From assembly GCA_963969365.1 (NCBI GenBank), contig OZ017746.1, positions 1,426,001-1,490,000 on the forward strand: a stretch of 64,000 nucleotides of DNA, in the 5' to 3' direction. The translations under genes and the position numbers were made by a program. Numbering within the stretch: the first letter of the stretch is position 1; every line of letters starts with the position of its first letter. Under the pieces are notes generated by a model, which worked only from the letters and a program-made list of their open reading frames with translations, was not told the origin of the DNA and did no database searches. Below are positions 1 through 64,000 of the stretch, piece after piece. This stretch comes from Asterochloris sp. CNOR1 (taxonomy: Eukaryota; Chlorophyta; Trebouxiophyceae; Trebouxiales; Trebouxiaceae).

Positions 1-70
1 CAGTGATTCAAAACCCTGCAGCACCAGACCTTGCCAAACTCAGCTGGCCCCCCTGCAACCCCCGCCTGAT

Positions 71-2715
71 TTGCAGGGTGTGTCATCTGACTCTGGGGAA
101 GTAATCGAGGCCACCCCAACTGCAGCGCAAGAGGCATCCAGCCCCTCTGCAGATAGAGCTGGGGGAGCAGGAATGGCACCCGCTGCAAGCCTGGGCGGCA
201 AGCCCCCCAAGGTTGCAGGGCGCCCGACTGCCAGCGCCCCCAGCACAGCCCGGAAGGGCAAGCAGCCAGCCGGCCAGCCAGGCCCCGACGGCCAGGATGG
301 CATCATAGTGGTGGAGGGGGAGATGGGCTTGCCCCCGAGCCAGGACATGGGCCTGCGTGACCTGCATGACCCCATAGAAGGTGATTCAGTCCTGTTGATC
401 CCCTGCTGGTTGGGGTGGATGGCAACAGGCCTGCATCTGCCACCGGCATGCCACCGGCTGCTGTAGTGGGAGAAGGGACCTGGGACTGCACGACCAGCAT
501 GCAGCCAGCAAAGGAACGGCATGAGGCCACAGAAGGAGAGGCCTTCAGTGGCCCCACTGCATGCTGCTGGTGAGCCTCAAGCCCATGCTCTCTCAGACAG
601 AGCTGTAGAGGATGATCACATGACGGCCTTGTGACTCCCGGTGTTGAGTCTGAGACCTGAGAGCTTAGTGACATGCCAGCAGCTCCTGCGGCTGGGGCTG
701 CTCATTCTGAGGTGCTGTGGGGCTGATGCTGCAGGTGCGCAGGTGCAGTGCCAGCCAGGGCATGCCAGCAGCTCCTGCATTGAGGCGCCATTGGTGCACG
801 ACCTGCATGGCCCCTTTGAATTGTAATGCCTTGCATTCTCCTGCACGCTCATGCCGCAGGCGAGGATGCACTGCCAGCCATCACATGCCAGACAGCTGCA
901 GCACAGATGTGTGATCATAGATCATCCTTCTGGTCTGCAGGGGACAGCGCTGATATTAGCTGGAGGGGCAACGTCGAGGTGAAGCGCCATGCAGGTCAGC
1001 CAGGCTGCAAGGCCAACACGGCAGCAGTCTGACTGCAAGCTGGGTCCAGCAATGTGACTCATGTTGCCCTTGCAGCTGCCAGTCTGCAGCTTTCGATGTG
1101 TTCGGGTGATAATCTGTGCAGGCGCGTGCTCACTGCTCACAGCCCATCGGCCCTCTGCAGGTGTGGAGGCGAAGCAGCATGACCAGGCAGGCGACAACCC
1201 AAGGGACTTTGACCCTGACAAGGTGCTGAAGGACATCGACGAGGCAGTGCACAAGATGGCGGGGCATGCCACCCACACTGCCAAGGAGCTTTCCAGCAAG
1301 GTGGGCAGCTTCCTGTCCAGATCAGGCTTACAGACATGTGGCACCAAGCTCTGGGTGGGCGGAGACTGCAGTGAGTGGGCACTGGAAGGGTGCTGTTGCC
1401 GGCACCTGCCTGCCTGCCACTGTGGCAGGGCACTTCTGCTCTTGCAGCATTGCTTATCATTTGCCTGCAGGGCCGCCAATGTGCCCCTCTGGTGCAACTG
1501 CTGCCACTGCCTGCAGCTTCTCGGAGGGGCAAACGATGCCACAAGCAGCATCACCAAACTGGCCGGCTCTGTCACCCACTGGTGGGCGCACCTTGACCCA
1601 GGCGTGCCTAAATCTCAGCCGGCCTCAGGCAGCAACACACGGGGTGCAGCATCGCCTGAGCAGGTCGGTGTCCCGCTGTGACCTGCTGTCTGCCCCAACA
1701 CAAGACGGCCCTGCTGCGTACAAAGAAAAGCTCTGCTTTGCACTGATGGCAGCTTAGATCACAACTTTCCCACATGGGCATCAGCCATCAGCAGCTTGTG
1801 CTGGCCTCAAGAAGAGCATGCCCTGGGGCAAGTGACAGCCTGCTGATCAGCACCACATTGTGGCACAGGATGAATGTCAACCCCAGCTGGCCCGCGCCTC
1901 CTGGCAGTTTTGACCTCCTTGCCGTGCCCTGTGCTGCAGGACAGCCAACTGCTACAAGAGGAATTTGGGTTGGCAACCTCTGAAGAGTTGCTGGAGCGAT
2001 TTCCCTGCAGTATGCTGCAGACCTACACCTGCCTGCACAATCCTTTCACGCCCAATCAGCAGGTGTGTCCTGCTCAATTTGAGCCAGATGGCAGGTCTGC
2101 ACACTTACACCTGCCGGTAGAAGCCCTTCACGCCAAAGCCAGTGTACCCTGCTCATTGTACCTGATGCCTGCTGGGGCTGAGCTGCAACTGCTGACTCTC
2201 TCACCTCAAGAGCAAATGTTGGCCTTGAGCTAGCATGGCAAGCTGCAGCCCAGAAGCGCTTGCCTTCTTGCCGGTGCAGGTTTCGTTCCCAGGCACGCTG
2301 TACATCACTGACGCACACACCTGCTTCAGCAGCTGCACCAAGGATGGGCAGGAGGTCATTGTGATCGTCAGCCACAAGGAGACGGCAAGGGCTGCCAAGG
2401 CAAAGCCCATCAGGAAGGGTAATGCCCAGAAATCTCCCAAAGGCAGCTTGCACTTGATCCTATCCAAGCCGAGCACTGTCTCCCCTTCCCGTGTGTGCCT
2501 GTCTCCTCAACGGTGCCCTAGGTGACATGCCCACCCGTCTCCTCACAATGCTGGTCATTGATATGCTTACTCGCTATCTTGCTGCAGGTGCCTCTGCCAG
2601 TCTCAAACTGGAGTTTGGGGACAAGCAGTGGGTTGTGTTTGATGAGTTTGCAAGTGGAGGTGCGGATCTGGACAGCGTACTTGCTCTGATTGAGCACTTG
2701 ACCGACTCAGGTTGA
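71..2715 (+). CDS. GRAM-domain protein, 5' part uncertain
   Basis: Multi-exon gene whose 3' half encodes a GRAM domain, a PH-like lipid-binding fold found in membrane-contact and trafficking proteins. The recognisable core is in three exons: about 1940-2062 (..SEELLERFPC.., ..CLHNPFTPNQQ), about 2277-2419 (FPGTLYITDAHTCFSS, then EVIVIVSHKE) and about 2589-2715 (LKLEFGDKQWVVFDEF.., ending LALIEHLTDSG and stop). Upstream, 71-379 is an open, Pro/Ala/Gly-rich, probably disordered stretch, and about 1164-1300 and 1520-1665 give charged segments (DPDKVLKDIDEAVHKM; ITKLAGSVTHWW) that I join only tentatively. The start codon may lie left of the window. Domain seen from motifs; the exact function is not known to me. 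The intron after the first GRAM exon holds a decayed copy of that exon's tail. Confidence 0.6.
2101..2142 (+). repeat. intronic echo of GRAM exon tail
   Basis: About 42 bases resembling the last 42 bases of the preceding exon (2021-2062). Both carry cttacacctgcc/ctacacctgcct followed by ccttcacgcc and an AG|GT/AG|TG end, and the following bases (cctgctcaatttg / ccctgctcattgt) also match, so the duplicated unit crossed the exon/intron border. The copied donor GT has changed to TG. Confidence 0.6.
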
Positions 2716-2851
2716 GCACTGGAGCCTCACATCCTTTGTACATGCCTCGCCCACCTCTGCTGTATTTCAAGTTGGCCAGCTACTGCACCTCACTTGGGGA
2801 CATGCTACTGTGTTTTAGTTGTGTGTACTTACCCAAGTTGTATCCTTGCAT

Positions 2852-4220
2852 TCACAACACTTTTAAGATTTCACTGTAGCTGCATGGCTGAGTCTTGGCT
2901 GATGTTATGCCTGCTTGCATGCTTATCAGCTTGCTCCCCTCAGCCATGCAGAGCTGGACCTGCTGACACAGATGCAGCTCCTGCTGGGCTTGATCGCCCT
3001 GGACGCACGTCTGAGTGTGTGCCTGCTGTACAACCCCTAAGGCGTCCAGCAGCCTGCGCATCATACAATGCTGCTCATATGCTGTTGCTACATTCTGCCC
3101 CAGTGCTGCACCCTCAGAAGCAGTAGGAGCTGTGGTCCACCGCTTGAGAGCCTGCAGGTCGGCATGACATTGTCATGATGCACGCAATAGCCAGGCAGGC
3201 AGGAAAAGGTCCAGCTCTTGCCTTGACAGATCTGCACAGCCAAGGCTGCACTTACCTCTGTATGTGCCTGCCCAAAGCCCTCCTCCGCATGCATGTAGTC
3301 CTCCAAGGCCAGCTTCAGCCCATTGCTCTGTCTAAACCATGCCTGGCTGTCCTTCACAGGAGCCCCATCAGGTCTGACTGCAGCGCTGCTAGCGCCACTG
3401 TAGCATTGCTGACTGCCCATCACATCTGACAGACTGAGGGGCCCACAGCTGCTGCTTGCCGAGCTCGCGCTCTGCAGCTCAGGGCAAGCCTTGAACAGCC
3501 TGAGGTCGCTGCTCATGAGCTCAGCACAGCCAGACGCTGCTGTGTGCAGCAGCTGGGTGTCTGCAGTCCCCTCCTGGTCCCTGCAGGCAGCACGCAGTAC
3601 CTTTGCTTGCACATTAGACAGTTGGACAAGGACAGTACTATCTGCTGAGCTCGGCATTGCCTACCATGCCTCACACCTCCCGCACTCCAGTGCCAGGTCC
3701 GCCAGACCAGTCAGGAACACTTCAAGCTCCTGCTGTGACACTTCTGCCTGCCACAGAATTGTCAGGTGTCAGCTTCGGGCACACCAGCATCACTTGCACA
3801 TGCACCAGACCAGAGACTCATCAAACTCACCCTCAGCAGCTCATCTGTCAGGTGGATCCCCAACTTCTTTAGGCAGCCTGCAGCTCCTGCAATGGCAGCG
3901 GCCCTCATCTAGAGCGGTGGCTCTATTTGGCAGACATGCAAGCAGCAAAAGTGTTCATGCCTGCAACAACAAGCGCACTCTGCTCCGCATGGCTGCAGTC
4001 CACACTGCCTGGCACCTGCAGCAGCTTGTGCAGCACAAACAACACGTGCTCTGCTGTGATCGAAGTCAGAGAATCCAAGTAGCCAAGCTCCTTGAGCTTG
4101 GCCGACAGGGCAAGCTGCATTATGCTGTGCAGGTGGAAGCTGCCAGCGGTCACGGGATGTCGCTGAGAAGAATCGATGGGCAGGTCAAAGTTGCCACCAG
4201 ATCCAGCCGCAGGACATCAC
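2852..4220 (-). CDS. unrecognised multi-exon protein
   Basis: A minus-strand gene inferred from consistent exons with GT..AG borders. From its 5' side: about 4033-4200 (SIMQLALSAKLKELGYLDS, then ITAEHVLFVLHKLLQ), a short exon near 3830-3880 (CLKKLGIHLTDELL), near 3690-3765 (AEVSQQELEVFLTGLADLAL), a longer one about 3255-3640 (LSNVQAKVLRAACRDQEG.., Ser-rich middle, LALEDYMHAEEGFGQAHTE) and the last about 2852-3064 (RLLDALGVVQQAHTQTC.., then QAQQELHLCQQVQLCMAEGSK). The composition is Leu/Gln/Glu-rich and helical and may be coiled coil, as in cytoskeletal or complex-scaffold subunits. I do not recognise a family. The first exon and start codon are unresolved: an in-frame stop sits just upstream of the first conserved-looking stretch. 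Confidence 0.4.
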
Positions 4221-4423
4221 TCGGTCTGTGCTGAAGACAGTGTCGGCAGTGCTGTCTGCCTTGTTGCCTGTGCTGCTGTCCTTGCACAGCCACCATTGAG
4301 GTGCTTCAAGTGCAATTGCCTGTACTTGATTGGCAGCACGAGTTTGGTGGCCCCTTTAAGGTGGCCAGCATTGGCTCCAGCTCTAAGAAGTGCCGTGTGA
4401 GGAGGGGCAGAAGGGAGTCCAGC

Positions 4424-5714
<1,291 letters not shown>

Positions 5715-6108
5715 CTCTGGTGGCTGCTGGTGGCAGCAGCAGCTCAAACAGCGTCCCACACCCCGCAGCGTGCAACTGAGGCCCAACCTTCTGCCCATGC
5801 TTGTGTATATCAGCTGGACCACCACTTAGGCTTCATGAGCAAGGCCTGACGAGAGCTGCAGCAGAGCAGCAGCAATGAACCGAACAGCTCAAAACCTCAG
5901 TCCGAATGCCCAGAACGAAAGTGAGGGCGTTCGCAGTAGCATGGGTGGCTGGAGAGCGCCTGCCGATTGATCATCAGCCCCTGCATCCACGCAGGAGAAA
6001 TATTACTCAGATCACACGGCCGGCCTAGCATTTGCACTTGCTGCCCAGAGCTGTGTGCCTTGCCAGACACGTCTGCAAGGTGCAGGGTAGGCACCGTCTC
6101 GAGGCAGC
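5715..6108. other. spacer between AK6 and RPN2
   Basis: 394 bases without a supported exon. It should hold the AK6 3' UTR and the RPN2 promoter/5' UTR. I see no clear TATA box, tRNA or repeat in it. Confidence 0.5.
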
Positions 6109-9100
6109 ATGACTGCTGCAGTCGCAGTGTCCAGCGCATCAGGCTTGTTGTCCCTGCTGGAGGAAGAGGATGAAGGCCTCAGGCTGCATGCGCTGCAGAG
6201 CCTGAACTCTGTGGTGCATGAGTACTGGTACCAGATTGCCAGCTCAATTGCGTCTGTGGAGGCGTTTTATGAAGACGAGGAATTCAAGCACCGCGAGCTG
6301 GCTGCCCTTGTTGCTTCAAAGGTGCGTCTGGCTGCACTTGGAAGTGCCCACTGCGGCATCAACGCTTTGGGGAGGCAGCAGTCATCAAGTCTCAGCTTGT
6401 GATGCAACAGCAAGCATGCAGCCAGCTTGCCGCACCCCTTCTCACCAGACAAGACATATTTTGCTGCAGGTATTTTACCACCTTGGGGAGCTGGATGATG
6501 CCTTGACATATGCACTGGGCGCCGGCAAGCTCTTCAACATTGAGGAGCAGTCGGAGTATGTGCAGACCATCGTGGGTGGGTTGCTTGCGATGGCACGCTC
6601 TGCCCTCAGACAAGCACCCCTGGGCTCATTGCTTTGTTGAGATGTTGCCCACACTTGGCGCTCCTCTCTGATGTCACAAGGCCCACAGACTCATATTCAT
6701 CTGCCCTCAGGGCTGTCTCTTGGCTTGTTGCACTGTCACCTCCAAACCCAGAACCTACGCTCCCTTTGCTGCAGCGAGATGCATAGACCTGTACATTGAG
6801 CAGCGACAGAAGGGCGATGTGCAAGGCCCAGACGAGCGGCTGGCTTCCATTGTGCATCGCATGTTCCAGAGGTGATCCCTGCGTGCCTGGTCAGCAGACA
6901 TCGCCGCCTTTCAGTCCCTGTGGGAAGCTCCAGCTTTGTCAGGCAGCATTGCAGCTGCTCTGCAGTCATGCTGACAGCGGGATGCACGGTGTGCATGCTG
7001 CAGCAGACCTGGCTGAGGCATGCTGTGTCACAATGACTGGCTGTGTTGCACACTTTGTGCCCAGCAGCCCGCAACTACGGAACATTGTTGAAACAGTGCG
7101 CAGCAGCAGGCATGGAGGCTTTTGTGCACAATGATTGCCTTGCATTGCCTTGGAGTCAGACTGGGAGAAACAGTGGATCAGCAGGGGCGTTGCTGTTGCA
7201 GAGGGGGGTAGCATGAGCAGGCAGCTGCTTCTTTGCAGGGGTGTCAACGCTGCAGACAACCAGTGTGGGCAGGCTGTGGGCACTGCTTGCTGCTGTAGTC
7301 CATGCTCCTCAGCAGGGGCGGCTCTGCTGCAGGTGCTTCAGGGATGGCCAGTATGAGCAGGCCGTGGGCATTGCCCTCGAGGCTCGCCAGCTGGACAAGC
7401 TGGAGGAGACCATCAAGGCCAGCCCTGATGTGGTGCAGACACTGACCTACGCCCTCAAAGTCAGCCAGACCCTGGTCATCAATCGGGAATTCAGGCAGCA
7501 GGTGGGGGCAGCCTGTGGCTCCTGTGCATCACTGCTGCACTCGCAGCAAAATGATTGCTGCTGCCCTCAAGTTCAACCAGATGCTGGTTATCAGTGAGAC
7601 ACAGCCTCCGGCTCCTGCACATCTGTATTGCTAGCAGGACTGCTGATCAGCTCAAGAGACTTGTGGGCATTCCAGGCAGTAGTGTGGCTCCAGCACACCC
7701 GAGGGCTTGGCAGCAAGTTGCACTTGCTGGCAGTGTGAGCATGTGCGGCAAGTAGCCTCCAGCAGGGCACCTCCAACTGGCTTCGTGGTGCCTACAGGTC
7801 CTGCGTCTGCTGATCCGCCTGTATGAAAGTGCCCCCACCTCAGACTGGGTCAGCATCTGCCAGTGTCTCATGTTCCTGGACGATGCTCCTGAGGTTGCCA
7901 CAATTCTTCACAACCTGCTTAAGGGCTCTGAGGTGAGGCCAGGCTAGTGCCCTGATGCGCCTCTGGTCTGCATAGCCTACTGGCTTCTGCGTTCCTGGGC
8001 TGTTGATGGCCTGGAAGCCTGCACCTGTCTGTCAGGCCCTGACACCTCAGCCATGCTGCAGGGCGACCAGCTGCTGGCCTACCAGGTCTGCTTTGACCTG
8101 TTCGAGAACGAGATGCAGTCGTTTCTGCTCAAGGTGAGCCCCCGCCTCTGATGAGGCCTCCCATCAATTTTGGCTGGCCTGTCTTGTCTGCAGCAATGTC
8201 TTGTTTGCAGCAGACTCTATGCCTGTAGCACACACTTCCCCGGGCTGCAGGTCAGCACACATCTTCAGGAGCTGTCTCCACGGGCACAGCAACCTGCACC
8301 TGCAGCTGCTGGCGAGGGGCCTGAGGCCATGGACACAGATGCTGTTGCTCCCGCTGCAGACGGTGCGTGCTGGTGGGCAGGTGCAACCTGTAGCTCTGAC
8401 CTGCTCACCCTCCCACAAAGTCTCAGGCTGAACCCTGCTGACCTTGTGTGGCGGCTGCTGATGCTGCTGGTGAGTGACCACGCTGGAGGCCGCCATGTGC
8501 CATGCAGGCCTCACACATCATGCTGTGCAGCTGCTGCCCTAAGCACCACATTCATCATCAAGACAGCGACTTCATACGACTGCAGGGGCTGAGGGTGGTG
8601 CTGCTGCCCCGTCAGGTGCAGAGCAGCAGGTTGCTCCTGCGCAGCTCACTCCTGAGCAGGAGCGGCAACAAAAGCTGGAGGGAGTGCTGGCAGGCTCTGT
8701 GCCCATCCAGCTATACCTTGAGTTTCTGTACAGCCACAACCATGCTGACGTGCAACTTCTCAAGAATGCAAAGGTGGGCTTGTAGAGCCTGCAAGCTCTT
8801 TTTATCAGCTTTCTGGCACAGGCTGGCAACGATTGGTAAGCTACGGCAGTGAGCAGCGGCACTTCTACCAGGCATTGCTTTTTTCTGCCGCCAATGTACA
8901 CATCGTCATGGCTGTCCATGTGCGCCCGTGCTGCACCCTAACCTACACTTTTCTTGGCTGTGCTGTGGCAAGATGGTGTAGAGTGCCGATCCTGGCCGTG
9001 CCGACGTCTCCCTGCGTCAAGCCCAGCTCTGGCGCCTGCAAACACTGTGGAGCTGTGCAGCAATACCATCATTCTGCAAGCCTCACATGTGCACCATTGC

Positions 9101-12100
9101 CTGCAAGTTACTGTGTAGCGCCACGCCTATACGCCACCTCAATCTGTGCCCTACCTCAAATAGGCAATCCCCTGATGCAGAATGCAGTCGAGGTGCGCAA
9201 CAGCGTGTGCCACTCCGCCATCATCTTTGCCAATGCCATCATGCACTCGGGAACTACAGTGGACACCTTCCTGCGCGAAAACCTGGACTGGCTGTCACGC
9301 GCCACCAACTGGGCTAAGTTCAGTGCCACAGCTGGGCTAGGTGTGATCCACAGGTGAGCAGCACACTGGGTGTCTACTGGCTTGCAGATACACAGACTGG
9401 GCCAAGGTTGGTACCATGGCCAGCCTGATGGTATCCACAGGTGAGGTGCGCTGCTTAAGTCCGTCTGAGAACTAGCCCCAGTGCCACAAGCAGGCCTGTC
9501 ACATCATCAGGCCTACATGAATATGGATATGGATGCAGTGTCTGTCATTTGCTGCCCTGATCTGCTGTGTTTGCAGCTGCCTGGCAGACCCACAGGGTCC
9601 TTGTGACATGCATGTGGCATTGTGATGGCTGTGCAGATGCAGAGGCACACTTTAGCTCTGCAGGGGGCACCTCTCACAGGGCAGGGCACTGATGGCACCC
9701 TACCTGCCCCGCGATGGGGCTTCCAGCAGCCAGTTCTCAGAGGGTGGTGCGCTGTATGCCCTGGGTTTGATTCATGCCAACCATGGCCAGGACATCCGGA
9801 CGTTCCTGCTAGAGGCCCTTAGGGGCACACAGATGGAGGTACGCACTGCTTGCTGCAGCCCTGCAGGCCGCAAAGAGCAGCTGCCTTGTCAGCCACCTTG
9901 CCTTGCAGCTGCACCTGCTCAGCAGCCCCTGCTGCCCCCCCGCCCCCCCCCCCCCCCAAAAGCAGATTTGCTGCCCGGCTCCCTTGCAGCTGCTCTGGCA
10001 GCTCTTGCGCCCTGCTTCTGCATGGCCTGAGCTTGGAATTGGTTCACTCAGCCTTTCTTGCTGGGCGAAACGGTTGACAGCTGCACTCATTCTCCTGGGT
10101 GCGCCATCGCAGCTGTCCAGCTAGGCACGTGCTCGGCAGTCAGGCTCAGCCTGGCCCTGCTGAAGGGTGAAACCCACGTCTTGCATTTACAAAACAAGGG
10201 TGTATGTGTGCAGGTCATCCAGCACGGGGCATGCTTGGGGCTGGGCCTGGCTGCGCTTGGCACTAATGACGACGAGCTTTTCGAGGACATCAAGAACGTC
10301 CTCTATCTGGACAGCGCGGTGGCGGGCGAGGCTGCAGGCCTCGCTCTGGGCCTGCTGACTGTGGGCAGCGCCACAGATAAGGCCAGCGACCTGCTAGCCT
10401 ACGCCCACGACACCCAGCATGAAAAGGTGAGCGTCAGCAGCTTTGGTATGGTTGTTGCAGGCCCGCGCCAGCAACACCCTGCCAATTGCTGCAGGTACAT
10501 GAGGCTGAGGCGTGTTGTTGGGCCCTTTGTGTGCGTCTTCAGTGCCTAACTTGAGGGAGTCAGCCAGCAATAGTCTCATGCCTCCTCCCCCTGGCTTGCC
10601 CCTGCCTGTGCCCACTGAGGAATGTGCCACCTGCTGAAGCACCATCTCCCACAGCCCTGCCTCACATCAGCTCGTTACATGTGGCAGATCATCCGTGGCA
10701 TAGCCATTGGCTTAGCCCTTATCATGTATGGGCGCGAGGAGGGAGCAGAGACCCTGATTGAGCAGATGACACGGGACCAGGATCCCATTCTGAGGTGCGC
10801 ACAGCAGCTCATGTGCTTCCAACATGTTGTCATTGCTTCCCATGGGGCCGCGGCTGCAGCACACATGGCTGACATTCAAGCACAAAGTGAGCTCAAGGTG
10901 GGTGAGGTAGTCAATAGTTGAGTGCCTGCTGCCTGCACGTCAGCTAAGAGTATCTCTTCCCTGGCAGTGACGGAGTGCCTGCTGCTTGCTCTCTGCATGG
11001 CAAGACAGAGCCACATTGTGCTGCTGTGTACTGACCTTACACGCAGTCAACTGCGCCCCTGCTGACTGGTGTACAGGTACGGCAGCATGTTTGTCATTGG
11101 CATGGCCTATCGTGGCACTGCCAACAACGGTGCCATCCAAAAGCTGCTGCACTTTGCGGTCAGCGACGTGGCCGATGACGTGCGTAGAGCTGCCGTGCTG
11201 TGCCTAGGCTTTGTCCTGATGGGCGTCCCCGAGCAGTGCCCACGCATCGTCTCCCTGCTCAGCGAGTCATACAACCCCCACGTGCGCTATGGCGCTGCCA
11301 TGGCCGTCGGCATTGCCTGCGCCAGCACAGGTGAGCGGTGATGGGCACGCCAGCTGCTTGGCTTTGTCTGCTGTTGCCTCAGGTGTGCGCTGGGCATCAG
11401 GTGTGCGCTGGGCATCACCTGCGCCTGCGCAGGTTAGCAGCACTGGCTGGCTAGCCTGCTGCTTGGTCCTACTTGTTGATGGTGCTTTCATGTGAGCTGT
11501 GGTGCAGACCTGGCGGTGGACTCCGTCCGCATACAAGCCAGCAATGAGAGTGTGGCAGTTGGGATTGGCGTGGCTGCCTCGCCGAGTCTTGAGATCTCAG
11601 GGCAACCTACTTGGATAGCAGCAGAGCTGGATTTGGTCAGGCACTCACCTCAGATTTCAGGGTGTAGGAACATGTGCTCACCTGTGCCTGCAGGCATGGA
11701 GGATGCCATCTCGCTGCTGGAGCCGCTGCTCACAGACGCGGTGGACTATGTGCGGCAGGGAGCCCTTATCGCAACGGCCCTGGTGCTCATGCAGCAGCCC
11801 GAGAGCCAGGTGGGAGCCTGACTTTGTCCTGAGCACAGCTGTGAGAGCTGTCAGCAGATGACAAGCAGCAACCACAGTGCTCCCCTATGTGCGCCAGCCA
11901 GGGGCTGCAATGCGGAGGCCTCGTACAAAAGCAGATGGCTCCAGGCCTGCCTGATTCTGTGGTGCCAATGGCTGCTGCAGAACCCAACTGCCTTGGCCCA
12001 TGCTCTTAGCTGTTGGTACCCTGGTGCCAACACCGTGGCAAAATCTCCTGAGCTGGCGCCTGTTGCCTGCAGGTGGCCTCGTTCCGCAAGACACTCGAGA

Positions 12101-14553
12101 AGAAGGTTGGGGACAAGCATGAGGAGACGATGGCCCGCATGGGCGCCATCATGGCCCTGGGGCTGGTGGATGCAGGTGGGCCCACCTGCCCATCCCTGTG
12201 CAGGTCATCTGATTGCACGTCAGTTGCTGTCGCAGGCCTGGGCCAGCTGAGCCTGGTCCTGCTTGCCCTGCAATTGCCCTTTGTTGTGTGCGTATCAGCA
12301 GACAGGTCATGCACACTCTTGCACTGGGCAGTCAGCTGCCCTTGCGCAGATGCAGCTGCAGCGACCTGGGCCTGGCTGTCAGGCAGAGCCTTGGGCCTGC
12401 CTGCATTTCTTAGCCCTGACAGATGACGTGCACGCCACACCGTCACTGGCTCCCTGCCTGGGCTCCGGTCGCGGCCTGACCTCACCCCGCTCTGTGCAGG
12501 CGGCAGGAACGTCACTCTGTCCCTGCGCAGTCACAGCGGCTACTTCCGGCGCACCAGCGTGGTGGGGCTGGCCATCTTCACCCAGTACTGGTACTGGTAT
12601 CCCTTCAGCTACTTCTTGTCCCTAAGCCTGCAGCCTACCGCCCTCATTGGGCTGAACAGGGACCTGAAGATGCCCAAGATGCAGGTGAGGCTGCATTCAC
12701 CTTTGCAAGTCGAGGTGGTGGGTGGTGAAGCGGTACAGCTCTGAAATGTGAAGGCATCGCTGGGCTCATTGGATCAGCTTCAAGTCACATACCATGCAAG
12801 AAGAGCTGTGACTCGGCTGCCCTATGGCATCATGGATGCATGACGTCATGCCTCACCTGGTTGCATTTGGCTGCAGGTGGTGTGCAACAGCAAGCCCTCG
12901 CAGTTTGCCTACCCGCCGCCGGTGACGAGCGAGGCCAAGGACAGTGCTGTCAAGGTGCCCACTGCGGTGCTGTCAACAACTGCTCGGGCCAAGGACAAGG
13001 CCAAGAAGAAGGAGGCTGAGAAGTCTGCCAAGGAGGTGGGTGCTTGATAGGTTGGGGGTCAGCTTCTTCAGCAAACAGTGAGGGTTGAAAAGTTAAGCTT
13101 AGTCAATCTGTTGAGGCTGGGTTGTTCAAGAAATGCCGAGAATGCTGCTGAACAATAGGTGGGTGCATGAAGCACCATCGCGAAGGCCATTCAGGAAAGG
13201 TGCCGCTTCTGTATGCCCGAGAGTGGAGCTGGCTTCAGGTTCGCATTCTTAAAGCCATGCCATTTCATACTGGCTTGGCCTCCATCTGCCCCTGACCTTG
13301 CCTGTTGCGCTTCAGGGCAGCACGCCCAAGGCTGCAGCTAAGAAGGAGGAGCAGCCCTCAGGTAAGCAGAGCTAATGCAGCAAGCAACCAATGTTGCTCC
13401 ATGCTTCGCCCAGCTGCCCTGGCCAGGCACTGCACGTGCTGATCAGGTGCTTGGAAGGCTGCAGTGGTCGCAGTCCAGCTGTCCTACATTGCCACTGCAG
13501 GCATGGAAACTGACGAGCAGGTGGCAGCAGGAAGTGCGAGCAAGGAGGGTGCTGAGACCAGTACCAGCCGGCCAGCAGGTGCACACACCACAGCAAAGGG
13601 CCACCAAGCCGGAATGCACCTGCTGCTCATATCCTCAGCGGCCAGCACTCTTGGCTGAAGACGCCCTCTTCATGGCATGGTTGCTGCCCAAGGCAGCTCC
13701 TGCACACCTGCAGGAGCTGAACAGGTCATCAGAAGCCTGTGGTTCAGCTCTCATGTGCAGAAGTCATGCTGAAGTGGCTTGGCAGCTGCCTGACACAGAT
13801 TGCCTCCAAGTGTTACAGCTTTTGCCCCTGTCCTGTGCAGGTGTTGGGGAGGGCAAGGAGGCCAAGGAGAAGCCTGAGCCCAACAGCTTCACAGTGGACA
13901 ACCCTGCCCGGGTTGTTCCAGCCCAGGAGCGCTTTGTGTCCTTCCCTCCGGATGGCCGACACCAGCCCATCCAGAGCAGGCGCACCGCAGGCATCTTGAT
14001 CATGAGAGATACCAAGCCAGGTGGGCAAACTGGGTGGCAACACGTCTTGCCATAGCCTTCTCAGGCCAACTGCTTGACTCACCGCTCGCTGCAGCGAGGC
14101 ATCATGCATGGCTGAAGTCCTTGCTTGATGCAAACACTTGGCATGTGAGGCAGAGCCCAGCCTGCTCTGCCAGCCAGGCGCCTGACTCTGCATGCTCAGC
14201 GCTCTTAGATCTATTCTGTGTCTTTATACAAGGTTTGCTGTGGCTGCACAGGTGAACCGGCGGAGCTGGTGAATGCTGCCAACCCTGAAAATGTGGCAGC
14301 AGCTGTGCCTGTGTCGCAGCCTGCTGCGCCGCCATCACAGGCTGAGGCTGAGGACGAGCCTGCTCCGCCTGCCCCCTTTGGTGAGCTTTGCAGCTTACAC
14401 TTAGAGTTGATGTCAGGCTCGCAGTCTTGCAGTGGAGCTGCTGCTGTGCCCTATCGTGAGCCCTGCTTATGGCACCCAATCACATCAGCAGGTATATCTT
14501 TGACCAAGCCTTTGCTGTCACATGCTGTGCAGAGCTGCCACCTGCAGTCACTT
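6109..14553 (+). CDS. RPN2: 26S proteasome regulatory subunit RPN2 (PSMD1)
   Basis: Largest non-ATPase scaffold of the 19S base, carrying the alpha-solenoid of PC (proteasome/cyclosome) repeats. The start is ATG 6109 ([20 protein letters not shown]). About 22 exons follow. Diagnostic blocks: [19 protein letters not shown] (about 6470), [16 protein letters not shown] (about 7350), [20 protein letters not shown] and [18 protein letters not shown] (9190-9353), [19 protein letters not shown] (about 9745), [16 protein letters not shown] (about 10220), [20 protein letters not shown] (about 10690), [20 protein letters not shown] (about 11090), [14 protein letters not shown] (to 11330), [15 protein letters not shown] (about 12580) and a Lys-rich tail. 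The C-terminal region ([16 protein letters not shown].., [11 protein letters not shown]) ends in ..[10 protein letters not shown] plus, if the last small exon at about 14532 is right, ELPPAVT. The last intron and exon are part of the duplicated block also found at 33.6 kb. Confidence 0.92.
7562..7600 (+). repeat. intronic echo of RPN2 exon tail
   Basis: The sequence gccctcaagttcaaccag followed by atgctggttatcag repeats, with scattered changes, the exon bases 7451-7483 (gccctcaaagtcagccag, ccctggtcatcaa). It lies about 60 bases inside the following intron. Confidence 0.5.
9389..9440 (+). repeat. intronic echo of RPN2 exon tail with intact donor
   Basis: About 52 bases in the intron after the exon ending at 9353 resemble that exon's last 52 bases: actgggccaagg for actgggctaag, then a diverged middle, then gtatccacag|gtgag for gtgatccacag|gtgag. 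The donor GT is retained, so this is also a potential cryptic 5' splice site. Confidence 0.5.
9938..9960 (+). repeat. C-rich homopolymer tract
   Basis: An almost pure run of C (about 20 of 23) inside an RPN2 intron, preceded by the CT-rich stretch ctgctgccccccc. Probably slippage-prone and a likely sequencing-error site. A similar tract lies at 44371-44388. Confidence 0.8.
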
Positions 14554-16675
14554 GACAAGAGCAAGCCTTGATTTAAGTGACATGAAGGGCCAAACCATCA
14601 AAAAGTGCAAAGGTAGCTCAAGCAGTCAGCTAACATTGACAACTTTTGTAACGGTACTAGTCCAGTTCCCAGATTCATGTGCAACATCAAGGCACAGAGG
14701 TGACCCTGCACTGAATGGTCAAAAGCTGAGTGACATGCATGGTCAAACAGAGCCCCAGATCAAGCACTTTGCGACCAGATAGCGTATGATTCTCCGTTGC
14801 CGGCAGCTTCCCCGTCACCTGCGTCATCCTGGCAAGGAGGTTATGTGCTCCAGCTCCCCGCAGCTGAAGAGAAAATTTCAGGAAGTGCAGCCTCTTGATG
14901 CATCTACTGCTCCAAAGCTGAAGGTGCTCCAGTGGAACACTCTAGCAGACGGACTGGCACAGCATGGAGGATTTGTGAAGGCAGGTGATGCTTGGCATGC
15001 GCTGAGAACCTTGGCCCTGCTTGAGCTGAGAGCCTGTGTTGCAGGTGGAGCCCAGACTGCTGACATGGGAGCACAGAGCGCCAAACATCCTGGAGCAGCT
15101 GCTTGAGGCAGACGCAGATGTATTGTGCCTCCAGGAGGTTAACCACTTTGGTGGGTCTTGATGTGCTGGCTGCTCAAGGCAGTCAAGTCACCAGTCACGG
15201 TGTGGCAGCTGCAGCACAAGCTAGTTCACTCGAGACTTGCAGCAAGCTCCTGAATCTTCAGTTTATCGCAGCGGACTTCCTGGCCCCTGAGCTGGCCAAA
15301 CATGGGTATGAAGGCAGTTTCTGGCAAAAGCCGTGCTCGCCAGCAGAGCAGTATGGATATAGCCCAGATGGCACCAGCATCTTCTGGAGAAGAGCACGCT
15401 TTCAGCAGGTGTCCCCTTCTCAAGGCAGGCTTGACCAAGTGCCGCACCAGCATTGCTCATGCACTTCACCAGGATCAGCCTGTGGCCTGGGCATGTTGCT
15501 TTGGAGTCATCTGAGTGCTGGACTGCTCCTTTTGCTCTGCAGAGCATGTGTTTGCTGCCAGGAAGGGCCAGAAAGGCAGGCAAGGCATGCTGCTGGCTCG
15601 CCTTCATGACACTGCGACAGCCAGGGTCGTTCTTGTGGTCTCTGTCCATTTGAAGGCTAAGGCTGGTGCAGAAAATGACCAGCTCCGGGAGCAGCAGGTG
15701 GGTGTTCACACGTCTTGCAGTCCATCAGCACTAGGCCTGCCAGCTCAGCGTGTGCAGCCCCCGAGGAGTCACATGTGATGCAGATGGCGTCCATGCAGCC
15801 ATGTGGGCTGACCCAATGTGCATGTGCAGGTGCAGCAGCTCTTGAGCGCTGTGGAGACTGCAGCCGGCGATGCACAACCCCTCGTCATTGTCTGTGGTGA
15901 CTTCAACTCTACACCCAGCTCAGCAGCCTGTCAGGTAGGACCTGACCCATGCATGGCAGCCATGCACAACAAGCTGACAACTGCACTCCTGTGCAGGCCA
16001 TGCTTCAGCATCCCATGGGGTTGCAGAGCATGTGGAGCCAAGCAGATGTGCACTCTGGCTGGACAACCTGGAAGATCAGGGAGGCAGAATCCCCCAAGAG
16101 GATCATTGATTTTGTTTTTCACAGCAGTGAGCTTGTGCCCGTGCGCCGGTGGCAGCTGCTTACAGAGGCAGAGGTTGGATGCAGCGCATTGCCCTGCGCA
16201 CAGTACCCCTCAGACCATGTAGCTCTGTGTCTGGAATTGCAGCTCCAGCCGTGACCATATGGACCCCTATGCTCACCAGCAACACTTGCCACCATGGCTT
16301 AGGCCAGGTTCTTGGATTGGATCTGCACTTCTGTCATTACTACGGAACCTCTCTATTCATGTGACAGCAGTCCCTTGAACAGATGAATGGCCTAAAGGAA
16401 CGGCCATGCAGAACAGGACCTCTACCGCCATGATGCGGGCAATAATGTTGCTGATGCCCAAACTGCAGCAGAAATCACGGCGGCAACCACAGCAGGAGCT
16501 CAGCGCGCTGCCCCAGGGGCTGTCAGGGGGCTTGGGCCTGCCAGAGTTCGCCCTGTTCAGCCAGCTACAGGAACTGGCTGCCTTCAGCAACCCCCAGCAG
16601 AGCACCTTTTCCCAGAGGTGATGCAAAAGCTGATCCACCAGCAGCAGCAGCAACAGCAGGAGCTCCAGCAGCAGC
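14388..16675 (+). repeat. segmental duplication, copy 1
   Basis: About 2.3 kb matching 33565-35805 in the same orientation. It runs from the last intron of RPN2 (caatcacatcagcaggta.. / caatcaagtcagcaagta..), through the phosphatase gene, to the Gln-rich 5' exon of the bHLH gene. Long stretches are identical apart from a base every 10-15, with small indels. In this copy the phosphatase reading frame is intact and the bHLH part is broken. RPN2 proper flanks it on the left. Confidence 0.9.
14843..16254 (+). CDS. CCR4/nocturnin-like endonuclease-exonuclease-phosphatase
   Basis: Member of the EEP superfamily closest to the CCR4/nocturnin/angel branch, Mg-dependent 3'-5' poly(A) deadenylases or related phosphodiesterases. 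It starts at ATG 14843 (MCSSSPQLKRKFQEV). Active-site motifs appear in order across the exons: LKVLQWNTLADGLAQHGGF (Asn), ADVLCLQEVNHF (Glu), DFLAPELAKHGYEGSFWQKP followed by CSPAEQYGYSPDGTSIFWRR, VSVHLKAKAG (His), IVCGDFNSTPSSAA (Asp/Asn) and YPSDHVAL (Asp-His). It ends ..CLELQLQP. The first intron is best read with a GC donor (AAG|gcaggt) to keep phase, and the acceptor at 15270 (cgcag|cggac) joins NHF to ADFLAPEL. All expected catalytic residues are present, so this copy looks functional; the homologous copy at 34.0-35.4 kb does not. Confidence 0.82.
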
Positions 16676-17064
16676 TTGGGGAGGAGAAGGCACTGTTGAA
16701 GCTGATCAGCTCCAAAAGTGCCATTTCAGCTGCCAACATTCCTCCCTGCTGCCAGATAAACGCTTGTTGCTGTGATGCCAATCTCCTTGCTTTGCATCCG
16801 CAGGTGCCCAATTGGTTTCTCCTGGCAGAGGCAGCCATCATTTGCAGCTGCACCTTCCTGCTGGGCGTGGTAGTCAAGCGCCAGCCTGCAGCTGAGCCTA
16901 CCAAGCCAGCTGCACCAGCACAGGATGACCTGAACGCCGCGCACGTAGGCGCCTCAGGCGCACGTCTCCCTGAGGGGGGGCTCTCCGGTGTAAGTCCCAG
17001 CCAAAGTGGACCAGCACCCCAGCAAGGCGACAGGAGCCTTCAGCAGCCTTTACTCACCTCCTAG
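16406..17064 (+). pseudogene. broken bHLH 5' copy joined to a membrane-anchor ORF
   Basis: 16406-16675 corresponds to the first exon of the bHLH gene at 35524 (shared ALPQGLSGGLGLPEFALFSQ) but is out of frame after ..QQSTF, where one C is lost relative to the other copy (tttcccagagg versus ttctccccagagg). After a shared Gln-rich run, similarity stops at about 16675. From ATG 16621 an ORF remains (MQKLIHQQQQQQQELQQQ..) that ends, after a possible intron with acceptor near 16803, in NWFLLAEAAIICSCTFLLG and a Pro/Ser-rich tail to the stop at 17062. The hydrophobic segment looks like a C-terminal membrane anchor. Either this is a decayed fragment, or a chimeric small protein has arisen at the duplication edge. 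There is no bHLH domain here. Confidence 0.5.
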
Positions 17065-17872
17065 AGCTGCCTTGCACGGCCCCAGAAGCATGCAAAATGC
17101 AACAAGCAGGGCAGCTTTGCAACCAGTCTATGTGTCGTCTTGGTGTTATGGCTGCTAGCACACGAGTACGATGTTATTGATGACCAAAATGAACTCACAG
17201 CTCCTGCATGCAACACATCTGTTGCTGGTTTAACAAGTTGCACTTGAAGCCAGCCCTGTGTCAACTAGTTGCATTGCAAGTCAAGTTCCTGGTGGCAGGG
17301 TTTTGCTGCAGACCTCTGGCTTTGATCACTCGACAGGCATATATGCTGACGTAGTTACATACTACATATTTTGGGAGACTCAGCTGGACAAGGGGACAGA
17401 GTGGTCTTAGGGACAGAGGGTCAAAGGCACCGAAGCAAACCAGACTGACAGAGAATGCACAGACGCCAAAAGTGCCAAATGAGGACAGTGCGATGTCAAG
17501 TGCAAGATGGTAGTGATTCAACATAGGAGGCAGCAGTTCGCAAAACTATAGACATACATATGCTGCAGGGGGACACACAGGTGCCCGCTAATCAAGGTGC
17601 AATCAAGATGGAAGCCCTCACAAAGACAAGGCAGTGGGCTGCAGTGTTTCAAAGCTGGCAGTGTACACGGCACATTCACAGGTCGCAGGTTCGCAGAGAA
17701 AGTTGAGGCTGTGCTGGGAGCAGTGGTGGGTGGAAAGCTTGAGCTGGGGGAGCACGTGAGCTGTGAGCTGGCCCTGGGGGCAGAGGCAGAGAAATGCTGG
17801 CGCAGCAAACAGATCAGTGGGGCAAGCCGACCTGATGACTCAGCCAATGGGTGCTGGATCGCACGGACCCAG
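17065..17872. other. intergenic stretch left of the aquaporin gene
   Basis: About 800 bases without a supported gene. ORFs that run through it (17518-18198 on the minus strand, 17597-17884 on the plus strand) are shadows of, or run on from, the aquaporin last exon. It should contain the 3' UTR of the minus-strand aquaporin gene. Confidence 0.5.
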
Positions 17873-19939
17873 CTACACGACTGAGGAGCCGTTGTTGTGA
17901 GCCGAGTCGTCGGTTGTGCTCGTCTTCTGGAAGGCCTTCTCCTGGCGGCAAACCTCGCTGTGGCAGGCCATCTCATGCTTCTTGCCCCAGGGCAGCAGGG
18001 GGTCAATCCAGGCTGCAGCCATGGGAGAGGGTGTGGCTGGGCTGAAGCAAGGCTGTAAGTAGGGGCTGCAGGGCAAATCCATGCAAGGATAGCCGAGAGG
18101 TGGCTGTCAGGCAGGGCCCTGGTCAGCCTGCACAGCCCTTGCAGCACATGTGGATCACACTCCTGCACAGACCTGCGTGGTCGCCGTAGAGGGGGCACGC
18201 CACGATACCGGCCACCACACCCCCAATCATTTCACCTAGGGCCCTGCAACAATAATGTGCTGTCAACTGAGGATTTTGCAGGATGCTGACTCACAGCGCT
18301 GAGAGCAAGCCACAGCACTGAGAACAAGCGTGCAGCGATGCCGCATGAGCTGAACAGAAGAGCACGAAACTGCCAGGGAAAAGCGCCAGAGAGCAGAAAA
18401 TCTGGCGCGCACATTGCCCAGGCAAAGTTCCAGTGGCAGTGGAAGACGATGGCAGGACCCAACACACGAGCGGGGCTGACGCCGCCACCACTGAAGCCGG
18501 CGGCTGCAGACAAAGAAAACCTTCTGACATGACAAGCTGTGGTGATGCCGAGGCACAGATGTCGGCACACTGATGCAGGCAGCATTGAATGGCCTACATG
18601 CGAAGATGTCCACCACCAGGGACAGCCCCACAATCAATGGAGCTACGTTGCCAAAGTTGGGGTTGCCGATGGCCACAGCATAGACACAGGACACCTGCAG
18701 CAGACTGGATGTTTTGACACCAGCAACGTCTGCATGGGCAAATCTTTGAACAGCAACATCTCCAGGACACACTTGAATGTGCAGACCCCGTGGAGGGGCA
18801 GGTACATGCTGGAGCCGGCCCCTCACTCACCAGGATGAAGGAGTTGACGAGCTCCCACCTGCATGCAGCTGGCTGCGTAGTCAGCTTGGACTCCCTGCCA
18901 TCGAGCGAAGGGCCAGGGGCTGGCGTCGGGGCACACTGCATCTGCACTGTGCCGGCAGTGGGGGGACCCACCCGAACAGCATGCCGGTGGAGATGTCAGA
19001 GCTCGTGGGGCCGAAGCAGCCGACGCCCTTGTTGCCCATGCCAATGTAGGCTGCCGGCACCAGGCCAGCCACCAGGAGCATGCCAAACACACTTCCCACC
19101 AACTGCAGACACGAGTGCAGCACTTGCACATCTGCAGTTCACTGTGAGCCACTGTCAGTGCTCGCAAGTTGCAGGATGTGCCCCACATCATCAATGCATG
19201 CTGACTCTCAAGTCGCTACGGCCACACAGTGCACCTCACCTGGCTGAGCATGTAGAGCAGGCCCTTCACAATGCCAATGTGGCCGGTGACCATCGTGGCA
19301 ATGGTCACAGATGGGGTGATGTGGCCGCCGGAGAGGTTGGCAGCAGTGTAGACTGCAGATGCAATGATGTGGTCAGCTCCAGGGCAGCCCCGTCCACCAA
19401 CCATGCCTGGAATGGCGGCCACAATGCAGAGACCCCACAAATGCAGCGAACATTGTTCCTCCATGGTAGCATGGTAGAAGCGTTTTCATGCAGATCTACC
19501 TGCAACAGTCAGGGCAAAGCCATTGCCCAAAGCTGCCATCACAATGTTGGGCTCCGTGAAAACATTCAACGCCACATACAGTATTGCGCTGCCTGTGAAG
19601 CTGAAGAGCATGCTGCCCAAGAACTCTGCCAACAGAGCGATGACATACCTGCACAGAACAGCTTGAGTGGGCAAGGAGCAGCAGCTGTACAAGCGGGTGG
19701 GACTTGATGCACTTGCTGGATCAACATGGAGTGCTCTGGTGACGATACCATCCATGCATCAGCACAAGTCGTCAGGCAATGGGCACGGGCTGGAACTGCT
19801 TCCTGGGGACACCGCCAGCAAAATTATGCAGGAATTAGTCACTGAAGCAGGGGGCAAAAGCTGCCCTTAGCATGTGCGATGGACCCCCTTACTTTGTCTT
19901 GCCAAAATGTTCAGCCTGCGTCTGGAGGAGGCCGGGCAT
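17873..19939 (-). CDS. aquaporin/MIP-family channel with altered NPA boxes
   Basis: Major intrinsic protein, a six-helix membrane channel for water or small neutral solutes. Nine exons close in phase (19893-19939, 19500-19648, 19240-19352, 18972-19102, 18831-18858, 18598-18694, 18413-18503, 18173-18243, 17873-18012) and give 288 residues. Helix 1: KYVIALLAEFLGSMLFSFTG. Loop B: NLSGGHITPSVTIATM, with Thr-Pro-Ser in place of the first NPA. Helix 3/4: LVGSVFGMLLVAGLVPAAY, then FGWELVNSFILVSCVYAVAI. Loop E: FSGGGVSPARVLGPAIV, with Ser-Pro-Ala for the second NPA and the Arg of the selectivity filter kept. Last helix: GEMIGGVVAGIVACPLYGD. A long hydrophilic C-terminus (..STTDDSAHNNGSSVV) follows. 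The start is the ATG that joins in phase to helix 1. Divergent from the iron permease across an 874-base spacer. Confidence 0.88.
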
Positions 19940-20813
19940 GCTGGCTGAGGGCAGAACAAAGTCCCGGGCTGCAGCCTACAGGCACAGGTCATGCCGGGTG
20001 CTAAAGCTCCAGCACAGACAGATGAGCCACACGGTGTTGTTTTGAGTCTAGCAGTCAGCCCACATGAGACCCCTGCCAGCAGATTCCTTAGGCATCAAGC
20101 CAGCATGCCCCCAAGCGTGCTGCCCTGATTGCCCTCATTTCATCTGAAGGGTCCAGATATCCTGATCATCGGCATAGGTGCCAGGAACAGGATTCACTGG
20201 CATGCAGATGCTGCCGATACCATGGCCAGGCGGGCAGATCTTGGGCCATGCAGCTGGTGAGAGTTGTTGCACATGTAAGGCTAACCTGTTTGGGGGCTCG
20301 GCTTGACTAGCACGGGGCGAGAACAAGGCAGCACGTCCGCGAGTGGCTAGCCAAAAGCGCCCCTTTGATTTGACTGGTCATGCATGCATTTTTTGATCGT
20401 CGCTGAGTGCGTTACTCAGAGGTCAAAATTCACGCACTTTATCTGTAGCAGCCTTGCATGTAGCACATTGCAAAACAGTCTAGCCAAACTTGTTTCCGAT
20501 GAGGACCAGTCAAGCTGCTCATGTTTCATCTTTACGCGACGGTGCAGGGGCATCTTTTCCAGGAGACTCGACAGGTGACACTCTGTCAAGAGGAGCCATA
20601 AGTTTCATCAGCCCAAAGCTGATCTTTTACAGATGCTGGCTGCGAGATCTGCACCCCTCAGGGTAACATGAGAGTGCTGTCTGTAAAGCAAACTGGACAC
20701 CTCCTGGCAGCAGCCCTGTACAGGGCTGGCATGTCAAAAACTGTCCATGGTAATTTCTGGGGTGTAGCCTTGTAGGTCACACCTCGTGAGCTGCCTGCCC
20801 AGCTGGCTTCACC
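19940..20813. other. shared upstream region of aquaporin and iron permease
   Basis: An 874-base divergent intergenic region that must hold both promoters. No coding exon is supported, and I see no strong TATA box or repeat. Confidence 0.5.
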
Positions 20814-23800
20814 ATGCGTGCCAGAGCGCATAGCCCATCCTCTGCACTGTCGCGGCTTGGTCAGAGGTACTGGACACTGTCAGCCCCTGTGCTGGAAGCC
20901 CTAGCCTCCTGCGCTGGGTCCACTGCAGCATTTGCTGGCATGGTCACCTTCGTGCTGACCTGGGCCATCCTGGGAGTCTTCTACTCTGATCAGCAGATAT
21001 GGCAGATTGCCATGCAGGTCAGACTCCTGTGCCAGCTGCGCCTGACAGCACAGCGGCCTGGTCTGTGCCCGATTTCCTGCACATCCTGGCTGCCTGTGGC
21101 CTTGATGGGACAGCCCTGGGTCCGTCGTGAGACCCTTGACCTCTAGCAGCATGCAGACACCATGTTCAGTGCGACTGATGCTTTGCTCGCCACCCCTGAG
21201 CCCATGCCAAGCCCTGGCTGGTTGCCTCAACATCAGGGCTGGCCACTCTGACAAGCCGCGCCCACTGCTCGTGCAGAACATCAGCTCCATTTGCTGCTAC
21301 CTGTGGGATATCACCCTCATGTTTGCCCAGAAGCGAGATGCACTGGATCTGGAGCGGCAGATCTCCCTGCTCCAGGTGAGGGCGCACAGGACTTGCTTGC
21401 AGCGCGCACTGTCCACAGGTTTGCAGTGTCTGGGCCATGGGCTGCCCAGGGACAGCACCGACGTCGATGCCGGCACCTTGCTGAATGACAGCAGTTGGTG
21501 CGCCTCAAGCTGGAAAGCTGCCAGGCCATGGTTTCCCTGCCTCCTGTGTGGTGCACAGTGCAACTTTGCAGACTGTTCAGGATGGGGCTCATGCCAGAGC
21601 TCTGTGTCCACAATTTGTGGGTTCCTCTCTGCAGGCCAGCGGGGAGAGGAAGCTCAGACAGCTGAGCATACTTGCCAGAGATGGCAGCAAGCCATTCTTT
21701 GAGGATTCAGAGCCCATCAGTCTGACAATTTCCCTGCATCCAGATGAGAAGAAGTCACGCAGCTACAGCAAGTCTAGCGTCGCAAGCCTCCCGCCAAAGT
21801 CTTTGTGAGCCATTGTGCAGCATGCTGCACTCCGTGAACTTGCAAATGAGCTGTTCAGTGCTTCCTCCAGCGTTGCGCAAAATTGCTGTGACCCTAATGT
21901 ACCAGGCCCTGCTTGAGAGTGTGACTTTCTGCCGCGACAGTCTGGACTGCCCTTCAGGTACGATCGGTGTGCTGACGCTGCCAGCAGACTTGCCAGCTCG
22001 CCCTGGAGTCAGGCTATTTTTGTAGGTGGGTCAATCAGTGAAGCAGATGACAACCCCTGCTGAAGGGTCCAACACTCTGCTGTGCATGCCCCTCCTGATG
22101 CGCAGGCCACTGATCCTGGCTGCTGGCACACAGTGTGCCGCTGATGGCCAGCACAGCTGCGCGCGCTGCCTGCAGGCGGCATCATTGCATGGCTGGCGCT
22201 GGGCCCCAAGCTCGATTTTGGCAACGACTGGCAGCTGTGTGAGCTTACACCTGCTTGAGCTGCAAGTCACATGCTGCGCACCAATGGCAAGCAGCATGTT
22301 CCTTGCTGCCGCATGTGCCTGACTCGCACGCCACTGCAATTGTAACGCTCAAGTCTGCTTGTGGCACAGCACTTGCGTGGTCACGACACCAAACTGAGAG
22401 CATCCTGCGCCGTTGTCAGGGTTGCTTGGGGGATGTTTCAGGCAAGGACCCCACATGATCAGCATCGTCGGCAGCTTTGTTGTGTAGGCCTGCTAGCCAA
22501 CCTCTGGCTGCGCCTCCTGCCATCTGCAGATGTGAATACGGCCACTGCGGTGGAGCTCATCATCATGACTACATTCTTGCAAAACACCAAGCGCCGCCAC
22601 CGCGTCTACATGCGCCACTGCTCGACGGCTGTCAACCAGCTGGACTTGGAGCTCGACCTCAGGCTTGCAGCAGCTAGTGGCGAAAAGGTGCGCAGCAGTG
22701 ACTGACCGACAAGATTTACAAAGATTTACCTGTATATGGTGAAGGCAGGAGCTGCAGGCAGATGGCTGCCCTGCAAGCCCATTCTATGCACCGCTGCACT
22801 TGCAGCTGCCACTTGTCAAAGGTAGCTGCGCCGCCAGCTGCAAGTCCTGAAACTTGCCATCTGTGCCCCATGGATGACCATTCTTTGGTGCAGCAGATGT
22901 GCAGCCCTGAGCTTTGCCTCCCGCTGTGACGCCTTGACATGGTGCTGCACCCTTGGTCAGCACTGTGGCGCTGCCTGACCACTCGAGTGCCATCTGCCGC
23001 AGTTTGTTGACGCAGCAGTGCTCGTGGCAGCTGGAGCGCCCTCACAGCCACCAGCCGCCAGCTGGTTCCGACGCAACTTTGGGGCACATGTCATTGTGGA
23101 CCGCTATGCTGGTGAGTTGGCGACTAGGCACTGTGACCAGTGCACGAGCGACGATGCTGAAGGATCCCCTGAGGAGTTGTGACTTGGCATGCAAACTGCC
23201 CAGCTAAAACTGCAGGTCTGTTGGGACTCGTCTCTTTTGCAATCAAGCTCAACTGTTCACGTGCTGGGGTGCAGACTTTGTAGGCAGCAGCATCAGCATC
23301 ACGCTCAGCATCCTCCTGCTGGGTGTGTGGCTGGCACTGGGGAAAGTCATGGGGTAAGCAACTTCTGATGGTGTGCATGAGTTGCATGAAGCCACCAGTG
23401 GCTCTGCATGCCGGGAGGGATGGCAGACCCCAACACGTCTGTGCCAGCTTGGTGTGGAGCAAAGTCATCATGCTGCCTGCAGTTGTGTCAAGTCTGCACT
23501 GCACTGCATCTGCTGCATGTGTGGCAACAGCTGAGCACTGTCTTGTTGTCATTCTCCCGCTGCATGTGACTCAGCATCAGTGTGCAGGTACACAAACTCT
23601 AACTGGTGGCTCATCATTGGTACTTACACAGGCTTGGTGAGCTTTATCATTGGACAAGGCCTGTTTCATGGCACTCAGTGTACATACGCAGGAGCAAAGC
23701 ATACAGCCTAGCCAACAGCTGTACTCCAGTGCTGAGCTGGGATGGGGAACCCCCCGCCAGAGCTACCTGCTCATCCACGATTGCAAGCAGTTGTAGCTAT

Positions 23801-25111
23801 GTGTGCTGTGTCACGCTGCCATGATTGAATGCAGCCCTGTAGTAAAGCAGAGGTGCAAGTCAGCTTTCCTGCAGGTGGGCTTCATCAACGCCTTTGTGCT
23901 GCGGAACGTGATGAAGCGCCTGAATAGAGCAGTGCTGGCATGCTATGACAGCCTGGACCTGCAGGTGGGCACTTCAAGCAGAACAAGTGCCTGACCGCTC
24001 TGACCATACCAGCTGCAAGGCAACAGTAGCTGTCCAGCATCACACTGTCCTGTCTGTCAGCGAACAACCCCATGTTTGAGCCTGCTTCTCTGTAGCCTTC
24101 TATGTGCTTAACACCCTGCGGACTGATGCCATAGCATCTTCTTCTGCAGGCCTGATTTGATTTGCAGCTGCAGAATGGTGGGGCCCGTGTCTCCAACTTC
24201 CTTGACATCACATCTGGTGAACTCCCTTCTTGCAGGACCTCAAGCTGGCAGAGGTGCTTGGCATTCAGAACATCAAGGCCCCCGCCTTCGTGACTGGCAA
24301 CATGTTCTACAGGATGAGCGCTGGCCTGGGACGCGCCGCTGCACATGCTGTCTCTACAGTGAGCTGATACCTGCCTGCGCCTGGCTCAGAGCTGCCTGCC
24401 GCCAAATCACAGTAACCAGTTTGAGCGCAATGTGTGCAAGGGAAGCCTCTTTGGGAGTGCCTCCTTCACGCTGCCCATCAAAGCAGCATCATGCAGGCTT
24501 GTGCGCAGCAGCATGTGCTGTGTCAGTACTGCTCCGTGTTGCCTTGCAGTTTCTGGCTTTTGGACTTGTGATCGGCCTTCTGGCCACCGCCTCAGCCATG
24601 AAGTGGACTGTCACAGCCCAATTGATCTGCAATACTCCCACCATGATTTTGGAGGTAGGCTGCGAAGCCGTGCCACTATGCCTGCAGTGCCCTCAGACAG
24701 AGCCGCTGGCAGGACCATTCTCTATCTTAAGATATTCTGGGCGCCCTGTCTCCAGATGTAATATAGATGTGCTGCGGTTGCTTGCTGAACACCTGGAGGT
24801 TGTGCTGCTGTCGGGTGCGACAGACATGCTGCAGCGCGCTGAGGGCAAGCAGTGCAATTGGTTTGGCCCCTGAGCAGCTGGTGGTGTAGAGGCTTGTCTC
24901 TGCTGCAGGCTACCCCAGCTGCTGCTTGCACTCCCTGCAGGGCGGCATGTTGCTTGTGCTTATGATGGCCCATATGGCTAGCCATGAGTACATGCGGGCC
25001 CGCCTTCAGACTGTCATCCTTCGCCGGGTCCAGCTGCAGGCGGCTCTGGATGCCCTGCTCCTCCCATTCCCTCAGGATTTGCCATTGCAAAAGCCTCTCA
25101 GCTGCACCTAA
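20814..25111 (+). CDS. FET4-like low-affinity iron permease
   Basis: Polytopic membrane protein of the low-affinity iron permease family (Pfam PF04120). In yeast, Fet4 takes up Fe2+ and, less specifically, Co2+, Cu, Cd and Zn. The start is ATG 20814. Blocks along the exons: FAGMVTFVLTWAILGVFY (helix) and QQIWQIAMQ (to 21017); NISSICCYLWDITLMFAQKR (21277-21375); GERKLRQLSIL; GGIIAWLALGPKLDFGNDW (about 22174-22240); VNTATAVELIIMTTFLQNTK (about 22534); SISITLSILLLGVWLALG (about 23300); NWWLIIGTYTGL (about 23600); VGFINAFVLRNVMKRLNRA (about 23875); FLAFGLVIGLLATASAMKW (about 24549); and GGMLLVLMMAHMASHEYMRA (about 24941) running to the stop at 25109. The W-L-x-x-N-T and GTYTGL signatures are family hallmarks. 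Some middle exon borders (21805-22150, 22690-23270) are unresolved. Confidence 0.82.
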
Positions 25112-26281
25112 GACAACCAGCAAGCAGGCGCTCATCTCGTCAGGCAACCTTGACCTGGCAACCACCTGTGATCATGCAACATCAAGCTCTGCTTTTGGCC
25201 CAGGCCCGTAGAGCACCACTGCCTCAGATAAATCTGCCGCCCAGAACATTTCCTGCATACTGTGCTCCTGTAAACTGTCCTCACAGTCTGCTCCCAACCC
25301 ATGTACATGCCCTGGTGTTTTGTGGCACTTTGAACTTGGTAGCCATGGTGGCCATTCTGCCCTGCTATCTGCTAATCTGATCTGCTATCAGTCCCCTTTG
25401 CATTGCTTTGTGCTACCACAGCTGCTTTACAGCCCATCAGACATATTATTTTGTGTCATGTACTATCAGGGTGCTGAGAATTTCCATCACTGCCTGCATT
25501 GTTTGTGGAGCCAAACTGCCCGTGTTGCAGAGACTGTAACATACAAGTCTGCAACCTTCTTGTCACACACAACTGGGGACAAGCCTGTCTGAGGAACCTG
25601 TGTAAGCTTTTCACAGAATTGACCTATCATCAACACACAAGATATGTTACACTAACAATACGCACAAGGACAGGCACGCAATTGAATATCAGCGGACAGT
25701 TTAAAGCTAACATGCAACATTGATGCAGCTTGAGGCAATCATGGCAACACAACAACAAAGTACACAAAAAGCGCATCACCATGAACGCACAGGGAAACGC
25801 AGGCAGCTGAATTTCAGCGGACAGTCTGCAGATATAGCTGACAGCCAATATTGGGGCAGCTTGAGGCAATCAGGAGCAACAGAACAACGGACAATTTGCA
25901 TTTCAGAGAGTGCAAGGATGGGGTACTGCAGTTGTGATGGCTGAACTGAGTGCAAAGTCTGCGCATAGCAGTGACCTTGTGTAATGCCTCAGACTCAGAG
26001 GTGTTGATGCGGCGCTAGAGAGCAAGTGGAGGTTCTGGAAGCCATTGTGCTCAGCGACGAGCAGTCAGTGAACTGAGGAATGTGAGGATGCCGGTGACTG
26101 GATCAGTCCTGGATGCTTGGAGGGTACCGAGTGCCGATGATGTACAGGTCCTTGCAGCAGTAAGAGAGGCAGTCAACACTTTGCACGCCAATCCCAGCTG
26201 GTCTAGGTGCACAGCATTCACAGCCAGTCAGAGCAGGCTGCAACTGCCAGCACTCACTGGTGGCAAGAGATTGGAAACCGC
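25112..26281. other. intergenic, 3' ends of permease and nitrile hydratase
   Basis: Convergent 3' flanks, about 1.17 kb, more AT-rich than the rest of the window and without a supported exon. It contains a short direct repeat described separately. Confidence 0.6.
25674..25890 (+). repeat. two-unit direct repeat
   Basis: Two units, about 25674-25745 and 25796-25877, share tcagcggacagt near the start and gcagcttgaggcaatca at the end, with ggcaacacaacaac / gagcaacagaacaac after it. Spacing between units is about 120 bases. Not coding as far as I can see. Confidence 0.7.
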
Positions 26282-29200
26282 TCATTGGTAGATGAACTTG
26301 CCCACATATCCAGCCGATTTAGGGAAGAACTCGCCCCCATCCTTCTCCAGCTGGGCGGGGGTCTTGGGCAGTGCCACCTGCATATGCATGCCTTGTTTGC
26401 AGAGGCCACAAGTGCGCGTGTGGAGCCAGGACTGCAGCAAGCTTACAAGCCATCAGCTTCCCCAGTGCCCACAATTGTACCAGCCAGCAATGCCAGCCAC
26501 ATACAGGCAGATGACTGATGCTGGTCAATGAAGCAATAACATTGACCAGCACCAGTGATACGCCTGTGCATTGCAGATGCTCCTGACAAAGAGCAGCAAG
26601 CATGAGCAAGCAGTGTGAACGTTAGGCAACACAGTATGAGGCATGACAGCATGTTGGAATGCTTACCCCAATGATCGAGTCACGGGTCACCAAGGCCTGC
26701 AGCTTGTCCTCAGACCAGCCCTCGGTGCCCTCGGGGCGCAGGGGGATGCTCAGGAACCTGCAGCCAGCATGCCTCACGTCACAGGGAATATCTTTGCATG
26801 CATGATGGCCAGATGCTGGTTCCAATGTATGTCACGGGAGTTCCCTGTGGATGCACGTGAAGGCTGTCGAAGTAAGCACCAGCCTTGTGCTTGCTTAAGG
26901 AAAAGGTCTTGATCAAGCCAAGACAAGGATTCTTGGACTGCACCATGTAGCACTGGCTACCAGGCAGCAGATGCAGAAGGTTTGAAGCGTGTCTGGCATG
27001 CACTTTCTCGCCTGGAGTCAGCGTTGGAGTCCATGACGTGGATGGTGGTGCTCTCAGGCAGCGTGGTGCCAAACTCCTTCAGCACCGCACGGGGGTCGCG
27101 GACGCTGCGTGCACGGAAGCTCCTCGCTTTGTACCTGCAGCAGGCAGTGAATTGGGCTATTGAGCTAAGCAGCTGCTGATCAAAGAAGCAGCAGCAGCTG
27201 GCAGGCAGAGACAGGTGTGGCTCATGCAAAAGCAGGGGCAACATGGGTGATAGAGAGCAAGCCCACAAGCACAGCATCATGGCAAGAGAACTTCTCAAGC
27301 GCTGGCGGCACAAAATGAGCAGTTCTCTCTGTCGGCAGACAGGATGCATGGGTCAGCACAGCTTACCAGGAGGGGGCCATGCCCAGCACAGAGATGGGGT
27401 AGCAAGAGCACAGTGTGCACACCTGCAGCAGCAGCAAAGTTGCTGAAGCACAGTGGCCAGGTTCATGCTTTCAAGCGCAGAGGTGACAGGCGCCAATGTA
27501 CAGGTCTGGTACATGTACATGCGGGTGTGCCCAGCCGATGGCTCCCAGGTATGCCAGAAGTGCCCCATGCTGGACTCACCAACAGGTGGTGCAGGCCAGG
27601 CTTGTTCTCCACCACCTTCAGGAGGATGCCGGACAGCTGGGCGTTGGCTTCTGCAGGGGCAAGGCAAGCAGCATGTGCCAAAGCGGGCTCAGGGCAGATT
27701 GGAGAAGTTGCAGCCGAGGGTGCGGACTGCTATTGCATACAGGTCTGGCAGGCATGAAGTCAGGCTGCATCCCACAACATCGACGTGGTTGTATGACGCT
27801 ATGAGCAGATATCTGGGCAGCCCTCTGGGCAAAAGGGTGGCAGCTGCACAAGGTGTCAGCTCAGCAGCATGAGCGTACATGGCCACCACACGTGCTGTAG
27901 GCTGTCAGCTGAGACTTGAGAAGAGCAAAGCACAAGATGCCTCTCACCAGTGACGCCGCCGTACGGCTTCCACCCCTCTGCAGAGATGCCCATCTCCTTG
28001 ATGGCGGACACACCGTCCGCAAGCAGGCGCTTCTTGTACTCAGGGTCTGTCCACGCCCGTGCCACTACGCGAGGCCCCAGGCCTGCAAGTCAGACCGAGC
28101 ATGCAATCCTGAAGACACCAAGAGAAGCTGGCAACTGGGCGGAATCGGACAGCACTGACAGCAGCAGAATGCACCAGCGAGTACAGAGAGAGTCTGAAGG
28201 GCCAGACGCATGGTTGTGCCAGCCTGCATACGCACAGTGGCCACGCTGCTGGCACCCGAATTCAGGCACCATTGCTAAAATCTATGCAACCCCATCACAC
28301 AAGTCCTGATAGCTCACCACGGCTCCCATAGCTCTCCAACTCCTCAATCATGGCCGTCATGTCCTCTGGCTTTACAACCTTCTTGCCATACAGCACCTGC
28401 AAAGTTTGAATGCAGCAGACCTTTAGTGGTGTAGCAGACTTGAGAGGGGTGAAGCTCTGGAGGTAAGCACATCATGCCAGTCAGCACCTATTGAGCTGCA
28501 GAGGGGAGTCGCAGTTGCAAACTGTTGGCGGGCTAAAGATATGCAGAGGTGTGTGCCGTCGGGGGATGTGCTGACAGCAAAGTTGTTGGGCAAGTGCAAA
28601 ACATACGTGCTGGGCACACCGCTCTCCTTGCAGCCCCTGTCAGGGGTCTGTAAGTGACCTGGCTGCACAGCGCCGCCAGACTGCACAGCGCTGACGGACT
28701 GCATGAGCGGGTCAGTCGCAAGTAACAACCTTGAGGATGGCGTTGATGAAGCGTGCCTTCTCAGCGTCTTCCCCTTCAGCATCGACCGCCTTCTGCTCGA
28801 CCTGCAACAGGTGTCAGGGGGTGAGGCAGTTCACCTCTTTCGGTTGCATCATGAAGGTACCACACCCATGCCGCATGCATGCATGCAGGCCATGCTGCAC
28901 TTGTTGCAAGACAGCTAGCTGTGTGTACGCTTGGAGTCTACAGCAGGGGCTGGCCTACCTGGCCGATGAACAGAGCCCACTGGCATGCTAGCAGGCAGCC
29001 CTACCTCCAGGCGCTCATCATGGGTATGCTCGTGGCCATTGTGGCTGTGGGTGGTCGTCTTGCCTGCATTGTAACCCTCTGGCATGCCCTTGCGGGTGGC
29101 CTGCAGCCCGCATGAAAGAAGTCAAGCACAGCAACAGGATGATTGTGGGTGGATGCCTGCCCCTCTCATGGGCCAACTCGGGTGCCACTGCAAGAGGCAT

Positions 29201-31633
29201 GGCCAGATGCAACAAGCATGCAGGACATCAGAGACAATCGGTGCGGAGCCCAACCTGCTGCTTTTTGAACTCAGCCTCGCTGGAGGGGTCCAGCCATGAT
29301 TGCCAGATCTGCATGGACAGTCACTTGAGGGTTGCAGCATTGGGCGTGGTCTCGCGATTATGCGCAGCTGACAGCTGTGAACCGCACCGCACCCAAGCAG
29401 CAGCAATTCACAGCTGCAACAAGGCAGCAACCCCAGCAATGCAGCAGGTCTAAGCGTGGCAAACTGACAGCTACATGCCCCCAACCACCTCTGCTCACCT
29501 CAATCTCCAGCGTGTCAGAGTCCGGGCCTGCAGCCAGGGACACGTTGCAGGTGAACAGCAGCCTCAAACCAAAGCTGTAGCGTCAAGAGTGCAGCACTGC
29601 TGCAAATCAGCGCGCCGCAGCGCAGGCTTACCTGAGTAGCCTTCCCACAAATCTCTTTGGAAGAATTTGACGCGGTACAGGGGCTGGTGGGGCCCAGTCA
29701 CATAGTGGAAGGCATCGATCTCCGGAGTCTCGAGGTACCCCAGGCAGTCCTGCAGGGGTGCAGGGGATGCGGCTGCCCTCAGCACCGGCATACAGCCATG
29801 TTGCACAAAGCACGCTGCCACGCAGATGCCGCAGCCACTGCTGCTGCTGAGTGTCCGCGCTGATGCCAAGCCCACTAAATGGAATTGTTGCAGCGCCCTC
29901 ACCATGTCGATGATGCCAACCACGCCGAACAGGTAGCCTGGAGTTCGCAGGTGGGGCTTGCGGTAGCGCACGGCAGCATCCTCCGTCTTGCAGCGAACAT
30001 AGTCCCCCTTCTTGAACCTGTAAAAGGCCAGAGCTTGGTTACCAGCGACTGTCACATCAACAGATTTTCGGTGTTCAGCAGCGTGTGCATGGTGAAGAGG
30101 CCGTGAGGGGAACTTGTGTCTGCCTGAGTTTGCAGGGAGGGCAAGACAGGGCTGAGTCAGTTCCCATCAGTCAGAGCCACGACACAGGTCAAGATGGGGC
30201 AGGGAGTGCCCGACTGGCACTGTCATGCTATCGGCTGATGACGGTCTGCTGGAAGACAGAAGCTGCAACAGCCTCATGAAAGGACAGCTACGAATCGAAG
30301 GACTGAATGGCAGTTAGTGAGCAGGCAAGCAGTGGAACACCACCAAGTCTGAGCGCATGCTGTGGGCAGTGCACCTGTCAAAACCTCCCACTGCTCTCAC
30401 ACAAGCATGCCACATGGCAGAGGCATTGCTCACATGATCTCGGGCTCCTTCGTGGGCAGGCCCAATGCTTCGTCCAGCTCGGGCTGGGTGATGGTGCCGC
30501 GCTCAATCATGGTCGTCGCGATGGCGGAGGCCCACTTCTCATCTGTATGCAGCAGAAGGTGGAGGATGAACAGGCTGTGCCTGCAAACTGACTGGCCGAA
30601 CAAATGGCTTCAGCCTTAGTGTACCTTGACCAGGCCGATGTCTGAGTTCAGGTACACACATGCACGCTTGCATGGGGTGTCTCAATCTGCTCAAATGCAG
30701 AGCCTCTGGACGTGCAAGGCATGCTCATTACTGCAAGGGTGCCTGCCCAGCATGGTACCAATAGCTGTGCAGGCACCCCATTGTCCACCCATGGTTGCAC
30801 AGCGCCCCCCGAGCAGGCCAGCACTTCCAGCCAGATGTCATCTAGCAAGGGGCACAATTCTCGGCGACTAAACAACCGACAGCATGAGCCCAGGTTTGGC
30901 ACACCATCCATGTAGGGGCACAAGTTGCAGAGGGGGGTTGATTTTCAGCAGCGGCTCACAGTATGTCTTTGTGGCAAAGGCTGTGGTTGGGAGATATTCG
31001 ATGGCGCGACGCATCTCCCCACTCTTCACGAAGCCGCCTCCCACCAGCAGGCAGGAGAGAGCATGCACCTGGTACCTGCAGGGGAGGGGCTGACAGTGTC
31101 TGAGCCAGTGATGTCGTGCGGGCAGACCGACTGGGGACCCGTGGGGGGCCTTAGGTCACACCACTTGATGATCTGAGGCACAGAATAGAAAGCTGTGCTG
31201 TGCAGCCAGCATGTAGCGCATGGGCTCAACTGACATAGCAAGCAGCAACACGGGTGAAGCAAGGAGGCAGGCTCACTCCCAGTATTTGACAGGCTTCTGA
31301 GTTTTCTTGATGGCCAGGCTGAGAGGAGCGTCCACACTGTCGAGGTTGCCTGGCACAGCAAAATCATCGCCTGCACACAGCTGCACTGATATGAGCTGGC
31401 TGCACTGACCCCTTGAAGAGCCACAATCTGCATCATGCTCGAAGATGAAGCTGCGGACCTGGTGTGAAGCCCATGCCGCCCACATCCTGTAGGAGGGGAG
31501 GCTATTCCGATTAGCATGTGCACAAGCCAGGCATGGCAAGGGTTTCCTGCTGCAAGCACTTGTTTAGCCCAAAAGCTACATGCTGAGGATTGTAGGGCAC
31601 CTGAGCATTGTCGATGCCAAACGCTGGCGCCAT
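26282..31633 (-). CDS. beta-alpha fused cobalt-type nitrile hydratase
   Basis: Nitrile hydratase hydrates nitriles (R-CN) to amides at a low-spin Co(III) or Fe(III) centre. Eighteen exons close in phase to 504 residues: 31601-31633, 31459-31486, 31277-31370, 30960-31075, 30434-30542, 29903-30017, 29632-29749, 29499-29527, 29255-29308, 29005-29100, 28730-28801, 28318-28396, 27948-28082, 27580-27650, 27367-27422, 27012-27134, 26667-26757, 26282-26377. Beta half (about 1-232): DVGGMGF, then EMRRAIEYLP, YYEKWASAIATTMIERG, the SH3-like barrel FKKGDYVRCK with HLRTPGY (family H-x-R-x-P-x-Y), and YRVKFFQRDLWEGYSG. A His-rich linker (HSHNGHEHTHDE, about residues 250-261) follows. Alpha half: PRVVARAWTDPEYKKRLLAD, the metal claw VCTLCSCYP (Co-type Thr), RAVLKEFG, and LRPEGTEGWSEDKLQALVTR. 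In bacteria alpha and beta are separate genes; the fused beta-first order with a His-rich linker is known from Monosiga-type eukaryotic enzymes. One intron (26758-27011) has a GC donor. No obvious organelle-targeting peptide is visible. Confidence 0.93.
29005..29100 (-). other. His-rich inter-subunit linker exon
   Basis: A single 32-codon exon carries exactly the join between the beta and alpha halves of the nitrile hydratase, reading ..MPEGYNAGKTTT then HSHNGHEHTHDERLE. Five His occur in twelve residues. It may bind or hand over Co2+. The linker coincides with one phase-0/phase-0 exon, consistent with a former subunit boundary. Confidence 0.85.
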
Positions 31634-32124
31634 AACTGCTGAACTGAAGAAAGCGCCCCTTGATTGGAAGCCCCGAGACTGAAAGGACTGATATACGGTG
31701 ACAATCCAGCAAGGAGTACCCGATGTACAATGTGCTGCCGAGAGTAAAGCTGTGCCGAGGGTAAGCACTGAATGGATATCTGGGTTTAGAATCCAGCTTG
31801 ACCGGTCAATTACTGCTTGTGCCAACTTGAAATCATCAGCATATCCTGGTCCAGTGAGGGACGGAGTACTTCATGTTAACATTGCCAGAATAACACATTC
31901 TCAAGTCACAAACGCAGGGCAGCCCTGTAAGGGGTCAGGACCCCGCCACAGGCATCGGATGCAGCAAGCTGGGTCCTGTCAACGAAGAGCACAGTTGAGG
32001 AGAAGTCAAGTCAGCAGAACCACATGGCACCCTGCTTGTCTCAGGAGATCGCTTGCAGACACCACAAGCTGTGCACAGGGTCAGCACAGCCGCAGGACAG
32101 AAGTCCACATGTGCAGCAGCGACC
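31634..32124 (-). promoter_or_regulatory. upstream region of the nitrile hydratase gene
   Basis: About 490 bases between the last recognisable CobW residue and the hydratase ATG. On the minus strand a TATA-like gtatatcag lies about 57-65 bases before the ATG, and a ccaatcaa box lies about 30 bases before it. This is a proposed promoter only; part of the stretch may be decayed CobW 3' sequence. Confidence 0.3.
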
Positions 32125-33563
32125 TGCAGTGAACCACTGCCAGACCAGCAGGGGTCGGGCAGCCACCCAGAAGAACCCTTGCTGCGCAGCGTGGGCGGCA
32201 GCGCACCACCCTTCACAGCTGCCTGCCACAGGCGCTCAGGGTGGAAGGGGCGGTCAGTGTGGAAGACAAAGCTGGCGATGCCGAGCTGCTAGGACTCTGG
32301 GGTGTGGGGTGCAGTGCCAGCGAGCTCCTGCTGCCACCCTCCGGCTGCAGCAGCGGGCTCCAGGCTGAACCTGCAAAGGCGGGGAGGAATTATCGGTGAA
32401 CGGCATGAGCACTCGGCAAAGTTGTGAGGCTGACCAGGTCCCCATGCTGCATGGTGGTGCTGCCGCTGTGCATGCTCCCCGCTTCCTTGTTTGGTGCAAA
32501 AGGGGGCAGCCCCAGTCTGGTCTGCCTAGCACCAGGGCTTCAGCAACCCACTCAACCTGAGCGTTGCGCAGCCTGCTGCCACATGGTTCAGTGCTGCTGA
32601 GCATCTGTTATAACAAAACAACATTGTGGCAATGGCGCAGATACCCTCTTCTACACAGCCATGGCTGGCGGTGCTGCCAACTGCCAAGAAGCATACAGCG
32701 ATGGCATGGACGCTCTCACGTGCGCATGCCTGAGAGAGTGCCTCTCCACAGTGCCCTTGTCAGACTTGGCTTCGAAGAGCCATGCAATCTGCCAGGGAGC
32801 AGGGTGTCTTACCTGTAGGTGGAGAGGACCTCATGCAGTAACACATCGCAGTGCTGGCGGGGCGCGACGCGGGCCGCAGGGTTCAGGCGTAGCAGCAGCG
32901 CCTTGGTGGTGGCAGCCTGCTCCGGCCCCACCAGGTTGGTCTTGTTCAGCATGATCACATGGGCAAACTCCACCTAAGGGCAGCTGCACAGCTGCTGTGA
33001 CTGTGCCGCCTGACACCTTGCAGCCCATATGCTTGCAGGAGGCCAGGCTCCTGTGACTGCTCTCCACAGGTATACTGGTGCAATGCTGAGGTTCTGCGGC
33101 ACCAAGCTGTGCCACTGATGGTATACCACCACCTGCCTGGCGGCCAGCAGGCCTGCCAGGCAGCGGATTTGCTGCACACTGACTGCCATGCCGCGATCCT
33201 GCAACGTGGCGCTGCCGGCCATCACTGTGGCAGGCGCTGGCGTCGGCTATGGTGGCCTGCAGCGCAGCACACCAGCCGGTACAGGCGGGCACTCTTGGAG
33301 ACATGGGACAACGCTGTGGCCCATAGATTATGGTAGAAGCCAGACTTGAAGAGTCCATGCCGAACAGGGGCGGCTGCTGACTCCAGCTGCTGGCTCCAGC
33401 AAAATAGGCTGCCCCAGCAGCATGACCTCTGAGCAGCCCCTCAGGCACAGCTCACCATGGACTCGACGGCAGTCACCTGTACCAGGGTAGCGCTCCCCTC
33501 GGCCCTCTGCGTGGAAGGCTGCTGCCACAGTCATGGCCTCACTGACGCCCGCAGGACATGTGG
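32125..33563 (-). pseudogene. decayed CobW/P47K-type G3E GTPase (nitrile hydratase activator-like)
   Basis: G3E GTPases of the CobW/YciC/P47K group insert or chaperone Co, Zn or Fe, and several are nitrile hydratase activators. Matches in order on the minus strand: GVSEAMTVAAAFHAEG (about 33545, family STGISEP), DRGMAVSVQQIRCLAGLLA (about 33195), VEFAHVIMLNKTNLVGPEQA (about 32970, G4 motif NKxD as NKTN), LNPAARVAPRQHCDVLLHE, and the CobW C-terminal domain GGWQQELAG..APHTPES / QLGIASFVFHTDRPFHPERL / LRSKG.FFWVAARPLLVWQW (32128-32370). Damage: no N-terminal P-loop (GxxGxGKT) or CxCC metal motif exists, because recognisable sequence stops at the duplication edge near 33563. An in-frame TAG lies between PES and QLG (about 32290), and a one-base loss shifts the frame at RSKG|FFW (about 32190). 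It is a host-type gene in decay, immediately upstream of the hydratase on the same strand. Confidence 0.75.
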
Positions 33564-33564
33564 T

Positions 33565-35805
33565 CAGGTTGCACTTGAGCTAATTTCATGCATTAGTCCT
33601 GCAGTGGAGCCGCTGCTGTGCACTTTGGTGAGCCCTGCTTATGGCACCCAATCAAGTCAGCAAGTAATTTTTTGACCAAGCCCCTGCCTTTGTTTGCTGT
33701 GGAGAGCTGCCACCTGCAGTCAGTTGACAACAGCAAGCCTTCATTCAGGTGACTTGAAGGGCCAAACCATCAAGACGTGCACAGGCAGCTCCACGAGTCA
33801 GCTAAGACTGACAAGGTTTTGTATGAGTACGAGTCCAACTCGCAGGACCCTGTGCAAACACTGATAAAGGCACAAAGGTGATTCAACTGCATGGTCAAAG
33901 CTTAGTGACATGCATGGTCAAACAGAGCCTCAGATCAGCACCTCGCAGCGCATGATCCTCCATTGTCGGCAGCTTCACCGTCACCTGCGTCGTCCTGGCA
34001 AGGTCATTATGTGCTCCAGCTCCCCGAAGCTGACGAGAAAGTGTCAGGAAGTGCTTGCTGCATCTACTGCTCCAAAGCTGAAGGTGCTGGAGTGGAATAC
34101 TGTAGCAGATGGACTGGAACAGCATGGAGGATTTGTGAAGGCAGGTGATGCTTGGCATGCGCTGAGAACCTTGGCCTTGCTTGAGCTGAGAGCCTTTGTT
34201 GCAGGTGGAGCCCAGACTGCTGACATGGGGGCACAGAGCGCCAGACATCCTGGAGCAGCTGCTTGAGGCAGACGCAGATGTATTGTCCCTCCAGGAGGTT
34301 AACCACTCTGGTGGGTCTTGATGTGCTGGCTGCTCAAGGCAGTCAAGTCACCAGTCAGGGTGTGGCAGCTGCAGCACAAGCTTGCTGCACTCTCGAGTAT
34401 CAGCAAGCTCAGTGGTGTTCTGTGAGCAGGGCATCTGAAACTTCAGTTTACTGCAGCGGACTTCCTGGCCCCTGAGCTGGCCAGACATGGATATAAGGCA
34501 CTTTCTGGCAGAAGCCGTACTCGCCAGCGGAGCAGTATAAATTCAGCCCAGATGGCACCAGCGTCTTCTGGAGAACAGCGCGTTTTTTTGTCCCATCCTC
34601 AAGGCAGGCTTGACCAAGTGCCGCACCAGTATTGCTCATGCACTTCACTAGGATCAGCCTGTGGCCTGGGCATGTTGCTTTGGAGTCAACTCAGAGCTGG
34701 ACTGCTCCTATTGCTCTGCAGAGCATGTGTTTGCTGCCAGGAAGGGCCAGAAAGGCAGGCAAGGCATGCTGCTGGCTCGCCTTCATGACACTGTAGCAGA
34801 CAGGGAGCTTCTTGTGAGCTCTGTCCACGTGAAGGCCAAGGCTGGTGCAGAAAATGACCAGCTCCGGGAGCAGCAGGTGGGTGGCCGACCGCCTTGCATG
34901 CTGTCATTACTAGGCCTGCCAGCTTAGCGTGTGCAGCCCCCAAGGAGTCAGGTGTAACGCAGGTGGCGTCCATGCAGCCATGTGGCGTGATCCACTGTGC
35001 ATGTGCAGATGCAGCAGCTCTTGAGCGCTGTGGAGACTGCAGCCGGCGATGCACAACCCCTCATCATTGTCTGTGGTGACATCAGACTCTACACCCAGCT
35101 CAGCAGCCTGTCAGGTAGGATGTAATCCATGCATGCCAAGCCATGCACAACAGGTTACTGCCTGTGCAGGCCGTGCTCCAGCATTGCATGGGGCTGCACA
35201 GCACGTGGAGCCAAGCCGATGTGCACTCTGGCTGGACAACTGGAGAATCAGGGAGGCAATGTTCCCCAAGAGGATCATTGATTCTGTATGTCACAGCAGT
35301 GAGCTTGTGCCTGTGCGTCGGTGGCTCTGCAGCTCAAACCTCGATCAGATGGACACCTATGCTCTTCCGGCAACAAACTGCCACCCATGGCTTAGGCTTT
35401 GACTTGGAGCTGCGCCTTTGTCATTGTTGGGATCTCTGAGTTGCGTGAAAGTAAGTTGTTCGAACACCCACTGGTTTTGGGAGCTTGTTACGTGATTCTC
35501 CCAATCGGCCTCAAGGAACGGCCATGCAGGACGGGACATCTGCCGCCATGATGCGCAACAATCATGCCGGCGCCCTGCTGCAGCAGCTCAACACTCACGG
35601 CGGCAACCAGAGCAGGAGCTCAGCCTTCAGCGCGCTGCCCCAGGGGCTGTCAGGGGGCTTGGGCCTGCCAGAGTTCGCCCTGTTCAGCCAGCTACAGGGA
35701 CTGGCTGCCTTCAGCAACCCCCAGCAGAGCACTTTCTCCCCAGAGGTGCTGCAGCTGTTGACCCAGCAGCAGCAGCAACAGCAGCAACTCCAGCAGCAGC
35801 AGCAG
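33565..35805 (+). repeat. segmental duplication, copy 2
   Basis: Counterpart of 14388-16675. It begins with RPN2 last-intron and last-exon sequence (ctgcagtggagccgctgctgtg.., gagctgccacctgcagtca) although no RPN2 gene is nearby, continues with a degenerate phosphatase gene and ends inside the bHLH 5' exon, beyond which the intact bHLH gene continues. The left edge coincides with the 5' truncation of CobW. Confidence 0.9.
34011..35400 (+). pseudogene. degenerate copy of the CCR4-like phosphatase gene
   Basis: Homologous base by base to 14843-16254. Early parts still read (APKLKVLEWNTVADGLEQHG), but the catalytic exons are damaged. In the ADFLAPELARHGY region the frame breaks before the FWQKP equivalent, where one or two bases are lost. 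The GDFNSTP block reads as GDIRLYTQ after an inserted base (gtgacatcagactctac versus gtgacttcaactctac), and the final exon has lost the YPSDHVAL region. The intact paralogue is in copy 1. Ordinary host pseudogene. Confidence 0.8.
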
Positions 35806-37555
35806 CGACAGGCCCAGCAGCTCCCGCAGGGCAGCCACCAGGCTGCTGCTCCACTTCCACCTGGCAACCAGCCGCAGCAGCAGCAGCTGCACCTGGGCCC
35901 CTCCCAGCCCCATGACAACTCTGGTCGGGGCAAGAGCAAAAGTGGGGACTCAAAGACCTCTTCAGCCTATGCCAGCAGGCACCAGGCTGCTGAGCAAAGG
36001 CGCCGGTCGCGAATCAATGAGAGGTGTGTCGTATCACTGTAGTCAGGACCTGTGCCCAACCTCAACGATGCGCTCAGCCCAGGCCTGCATGACTGTCTTA
36101 GACACCCTCCAGCTGCTGAATCTTGACTTGGCCCAGATCTGCTGCACATGCTCGCATGTGGTCCACATGGGACCCTGTCCCCAATGTTCAGGCAAAGGCA
36201 AATCTTGCCTGTCCTTCAGGAGCGACTGCCTGGCATGCACTTGCTCAAGCTGCCGGCCTGAGTGTTGCGCTCTGGAGCATGCACTGCTGCCCTGCACAAT
36301 TCTCACGATTTCTGACTGCTGCTGTCTCAGCAGCTTTTCCAACAGCCCCAGGATGTGCTGAGAAGCATGCACTGCTGCCCTGCGCAGTCCTGACAGGGCC
36401 TGCATATCCCTCCTGCTGCAGCAGCTCCTCCTGACAGTGCTGCCCTATCCTGCAGGATGGACAACTTGAGGAAACTTGTGCCGCACTCAGAGCGTGCCAA
36501 CACGGCAGCTTTCCTGGAGGAAGCTTACAACTACATTGAGGGCCTGCAGGTACAGCTCCTCACACCTGGCACAGCAGCAGCCTCGTGTCATGGGTACCAC
36601 CTGGCACTGGTACAGCATGACTTTGTGCCCTGGTTCCTGTCTGGTCATTGCAGCTGAGCCACAACACTCGGCCTATCATGCTTCATGGCGGCTGAGCCCT
36701 GTCTCAGCAATTGTTGCTTGGCACAGCCGCAGCCTTAGCGCCTGAGTGGCCAAGGTATTGGTTGCCGCAGGTTCGTCTAAGGCGCAAGCTCACTCTGAAT
36801 GATGTGCGTTGTGCAAATGTCTCTAGCTGCATTCACCACATCTAGCCCTTGATGCGCAGGTCCCATGCCGACAACTCATGTCCACATCTGCTCGAGTACT
36901 GCGTCTCAAACATCTGCTTGCATCCAAGTCACATTGCTCCATCATGTCACTCACCACTCCATCTTTCCTGGCTGCAGGGGACCATCAAGGAGCTGGAGAG
37001 CAAGCTGCAGAAGAAGACGCCCTCTGCAGAAAAGGCGCCTGCCAGCGTGGAGGCCGCCGACAAGGGTGAGCGGCAGCTTTCAACCTTTTGGGGCAGACAC
37101 TGCAGCCACCCTGAGCAGAAGAGGACGTGGGTACACGGGCCCAGCCTGGGACAGCTGCTGCTCCAGCCAGCAGGCCGGCACAGGGGCCTGATGGCTGTCC
37201 TATGTGCATGAGCAATTGCCTGGGTGTGGGCCCCTTGTCAGATTGCTCTTGACTGAGTACAGCACACATACACCCTGCCCTGGCGGTGCACACGCTGCAG
37301 CATGTGTAAGAGGAACCTATCTGCCGGCACCAGACGGGCCCTGGTGAGATCTGCAAACAGTCATGTGCTGCGCTCAGGATGCCTCCTCTTTGTGCAGATG
37401 GTGCGGGCAGCGAGGAGGACTCAGCTGCTGCTCGTGGCTCAAAGAGGGAGCCAGGCTCCAGCTGCCCTCAAAAGCGTGGAAGAGCTGTCTCAGAAGACGT
37501 CTCAGACAGCACTCCACCCAGCCAGAGCAACAAGCGAAAGAAGCAGAGCAGCTGA
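35524..37555 (+). CDS. bHLH transcription factor with Gln-rich N-terminus
   Basis: Four exons close in phase (35524-36023, 36456-36549, 36978-37065, 37398-37555), 279 residues. Residues about 1-150 are Gln/Pro-rich (activation-type) and include ALPQGLSGGLGLPEFALFSQ and several Gln runs. The bHLH is split by intron 1: basic region SRHQAAEQRRRSRINER, with the H-E-R pattern expected to contact an E-box, then MDNLRKLVPHSERANTAAFL.. and EEAYNYIEGLQ as helix 2. A short coiled helix GTIKELESKLQKK and a Ser/Lys tail ending in a KRKKQSS nuclear-signal-like patch follow. The bHLH resembles plant BIM-type factors; that subgroup is my inference. The 5' exon lies in the duplicated block, while the bHLH domain lies outside it and is unique in the window. 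Confidence 0.85.
36265..36415 (+). repeat. direct repeat in bHLH intron 1
   Basis: gcatgcactgctgccctgca followed by caattct at about 36277 recurs as gcatgcactgctgccctgcg followed by cagtcct at about 36365, within the intron that splits the bHLH domain. Confidence 0.6.
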
Positions 37556-37880
37556 ACGCCTGCAGGGCCTCAAGAAACCACCTCTTTCCCCCAACACAAC
37601 CCTGCAGGGCATTCAGACCTGCAGTCAATTTTCGCCCAGGCTGTTGCTGTACAGGCCCCGTCCTTGCCGCTGTCACAGATGGAATCGACTTGTGCGGGAT
37701 GTGGCAGATACATGTGCTGCAGATGGGCCACCCAAGTGGTGCATTGAGACATGTGTGAGTGTAGTTTAGAATTGAGTCTCCCATTGCCTGATCAGCCTGA
37801 GCCCCCCCTGCGTGTTTGTGAGCGTCCCGCCCTATCTTGAAGAATGTGATCGTCATCATCAGTAAATCAGAATTTAGTGG
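37556..37880. other. convergent 3' spacer, bHLH and importin
   Basis: 325 bases between the stops of two convergent genes. No exon is supported; it should hold both 3' UTRs. Confidence 0.5.
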
Positions 37881-40800
37881 TCATCTGTTCATGTCGTTCT
37901 GGAGCTGAGCAGCCAACCTAGGATCAAGCCTGCCCCAAGCTTCCTGGAAAGCGCTGCCGTGCACGCGAGCGCTCTGCTCTACATGCTGCTTCAAGAAGGC
38001 AGCAAGCCTGACAGAATTGACAGGATCCGTTTCACATAACAGTCGCCGCCTGCAAGGAACAAATTGTCTTTGCAGAGCATGTGACTGCAGCACTGGGGGT
38101 GGATTGCCCACTGGAGCTTTGTCACTGCATTGATACCTGTTGGCTTCGCCAGATGCCTCTCCTGACGCAACAATGGCTGGGCTGGCATCGCCGTCAGATT
38201 CAAGTATGCTGGCATACCCTGCCTCTGCAAAGGCCCCCATATCTGGCTGACTGGCGGCCTGCAGGTAACATGCATTGGAATGCCGGCACCATGCCATCGC
38301 TGTTTCATGCTTAGCTGGTAGGCCACTGCAATCTAACACCCGCAAGCCAGCAAAAGAGCACAACCAGGGACATCTGCTTCTTGTGTCAGGTGTAGATTGC
38401 AGACAGAGCAGTTTCATGATGCCCCAGTTTTGACAACCCGCGATACGGAGCAAGCCGCTGTGACTGCAAAGCATACTCAGCAGATTGCCTGGCAGCTGCT
38501 GCAATGTCCGGTCCCCCTGAACACTACTGCAGCCAATGCAAACCTGTAAACGCTTACCTCAGCAGCCACTGCTGTGAGGCAGGCTGCAATGACGTCCAGC
38601 CTGTCCAGCACTGCCGGCAGCGGAATTGTCAGCGCTACGCACAGTGCCAGCGCTGACAGCCGTCGTGCCCCAGCGCTGGAGACTGAATCAAATTTGTCCA
38701 GCCAGCGGTCCAGCAGGGCCAGGAGCACCTGAGCATCAGCAAAAAGGATGAAGCTCAGAATCATCTAAGTGCCCACAAAAGGGCACAAAGAGGCCAATGA
38801 AGAGGATGTGCGATGGTTGTGCGACTGCTGTGCGAAAGCATAGTGGTGCAAGGCCACAAGCACAGCTGCTTCAGACGTAACTCGGCAGGGCCAGACCCCG
38901 GGACCTTCAGCTTCAGTGAGGCAGTGCAGGTTCACTGGCGTGGAAATGCAGGACCCTGCAATGTTGCACCTGAGAGGTGTGATCCTGGCCCTGCTGGGGA
39001 TTGAGCTGACCTTGCAGGCCCGGGGTGGCAGCTGCTGCACTGCAGACCTGCATGATGGCCGCAGGAGCCTGCAGCAGGATGCGGCCATACACTGCCATTG
39101 CATCTGCAGGCACCGGGAGCAGCGCATGAGACAATGGACGGCAGTACGCCCTGCAGCCGAACACCGGCCAGACCCCAGTGTGACAGAGACAGTGTTATGC
39201 TCAAGCGGCTCAACACTTGCTGCCAGATTGTTAGCACAGCAGCGACACTATAGATTCAGTGGTGAATAAGGGCAAGCGGGCCTGCATCGCAAGCAGGAGG
39301 GACACTGCACAGAGACTGCAAAGCTGTGCTGGCGTGTGCTGTGCCTGAAGATTGAAAACGTCGCTTGCAGCAGAGGCAGGGAGCGCGTACTTGCTCGTGC
39401 CAGGTCTGGCTCCTGGGTGCTCAGAAGGGAGGCCAGAAGCAGGGCAGTGCCTCAAGGCTGAGCTGATCACTGCATGCAGCAGGGGCAAGGGCGCTTACTG
39501 GCTTGCACCAGGCCTGGCTCCTGGTTGCCGAGGATGGACGCCAGCAGCTTGGCCAAGGCAGTCTCCAGCAGTGCAGCTGCCTCCTTGGGGCAGCACTGTA
39601 GAATGACCTCCAGGGTCTGGACAACCAGCAGCATACCCCGCTCCTTGACAGCACCTGAAGAGGTGCAGCCCACCTCATCAGCAATGCTGTCCAGCAAACC
39701 ATGGCGGACCGGCACAGCAAGACTGATGGCACATCAGGAACAAGAGGTGCATTTTCACTTTGCTGCTTAACAGCAGTGAAGGCAATATGGCAGACAACGC
39801 TTACTAGGCAGCCTGAACACATGACAGGCAAGCAAGGGCTGCGAGGCTGCGCACTGGCCAGCACTCGACCGCTTCCCAACATGCTGATACAGCTGTGATG
39901 TTGAGGCAGATGGCAGGTGCAGCGGCGTGCTTGGCTGTCTGCAAAAACAGTTCACTCACCCACCAAGCCCTGAAGGTTGTGCGCAGCTGCTGCCCCATAG
40001 TGCTGCAGGAACTCAGCCTGACCTAGGAGAGTGCAGCTGGCGGTGATCTGGCACCCCAGCTGCACATGCTCTGCATGGGCAGCAGCAGTCTGTGAGCACC
40101 ATGCATCAAGGATAAGGCAACTCATGTTCAAGCATGAGGACTGCAGGCCACCAGTTGTGTCGACCCACTGCCCCAGGACCAGCCAGAGCGGAGGCCGCCA
40201 GAGCAGCAGCGCCCCTCGTGCAGTGCTGCGCAAGCATGTGGCGTGGCGCAGGATATGGCACCAGCCAGGCTGGCAGGCAGGGCAGGAGTGGTACCTGTGG
40301 AGCGCTGCATGATGGGTGTGAGGTTGCTGTAGAGGGCCAATAGGGGGCCGTGGGGGGATGGGGCGTTGCGCAGCGCAATGAGCCACAGCTGCAGGCCGTC
40401 CTCCAGCAAGTTGAGTTCATCAGGCTGCAAGCAAAGCACGGTTTGGTGAAGGCAGCAGGCAGCAGAGCAGTAGCCCTTCAGCGGCCTGAAGTGCATCAGG
40501 CTGCACAGGAATATACCTAGTCAGCGCAGAATTGCAGGGTGGCAGCAATTGAGCTTGCCAGGCTGCACAGCGGGCACGATCAGTCAGGAGGGCAGCAGGC
40601 AGCAGCAAGCAGGAGTGCCCACAGCTTAAGGCCACTCTCCTGAAAGTTTTCATTCATCAGCTGCCCACAGCACGACTTGGTTCGGGCAGCAGGCAGCAGA
40701 GTGGGTGTCCTCCAGCAGGTTGAGCTCAACTGGCTGCACACCGAGCACCAGCAGAGGGGGCAGCAGGCAGCACACTATAGATCAACATCCTCGAGAATGA

Positions 40801-43800
40801 CAATGCACATTGGGCAACGCCCGTCAGGAGAAGGCGCCAGGCAGTGAAGCACAGATCTTGCCTCCCTTGGCCTGTGCATGCTTGGCCGCATGCTGTGTAG
40901 CAGCAGGACACATGGAGCAGGCATGCGCAGGGACACCGACCCCAATGAGTAGAGATGGGAAGGCGCTCAACAGCTGGTGTAAGGCAGCAGGGCCCTTCAG
41001 GCCCTAGGGCTGCCTGGATGCACTTCTTGAAGAGCAGTCCCCTCTCTACAGTTGCACTGCTGTGCCGCCAGGGGTCACCTGATTAATGTCAGTGCAGAGC
41101 TGAAGGATGGGCAGCAGAAGAGGGTAGGCTGCCGGGGCATCTGTCCCCAGGGCATTCACCAGACGCTGAAGGGCCACCAGGACCTGCACACCAGACAGCA
41201 GCCCTCAGTCTGCCGGCATGCACCTGTCAGGTCCAGGTCCCTCAGAGGGCTTGCTGCTACAGCCTCTCCTGCCTCCAGCAGCTTGAGGGAAAGCTTGCCC
41301 ACACACTCTCAGGCAGTAAGACGTGGCCAGGACGCCAGCCCTTGAGGTGGCGCCGTGCCGCTAAATGTCACTGGCTGCAAAGCAGAGCAGCAAGGCACCA
41401 GCCCTCAAAAGTGGCGCTTTGCCGTCAGAACAGCACCGGTTGCAAAGCAGCAGCGGGACGCCAGGCAGGCTGATCGCCCTCCCCACCTGCACCCTGAGAA
41501 GGGTTTGGCCCTGCTGCCACAGGTTTGGCAGCAGGCGCAGCAGGCCCTCGCAGTGAGGCTTGACGCCGTCCGCCAGCCTCTCAATGATGAGGTTGATCAG
41601 GTTGAAGATCTGCAGGCCGTGACAGGTACATGACACACAGCTGTGGACGAGCTGCGATGCAGAGTACTTTGAGGTGAGGACGCGTTTACAGAGATAAGTG
41701 GTGCCGATGCCAGCAGGCCAGCAGTGGAGCACACCATGGCCAAGCCACCAGGGGCCAGCAGCACCAAAACAGTCGCCCGCAGCAATAAGCTTCAGAGCTG
41801 GACACCAGGTGCCATGTGGGCAGTGCGCCACCCTGGCAGCACATTGGAGCTGCTCACTCCCCAAGCTCAGGTGAGTCGGGGCAGTTGTGCAAGGCAGCCA
41901 CTGTGGGCTGCCTCCGCTCCAGGAGAGCCTGGCAGCAGGACCACACGGGTCCTCGCCTGAATCTGGGTGTTGAACTCCTCTGCTGACTGCAGGAAGCCGG
42001 TCAGAGCCTGGAAGGCTGGGCCCACAAAGGGCAGGAAGGCGTCCTCCTGAAACTCCCTGCACCAGGATTCATTTGATCAGTTCACATTAGCGACAGCGGC
42101 ACTTTGCAGGTCGGCCAGGCTGTGCCAGCCCTGCTGCTGGTGTGCTGTGCTGGGGATGGAGATGGCCTCAGGCGCAGCACATCCTGGCAAGAGAAGACTG
42201 CATTGCTCTGCGGGGCCAGGCGGCAGACTGCACACATCATGTCCACCCGCGCACAGCACTCACCAGCAGGCAACGAGTGGCAGTCAAGACGCTGCGTGCA
42301 TGACTGACCATGTTATGCTGCCCTTGCATGGGCCTGCGGCCCCCCCACATGGGACCCTGCTGGCGCCCAGCCCTGCAATGCTGCCTGCTGCTCACCAATC
42401 CTCAATGAGGGCATGCAGGCTGGTGGTGGCGGCCAACTTGATGACCACATCCTTATCCCCCAGCAGGGAAAGCAGAGCGCGATAGGCTGCCGGCCGGTCC
42501 TCCGCTCGCAGCTTGACCGCCCACTGCCCCACCAGCAGCGCAGCTCGCCGCCGCAGGGGGGCGGCTGCAGGGCTGCTGTCTGCCATCTCCTGTAGGCAGG
42601 GCTTGCAGGTCAATCCCAGACACAAGGGAGAGAGGAGCAGCCTGAGATGGCGGTCCAGAGGTGGCTGTCAGCGGTGCCGCACACCTCAGCGAGAGGACTG
42701 CCACATGCTGCTGTCTGCCAACTCCTGCAGGCAGTGCCAAACACAGAAGTGCTCATAGCTGCACCTGGAGCCTCCCTGCCGTTGGGCCTCAAGCCACTCC
42801 GTCTGCACACTCACCGATCATGCCCTGAGGGGTCCAGGCATACCTACCAAAGTTTGATCAGCTGAGCTGCCTGGCTCTCCGTGGCAGAGTGCCGCACAAC
42901 CTCAGCTGCAGCCTTCCACTTCATCGGGCCTGCTGGGGCCTTCAGCTTCAGACCGCGGAGCTGTAGCAGCATTGCCAGAACCACCCCAGCTCACAAGTAA
43001 GCCCAGGGTCTGACCCTGCAGCAACCCTGCTAGGACAGGCCGCCAACCCAGACATTACCCCTGCACCGCCAATAGCGTTGCCCAGCACCAGCATGACACA
43101 CCCTTCCAGCAAGGCCCTCCAAGCTTGCTGCATTGTGCCAGTTCACATCCCAGTCCACAACGCACCCCACCTGCCACAGCGTCGCCTGGGTCTGACACAA
43201 GCGTCACCTCCTCTCTCCTGCAGTAGTGTACTGCAACAGTCCCCACTCAAAAAGCATACCCCCGGACCTGCAGCAGCGTGGTCCGAAACCAGGGCGTGAA
43301 GTCCATGTAGTCATGCAGCTCATAAGCCCCAGTGCCCATGGCAGCATACACAGCCTCCTTGGCGCGTGCTGCATCTGGGACGACCAGCCGTTCGCCGCTG
43401 TCGCCGCCTGCCGGGGCGCCGTGTGGGGGCGGGAGGCTGCCTGCGGCCCCTGGCGGGCAGGCAGCGCTGACGTCTTGGAGGTGCTGCACCACTGTGGGGG
43501 CCAGCTGTGATCGGTAGGCCTGCAAGGCACACTGCAGCGCTGCCAGAGTGTTGGTAACCAGCTTGCACGGCATGTGTCAGTGCATGAGGGTGCTTTGATC
43601 TTGCACGGCATGCGTCAGGGCATGAGGGCTCCTGGGACGTTGGGACCCAGCTGTGCCCAGCAGCCCTGCAAGCAAGGCTGGCGCCCCAAGGGTTTCACAG
43701 CACCACAGCTGGAGTCACTGACCAGCCTGGTGGGCCTGCAGGGCACCAGCTGGTGCTTCAAGGGATCTTAAGGCATCAACATCAGAGACTTTGCTCCAGG

Positions 43801-46800
43801 TTGCCACAGAGCACATGAACCCGCCTGGCTGAGGGGAGGGCACAGGCACAGCCAAAGGTTGCAGGTCATGAGGTCGCCACAACTGGGGGGCCTCCTGAGG
43901 CGCTGCCATGAGTACAACAGCAATTGGCAAACAGCTAAACTCCCACAACCAATTGCTGAATCGCAGGCCGTGCAGGTTGTGGTCGCGACCGTGTGTACCT
44001 CGAGCAGTGCTGCAAAGAGCATCTCTGCGCAGGGGCGCACGTTGTCTGCGTAAGCCTGCGAGTCAGAGTGCTGGTGGAACTCCTCAGGGGCGACCATCCA
44101 CTCCTCCATTTCTTCATCCTGCAGGGCATCTGGAACGTACATCCATCGCTGGTGATGCTGGAGCCTTGGAATGTTCTGAACGCCAGAGACCACAGACTCC
44201 TCCAGCTCTTGATCCTGACAAGGACGTGGCTGGAACTTGATTGCTGGCAATGCTCTGAGCTGGCTTACACTGAAGGCACAGTCTACACCCTTCTGCAAAT
44301 GTGTGCATTGGTTCTTCATCGGCAGCCAGGCAGGGGAGGGGCTTGGAGAGTGGCACTTCTGAAGTAAGTCCCCACCCCCCCCCCCCCACACCCCTGCCCT
44401 CCCCGGGGGGCAGGTCTCGGGAGGCAGAAACCTGGGGGGAGAGCTCGATGCTTCTGTCTGACGAAGCACACATGTGGTGCAGGCGCAGGGCTTCTGCTCG
44501 CAATGCAGTCCACAACTGGCGGGCAAAGCATGGCAGCAGCTGGCTGAATTGTGCAAAACATACCAGGCAGGCAGCCCTGGTTGTCAGGCACACACATGGT
44601 GGCAGGAGGACGGTCACAGGGGCTGCAGCATGGAATCAGAGGCTGCAACGCCGCCTTAAGGACTGTCGCTGCATGCATAATGGCATCGCCACGAAGCAAA
44701 CAGCGCCAGGACCCTGCGGAAACCCACCGTGAGAGGGAAGAAGCGCTGCATGAGGGTGATGGCCAGCTGCTGCAGCCTGCCCTCCATCCAGAAGGCCCCC
44801 AGCTGCTGCTGCACCTGCTGGGACATGTCCTTGATGGTGTCCACCTGCAGCCACTCGCAGCACTGAGCTACTGTCACCTGAGCATATTGTTACACCGGGA
44901 TAGCTTGCAGCCATCCAAAAGAGTATTGTGTCCCGACTGACGTGGCGGCAGGCCTCTCACCATTGCAAAGCACTCGGCAAGCATGCTGTTAATCACGAGC
45001 TGACTGGTGCACAGATGCACGCACTCTATTCCTTGCAGACAGCTGCAGGGTTCACAGTGACAGCCCTTGTGACAGCTCACCACAGGCTTTGTGCTCTTCC
45101 CATTGGCGCCCAAGGCTCGGGCCACCCCGTCAATGCCCTGCACAGCAGCTTCGCACCACTGTCACTGCTGCACTGTATCGCTGTTTGAGATACTTTGTAT
45201 TGCTATGACGGTCAAAACAGTGCTGGCAATTGAGTGTCGGACCCGTGTAGTCACCAGAAGAAAGGCACCGCCGTCAGCATGCCTCACCTCAGAGCTGGCC
45301 ATGGGTCCAAGGCTCCCCGCAATGCAGACACCCTGGCAACTCTATCACCTCTGCAGAGGTCAGATCATGATCTACAATGCTTGGGGGTGACCCTGCGCAA
45401 CACCTTGACAACCCCTCAATTCACACATGAGCACAGCGCAGCGGCACAGCATGAGCAGGCATGCAGCACAGCCCCCACCTCAGATCTGGCGGCCGAGCTC
45501 ATCTCAAAGGACCCGCTGGTGGCCCGATAGGGCGCGCACTTGAGCACGTTGTTGATGAACAGCATGCACTGAATGTTGAAGCGCTCCCAGAGGGCTCCGC
45601 CCTCCTGCTGGCCGCCCGCCAGCTGGCCCACGAACAGCTCGTGCACGCCAACGAAGACGCCACTGTGGAAGAAGGACCTGCAGGGGCACGGTCAGCCAGT
45701 GTGGACTCTGGTTACTGGTTCAGGCGCCACCGGTGCGCAAGTGTCTCCTGTGTGGACTGACCAAGCGTCATGCCATGCAGCCTGGATGCAGTGCGCAGGG
45801 CCAGTCGCTGGGTGTTCCTCCTGTGTGCATTGTCCAGAAGTCATGCCATGCTGGGAGCAGTGCTGGGGGGCCCGACCATGGGTGTGTCTCCTGCGTGCTG
45901 ACCAGCGTCTTGGCCATCTTGATCAGCCCCCGCTCCAGCATGATGGCTGCCTGAGTGCGGGCGGCAGGCTGCCGCAGCGCAGCGCGCAGGCTGAGCAGCG
46001 CCTGCAGCGCCTCCAGCAGGCCCTGCACCACCCCTGGGACGACAGGCACCTGCTGCAGCGTGCGCGCGTCGCTTGGGAATCCGAAGAGCAGCATGCGCCG
46101 GAGGGCCTGCAGGTGGGCGGGGCATGTCAGGTACAATGCTGCTGTGCCGAGTGTGCGACATTCTGCCTGCGCTGCAGGGCCTGCACGCAAGTCAACTGAT
46201 CAGGGACAACACTTGTACAGTGGAGTTCAGGTCTCTGCTTTTGCTGCTTGTGCAGCATGGCACTGCAATGTGCTCGCTGTGCTGTGGACCTCGAGAGCAG
46301 CATGCGCCGCAGAGCCTGCAGGTGGGTAGGACAGGCACAAGGCAGCAGTGGCAAGGTCCACGGTGCTGCTCTGCGGCTTGGGCAGCATGAGCAGGCATTG
46401 TGGGTTGCGCACTGGAGGAGCTGAGCGTCTCAAGACTGGACTACCCTTAGGTAGGCAGCAGGCAGCAGCCCAAGTAAGCAGGCACACAGGTTGCCAGCCA
46501 GCTGAACACTGGTATCAAATGTGGGTAACAATGGCATACGCAAGCAGCAGCCGTTCAGCACCGAGCTGGTGCGCTGCTCAGGTACATGTCAGACGTCTTT
46601 ATGTTACCTGTTCGTGGTCTTCAAGAGCAGAGTTGGCATGCAGAGCAGATCTGCTGACTTGCAGAGTGGAGATGGCCTGCACACGTTTCTGCAGAGCCTT
46701 CCCCACCTTCAGCAGCATGAGCCAGCGCTCAATGGTGAGCAGCAGCCCCGGTGCAGGCTGCCCACCCTGCAGAGCCTCTGGCAGCCCTGAGATGATGGAC

Positions 46801-48865
46801 TGGGTGTCGCTGCACCACTGGCCCCAGATGTGCTGAAACAGCTGCTTTGTGACCTGCAGGTGGGTCAGGGCTGCTGTGGCTGTGCAGGCCAGCATTGCAT
46901 GCATGAGCCGACAGCTTCAAAGGCTGGCAACTTTATGCTTCATGACAGGGCCTCAAACATGGGACTGCCTTCCTCTCGTCCAAGACCCCTGAGAGGCAGA
47001 CTACCCGAGGACGCCTTTAGGTGGGCTGCCATCAGGTGGGCGGGTTGCAGCCACAGAAAGGAAGCAGGACTGCCTGACCAGAGGTGCATCTGTGGGTGCG
47101 GTGCAGGAGGGTTATTGCAGGGTGCCTAAAGCTGCAGCCGCAGGAGCATGGCAGTACACTGCTGCCAGCCCACTGCTGCTGCACACAGAGATGCGTCAAG
47201 CAGGCCCTGCCTGCCCACGCGGCGCTGTGAAACGGACAGCCACAATTCCGCGTGCTCACCTCTGCAAAGTTGCGCTGGTCCATTGGCAGCCGCTTGGAGG
47301 CCAGCTCCTTCAGCACATGGTGCAGCACAAGGTACACCCGCCTGAAGGGCGACAGACATAGCTCAGAGACCCTCAAAGGGTGGCAGAGATGCAGCTGATA
47401 GCACATTGCAGGCTTATAAGGGTGGGAGACTTAAAGGTCAGCGGCAAAAAAGGGTCTGGTGCGAAGAACCGGCCATCATCGGTGATGCTTCCCAGAAGAA
47501 TTAACCACCATGCAGAAGGCACCATCTGCCCAGCACTTCTGTACACCAACTGGCTTCAGGGCTTTCAGCAAGATAAGGCTGACCTGATCAGCAGAGAGTT
47601 CTGGGACTGCAACTTGGCAAGCAGGTCGCTGAACAGGGTTGACCAAGCCCGCGGGTAGTCGACCCTTGCAATCTTGGCAAATACCAGCGCCACCTGGACT
47701 GCAATCTGCAAGGGCATGTAGAGCAGCCTTGAGTGGCTGCTGAGACCCTGCACAGAGCCGCCTTCAAAGTCTTTGCAAGATGCAGCAGCAGTTACAAGTG
47801 TTTTGTAGGGCTATTGGTGCATGACATGTGTAGCTCGTCAAGCAGCCATGCAGCACAAGCTGCACCAACTTTGCACTGCCATGCCCAGGGGCAGCCAATT
47901 GTGCACCACAGGGCTGTAGCTGCAGGACTCCAGCCCCAGGCACGACTCCAGCCCCAGGGCAGACAGCACCAGGCAGCACAAGCTGCTGCTTTGAATGCAC
48001 ACTGCTCTCTCTGAGGGGGATCGACAGGTAGCCTCAGCTTTGTGGCTGTCTGTCAGTGCCAGCGATTGCCCAGCTACGGAGGCACATACAAAGCAGCACA
48101 GGCGTGCTACCTTGTTGTTGTCCTGAGCCAGCATGTCCAGCATCTTCCCGCGGATATACTGCTTCTCACCATCCGTGATGTTGCTGCAGCAGGCACAGAT
48201 GCAGTAAATTGCATCAACCCTGACAGCTGCAGGTGCATCCATCCAGGTGGTGCACCAGTCAGTGCACTCAAGGCCGTCTGCCGCGGGGTTGTGGATTCAC
48301 AAACACCAGGCAGCAGTAATAATCCTAAATGGCAGGGAGGTGCAGGCTCTGTCAGCTCATGGAACCCCAGCACTCGCTGCCAGCCTGCAGGTGCAAGCAG
48401 GTCTCGGCAGACAGCAGCGGCCGCCGTGACGGGCAGGGTTTTGCAGCACTGTGCTGGCACCTCATCCACTGCCGCCCATGTGTGGTAGCCTGCTGAAGCC
48501 ATTGTCATACACAATGCGTCAAAGGCTCACTTGCCGCCAGATTGGGGCCGCCAGTGCTTGATGATGCTGTTCTTGAGCTGCACAGCTGCCAGCCACCGTG
48601 GGCTCTGGTCCGCCTCCTTGCTGGTGATGACTTCCTGCAGGACAGCATGAGGCAGCTCCCAGCCACAGCACAGGCGGTGCACAACAAGCACTGCAGCACT
48701 GGGGTAAGGCACCGCGGGAAACACGGCGGGTCTTCCCGCACCGCAAGGCAAGAGCAGAATCCATTTCGTGGCTCCAGCTGCTGCAGCGCTTCCTCAGCCT
48801 GCCTCTGGATGCTGTGGTCCTCGCTGAGAGCCCCCTTCAGACACCCGAAAAGGGTGCCAAGGTCG
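37881..48865 (-). CDS. importin-11/KAP120-type karyopherin beta
   Basis: Large HEAT-repeat nuclear transport receptor of the importin-11 class, which carries cargo through the pore with RanGTP. The minus-strand exons read in family order. N-terminal importin-N region: GTLFGCLKGALSEDHSIQRQ, AEEALQQLEPRNGFCSCLA (about 48750-48865), RWLAAVQLKNSIIKHWRPQS (about 48545), DGEKQYIRGKMLDMLAQDNN (about 48130), QVALVFAKIARVDYPRAWS (about 47660). Then RRVYLVLHHVLKELASKRLP (about 47310), TKQLFQHIWGQWCSDTQSII (about 46830), EEMEEWMVAPEEFHQHS with VRPCAEMLFAALLE (about 44050-44130), AMGTGAYELHDYMDFTPWF (about 43300), LRRRAALLVGQWAVKLRAED (about 42530), IFNLINLIIERLADGVKPH (about 41590), DELNLLEDGLQLWLIALRN (about 40390), GMLLVVQTLEVILQCCPKEA (about 39620), LDRWLDKFDSVSSAGARRLS (about 38700) and the C-terminal EAWGRLDPRLAAQLQNDMNR. 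There are roughly 25 or more exons; several short ones and the first exon (maybe near 48930-48987) are unresolved. No frameshift seen in the blocks read. Confidence 0.87.
40701..40745 (-). repeat. intronic echo of importin exon start
   Basis: On the minus strand, the acceptor and first codons of the exon at about 40396-40436 (ctttgcttgcag|CCTGATGAACTCAAC then TTGCTGGAGGACGG) are echoed in the preceding intron as ctcggtgtgcag|ccagttgagctcaac then ctgctggaggacac. The echo can still be read as PVELNLLED for PDELNLLED. Confidence 0.65.
42706..42735 (-). repeat. intronic echo of importin exon start
   Basis: ctgcctgcag|gagttggcagac then agcagcatgt repeats ctgcctacag|gagatggcagac then agcagccctg of the exon starting at about 42590 on the minus strand, about 135 bases upstream. 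Acceptor AG is kept. Confidence 0.6.
43562..43630 (-). repeat. tandem copy of an intron acceptor region
   Basis: cttgcacggcatgtgtcagt then gcatgagggtgc and cttgcacggcatgcgtcagg then gcatgagggctc lie in tandem (about 39-base period) at the acceptor of the importin exon that begins LVTNTLAALQ on the minus strand. Confidence 0.65.
44371..44388 (+). repeat. C-rich homopolymer tract
   Basis: A near-uninterrupted run of C in an importin intron, followed at once by ccctgccctccccgggggg. Slippage-prone. Confidence 0.8.
45735..45925 (-). repeat. two intronic echoes of an importin exon tail
   Basis: The exon tail and donor on the minus strand (atggccaagacgctg|gtcagc then acgcaggagacacac, about 45889-45920) recurs at about 45742-45780 (atggcatgacgcttg|gtcagt then ccacacaggagacac) and more weakly at about 45815-45855 (catggcatgacttctg then gacaatgcacacagg). 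Three copies of one border in under 200 bases. Confidence 0.6.
46297..46340 (-). repeat. intronic echo of importin exon start
   Basis: cctacccacctgcag|gctctgcggcgc then atgctgctctcgag echoes cgcccacctgcag|gccctccggcgc then atgctgctcttcgg at about 46080-46125, where the exon reading RRMLLFGFPSDARTL begins. It lies about 215 bases upstream in the same intron, with the acceptor AG retained. Confidence 0.65.
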
Positions 48866-48987
48866 CCTGCAACACGACAGAGATCACCACAAATTCAGGA
48901 AAGCTCAGGACAGCTGGATGTACAGAGCACATTTGCAGGGGTGCCCTTGCCTGGGCCCATGGCAGGCTGCTCTGCATTGGGCTCCAT

Positions 48988-49279
48988 TCACAACACGCAG
49001 CACATTGCCAATCTGGGAGTGTTCCAACTGACACAGACGATCGGCGAGGCTCTATTGGGCATCAGGAGGCCCGGCTCGCTGAGCAGGAAGCCATGCTGAC
49101 CTAAAGTAGAACCTGCTCAAACCTAACAGGAGGCAGAGGATTGTCGAGCTGGCCTCAGAAGACAGCACAGATCCCAAGCTGCTGCATTTACCAAAAATAC
49201 TGGCATCTGCTGTGCTGGCCGCCGCTGTTGCTTGAGCAGATCAACGTTTGGCAGAGCTTGGGTGCTCTGGGCACCAAAC
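48988..49279. promoter_or_regulatory. divergent promoter region, importin and eIF3i
   Basis: About 290 bases, or somewhat more if the importin first exon lies lower, between the divergent importin and eIF3i genes. Both promoters must lie here. I see no clear TATA box. Confidence 0.4.
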
Positions 49280-52200
49280 ATGCGGCCCTACTTGCTGAAA
49301 GGGCATGAAAGACCCCTGAACTTTCTCAAGTGGGTCAAGGTCGTGCTGTGTAACTTAGCTGCCACAAGACAGCTGCATCATTGAGTGCTGTCCTGTGTTG
49401 CAGATTCAACAGGGAAGGTGATCTGCTCATCAGTTGTGCAAAGGTGACTGCAATTGCCCCCCTGCATACAAAACAATGTGTTGTGTGTGCTAGCTGGCTG
49501 CAAGCTTGTGCATGCACCTGCAGGACCACAGACCCACACTCTGGTTCTCAGAAGACGGCTACAGGGTTGGCACCTACAATGGCCACAATGGCGCAGTGTG
49601 GACCTGCGACTTCACCTGTAAGCTGCTCCCTCTGCAAGCTCATCTTTGGCATCTGCATCAGGCAACCCCTCCCTCTGCTTGGCTGAGTCTCTTACACTGC
49701 AACTCCTCTTGCCCTCTGCGCTGCAGATGATTCCAAGACGCTCATGACGGGGTCTGCGGATGCCTCAGTCAAGCTCTGGGATGTGGGCAGCGGCAAGGAC
49801 TTGTTCACTTTCAAGTTTCAGGAGCCCTGCAGAGCTGTCAGTTTCTCCATTGGCGACAGAATGGTTAGCTTCTGCGGCTCACCTGCCGAGGTTGCGCTGA
49901 GGCGTCAGAATGCATAGCCTTGCACAGCCTGGGCAGCCTGCGTGGCCACCGATGGAGGCAGTCAGCCTGCTCAGGGTACTTGTTGCGTCCCGGGCAGGCT
50001 TCAGGAGCCCTGCAGAGCTGTCAACCTATCCATTGGTGTCACAGTGATGACTGTGGCATGGCAACCTGCTGAATCTCTGCCACGAGCAGGCAGACTGCCT
50101 TTTGTGGTGGCGGCCTTGACGCGAGGTTGGGCCCCATTAGTGTGCTGGCAGTCCCCACATGACACGTAACAAATCATTCACCTGCCTTTACAGATAATCT
50201 ACTGCGGCAGGCTGTCTTCAACAGAGGCCCCTTTCATTGCAGAGGCCATGCAGCAGCAGTGTGCAAATGCCCGACAGACATGGACATACAGCACACAGTT
50301 TTTCAATGGCGGAGTTTCTGCAGTTGCCCTCACACTCACCTGGGCCCTCTGGTGAACGAGCAGTCCTCAGCGCACGCTCCATGCTGCCCATGCAGTCAAT
50401 CTGCCTTCACTTGCAGCTCTTCCTGATGGTGTGCAGGCAACCTCTTATCTGGCCAGAGGCTTCCCTCCCTCACGTTCAGTGCCCTTACCTGCTCTTGAGC
50501 CACTCTGATGTGCGAGCAGCCCTCATTGAGGACCTCCATGGAGACTCTGAATGCATTCTCATCCAGTATACTCACCAACTCCTGGGTCCTCATACAGGCA
50601 GTCCTCAGCACAGACCCCTTCATGGCGGAGGCGTCGGCAATTCACTTTGTCAACATCGCTGACAACATCGCCGACCAGAAGGACAAGGTCGTGCGCAAGC
50701 TGTCAGGGCCTAAGGGGCGCATCACTCGCCTGGTCTGGACCGACCTCAACAGGGTCGTCATCAGCGCTTCAGAGGACGGCTTTGTGCGGCGGTGGGATGT
50801 GGAGGTGAGGACGCATTGCTGCACTGGCCACTCCTGCTTGGCGTTACACTGCCATCCCCTGTACCTGAGGTGGCACCATCTTGCTTCCAAGGGCGGCTGT
50901 GTGCAGCAATGTGACATGGAGGTGATTCCTCTCCCCAGACTTGACGGCAGCCCAGGGCATGCAGGGGTGCAGCTTTGCTGCAGCCAAAGCCACCTCCCTT
51001 CTTTGGTGTGGCGACTGACCTGTCTTTGAGGATCGTTTCGGGTGGCGGAGGGACACAAAGGTGCTCATTGAAAAGCAGCTGCAAATGCTGCATGCCACTA
51101 CGCAGCGTACTGGCGAGCCCTCAACATGACAGCTGCATGGTGCGGGGGGATGTGGGGTGCAGGGCGCCAGCCCCAGCTGCAGCTGCAAGTGCGTTATGGT
51201 GCTGTGGCTCATGCGACTGATGCAGGGCACAGGCTCACACTGCCACCTCCTGATTTGGAGGTGGCAGCTGCTGTGCCGAGATGAGCCAAGGCGGCGGTAG
51301 GCAGGAGAAACTCCAGCAGTGCTGCTGCAAGCGTCATATGTCACCACATAGCCAGCCGTCGCTCTGGCTGCTGCTGAGCACATGGCTTTGCAGCACATGG
51401 CTCCTAGTGCTGGAAGGTTGCACTGCCAGCTGCTATGCCTGGCTTGCGTTATGCCGGAAAGTGTGGGTGGGCACTCTGCTGCAGATAGTCCCAGCCAGAT
51501 ACTTTGCGTGACATCTAGAGATTACAGAGCAGTAGTGCGCGCTCATCTTCTGCTGTTGCCTGCAGACCGGCAAGCTGCTGCTGGAGAACAGGGTCCACGA
51601 TGCAGACATCAAGGACATGCGCCTCAGCCAGGACGGCACGCACCTTGTGACGGCCAGCAGCGACAAGACAGCCAAGATTGTGGACGTGCAGGACCTTCAA
51701 GTGCTGAAGATGTACCCCTTTGATCGTCCAGCCAATGCTGCAGACATCTCCCCCATTGCTGATCATGTGGGCACGGGCTGCTAGTTTCTCAACTCTGGGG
51801 CCTTCATCTGCACCTAGATAGGAGGACAGGCGTTCTTGCTGTGCTGTGTGAGGCGCCATGCCTGGCTTGCACCAATGACAGCACTGCACAGCAGAGCGCC
51901 TCTCAAGTAACGGTCACAGCATGTCCTGGTGCTGTTCAGCTCTTGTGCATGCTGCTTGCCGGGATATCTTGGCAGACATCTTGTCTCATGCTGATGTGGG
52001 TGGACACCAAGGCTGTGCATGGTGTCTGCTGCAGCACTGTCTCTCTTGAGCACCTGTGCTGGGGTAGAGATTGGGCATGTTGCTTGGTCAGTGCCTCAGA
52101 CAGCAAGGCCATGCTGGGGCTGCTTGAACGTCCCGGACAGGGCCTAGAAGGTGATCATCTGGACTCCCCTGCAGGTGGTGGTGGGCGGCGGGCAGGAAGC

Positions 52201-52704
52201 TTCAGCTGTCACAACAACGTCAGCAAAGGCTGGCAAGTTTGAGTCACGCTTCTTCCATAAGGTAAGGCGCCACGAGCACAAGCCCAATGGGACAGGTTGC
52301 CCTTCAAGCCCTACTTGCTGTCTCCTACCTGCACCTGCCATCAATGCCCCAAGGAGACATTGAACGCAAGCTGCTGTTGGACATCGTCTGCTGATGCCGT
52401 CATCCATCCCCATGCATGTCCCAAGCTGGCAATCTCAAATGCCAGCTCACCGCCTCCATGCCTCCTGTGCTGAGCTGCCATGCCCTTGACCATCCCCAGT
52501 GCCATGCATCTGCTGACATGTTGCTGTGCAAGTATGCAGATCTACCAGGACGAGATTGGCATGGTCAGGGGGCACTTTGGCCCCATCAATGCAGTGGCAT
52601 TCCACCCTGATGGGCGCAGCTTTGTGACTGGTGGTGAGGATGGCTATGTCAGGCTCCAGCACTTTGACCAGAGCTACTTCAATGTACTGCATAAGGAGGC
52701 TTGA
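49280..52704 (+). CDS. EIF3I: translation initiation factor eIF3 subunit i
   Basis: WD40 beta-propeller subunit of the eIF3 complex (TIF34/TRIP-1). Eight exons close in phase: 49280-49329, 49404-49443, 49524-49617, 49727-49863, 50598-50804, 51566-51766, 52175-52261, 52540-52704. They give 326 residues, the family length. It opens [20 protein letters not shown]; blades follow: [79 protein letters not shown]. The highly conserved [20 protein letters not shown] and KFESRFFHK precede [20 protein letters not shown] and [20 protein letters not shown]. The fourth intron is long and holds decayed duplicates of both neighbouring exon edges. Divergent from the importin gene. Confidence 0.95.
50000..50044 (+). 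repeat. intronic echo of eIF3i exon 4 tail
   Basis: caggagccctgcagagctgt is shared exactly with the exon 4 end (from 49819), then caacctatccattggtgtc for cagtttctccattggcgac and acagtg for agaatg. It lies about 140 bases inside intron 4. Confidence 0.75.
50209..50256 (+). repeat. intronic echo of eIF3i exon 5 start
   Basis: caggctgtcttcaacagagg followed by cccctttcattgcagaggcc aligns with the acceptor and start of exon 5 (caggcagtcctcagcacaga followed by ccccttcatggcggaggcg, from 50595). It lies about 340 bases before the functional acceptor. Confidence 0.6.
50886..50922 (+). repeat. intronic echo of eIF3i exon 5 tail with intact donor
   Basis: gggcggctgtgtgcagcaat followed by gtgacatggag|gtgatt repeats the end of exon 5 (ggacggctttgtgcggcggt followed by gggatgtggag|gtgagg). 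The copy keeps a GT after GAG and is a potential alternative donor. Confidence 0.7.
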
Positions 52705-52776
52705 AAAGTATACTGTTGGAACCAGTCTGCTTACATCATTCCTATGAAAGTGTCTGCAAGCAGGGACCCTGAGTAT

Positions 52777-53789
52777 TCAGCTTGGGGCCCTTTGCGGGAG
52801 ATACACCCCCTCAGTGGCCATCCAGTTGCCGGCAGGCCCCTTATCCTGCCCACAGATCTCCTTCTGCCCATTGATAGGCCGCCCAAACTGGCGCCCGCTG
52901 GAGGACAGCCAGCTCTTGGTGTCCAAATGCTTAAACTTGACACGTGAGTCCACCAGCCACACAGGGTCGCCTTTGGACAGCTCTACCTCCCACACGTCAC
53001 CTGCGCCACAACCAGAGCTGAATGCATGCCTCAGGACAAGCTCTGCTGATCCACATGGGCCTCTGCTGATCCACATGGGCCTCAGATTCACCTGTGTCTG
53101 ACTGTTCCTCAGAGCCATAGGCACTGACCTGCAGCATGCGTGCCACAACGCGTTTCAGCTTGTGCTTGACTGCAGTCCAGGACATCAGCACAGCCACAGC
53201 TTCACCTCACGCTTGTTTGTGAGGGGCGAGGGGAAGTCGTGGGAGTGCAACCACTTGTTTGTTGCCATGTGCTGCAGCCGCAGCACTGTGCCAGACTTGA
53301 TGGGGGTGCCCTGCAAGATGTACTGGCCCTGCAGTGTCGGCAGCTGAGTCAGCACAGGCACCATGAGAGGCGGAGGCGCAGCTGCTGCACCCTAGTCGAT
53401 GCAGGCAGGCACCTGAGGAGCCTGGATGGCCCAGTAATCATTTGCATCATTGTCCTCTGTGTATCCTGGAAGCCGCAGATGAGTGCAGTGAGATGCTGAG
53501 AAAGGTGCACGGCAGCTCTTGCAGATGCATGCCTGTGACGGACTGCTGCCCACTGCCTGAGCCGTAGGCAATCTCATGAGAGTGAAGCTTGGCCTTGCTG
53601 CCCTCATGTACAAGCTTGATGAGGCTGCCAAAGGTGACCTGCAGATGGCCTTGACCAGCTTGATTGGGAGGTGAGCGGAAAGCTGCTTCCTGTGCAAGCA
53701 TGCAGACGTTGCACCTGTGTGGGCTCTTCTGCTGCTGCAAGGCCCGAGAGCAGTGAGAGAGCAAGGGCAGACAGCCAGCTGGCATGCAT
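52777..53789 (-). CDS. SDF2-like MIR-domain secretory protein
   Basis: Stromal-cell-derived-factor-2 family: MIR (beta-trefoil) protein of the ER lumen, linked in plants and animals to ER quality control with DnaJ/BiP. Six exons close in phase (53715-53789, 53533-53638, 53413-53465, 53206-53328, 53092-53128, 52777-53000), 205 residues, close to the family's ~210. The signal peptide is MHASWLSALALSLLSGLAAA. The MIR repeats show VTFGSLIKLVHEGSKAKLHS with SVTGYTEDNDANDYWAIQ, then ILQGTPIKSGTVLRLQHMAT with HSHDFPSPLTNKRE, then VKFKHLDTKSWLSSSGRQFG with INGQKEICG and MATEGVYLP near the end. There is no HDEL/KDEL at the C-terminus (QRAPS), as in plant SDL proteins. The second intron uses a GC donor. 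Confidence 0.92.
53041..53080 (+). repeat. perfect 20-bp tandem duplication
   Basis: ctctgctgatccacatgggc occurs twice in a row within an intron of the SDF2-like gene. Identical units suggest a recent event. Confidence 0.9.
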
Positions 53790-54300
53790 TGTTGCCGCAC
53801 AGATCGAGGCTCCAGATAGATAGTGATCAAGTCTCTTAACTAAGGTGGCAACGAATTGGCATGGAAACGGACAAGTTTTGAAGTTCTGGCGGGTGCAACA
53901 ACACTGATCGCTGTTCCGTTTGACCAATGACCTACAATTGACGAGATGGGCTCGTTTGGAGAGGATCGCCTCTTGGCCTTCATGTGTAAGACTCTGCCAC
54001 GGGAGATCGCATGCAAGGAATGCAACAGCTCAAAATGCTGCAGCGCCTTGTTGTTGGTGTTCTTGCTGCTTTGGCTGCTGTCAGGCAACACATGCCTTTA
54101 CTCCTGCGTACTGCTGTACTCTCTGCTGCCACTCATGTCAGCAGATATGCACTCCTGCACAATGTTTAGGAAGGCAAGGAAGACTTTGTGCCAAGCTGTG
54201 CACATCTGGTCTGATACACCCTTCCCATATCAAGTGCCAGGGTGGCTTTTCAGCATCAGTTCAAAGCTTCAGACTGGTTGCCCCAGCAGCCACCCAACAA
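53790..54300. other. spacer between HDAC11 stop and SDF2 start
   Basis: About 510 bases between two minus-strand genes: HDAC11 3' UTR and SDF2 promoter. A 133-codon plus-strand ORF starting at 53946 crosses it and runs into the HDAC11 last exon. It has no family features and I do not accept it as a gene. Confidence 0.5.
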
Positions 54301-56512
54301 TCAAGATAATTCAAGCTCTCTCATCAAAGTGGCTATGGACTCACTGATCACTTTGTGTGTGATCTTGGTGTAGCCACCTGCAGCAGGCAGATCAGCTCCA
54401 CAGAGGCAGCAAAGACTGCTCTCAGGGCATCACAACGCACCCATGCACTCCTAAATTCAAAGGCATGCACAAGGCTCAGTGGCCCCCACCTGCAAGAACC
54501 ATACAGATGGGGACCTGTTCAGTCAGAGCTTGCTGGAACACCCTCAGGTCTCGCTGCACCACACCCTCTTGTGAGACGTCACATTTGCCCAAGGGGTCTC
54601 CCACCAGGATGTCAGTCCCCTGCAGAGCACGCAGCGGCCTTAGCAGGGAAGCCCAGGGAATGGCAGCCCATGCTGCACATCACTGTGCTGCAGAGGCTCT
54701 CACCGCATTGTAAAGGACCAGGTCAGGGTGGAAGCTGCCAAAGGCGGCATTTAGAGCCTTCTCAAGCTGTGACAAGTATTCTGCAGGCACAGCAGGCTGT
54801 ACAGACTAAGATGTGGGGTTTTTGCAGTGTGCGTTTTCACAGCTGAGTTGGTTCAGGGACTGCCTCAGCATGAGGCAGCGGCAGACCCTGCAGGTGACCT
54901 CTGCTGTAGGACCAGAGCCAGCCACCATGTTGCTCAAGTCCAATGCAATCTCAAGGTAGGGTGCTGAACTTGAGGGCTATCTCAATGTCAACTGACTCAG
55001 TTCAGGTCAACACAGCACACTGCATCAGCGCCTGCCAGCAGCCGCACCCTCATCACTGGTCCCAGACGTCAGCAGCACCTCAGTGTCAATTGCTTTCTGG
55101 GCGACCGTGTCCCCTGGCCAGAGGTCGCAGTTGTAGATGTCCAGGATGTGCAGGTCAGAATCCTGGAAATGCAGCTTATCCCGCTCATGCCCATTGCCCT
55201 GCAGAGGAAGTGCAGCCTCTTTGCAGCTGCAGGCAGACAGAAGGGCGGTATCTGCAGGTGCACATAGGAAACCAACAGCATTAGCGCTGGCCATGGCCAT
55301 GCCCAGCCCAGCAAGTGCACCCTGCCAAAGAGGAAGCAGAGGGTTGGCATCATGTTGTAGGCCTGCTGTGCACCTGTGCGAGTGAAGGAAGGTTCACTCC
55401 AAGCTGAGCAGGAGCCAGCGCCCACTGTGCAGTCCCGGAGGCTGCTATGTCATGTGTACTCACTGAGCATCGCAAACATTCTGCAGCAGTGTCTCTGAGG
55501 GGTGGCTGCAGGAGCAAAGCTGACCTGATGCACATCCAAGTCGATGATCATGACCTTCTGCACCCTTCCCCCAGAGGCTTTGCGCAGTTTGCGGGTGGCC
55601 AGAATCAGATCAGAGTACATGCACCACCCTTCCCCTGCAGGCAACGTCCCGCCTCAGAGCTGCAGCTGAGGGCTGGCACTTCATGCAGTCTCACCATTGT
55701 CAGTGCTGGCATGATGCATGCCTCCCCCCAGGTTGATTGACCAGCCCCTCTCAAAAGCAAGAGCACTTGCCTGCAGCAGGGTGCAGCATGTTGTATGGAA
55801 GAGCTTCAGACCTATGCTCCACGCTGCAACAGGTCATCGCTCACCAGCATGGTCCCTGCAGTGTGTCGCCGCATTGGCTCCACTACACGCCTGCGGGTGA
55901 GCCATGCAGGCAGGAGGCCCAGCGGCCACATCTCAATGACCTGCAGGCCAGTGCCATGTAGGTCCAGGCCTGTACCAGTGCACACTTTCATTTGCTTTCA
56001 TCACAGTTCCTACCTGAGCAACTTTCCTGCTGCTTCTATTCAGACCGGTCAGGTATCTGAGGGTGTGGACATCAAGCAAAGCTTGCTCCGAGACTTCTGC
56101 AGGCTCTATAAGCTGCAGGGGCAGGATAGAACCATGTTATGGTTGGCAGAGGTCACTGCATGGCAGCCTGCATTGCACGCCCATGCAGCAGCCGTACCTG
56201 ACAATGCCTCAGGAGGCCCCTGGCTGTCAGGTTCGCCACGATTTTGCTGAACTTCTTGCTATCAAAGGGGTGGAAGTTTTCAATCCCACAGAAGCCAATG
56301 TTGTACAACTTGGAGTAGACCATGGGCAGCTGGGATGGCTGCATCCAAGGTCCCAGCTCACTGTACTGCTCACGAATAGATGCAGCAATGTCAGGCCTGC
56401 AAGGGGAAGTGGCATGGCCTCAGTGCTTCATACAGGTGTAGGCTCAAGTCGTTCAGCTTCAGGTGAGAGCGGGTCTGGCTGCCCACCTTGCACATTTCGA
56501 GAATTTAGGCAT
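54301..56512 (-). CDS. HDAC11: class IV histone deacetylase (HDAC11 type)
   Basis: Zn-dependent lysine deacetylase or, as shown for HDAC11, long-chain fatty-acyl deacylase. Ten exons close in phase (56487-56512, 56198-56396, 56014-56112, 55845-55940, 55695-55770, 55525-55634, 55048-55198, 54704-54780, 54490-54619, 54301-54377). They give 346 residues, against 347 in human HDAC11. Motifs: PMVYSKLYNIGFCGIENFHP, ALLDVHTLRYL, MRRHTAGTML, GWSINLGGGMHHASTDNG (catalytic His pair), KVMIIDLDVHQGNGHERD (Zn-binding Asp-x-His), HILDIYNCDLWPGD, FHPDLVLYNAGTDILVGDPL (second Zn Asp) and LAGGYTK (catalytic Tyr). All active-site residues are visible. The start MPKFSKCAR is the ATG that joins in phase. Divergent from the LUMINIDEPENDENS-like gene with only 160 bases between the ATGs. 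Confidence 0.94.
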
Positions 56513-56672
56513 TGATGACCAGCTGTGCCACTCATCAACAAGATGACCTAACAAAGGACAGGCTTGCCACACATGAGGGACGTTCTGCGGCGTTTCAGTT
56601 TGCTTATATAAGCATAATGCCCCACAGAAGAAAAGGGAATGAATCCTGATTCCTCCTCATCTGGCCCTAGGC
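56513..56672. promoter_or_regulatory. compact divergent promoter with palindromic TATA element
   Basis: 160 bases between the HDAC11 and LUMINIDEPENDENS-like start codons. A perfect 12-base palindrome gcttatataagc lies at 56602-56613, about 60 bases before the plus-strand ATG and about 90 before the minus-strand ATG. The same element can be read as a TATA box on either strand. Confidence 0.55.
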
Positions 56673-59600
56673 ATGGACCACCTCAGGAGCCTACAAAGTT
56701 CACAGCTATTCCAGCAGATCGACAGCTTGAAGCAGCCATCACAGCTGGATGCAGTGCTGGACAGCACCCAGATCTGCAGGCAGCTGGGCATTGATGGCCA
56801 GTCCAGGCGTGAGCTGCAGGCTCAGCGTACCCTCTTCAGGGAGCAATTGGAGGATCTGACTGATACGCTGCTGGAACAGGTGAAATGCAGATCCACCATC
56901 ACAAATGCAGAGGCAGCCATTGTGCAAGTGTACATGCATGCCTCTGGTGTATCAGGGGTACGCCAGGTGTGTCAACTGGCTGACAGCAAACCCGCCTGCA
57001 GGTTCACCAAGCACTGCAGGTGCCGGTGCATGTCAGCCAGCAGGGGAGCAGGGTGCAGGTGTGGAATCCCCTGCACATCACACCAGCAGTCCCGGCGTCA
57101 CCTCAGGGGCTGCCAGAGCAACCTCCAGGTGATCTGACAACCAGAGCCAGCCATCCGGCAGCATGGGCCAGTTCACCTGTCAAGCAATACAACTTCTGCC
57201 ATGGAGAACTGGGCATTCCCATGCTGCAATGTGCTCAGCCTTTGCTGCACCTCTGCAGGTCCTGGAGGGGTCGTGACCCCACCTACAGCTGCTGACCAGC
57301 CGAAGTCGCTGTCCCAAAGCGATGTAGTTGCCACACAGCAGCAGGTACCACCCGCTACAGCCCCACCAGCAGCATCCACCCAGCTCCTTCAGCCTAAGCA
57401 GCCCCGCCCCTGTCCCACCCCTCTGGCCAGCCTGCTACTGCCGGGCACCGAGAGGGCGGTGGGGCCGCTGCTGCCCTCTGCAGAGGCCAAGAGCAGCCGC
57501 CTGGACCCACAGCAGGAGGTGGCCCTCCTGCGCTTCTTTAGCGTGCAGGACAAGGTCTCACGCACCGAGGCCGAGTTGCTGGCCAAGCAGGTGTGCCAAC
57601 GCCACCTGCCCACCTCGGATGCAGAACTGCTGAGACCATATGGGTTGCCTCAAACTTGAGCTTGCAGGGCAAGGCCTTTCCGTTTCAAGACCAAGGCGCT
57701 GGCCAAGCAGGCGTGTGCCCTGCCTGTCAGGGGCACTCCCTTTGTGGGAATTGCAAACGCTTGCATTTGATGCCTGAGGCACTGTTGCTGGTGCTGCCCT
57801 GTCAAGCGCACCCAGTCACTGTCTAGGCGTCCGTTCACAATTTGAAGGTGTCTGTTCAGCAGCCAGGGCCAGGGCACAGGCTCAGCTCCAGTGTGCTGCT
57901 GCAGGTTGGCTGCAGCGAGGGACAGGTCCGCAACTATCTGTCCACCCTGCGCAGCAGCGTGCGCACCTTCATCCAGCGTGTGCAGCGCAACGCGGCCGGC
58001 AAGGGGGGCACAGGGTCGCATGGGGTGCCAGGGGCGCCTGTTGGGGCTTCTGGAGCAACGGCAGGTGCATGCGCAACCTGAGCAAGCCACTGCAACACAA
58101 CTGCACTGTATATGCCGCTGCCAGGTGCCTCTGGGTGCATGCAGGAGCAGCTGCAGGTGCACATCGGCGCTGACCGGGTGCCCACAGCACTACTGCTTAG
58201 CTGCAAGGTGTCTGCGGGACATGTTCAAACGCATCAGAGAGCAGCAGTGTAGTTGCACAGCAGTGCTAGACACAGCACCCCCAAGCATCAGGAGGACTGC
58301 TGCTGGTGTCAGGTGCTAGATGGTGGGAGTGGCAGCTGCTTGTCTCTGCGTGCTGCTCCAGGGCTAGGCCTGGCCAAGGGAATGCTTGCCAAGCAGGAGA
58401 CTGCTCTGTGCATGGCGCAAAGCAGCTGGACCAGCAGCCTCAGTGGTCCCTTGCAGGCGACCCTGACGGCGGCAATGAGGGGCAGGGGCAGCCCCTCAGC
58501 GCGGCTGATGCTGCCAGGGCGCGCTCCCTGGCCAAGCTGCAGATCCAGCTGGACGATACAGGGGCCATCACCGACACCAGCAAAGCAGGTGGGGGCCATC
58601 ACAGACGCCCTGGGTGACGTTGCGTCTGCATAGATGTCAGCTAAAGTCATGTCTTGCTGCTTGCCATGTGTGCTATCCAGGCAATCACAGATGCAAGCAG
58701 AGCAGGTGGAGGCCCTTTGCAGATGTCTTGTCATGCATGCCAGAAGTACGTTCTAGAGCTTGGTTGGCGCCGTGCCTTCCTTTCACTGGCTGGTGACGGA
58801 GAGGTGCTGCAGCCGGGCTACATTGCTGGGCATGGACATGCAGCGTGTAAATCAGCTGCACCTGTGCAAGAGTTGGCAACTTGCCACAGATTGTCACAAA
58901 CACGCCACTGGGCATGGCTAACACAGCACTCTGTACACACCAGGCCAGCCAAGCTGGCGGCTGTGCCTGCCAAGCTGGCAGTATGTACGTCTACCCTCAG
59001 CATGCCGTTGGCATCATGAAGCTCTCTGCTGACAGATCACTGTTCCTGGGGCACCGCAGGCGCCGTGGTGTCCCTGGCTCGCCGTGAGCACAGCGTCAGT
59101 GTGCAGCTGGCAGTGCTGGACGCCATGGCAGCCACAACAAAGCACAGCGTGCTGGCTCGCCTGGGAGCGCATCCGGACCTGGTGGAGGCCCTAGGGAGGT
59201 GGCTGGTGCACGCAGAGCGTGAGGAGCAGGTGGGCGGCCGAGGCAGAGCTCCTGGCGCCTTCTGCACCAATGGTGGTCTCCAGGGGCAAGGATCAAGAGC
59301 ACTGCGCTTCTTGCTGCACAGCAGCCCGGGAGGGGCCTGGCGCCTGCACTCCCTCCTGACTGCGCTGGTGCCTGACACGGCAATGATGTGCTGCCACTGC
59401 AAAACAGAATCATGTTGCACCTCCTGAGCAGCCATCAGGCTGCCCTCAGAGACTGCCGGCCAGCCCCCCATGCCTGCTCCTTGCACTCTATGTGCACCTG
59501 CCACCTTCCCTTCTCCCTTCATGGTGTTCCAAGAGCACGCACAACAAGTGATCCTTGATCTGAGGCAGCAGCACCCAGACAGCATCCCAAATAGGCGCAT

Positions 59601-62570
59601 TGCCGCTCTACATGTGCCAGTCACTGCCGCCTCAGGCCTTTGGCCCCATTGCAGAGCTCCCAAGCAGCCCCACACCCACCTGCTCCTCTCACTCTGAGCG
59701 GACAGTTGCCTGTTGCCTGGCTGCTGCTGCGTTCAAATGAAGCTGGGCCTGCACGCTTTGTAAGGCTGCTGTTTGGGCTGTAGGTGTCCTTCTTGCGCAG
59801 GATCCTGGAGTCGCTGGCCCGTCTGCCGATGGCCTGGGCCCAGCTGTCGGGGTCTGCCATCATCCGCCAAGTGGCCCGCCTGGAAAAGCACAGGTCTGAC
59901 ACCGGTGGAATGGTTGTGTCAACCCCCTGGACCCTGCCTGCTTTGGTGCTGGATACGTGCTGGCGCCTGAAGGCACTGGCTGTCCCAGGCAAGGCCAGCC
60001 AGCTCTAGCATGCGTCTTGTAGTGCACTGGCATGGCCCAGGCAAGCTCTCCATGGCTGGCACCATGCCGCTGCCCATCTCGCTGGCTTCTTGTAGCAGCG
60101 CCACATCCACCTGCAGCCACCACAATTCTTTTCACATAAGAAGTGTTCTGATGCCGTGAAGCACCCTAGCCCCAGCTGGTGTCAAATGCCCCTGCAGCCG
60201 CCATATGTTGTGCGGCCTGCGTTGTGAGGCAAGCTGAGATGCCCGGCATGCCCCATGCTGCATGCTCTGCACAGCCCAGGCCTGTGCCCTGCACCCCGCA
60301 GCCACTTGCGAGTGCGTGACGCCGCAGCGTCGCTGATGAGGCACTGGCGGGAGCTGGACCCCGGCATGACACGCAGAGGGTTGCCCCCGCCACCGCCTCC
60401 GCCGCGGCAGGGCCCTGGTCCCAGTGGGCCTCCCTCTGGCGCTGTGCACCTGCAGCAGCTGCAGGGAGTCCAGGGGCCACCTGGGTCTGGCCATCAGACG
60501 TGGCAGCTGCAAAATCATGAGCAGGCAGCCCTGTTGGCGGTATCAGTACCCCTGCAGCAGACACAGGGGCCCCACCAGGGCTCCATTGGGCAGCAGTCAC
60601 CGTTGCAGGGCAGCACTGGGTGAGCAGCAGCTTCCAGCATGGATGTCTGCCGCTGCTGCTCGTGGTGCATCTGGATGGACGGCAGTCCAATCAATGCATA
60701 GCTGCCTCATGGTCGCTCTGCTCAGGCGATGCCTTCCTGCCTCTTGATGCACGGTGGTCCTCCAGAAGCTCACATCCTGGGCTGCTGCTCGGCAGCGATG
60801 CCCCCCACCCAGGCAATGCGTTCTGGTGCAGGCCTGCTGCGGTGCAAAGCTCTGAGCCAGCTGTGCAGCAACCGCCGCCTCCAGGTCCTCCCAAGATTGA
60901 TCCTAACAGGCAGTTCATGCGGGGGCTGGCGCCAAAGTCAGGGTGAGTTGTCTGCCAAATAATGTTACTATTGGCGCTACAGATACAGTCAATCATTGAC
61001 CCCTGTACAGCACCTGTTATTCAGGGTGTGGGCGTCCCTGCAGCAACCCACTGCTCATACTGTGCTCCCCGTTCAAAGTGGTCACCCATGCTGCAGCGTC
61101 CTGGCCTGCAGCCCTTCAGAGCCGGGAGAAACCTGACAGCCTGCAGCACCCTCCGCCTTGCCCCATTGATCACATCACGTGTCTCTGCAGCAGACCTGCA
61201 CTGACCCCAGCCTGCAAGCCCACCAGGACCGGCGTGCTGCTCATTTCAGGCCTATGCTACCTGCTGCAGCCCTGCCTGTCCCTCTCACAACTCAGCAACG
61301 CATGAAACATCACACCATCATTTTGCACCGCACTGCAATTCCCCGCCTGCAGGCCAACCAGGGCCACGCGCCCCCTGACAGCGGATGAAATCATTCGGGA
61401 GAAGGCTCGCAAGAAGCGTGCCGCAGGGGCCATGGGCAAGGGCACAGGCAAGTGTCTCGCTGTGGAGAGCTCAAGTAAATGACTCAGCGCCTGGGGCAGG
61501 CCTGGTGGCACATGCAAGTATCCAGCTGGCAGCACAGCACGAGGGACTGCATGTTGTCACACCTCTCCAGACACGCTCAGTACTGTGCATGTCGCCAGCA
61601 TGTTGATGAGGCCTCTGCAGCTGACGACTGCCTCCCCCCCCTGCAGGGTTGCCTGCCAAGGTGCAGCGGCTGGATGCAGCCGGCCTCTCCAGGCTGGCAA
61701 CCCCTCGCGCTGCTGTCAGCACACAGTCCAGGGTATGCAGCTGACAAGCAGTCCAGAGCACCCCAGAAAGATTCCGTGCTTGACAGTGAAGCCTTGGCTG
61801 TGCAGGCAGCTCCAGCCAGCACCAGTCCTCCTACAACTCAAGCCCAGCAGGGGCCTCGCGCCACCCAGGTGCGAGATCATCCACCATGCGTGTGCTCTTG
61901 CTTGAGCAGGCAATCACCAGTGCTTCAGCACCACTAAGGTTGTGCCTGAAGCAGTGTGCATAGCACATCTTGGTACGGTATGTGCTGCAGGCCTTGCAGC
62001 AGGCTCATGGAGCAGTCGCGGCGCGTTTGCAGGAGATGCAGGCCTGGGTGCAGTGGCACCAGCCCCCACTTGTGCAGCAGCACCCAGCCGCACTGCAGGA
62101 TGCAGGGGCTGACAGCCAGGAGAAGGATGTGCAGGCACAGCGCTCTGTGACAGCAGTGAGCATGCTGGTGTTGCACTGCACTGCTGCCATCCCTTGAGTG
62201 CATTCATGGCCTGCAGCATCTGCGCTCCACGGCCCTCATCCTTATTGCTGCCTGTCTGCATCTACTGCATTGCAGGGCTCGGCCTGCTTACACTGTGTTG
62301 CAGAACCCCACTTGCTCTTGAACTGAGCGGCTGTCTGGGGCTCTGCTGCAGCCACCTGCTACATATGACGACCCAGCAGACACGCCGCCCTGCCCACAGG
62401 AGCCCGATGAGGCTCCACCAGTATCTGTGCACCCTTGCCAAATCCCTTATCTGCCACTGGATCCGCAAGAGGCCAGAAACCTCCATGACCGCCTGCTTGG
62501 CTTTGGGATCACAGATCCCAGTTTCATGGTGCAGTACATCAGCCCAGCAGCTGCAAGGGACCAATCCTGA
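56673..62570 (+). CDS. LUMINIDEPENDENS-like nuclear regulator
   Basis: Resembles plant LUMINIDEPENDENS: an N-terminal homeodomain-like segment and a TFIIS N-terminal (LW) domain, associated with transcription and RNA processing (autonomous flowering pathway in Arabidopsis). The start is ATG 56673 (MDHLRSLQSSQLFQQIDSL). About 13-14 exons. Homeodomain-like: DPQQEVALLRFFSVQDKVSR (57507) spliced to VGCSEGQVRNYLSTLRSSVR (57906), which has a helix-turn-helix pattern. LW domain: REHSVSVQLAVLDAMAATTK (59087), VSFLRRILESLARLPMAWAQ (59784), SHLRVRDAAASLMRHWREL (60301). A Pro/Gln-rich middle follows, then ATRPLTADEIIREKARKKRA (61365) and a final exon (from about 62353) with YDDPADTPPCPQEPDEAPPV, ARNLHDRLLGFGITDPSFM and stop at 62568-62570. 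Exon borders in 60.6-62.3 kb are approximate. The function is inferred from domain order. Confidence 0.72.
57690..57716 (+). repeat. intronic echo of exon tail (LD-like gene)
   Basis: aaggcgctggccaagcag|gcgtgtgccctg repeats the exon end gagttgctggccaagcag|gtgtgccaacg (to 57590) about 110 bases into the intron. The copied donor is now GC. Confidence 0.55.
58588..58715 (+). repeat. echoes of exon tail (LD-like gene)
   Basis: The exon end ggggccatcaccgacaccag followed by caaagcag|gtggg (to about 58587) is followed at once by gggggccatcacagacgccc and, about 90 bases on, by ggcaatcacagatgcaagca followed by gagcag|gtggaggcc. Two decayed copies, one still with AG|GT. Confidence 0.55.
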
Positions 62571-63025
62571 GTGCTCTTTGAGACCGACAACAAGGTTCAA
62601 CTTTGAAGAAGCATGGTCATGTAACGCGCAGGAGCCCATACCCTGGCGCTGACAACTGTGTGACTCGCCTACTCACTGACATTCTGACCTCCTACACGAA
62701 ATTTCAATTTACAAAACAAAGAGAGGCTCATACAGGTGCTGGCTCTGCCTCCTCTGGCTTCTCCACCACCAGTGGCTCACGCCTGGGGGCAACCCCTGCA
62801 GGCAGCAATACTGCAGTTGCAGCCAGCATATCTGCAGTGTGGCCCCAGCTACAGGAATGCATTGCAGCACAGCTCTGCAGCACAAATGCTAGCCACATAC
62901 CCACCCCAAAGGGCACAACACCATACAACTTGAAGCACAGAGGCCAGGCAACAGCTGCACCCAGAGCGTCCCCCTGAACACTGAGATCCAGGGAGAGCCG
63001 TTGCTTTGGCCTGCCCACCCACGCC
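62571..63025. other. convergent 3' spacer, LD-like gene and HDR
   Basis: 455 bases between convergent stops. No exon supported. Confidence 0.5.
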
Positions 63026-63977
63026 TCAATGCTCAAAGCTGGCCCCTCCAGGACCACAAGTGATTGCTGTTTTCACCACCTCCCCTGTCAGGTATGAGGA
63101 GGACCCAGCCCAGCATTCAGCACACACAGCAGGGATAACCAGGAGCCGATGGCAGCGGATGCCCCTGTCAGGCATCAGCAGCCACTCACCCTGGAATTTG
63201 GGATCCCGGATTCTGAAGACCTTGTCCAGGACATACTCCACATCCCGGTCGGGTGTGGAGGCTCCAGAGGTGATGCCAATGGTCACAGGCCCATCTGGCA
63301 GCCAGCAGTTGGTCTCCCGCATCTCGCCATGGGCCATCTTGTGCAGGATCTTGTTCTCCTCGGAGTCGATGCAGGCTGCTGAGTTGACCCAGAAGCTGGG
63401 GATGCCTGCCATTTCAGGGATCTCCTGCACAACCACCAAGGGGCCTTCACTGCCTGCTTGGAGGAGGCTACACTACACATTGGGGCCGCTGCTGACCCAG
63501 AAAGCGCCAGATACACGCGGGGTCAGGATACGTTGCATTCATGCATCAGATGGGGTCTACGAAGAGGTGCTGCTCAGCAGCCGATAAGCCATGGTCAGCC
63601 TGAGGTGGGTGGTTATCAGATTCCCACTGTGGATTTACATGAGCAGCCTGCACAGGGTGAGAAGTGAGGCCCATTCTGGGGGTGCACATGAGCCATCTGC
63701 CAGCTAAGAGCAGCCTGGGCGTAAGCAAGCATGGTAATTGTGGGGTGCTCCAGTCACCTGGAGTAGGTGGCGGTGCTGAGCTCAGAGCAAAAGGCTGGCA
63801 GCAGCCTGCCTGCAGTGGAACATGATGCTGCCTGTGCAGCAGGTGGCAGCCCTGTCTGCCCACCTGGAGGTGGCTGGTGTTGCTGCTGTTGAAGCCGCCC
63901 ACTACCAGCATCATGTCCAGCTTCTGCTCTGGGACGTCCTGCTGCCCGGTCATCTCGTACACAGCGCTCTGCCTAGT
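63026..63977 (-). CDS. ispH: 4-hydroxy-3-methylbut-2-enyl diphosphate reductase, 3' part
   Basis: Last enzyme of the plastid MEP pathway: an Fe-S protein reducing HMBPP to IPP and DMAPP. Three exons close in phase at the 3' end: 63864-63977 (TRQSAVYEMTG.., LDMMLVVGGFNSSNTSHLQ), 63190-63424 (EIPEMAGIPSFWVNSAACID, then HGEMRETNCWLPDGPVTIG and ITSGASTPDRDVEYVLDKVF) and 63026-63084 (ending GPGGASFEH). The ITSGASTPD and VVGGxNSSNT signatures are diagnostic of IspH/HDR. The acceptor at 63978 shows that more exons lie right of the window, so the N-terminus (transit peptide and first Cys) is not seen. Confidence 0.93.
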
Positions 63978-64000
63978 CTGCAGGCAGCACAACAGCGGTG

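Follow-up and report, generated by a model that had tools for sequence, protein, structure and literature searches.

From the published accounts, fused nitrile hydratases (NHases) of eukaryotes have been reported from several supergroups in the available text of Marron et al. 2012 (PMC3323583), such that the first-pass annotation of this locus, which spoke of a few eukaryotes such as Monosiga, was too narrow. The same text, as far as available, treats a histidine-rich linker as an opisthokont character but mentions that B. natans, a rhizarian, has Ser-His repeats, presents a tree in which 'eukaryotic' and 'prokaryotic' NHases are deeply separated, a pattern that was read as presence in the last eukaryotic ancestor, and gives as its archaeplastid record Ricinus, a suspected bacterial contaminant. 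Among green algae, 'several nitrile hydratases' are reported from Coccomyxa viridis, and NHases are called typical of lichen photobionts, yet absent in C. pringsheimii (PMC10693582, available text); the source cited there, PMC11126685, carries no word starting with 'nitrile' in its main text. The proposal that the present gene would extend the enzyme to a new lineage is therefore overstated, as NHase genes had already been reported in lichen-associated green algae (PMC10693582, available text). No detailed account of a green-alga beta-alpha fusion NHase was found in our literature search, with subscription papers largely outside its scope. On the bacterial side, the available text of PMC7329996 describes a three-subunit NHase of Streptomyces canus, AnhD-AnhE-AnhA, whose betaN subunit is itself a cobalt chaperone and which was likened by its authors to eukaryotic NHase.

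In this study, the anatomy of an NHase gene in a 64-kb window (the whole stretch of DNA analysed) was examined. We observed that 18 joined exons, running from 31633 to 26282 on the minus strand, give an ORF of 504 residues with no internal stops, and our splice table agrees with the exons, introns, length and minus-strand coordinates first annotated (Table 1). Splicing at the 17 predicted introns is read from the DNA, where 16 introns would be GT-AG and one, intron 16, GC-AG with the donor GCGAGA, and the acceptors are TGCAG in 14/17 and TACAG in 3/17. The junction from the end of exon 15 (27367) to the start of exon 16 (27134) is GT-AG in phase 2, and the two short 5' exons were placed by the DVGGM motif and splice sites only. 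A total of 28 stop codons were counted across all the introns, each read in one frame, and no second NHase copy was found within the window.

Table 1. Coordinates of the NHase gene and its parts in the window
Feature	Position	Strand	Evidence
Whole gene, 18 exons, 504 aa	26282..31633	(-)	Splice table and Pfam
Start codon; stop codon	31633-31631; 26284-26282	(-)	
Exons 1-5, betaN domain, residues 1-127, with DVGGM, catalytic Arg74 and YYEKW	30434..31633 (31633-31601, 31486-31459, 31370-31277, 31075-30960, 30542-30434)	(-)	Pfam, site alignment, splice table
Exons 6-9, betaC barrel domain, residues 127-232, with HLRTP (catalytic Arg151)	29255..30017 (30017-29903, 29749-29632, 29527-29499, 29308-29255)	(-)	Pfam, site alignment, splice table
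Exon 10, histidine-rich linker ATRKGMPEGYNAGKTTTHSHNGHEHTHDERLE, residues 233-264, phase-0 introns on both sides	29005..29100	(-)	
Exons 11-18, alpha domain and C-terminal tail, residues 265-504	26282..28801 (28801-28730, 28396-28318, 28082-27948, 27650-27580, 27422-27367, 27134-27012, 26757-26667, 26377-26282)	(-)	Pfam, splice table
Exon 15, cobalt-site motif VCTLCSCYPI (Cys385, Cys388, Cys390, then Ile393)	27367..27422	(-)	

The protein is a single chain with beta ahead of alpha, in which Pfam NHase_beta_N (4.6e-13, residues 43-117), NHase_beta_C (1.1e-11, residues 125-221) and NHase_alpha (1.1e-70, residues 280-475) follow in order, and all three exceed the curated cut-offs. The hallmarks named in the earlier annotation (DVGGM, HLRTPGY, VCTLCSCYP and TEGWSE..LVTRD) were all located. 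The three cysteines of the cobalt motif VCTLCSC are present, and both catalytic beta arginines are kept, with Arg found in 120/120 bacterial rows at the Arg74 column and 119/120 at the Arg151 column in a set thinned from 183 ORFs. Residue 393, an Ile, fits neither class, since Trp predominates at this place among classic NHases and Arg among three-gene relatives; the Arg following CYP occurs in 53/56 compared three-gene rows. A Ser is aligned with what we take to be the alpha-Gln90 position of Fe-type enzymes. The [DNH]-x-GG motif ahead of the betaN domain occurs in 59/65 three-gene, 71/78 classic and 9/12 beta-alpha-R loci, and the algal N-terminal GGMGFTP is closer in look to the classic GGMxGFGP than to the three-gene GGLPAGPV.

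With no internal stop over 504 codons and all three Pfam domains in order, the gene is complete and apparently intact, as had been claimed. The unusual Ile393, together with a CobW-like stretch upstream on the same strand that looks broken, might suggest a young pseudogene, an intact-looking copy that is inactive or unexpressed, though we regard this as very improbable in view of 504 codons and 34 splice sites with no stop, frame break or lost site residue, and a GC3 of 0.77. The CobW-like stretch was also considered as a metal-loading partner and not adopted, because only its C-terminal, apparently broken part was found; in a control, the P-loop pattern gave one match (L034) in the ORFs of 192 retrieved loci with short flanks.

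The NHase gene has eukaryotic neighbours, with flanking exons of RPN2 and EIF3I, and weak LytB/IspH matches occur among them; a 45-residue IspH stretch matched no IspH in the PDB. The RPN2 scored 494 bits to 8amz, presumably a spinach chain, 397 bits to the best chain that we take to be mammalian, and 290 bits to one presumed to be from yeast. No AATAAA was found on either strand. From these sequences, the host would be a photosynthetic eukaryote, most likely a green alga. As the NHase family is mainly bacterial, contamination, or a gene inserted from bacteria only very recently, comes to mind, yet it is hardly conceivable here, because the 17 spliceosomal-type introns and the flanking exons of RPN2 and EIF3I argue against it, as the first-pass annotation had reasoned from the introns; the closest row by alpha identity reaches 56% among 137 other rows, and viral relatives were confirmed in neither phages nor IMG/VR pattern scans.

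The sequence comparison covered prokaryotic, viral, plasmid and PDB sequences, and the NHase rows set beside the algal one were prokaryotic. Judged from these alignments, the algal protein resembles the bacterial three-gene class, in the order betaN-betaC-alpha, and not the classic two-gene NHases. The complete fused beta-alpha gene of the earlier reading thus stands, whereas its comparison with ordinary two-gene bacterial enzymes gives way, the sequence pointing to the three-gene class. In the scan of genome contigs, the 11 lowest E-values among the best 80 of 587 confirmed matches all came from three-gene loci, and the gene order in these best 80 was three-gene in 41, beta-alpha in 14, and alpha-beta or unclear in 25; L032 was left unclassified in gene order, its contig ending there. 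Profile scores gave the three-gene class a margin of ~55 bits in beta (~148 vs ~92 bits for classic) and ~17 bits in alpha (~232 vs ~215), with held-out controls correctly assigned for 62/64 three-gene and 56/56 classic beta sequences, and 63/64 and 56/56 alpha sequences, respectively. At diagnostic columns, defined as at least 80% in one class and at most 15% in the other, the algal protein carries 0/15 classic and 5/9 three-gene residues, in a test that shares one alignment with the profiles, such that the two are not mutually independent.

In the concatenated tree, a 100/100 branch separates the classic rows, plus L054 and L072, which are three-gene by gene order yet group with them, from the algal row and the remaining three-gene rows. 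The algal row, whose branch is long (1.3-1.5 across trees), branches off basally on the three-gene side in the careful concatenated tree (91/69), and a branch therefore also sets 'classic plus algal row' apart from the rest. For alpha and beta concatenated, the AU test rejected the algal row within the main classic clade (p-AU 0.0009) for a classic group omitting L017, L054, L072 and L163, the groups being defined after tree inspection. An AU test of the algal row with the alpha-beta rows (p 0.0009) was set aside, because the alpha-beta rows alone form no clade. The NCBIfam NHase equivalog cut-offs are missed for both TIGR01323 (222.9 vs 249.85) and TIGR03888 (81.8 vs 152.2).

An origin from an ordinary two-gene NHase by order inversion and fusion, like the 2008 Monosiga proposal, could draw on the N-terminal GGMGF motif, on the alpha-only AU test, which does not reject joining the algal row to the classic group (p-AU 0.346), and on the two-gene bacterial ORFs, of which 39 are beta-alpha (13 of them with Arg after CYP) vs 52 alpha-beta. 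Such an origin is nevertheless quite improbable, considering the missing classic-diagnostic residues, the higher three-gene profile scores, the rejected placement in the main classic clade, and the betaN-betaC linker, short at 16 aligned residues vs a classic median of 42 (range 14-55). Among 183 prokaryotic ORFs with an alpha match of at least 150 bits, from loci that overlap in some cases, a single frame carrying betaN and betaC together with alpha was not found, and L170 is a betaN-alpha fusion only; other apparent prokaryotic fusions were dismissed as weak overlapping beta matches or, in L017, a weak C-terminal match (33 bits). Since one chain replaces three separate genes, the algal protein is a fused relative of the three-gene class and not a member by gene structure.

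Thiocyanate hydrolase (SCNase), represented here by PDB 2dd4, presumably of Thiobacillus thioparus, has the same fold and cobalt site and acts on SCN-, giving COS and ammonia. A single-chain SCNase is unlikely here, although SCNase gamma ranks second among the named families in the PDB matches (2dd4_C, 1.3e-47), the three-gene order is also that of SCNase genes, and joining the algal row to the SCNase clade was not rejected (p-AU 0.157 concatenated, 0.296 alpha alone). The algal protein holds 5/43 SCNase-clade diagnostic residues, misses the SCNase gamma equivalog TIGR03887 (196.9 vs a cut-off of 291.45), and has Ile in place of the Arg following CYP in 2dd4. Three-gene order alone does not mean SCNase, because no match in 11 genomes of relatives reaches the SCNase cut-off; nitriles are hydrated by the three-subunit enzyme of Streptomyces canus, ScNHase (PMC7329996, available text).

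We consider, at a probability of about three in four, that the locus is nuclear in a photosynthetic eukaryote and encodes a single-chain cobalt-type NHase of the eukaryotic beta-alpha fusion kind, with parts from the bacterial three-gene class. We infer its cobalt, activity, substrate, maturation and path of fusion as follows. The betaN, betaC and alpha parts would descend from the three-gene class, whose adjacent genes may have been joined stop-to-start, with no need of gene-order inversion, because the bacterial order is already betaN-betaC-alpha. Intron 5 interrupts the Met127 codon, close to the bacterial betaN/betaC gene boundary, and the 32 residues from YYEKW to Met127 compare with a median of 33 in bacterial betaN tails, such that tail length and intron position fit this boundary. 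The linker could derive from a histidine-rich tail once at the N-terminus of alpha; such a tail ahead of alpha is found in 65/87 three-gene or beta-alpha-R ORFs and 57/80 classic ORFs. By family chemistry, Cys385, Cys388 and Cys390 would bind Co(III), two of them becoming oxidised and held by Arg74 and Arg151 of the beta part, and R-CN and water would yield the amide; the algal protein most likely hydrates nitriles. Cobalt loading probably needs no separate activator, because the betaN part, a chaperone in Streptomyces canus (PMC7329996, available text), is permanently present in the fused chain.

A wider proposal, that all eukaryotic fusion NHases are a bacterial betaN-betaC-alpha operon fused in order, is tentative and a little short of even odds. 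If true, the 'eukaryotic' and 'prokaryotic' split of 2012 may reflect a bacterial class unmentioned in the available text of PMC3323583, and the green-algal gene would still show the join, with intron 5 marking where two genes once met and the alpha tail as linker. The fused gene as such is only partly new, and probable ancestry from the three-gene class is the added result; the gene is also a complete green-lineage member, where the earlier archaeplastid record was only a suspected contaminant in the available 2012 survey text (PMC3323583). The eukaryotic fusion is linked to enzymes of three subunits, and in one of these cobalt loading needs no activator (PMC7329996, available text), therefore an easily expressed single-chain catalyst is predicted. 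The operon-fusion reading is a testable account of the origin of the eukaryotic gene.

Comparatively, thiocyanate hydrolase (2dd4) shares the fold family, the cobalt motif and a histidine-rich tail before its alpha-like part, while the algal protein is without most SCNase-clade residues, including the Arg after CYP. Classic two-gene Co-type NHases (3qxe, presumably of P. putida, and 4ob1) share the fold, the cobalt motif and the catalytic arginines, and 3qxe also has a histidine-rich alpha tail, whereas the algal protein, with none of the 15 classic-diagnostic residues, lies outside the main classic clade. Streptomyces canus AnhD-AnhE-AnhA, likened here by description (the Streptomyces sequences compared being the three-gene loci L024, L054 and L100), has the betaN-betaC-alpha order in common with the algal gene, in three separate genes against one (PMC7329996, available text). 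The eukaryotic beta-alpha fusions, likewise compared by the available published descriptions (Foerstner 2008, PMC2603476; Marron 2012, PMC3323583), share the beta-then-alpha chain, the VCTLCSC site, a low-complexity linker and up to 17 introns; the algal gene differs in its green-lineage host, and its protein also carries the histidine-rich linker held to be an opisthokont character.

In this study, the 18 exons of the gene were joined at their splice sites into 1515 bases, encoding 504 residues plus a stop. Of the 17 introns, which range from 88 to 417 bases, 16 are GT-AG and the other is GC-AG. From its N- to its C-terminus, the joined protein displays the Pfam domains NHase_beta_N, NHase_beta_C and NHase_alpha, each exceeding its Pfam cut-off, and it matches nitrile hydratase (NHase) alpha chains of the PDB, with 4ob1_A at the top (6.4e-55). 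The observation of a fused NHase gene is far beyond chance, and a second NHase copy was not found within the 64-kb window.

Features located in the window, with strand and basis of detection
Feature	Position	Strand	Basis
RPN2	about 6.1-14 kb	plus	ORF match
Aquaporin	19.2-19.5 kb	minus	ORF match
Fused NHase, 18 exons	31633-26282	minus	splice-site join
NHase exon 15/16 junction	27367/27134	minus	splice-site join
CobW/COG0523 metallochaperone-like exons	32824-32973 and about 32100-32288	minus	directly upstream of NHase, same strand
EIF3I	49.7-52.7 kb	plus	ORF match
LytB/IspH, two ORFs	63.0-64.0 kb	minus	weak matches (1.1e-4, 2.2e-4), under Pfam cut-off, consecutive in the profile
P-loop kinase; histone deacetylase fragment; importin-11-like piece			ORF match

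The CTLCSC claw is formed by Cys385, Cys388 and Cys390. Arg74 is Arg in 120/120 of the compared bacterial rows and Arg151 in 119/120, while Tyr90 is common to 118/120 and Trp94 to 112/120. Residue 393, directly after CYP, is Ile and fits neither of the two bacterial classes: this position holds Trp in 50/56 classic (two-gene) rows and Arg in 53/56 rows of the three-gene class (betaN-betaC-alpha) as well as in 8/8 beta-alpha rows with Arg (beta-alpha-R), a column that is partly built in, since class labels came from gene order and those of beta-alpha rows from this very residue. Comparatively, ten-fold held-out profiles favoured the three-gene class over the classic one for both subunits, with about 148 against 92 bits for beta and about 232 against 215 for alpha. 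The same profiles correctly placed 62/64 three-gene and 56/56 classic beta sequences, the two misses being loci L054 and L072, and 63/64 and 56/56 alpha sequences, respectively. Among diagnostic residues (at least 80% in one class, at most 15% in the other), drawn from the same alignment as the profiles, the gene product carries 0/15 of the classic, 5/9 of the three-gene and 5/43 of those of the clade of thiocyanate hydrolase (SCNase), a cobalt enzyme of the same fold.

The concatenated alpha + beta tree, in which 80 of 121 rows were kept, set the classic rows with L054 and L072 apart from the remainder at 100/100, and the window row joined at the base of the non-classic side; a quick tree of all 121 rows nested it among three-gene rows. 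A constraint that put it within the main classic clade (30 rows, without L017, L054, L072 and L163) was rejected on the concatenated data at p-AU 0.0009, in a test whose groups were named after tree inspection and whose window row is long. With alpha alone, joining the window row to the classic group was not rejected (p 0.346), and neither was joining it to the SCNase clade (p 0.157 concatenated, 0.296 alpha alone).

The scan of genome contigs was a sample that confirmed at least 587 loci, and among the best 80 of these, profile search assigned a gene order of betaN-betaC-alpha to 41, beta-alpha to 14 and alpha-beta or unclear to 25, the last including two loci (L032, L075) that run into a contig end. 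Three-gene loci accounted for all of the 11 lowest E-values among these best 80. The set was extended with the loci of best matches from 1,728 genomes of five phyla, 164 of which had a match, and with three plasmid loci. It then comprised 192 partly overlapping loci with 183 alpha-bearing ORFs, among which a betaN-betaC-alpha fusion was absent. Arg follows CYP in 71/74 three-gene ORFs and Trp in 48/52 alpha-beta ORFs; the 39 beta-alpha ORFs vary, with Trp in 22, Arg in 13 and another residue in 4. Other arrangements were also noticed: a single 325-aa frame that fuses betaN to alpha and has Thr after CYP (L170, 1141-2115, of the same phylum as the Dehalococcoidia genome G001), about 0.8 kb between the betaN and betaC ORFs of L009, two betaN-like ORFs preceding alpha in L021, and, in a Halobacteriales MAG (L017, 4595-5959), a 455-aa alpha ORF whose C-terminal part weakly resembles beta (33 bits).

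The 62 bacterial betaN ORFs measured extend past YYExW by a median of 33 residues (19-47). In the algal protein, YYEKW is separated from Met127 by 32 residues, or 33 including Met127, whose codon is split by intron 5. Met127 stands one residue ahead of the FKKGDYV motif; where a bacterial betaC ORF has a Met ahead of this motif (29 ORFs), it is 1 to 5 residues away in 16 cases and as far as 36 in the others. As a signature of a join, the position of intron 5 at the bacterial betaN/betaC boundary is only suggestive, because the gene has an intron every ~30 residues. Measured between trimmed aligned domains, the betaN-betaC linker is 16 residues, against medians of 20 (4-59) in three-gene, 42 (14-55) in classic and 60.5 (30-61) in beta-alpha-R sequences. 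Exon 10, encoding the linker ahead of alpha, contains five histidines, and at least four His occur within the 45 residues ahead of alpha in 65/87 three-gene or beta-alpha-R and 57/80 classic ORFs, a count that may extend beyond some start codons. Since His-rich stretches are thus common ahead of bacterial alpha, the linker is best read as a former alpha tail. For Marron et al., the linker is an opisthokont character, with Ser-His repeats noted in Bigelowiella; a strict form of that reading is hard to reconcile with the linker of this gene.

The CobW-like stretch scored 0.053 for cobW and 2e-4 for CobW_C, neither reaching the Pfam cut-off, and tblastn with Azospirillum CobW gave 40% over 50 aa (E 6e-5). 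It has NKTN in place of NKxD, the frame seems to shift within CobW_C, and the N-terminal half was not found by motif search and tblastn, so that it reads as a partial or broken gene. Fe-type relatives of the fused enzyme use a COG0523 activator, and this stretch adjoins its gene.

The map of neighbouring genes is partial, with 60 profile-searched ORFs out of 1135 stop-to-stop ORFs of at least 40 aa. A hand-joined RPN2 query scored 494 bits to PDB 8amz, which we take to be spinach, 397 bits to the best chain taken as mammalian and 290 to chains taken as yeast. The plastid isoprenoid pathway includes IspH; a 45-residue IspH stretch searched against PDB found no IspH. No AATAAA occurs on either strand of the window. 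TGTAA, which green algae favour, lies 630 bases past the NHase stop, among 59 occurrences over both strands without apparent enrichment. The host is best read as a green-lineage alga. Additionally, the three-gene NHase on a stretch of Streptomyces plasmid (L100, 3905-7677) precedes genes for an aquaporin and a nickel/cobalt transporter; in the algal window, an aquaporin exon and the start of the NHase are about 12 kb apart.

From the known chemistry of NHases and the conservation of its site, the enzyme is predicted to hydrate R-CN to the amide at a Co(III) centre whose cysteines are oxidised. PMC7329996 describes the three-subunit enzyme of S. canus as taking up cobalt without an activator, with betaN as its cobalt chaperone, and as hydrating acetamiprid, thiacloprid and benzonitrile, not indole-3-acetonitrile. 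An engineered beta-alpha fusion of the P. putida enzyme was active with raised stability (PMC4709657), and metal incorporation in the Monosiga enzyme does not need the His17 linker, according to review PMC7193024 citing Yang 2018. On these grounds, we expect the product to be a self-maturing single-chain nitrile hydratase.

Fused NHases are carried by several eukaryotic supergroups (PMC3323583), and lichen-associated green algae, Coccomyxa viridis among them, are reported to have NHases (PMC10693582), so that this gene adds a member to a kind known already. A 2023 study described NHases and SCNases as exclusively prokaryotic (PMC10098168), a view contradicted by this gene and also by the 2012 paper (PMC3323583); the main text of the latter contains no word beginning with thiocyanate. 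Moreover, the authors of PMC7329996 liken the S. canus enzyme to eukaryotic NHase, and the tie of the algal protein to the three-gene class extends that remark.
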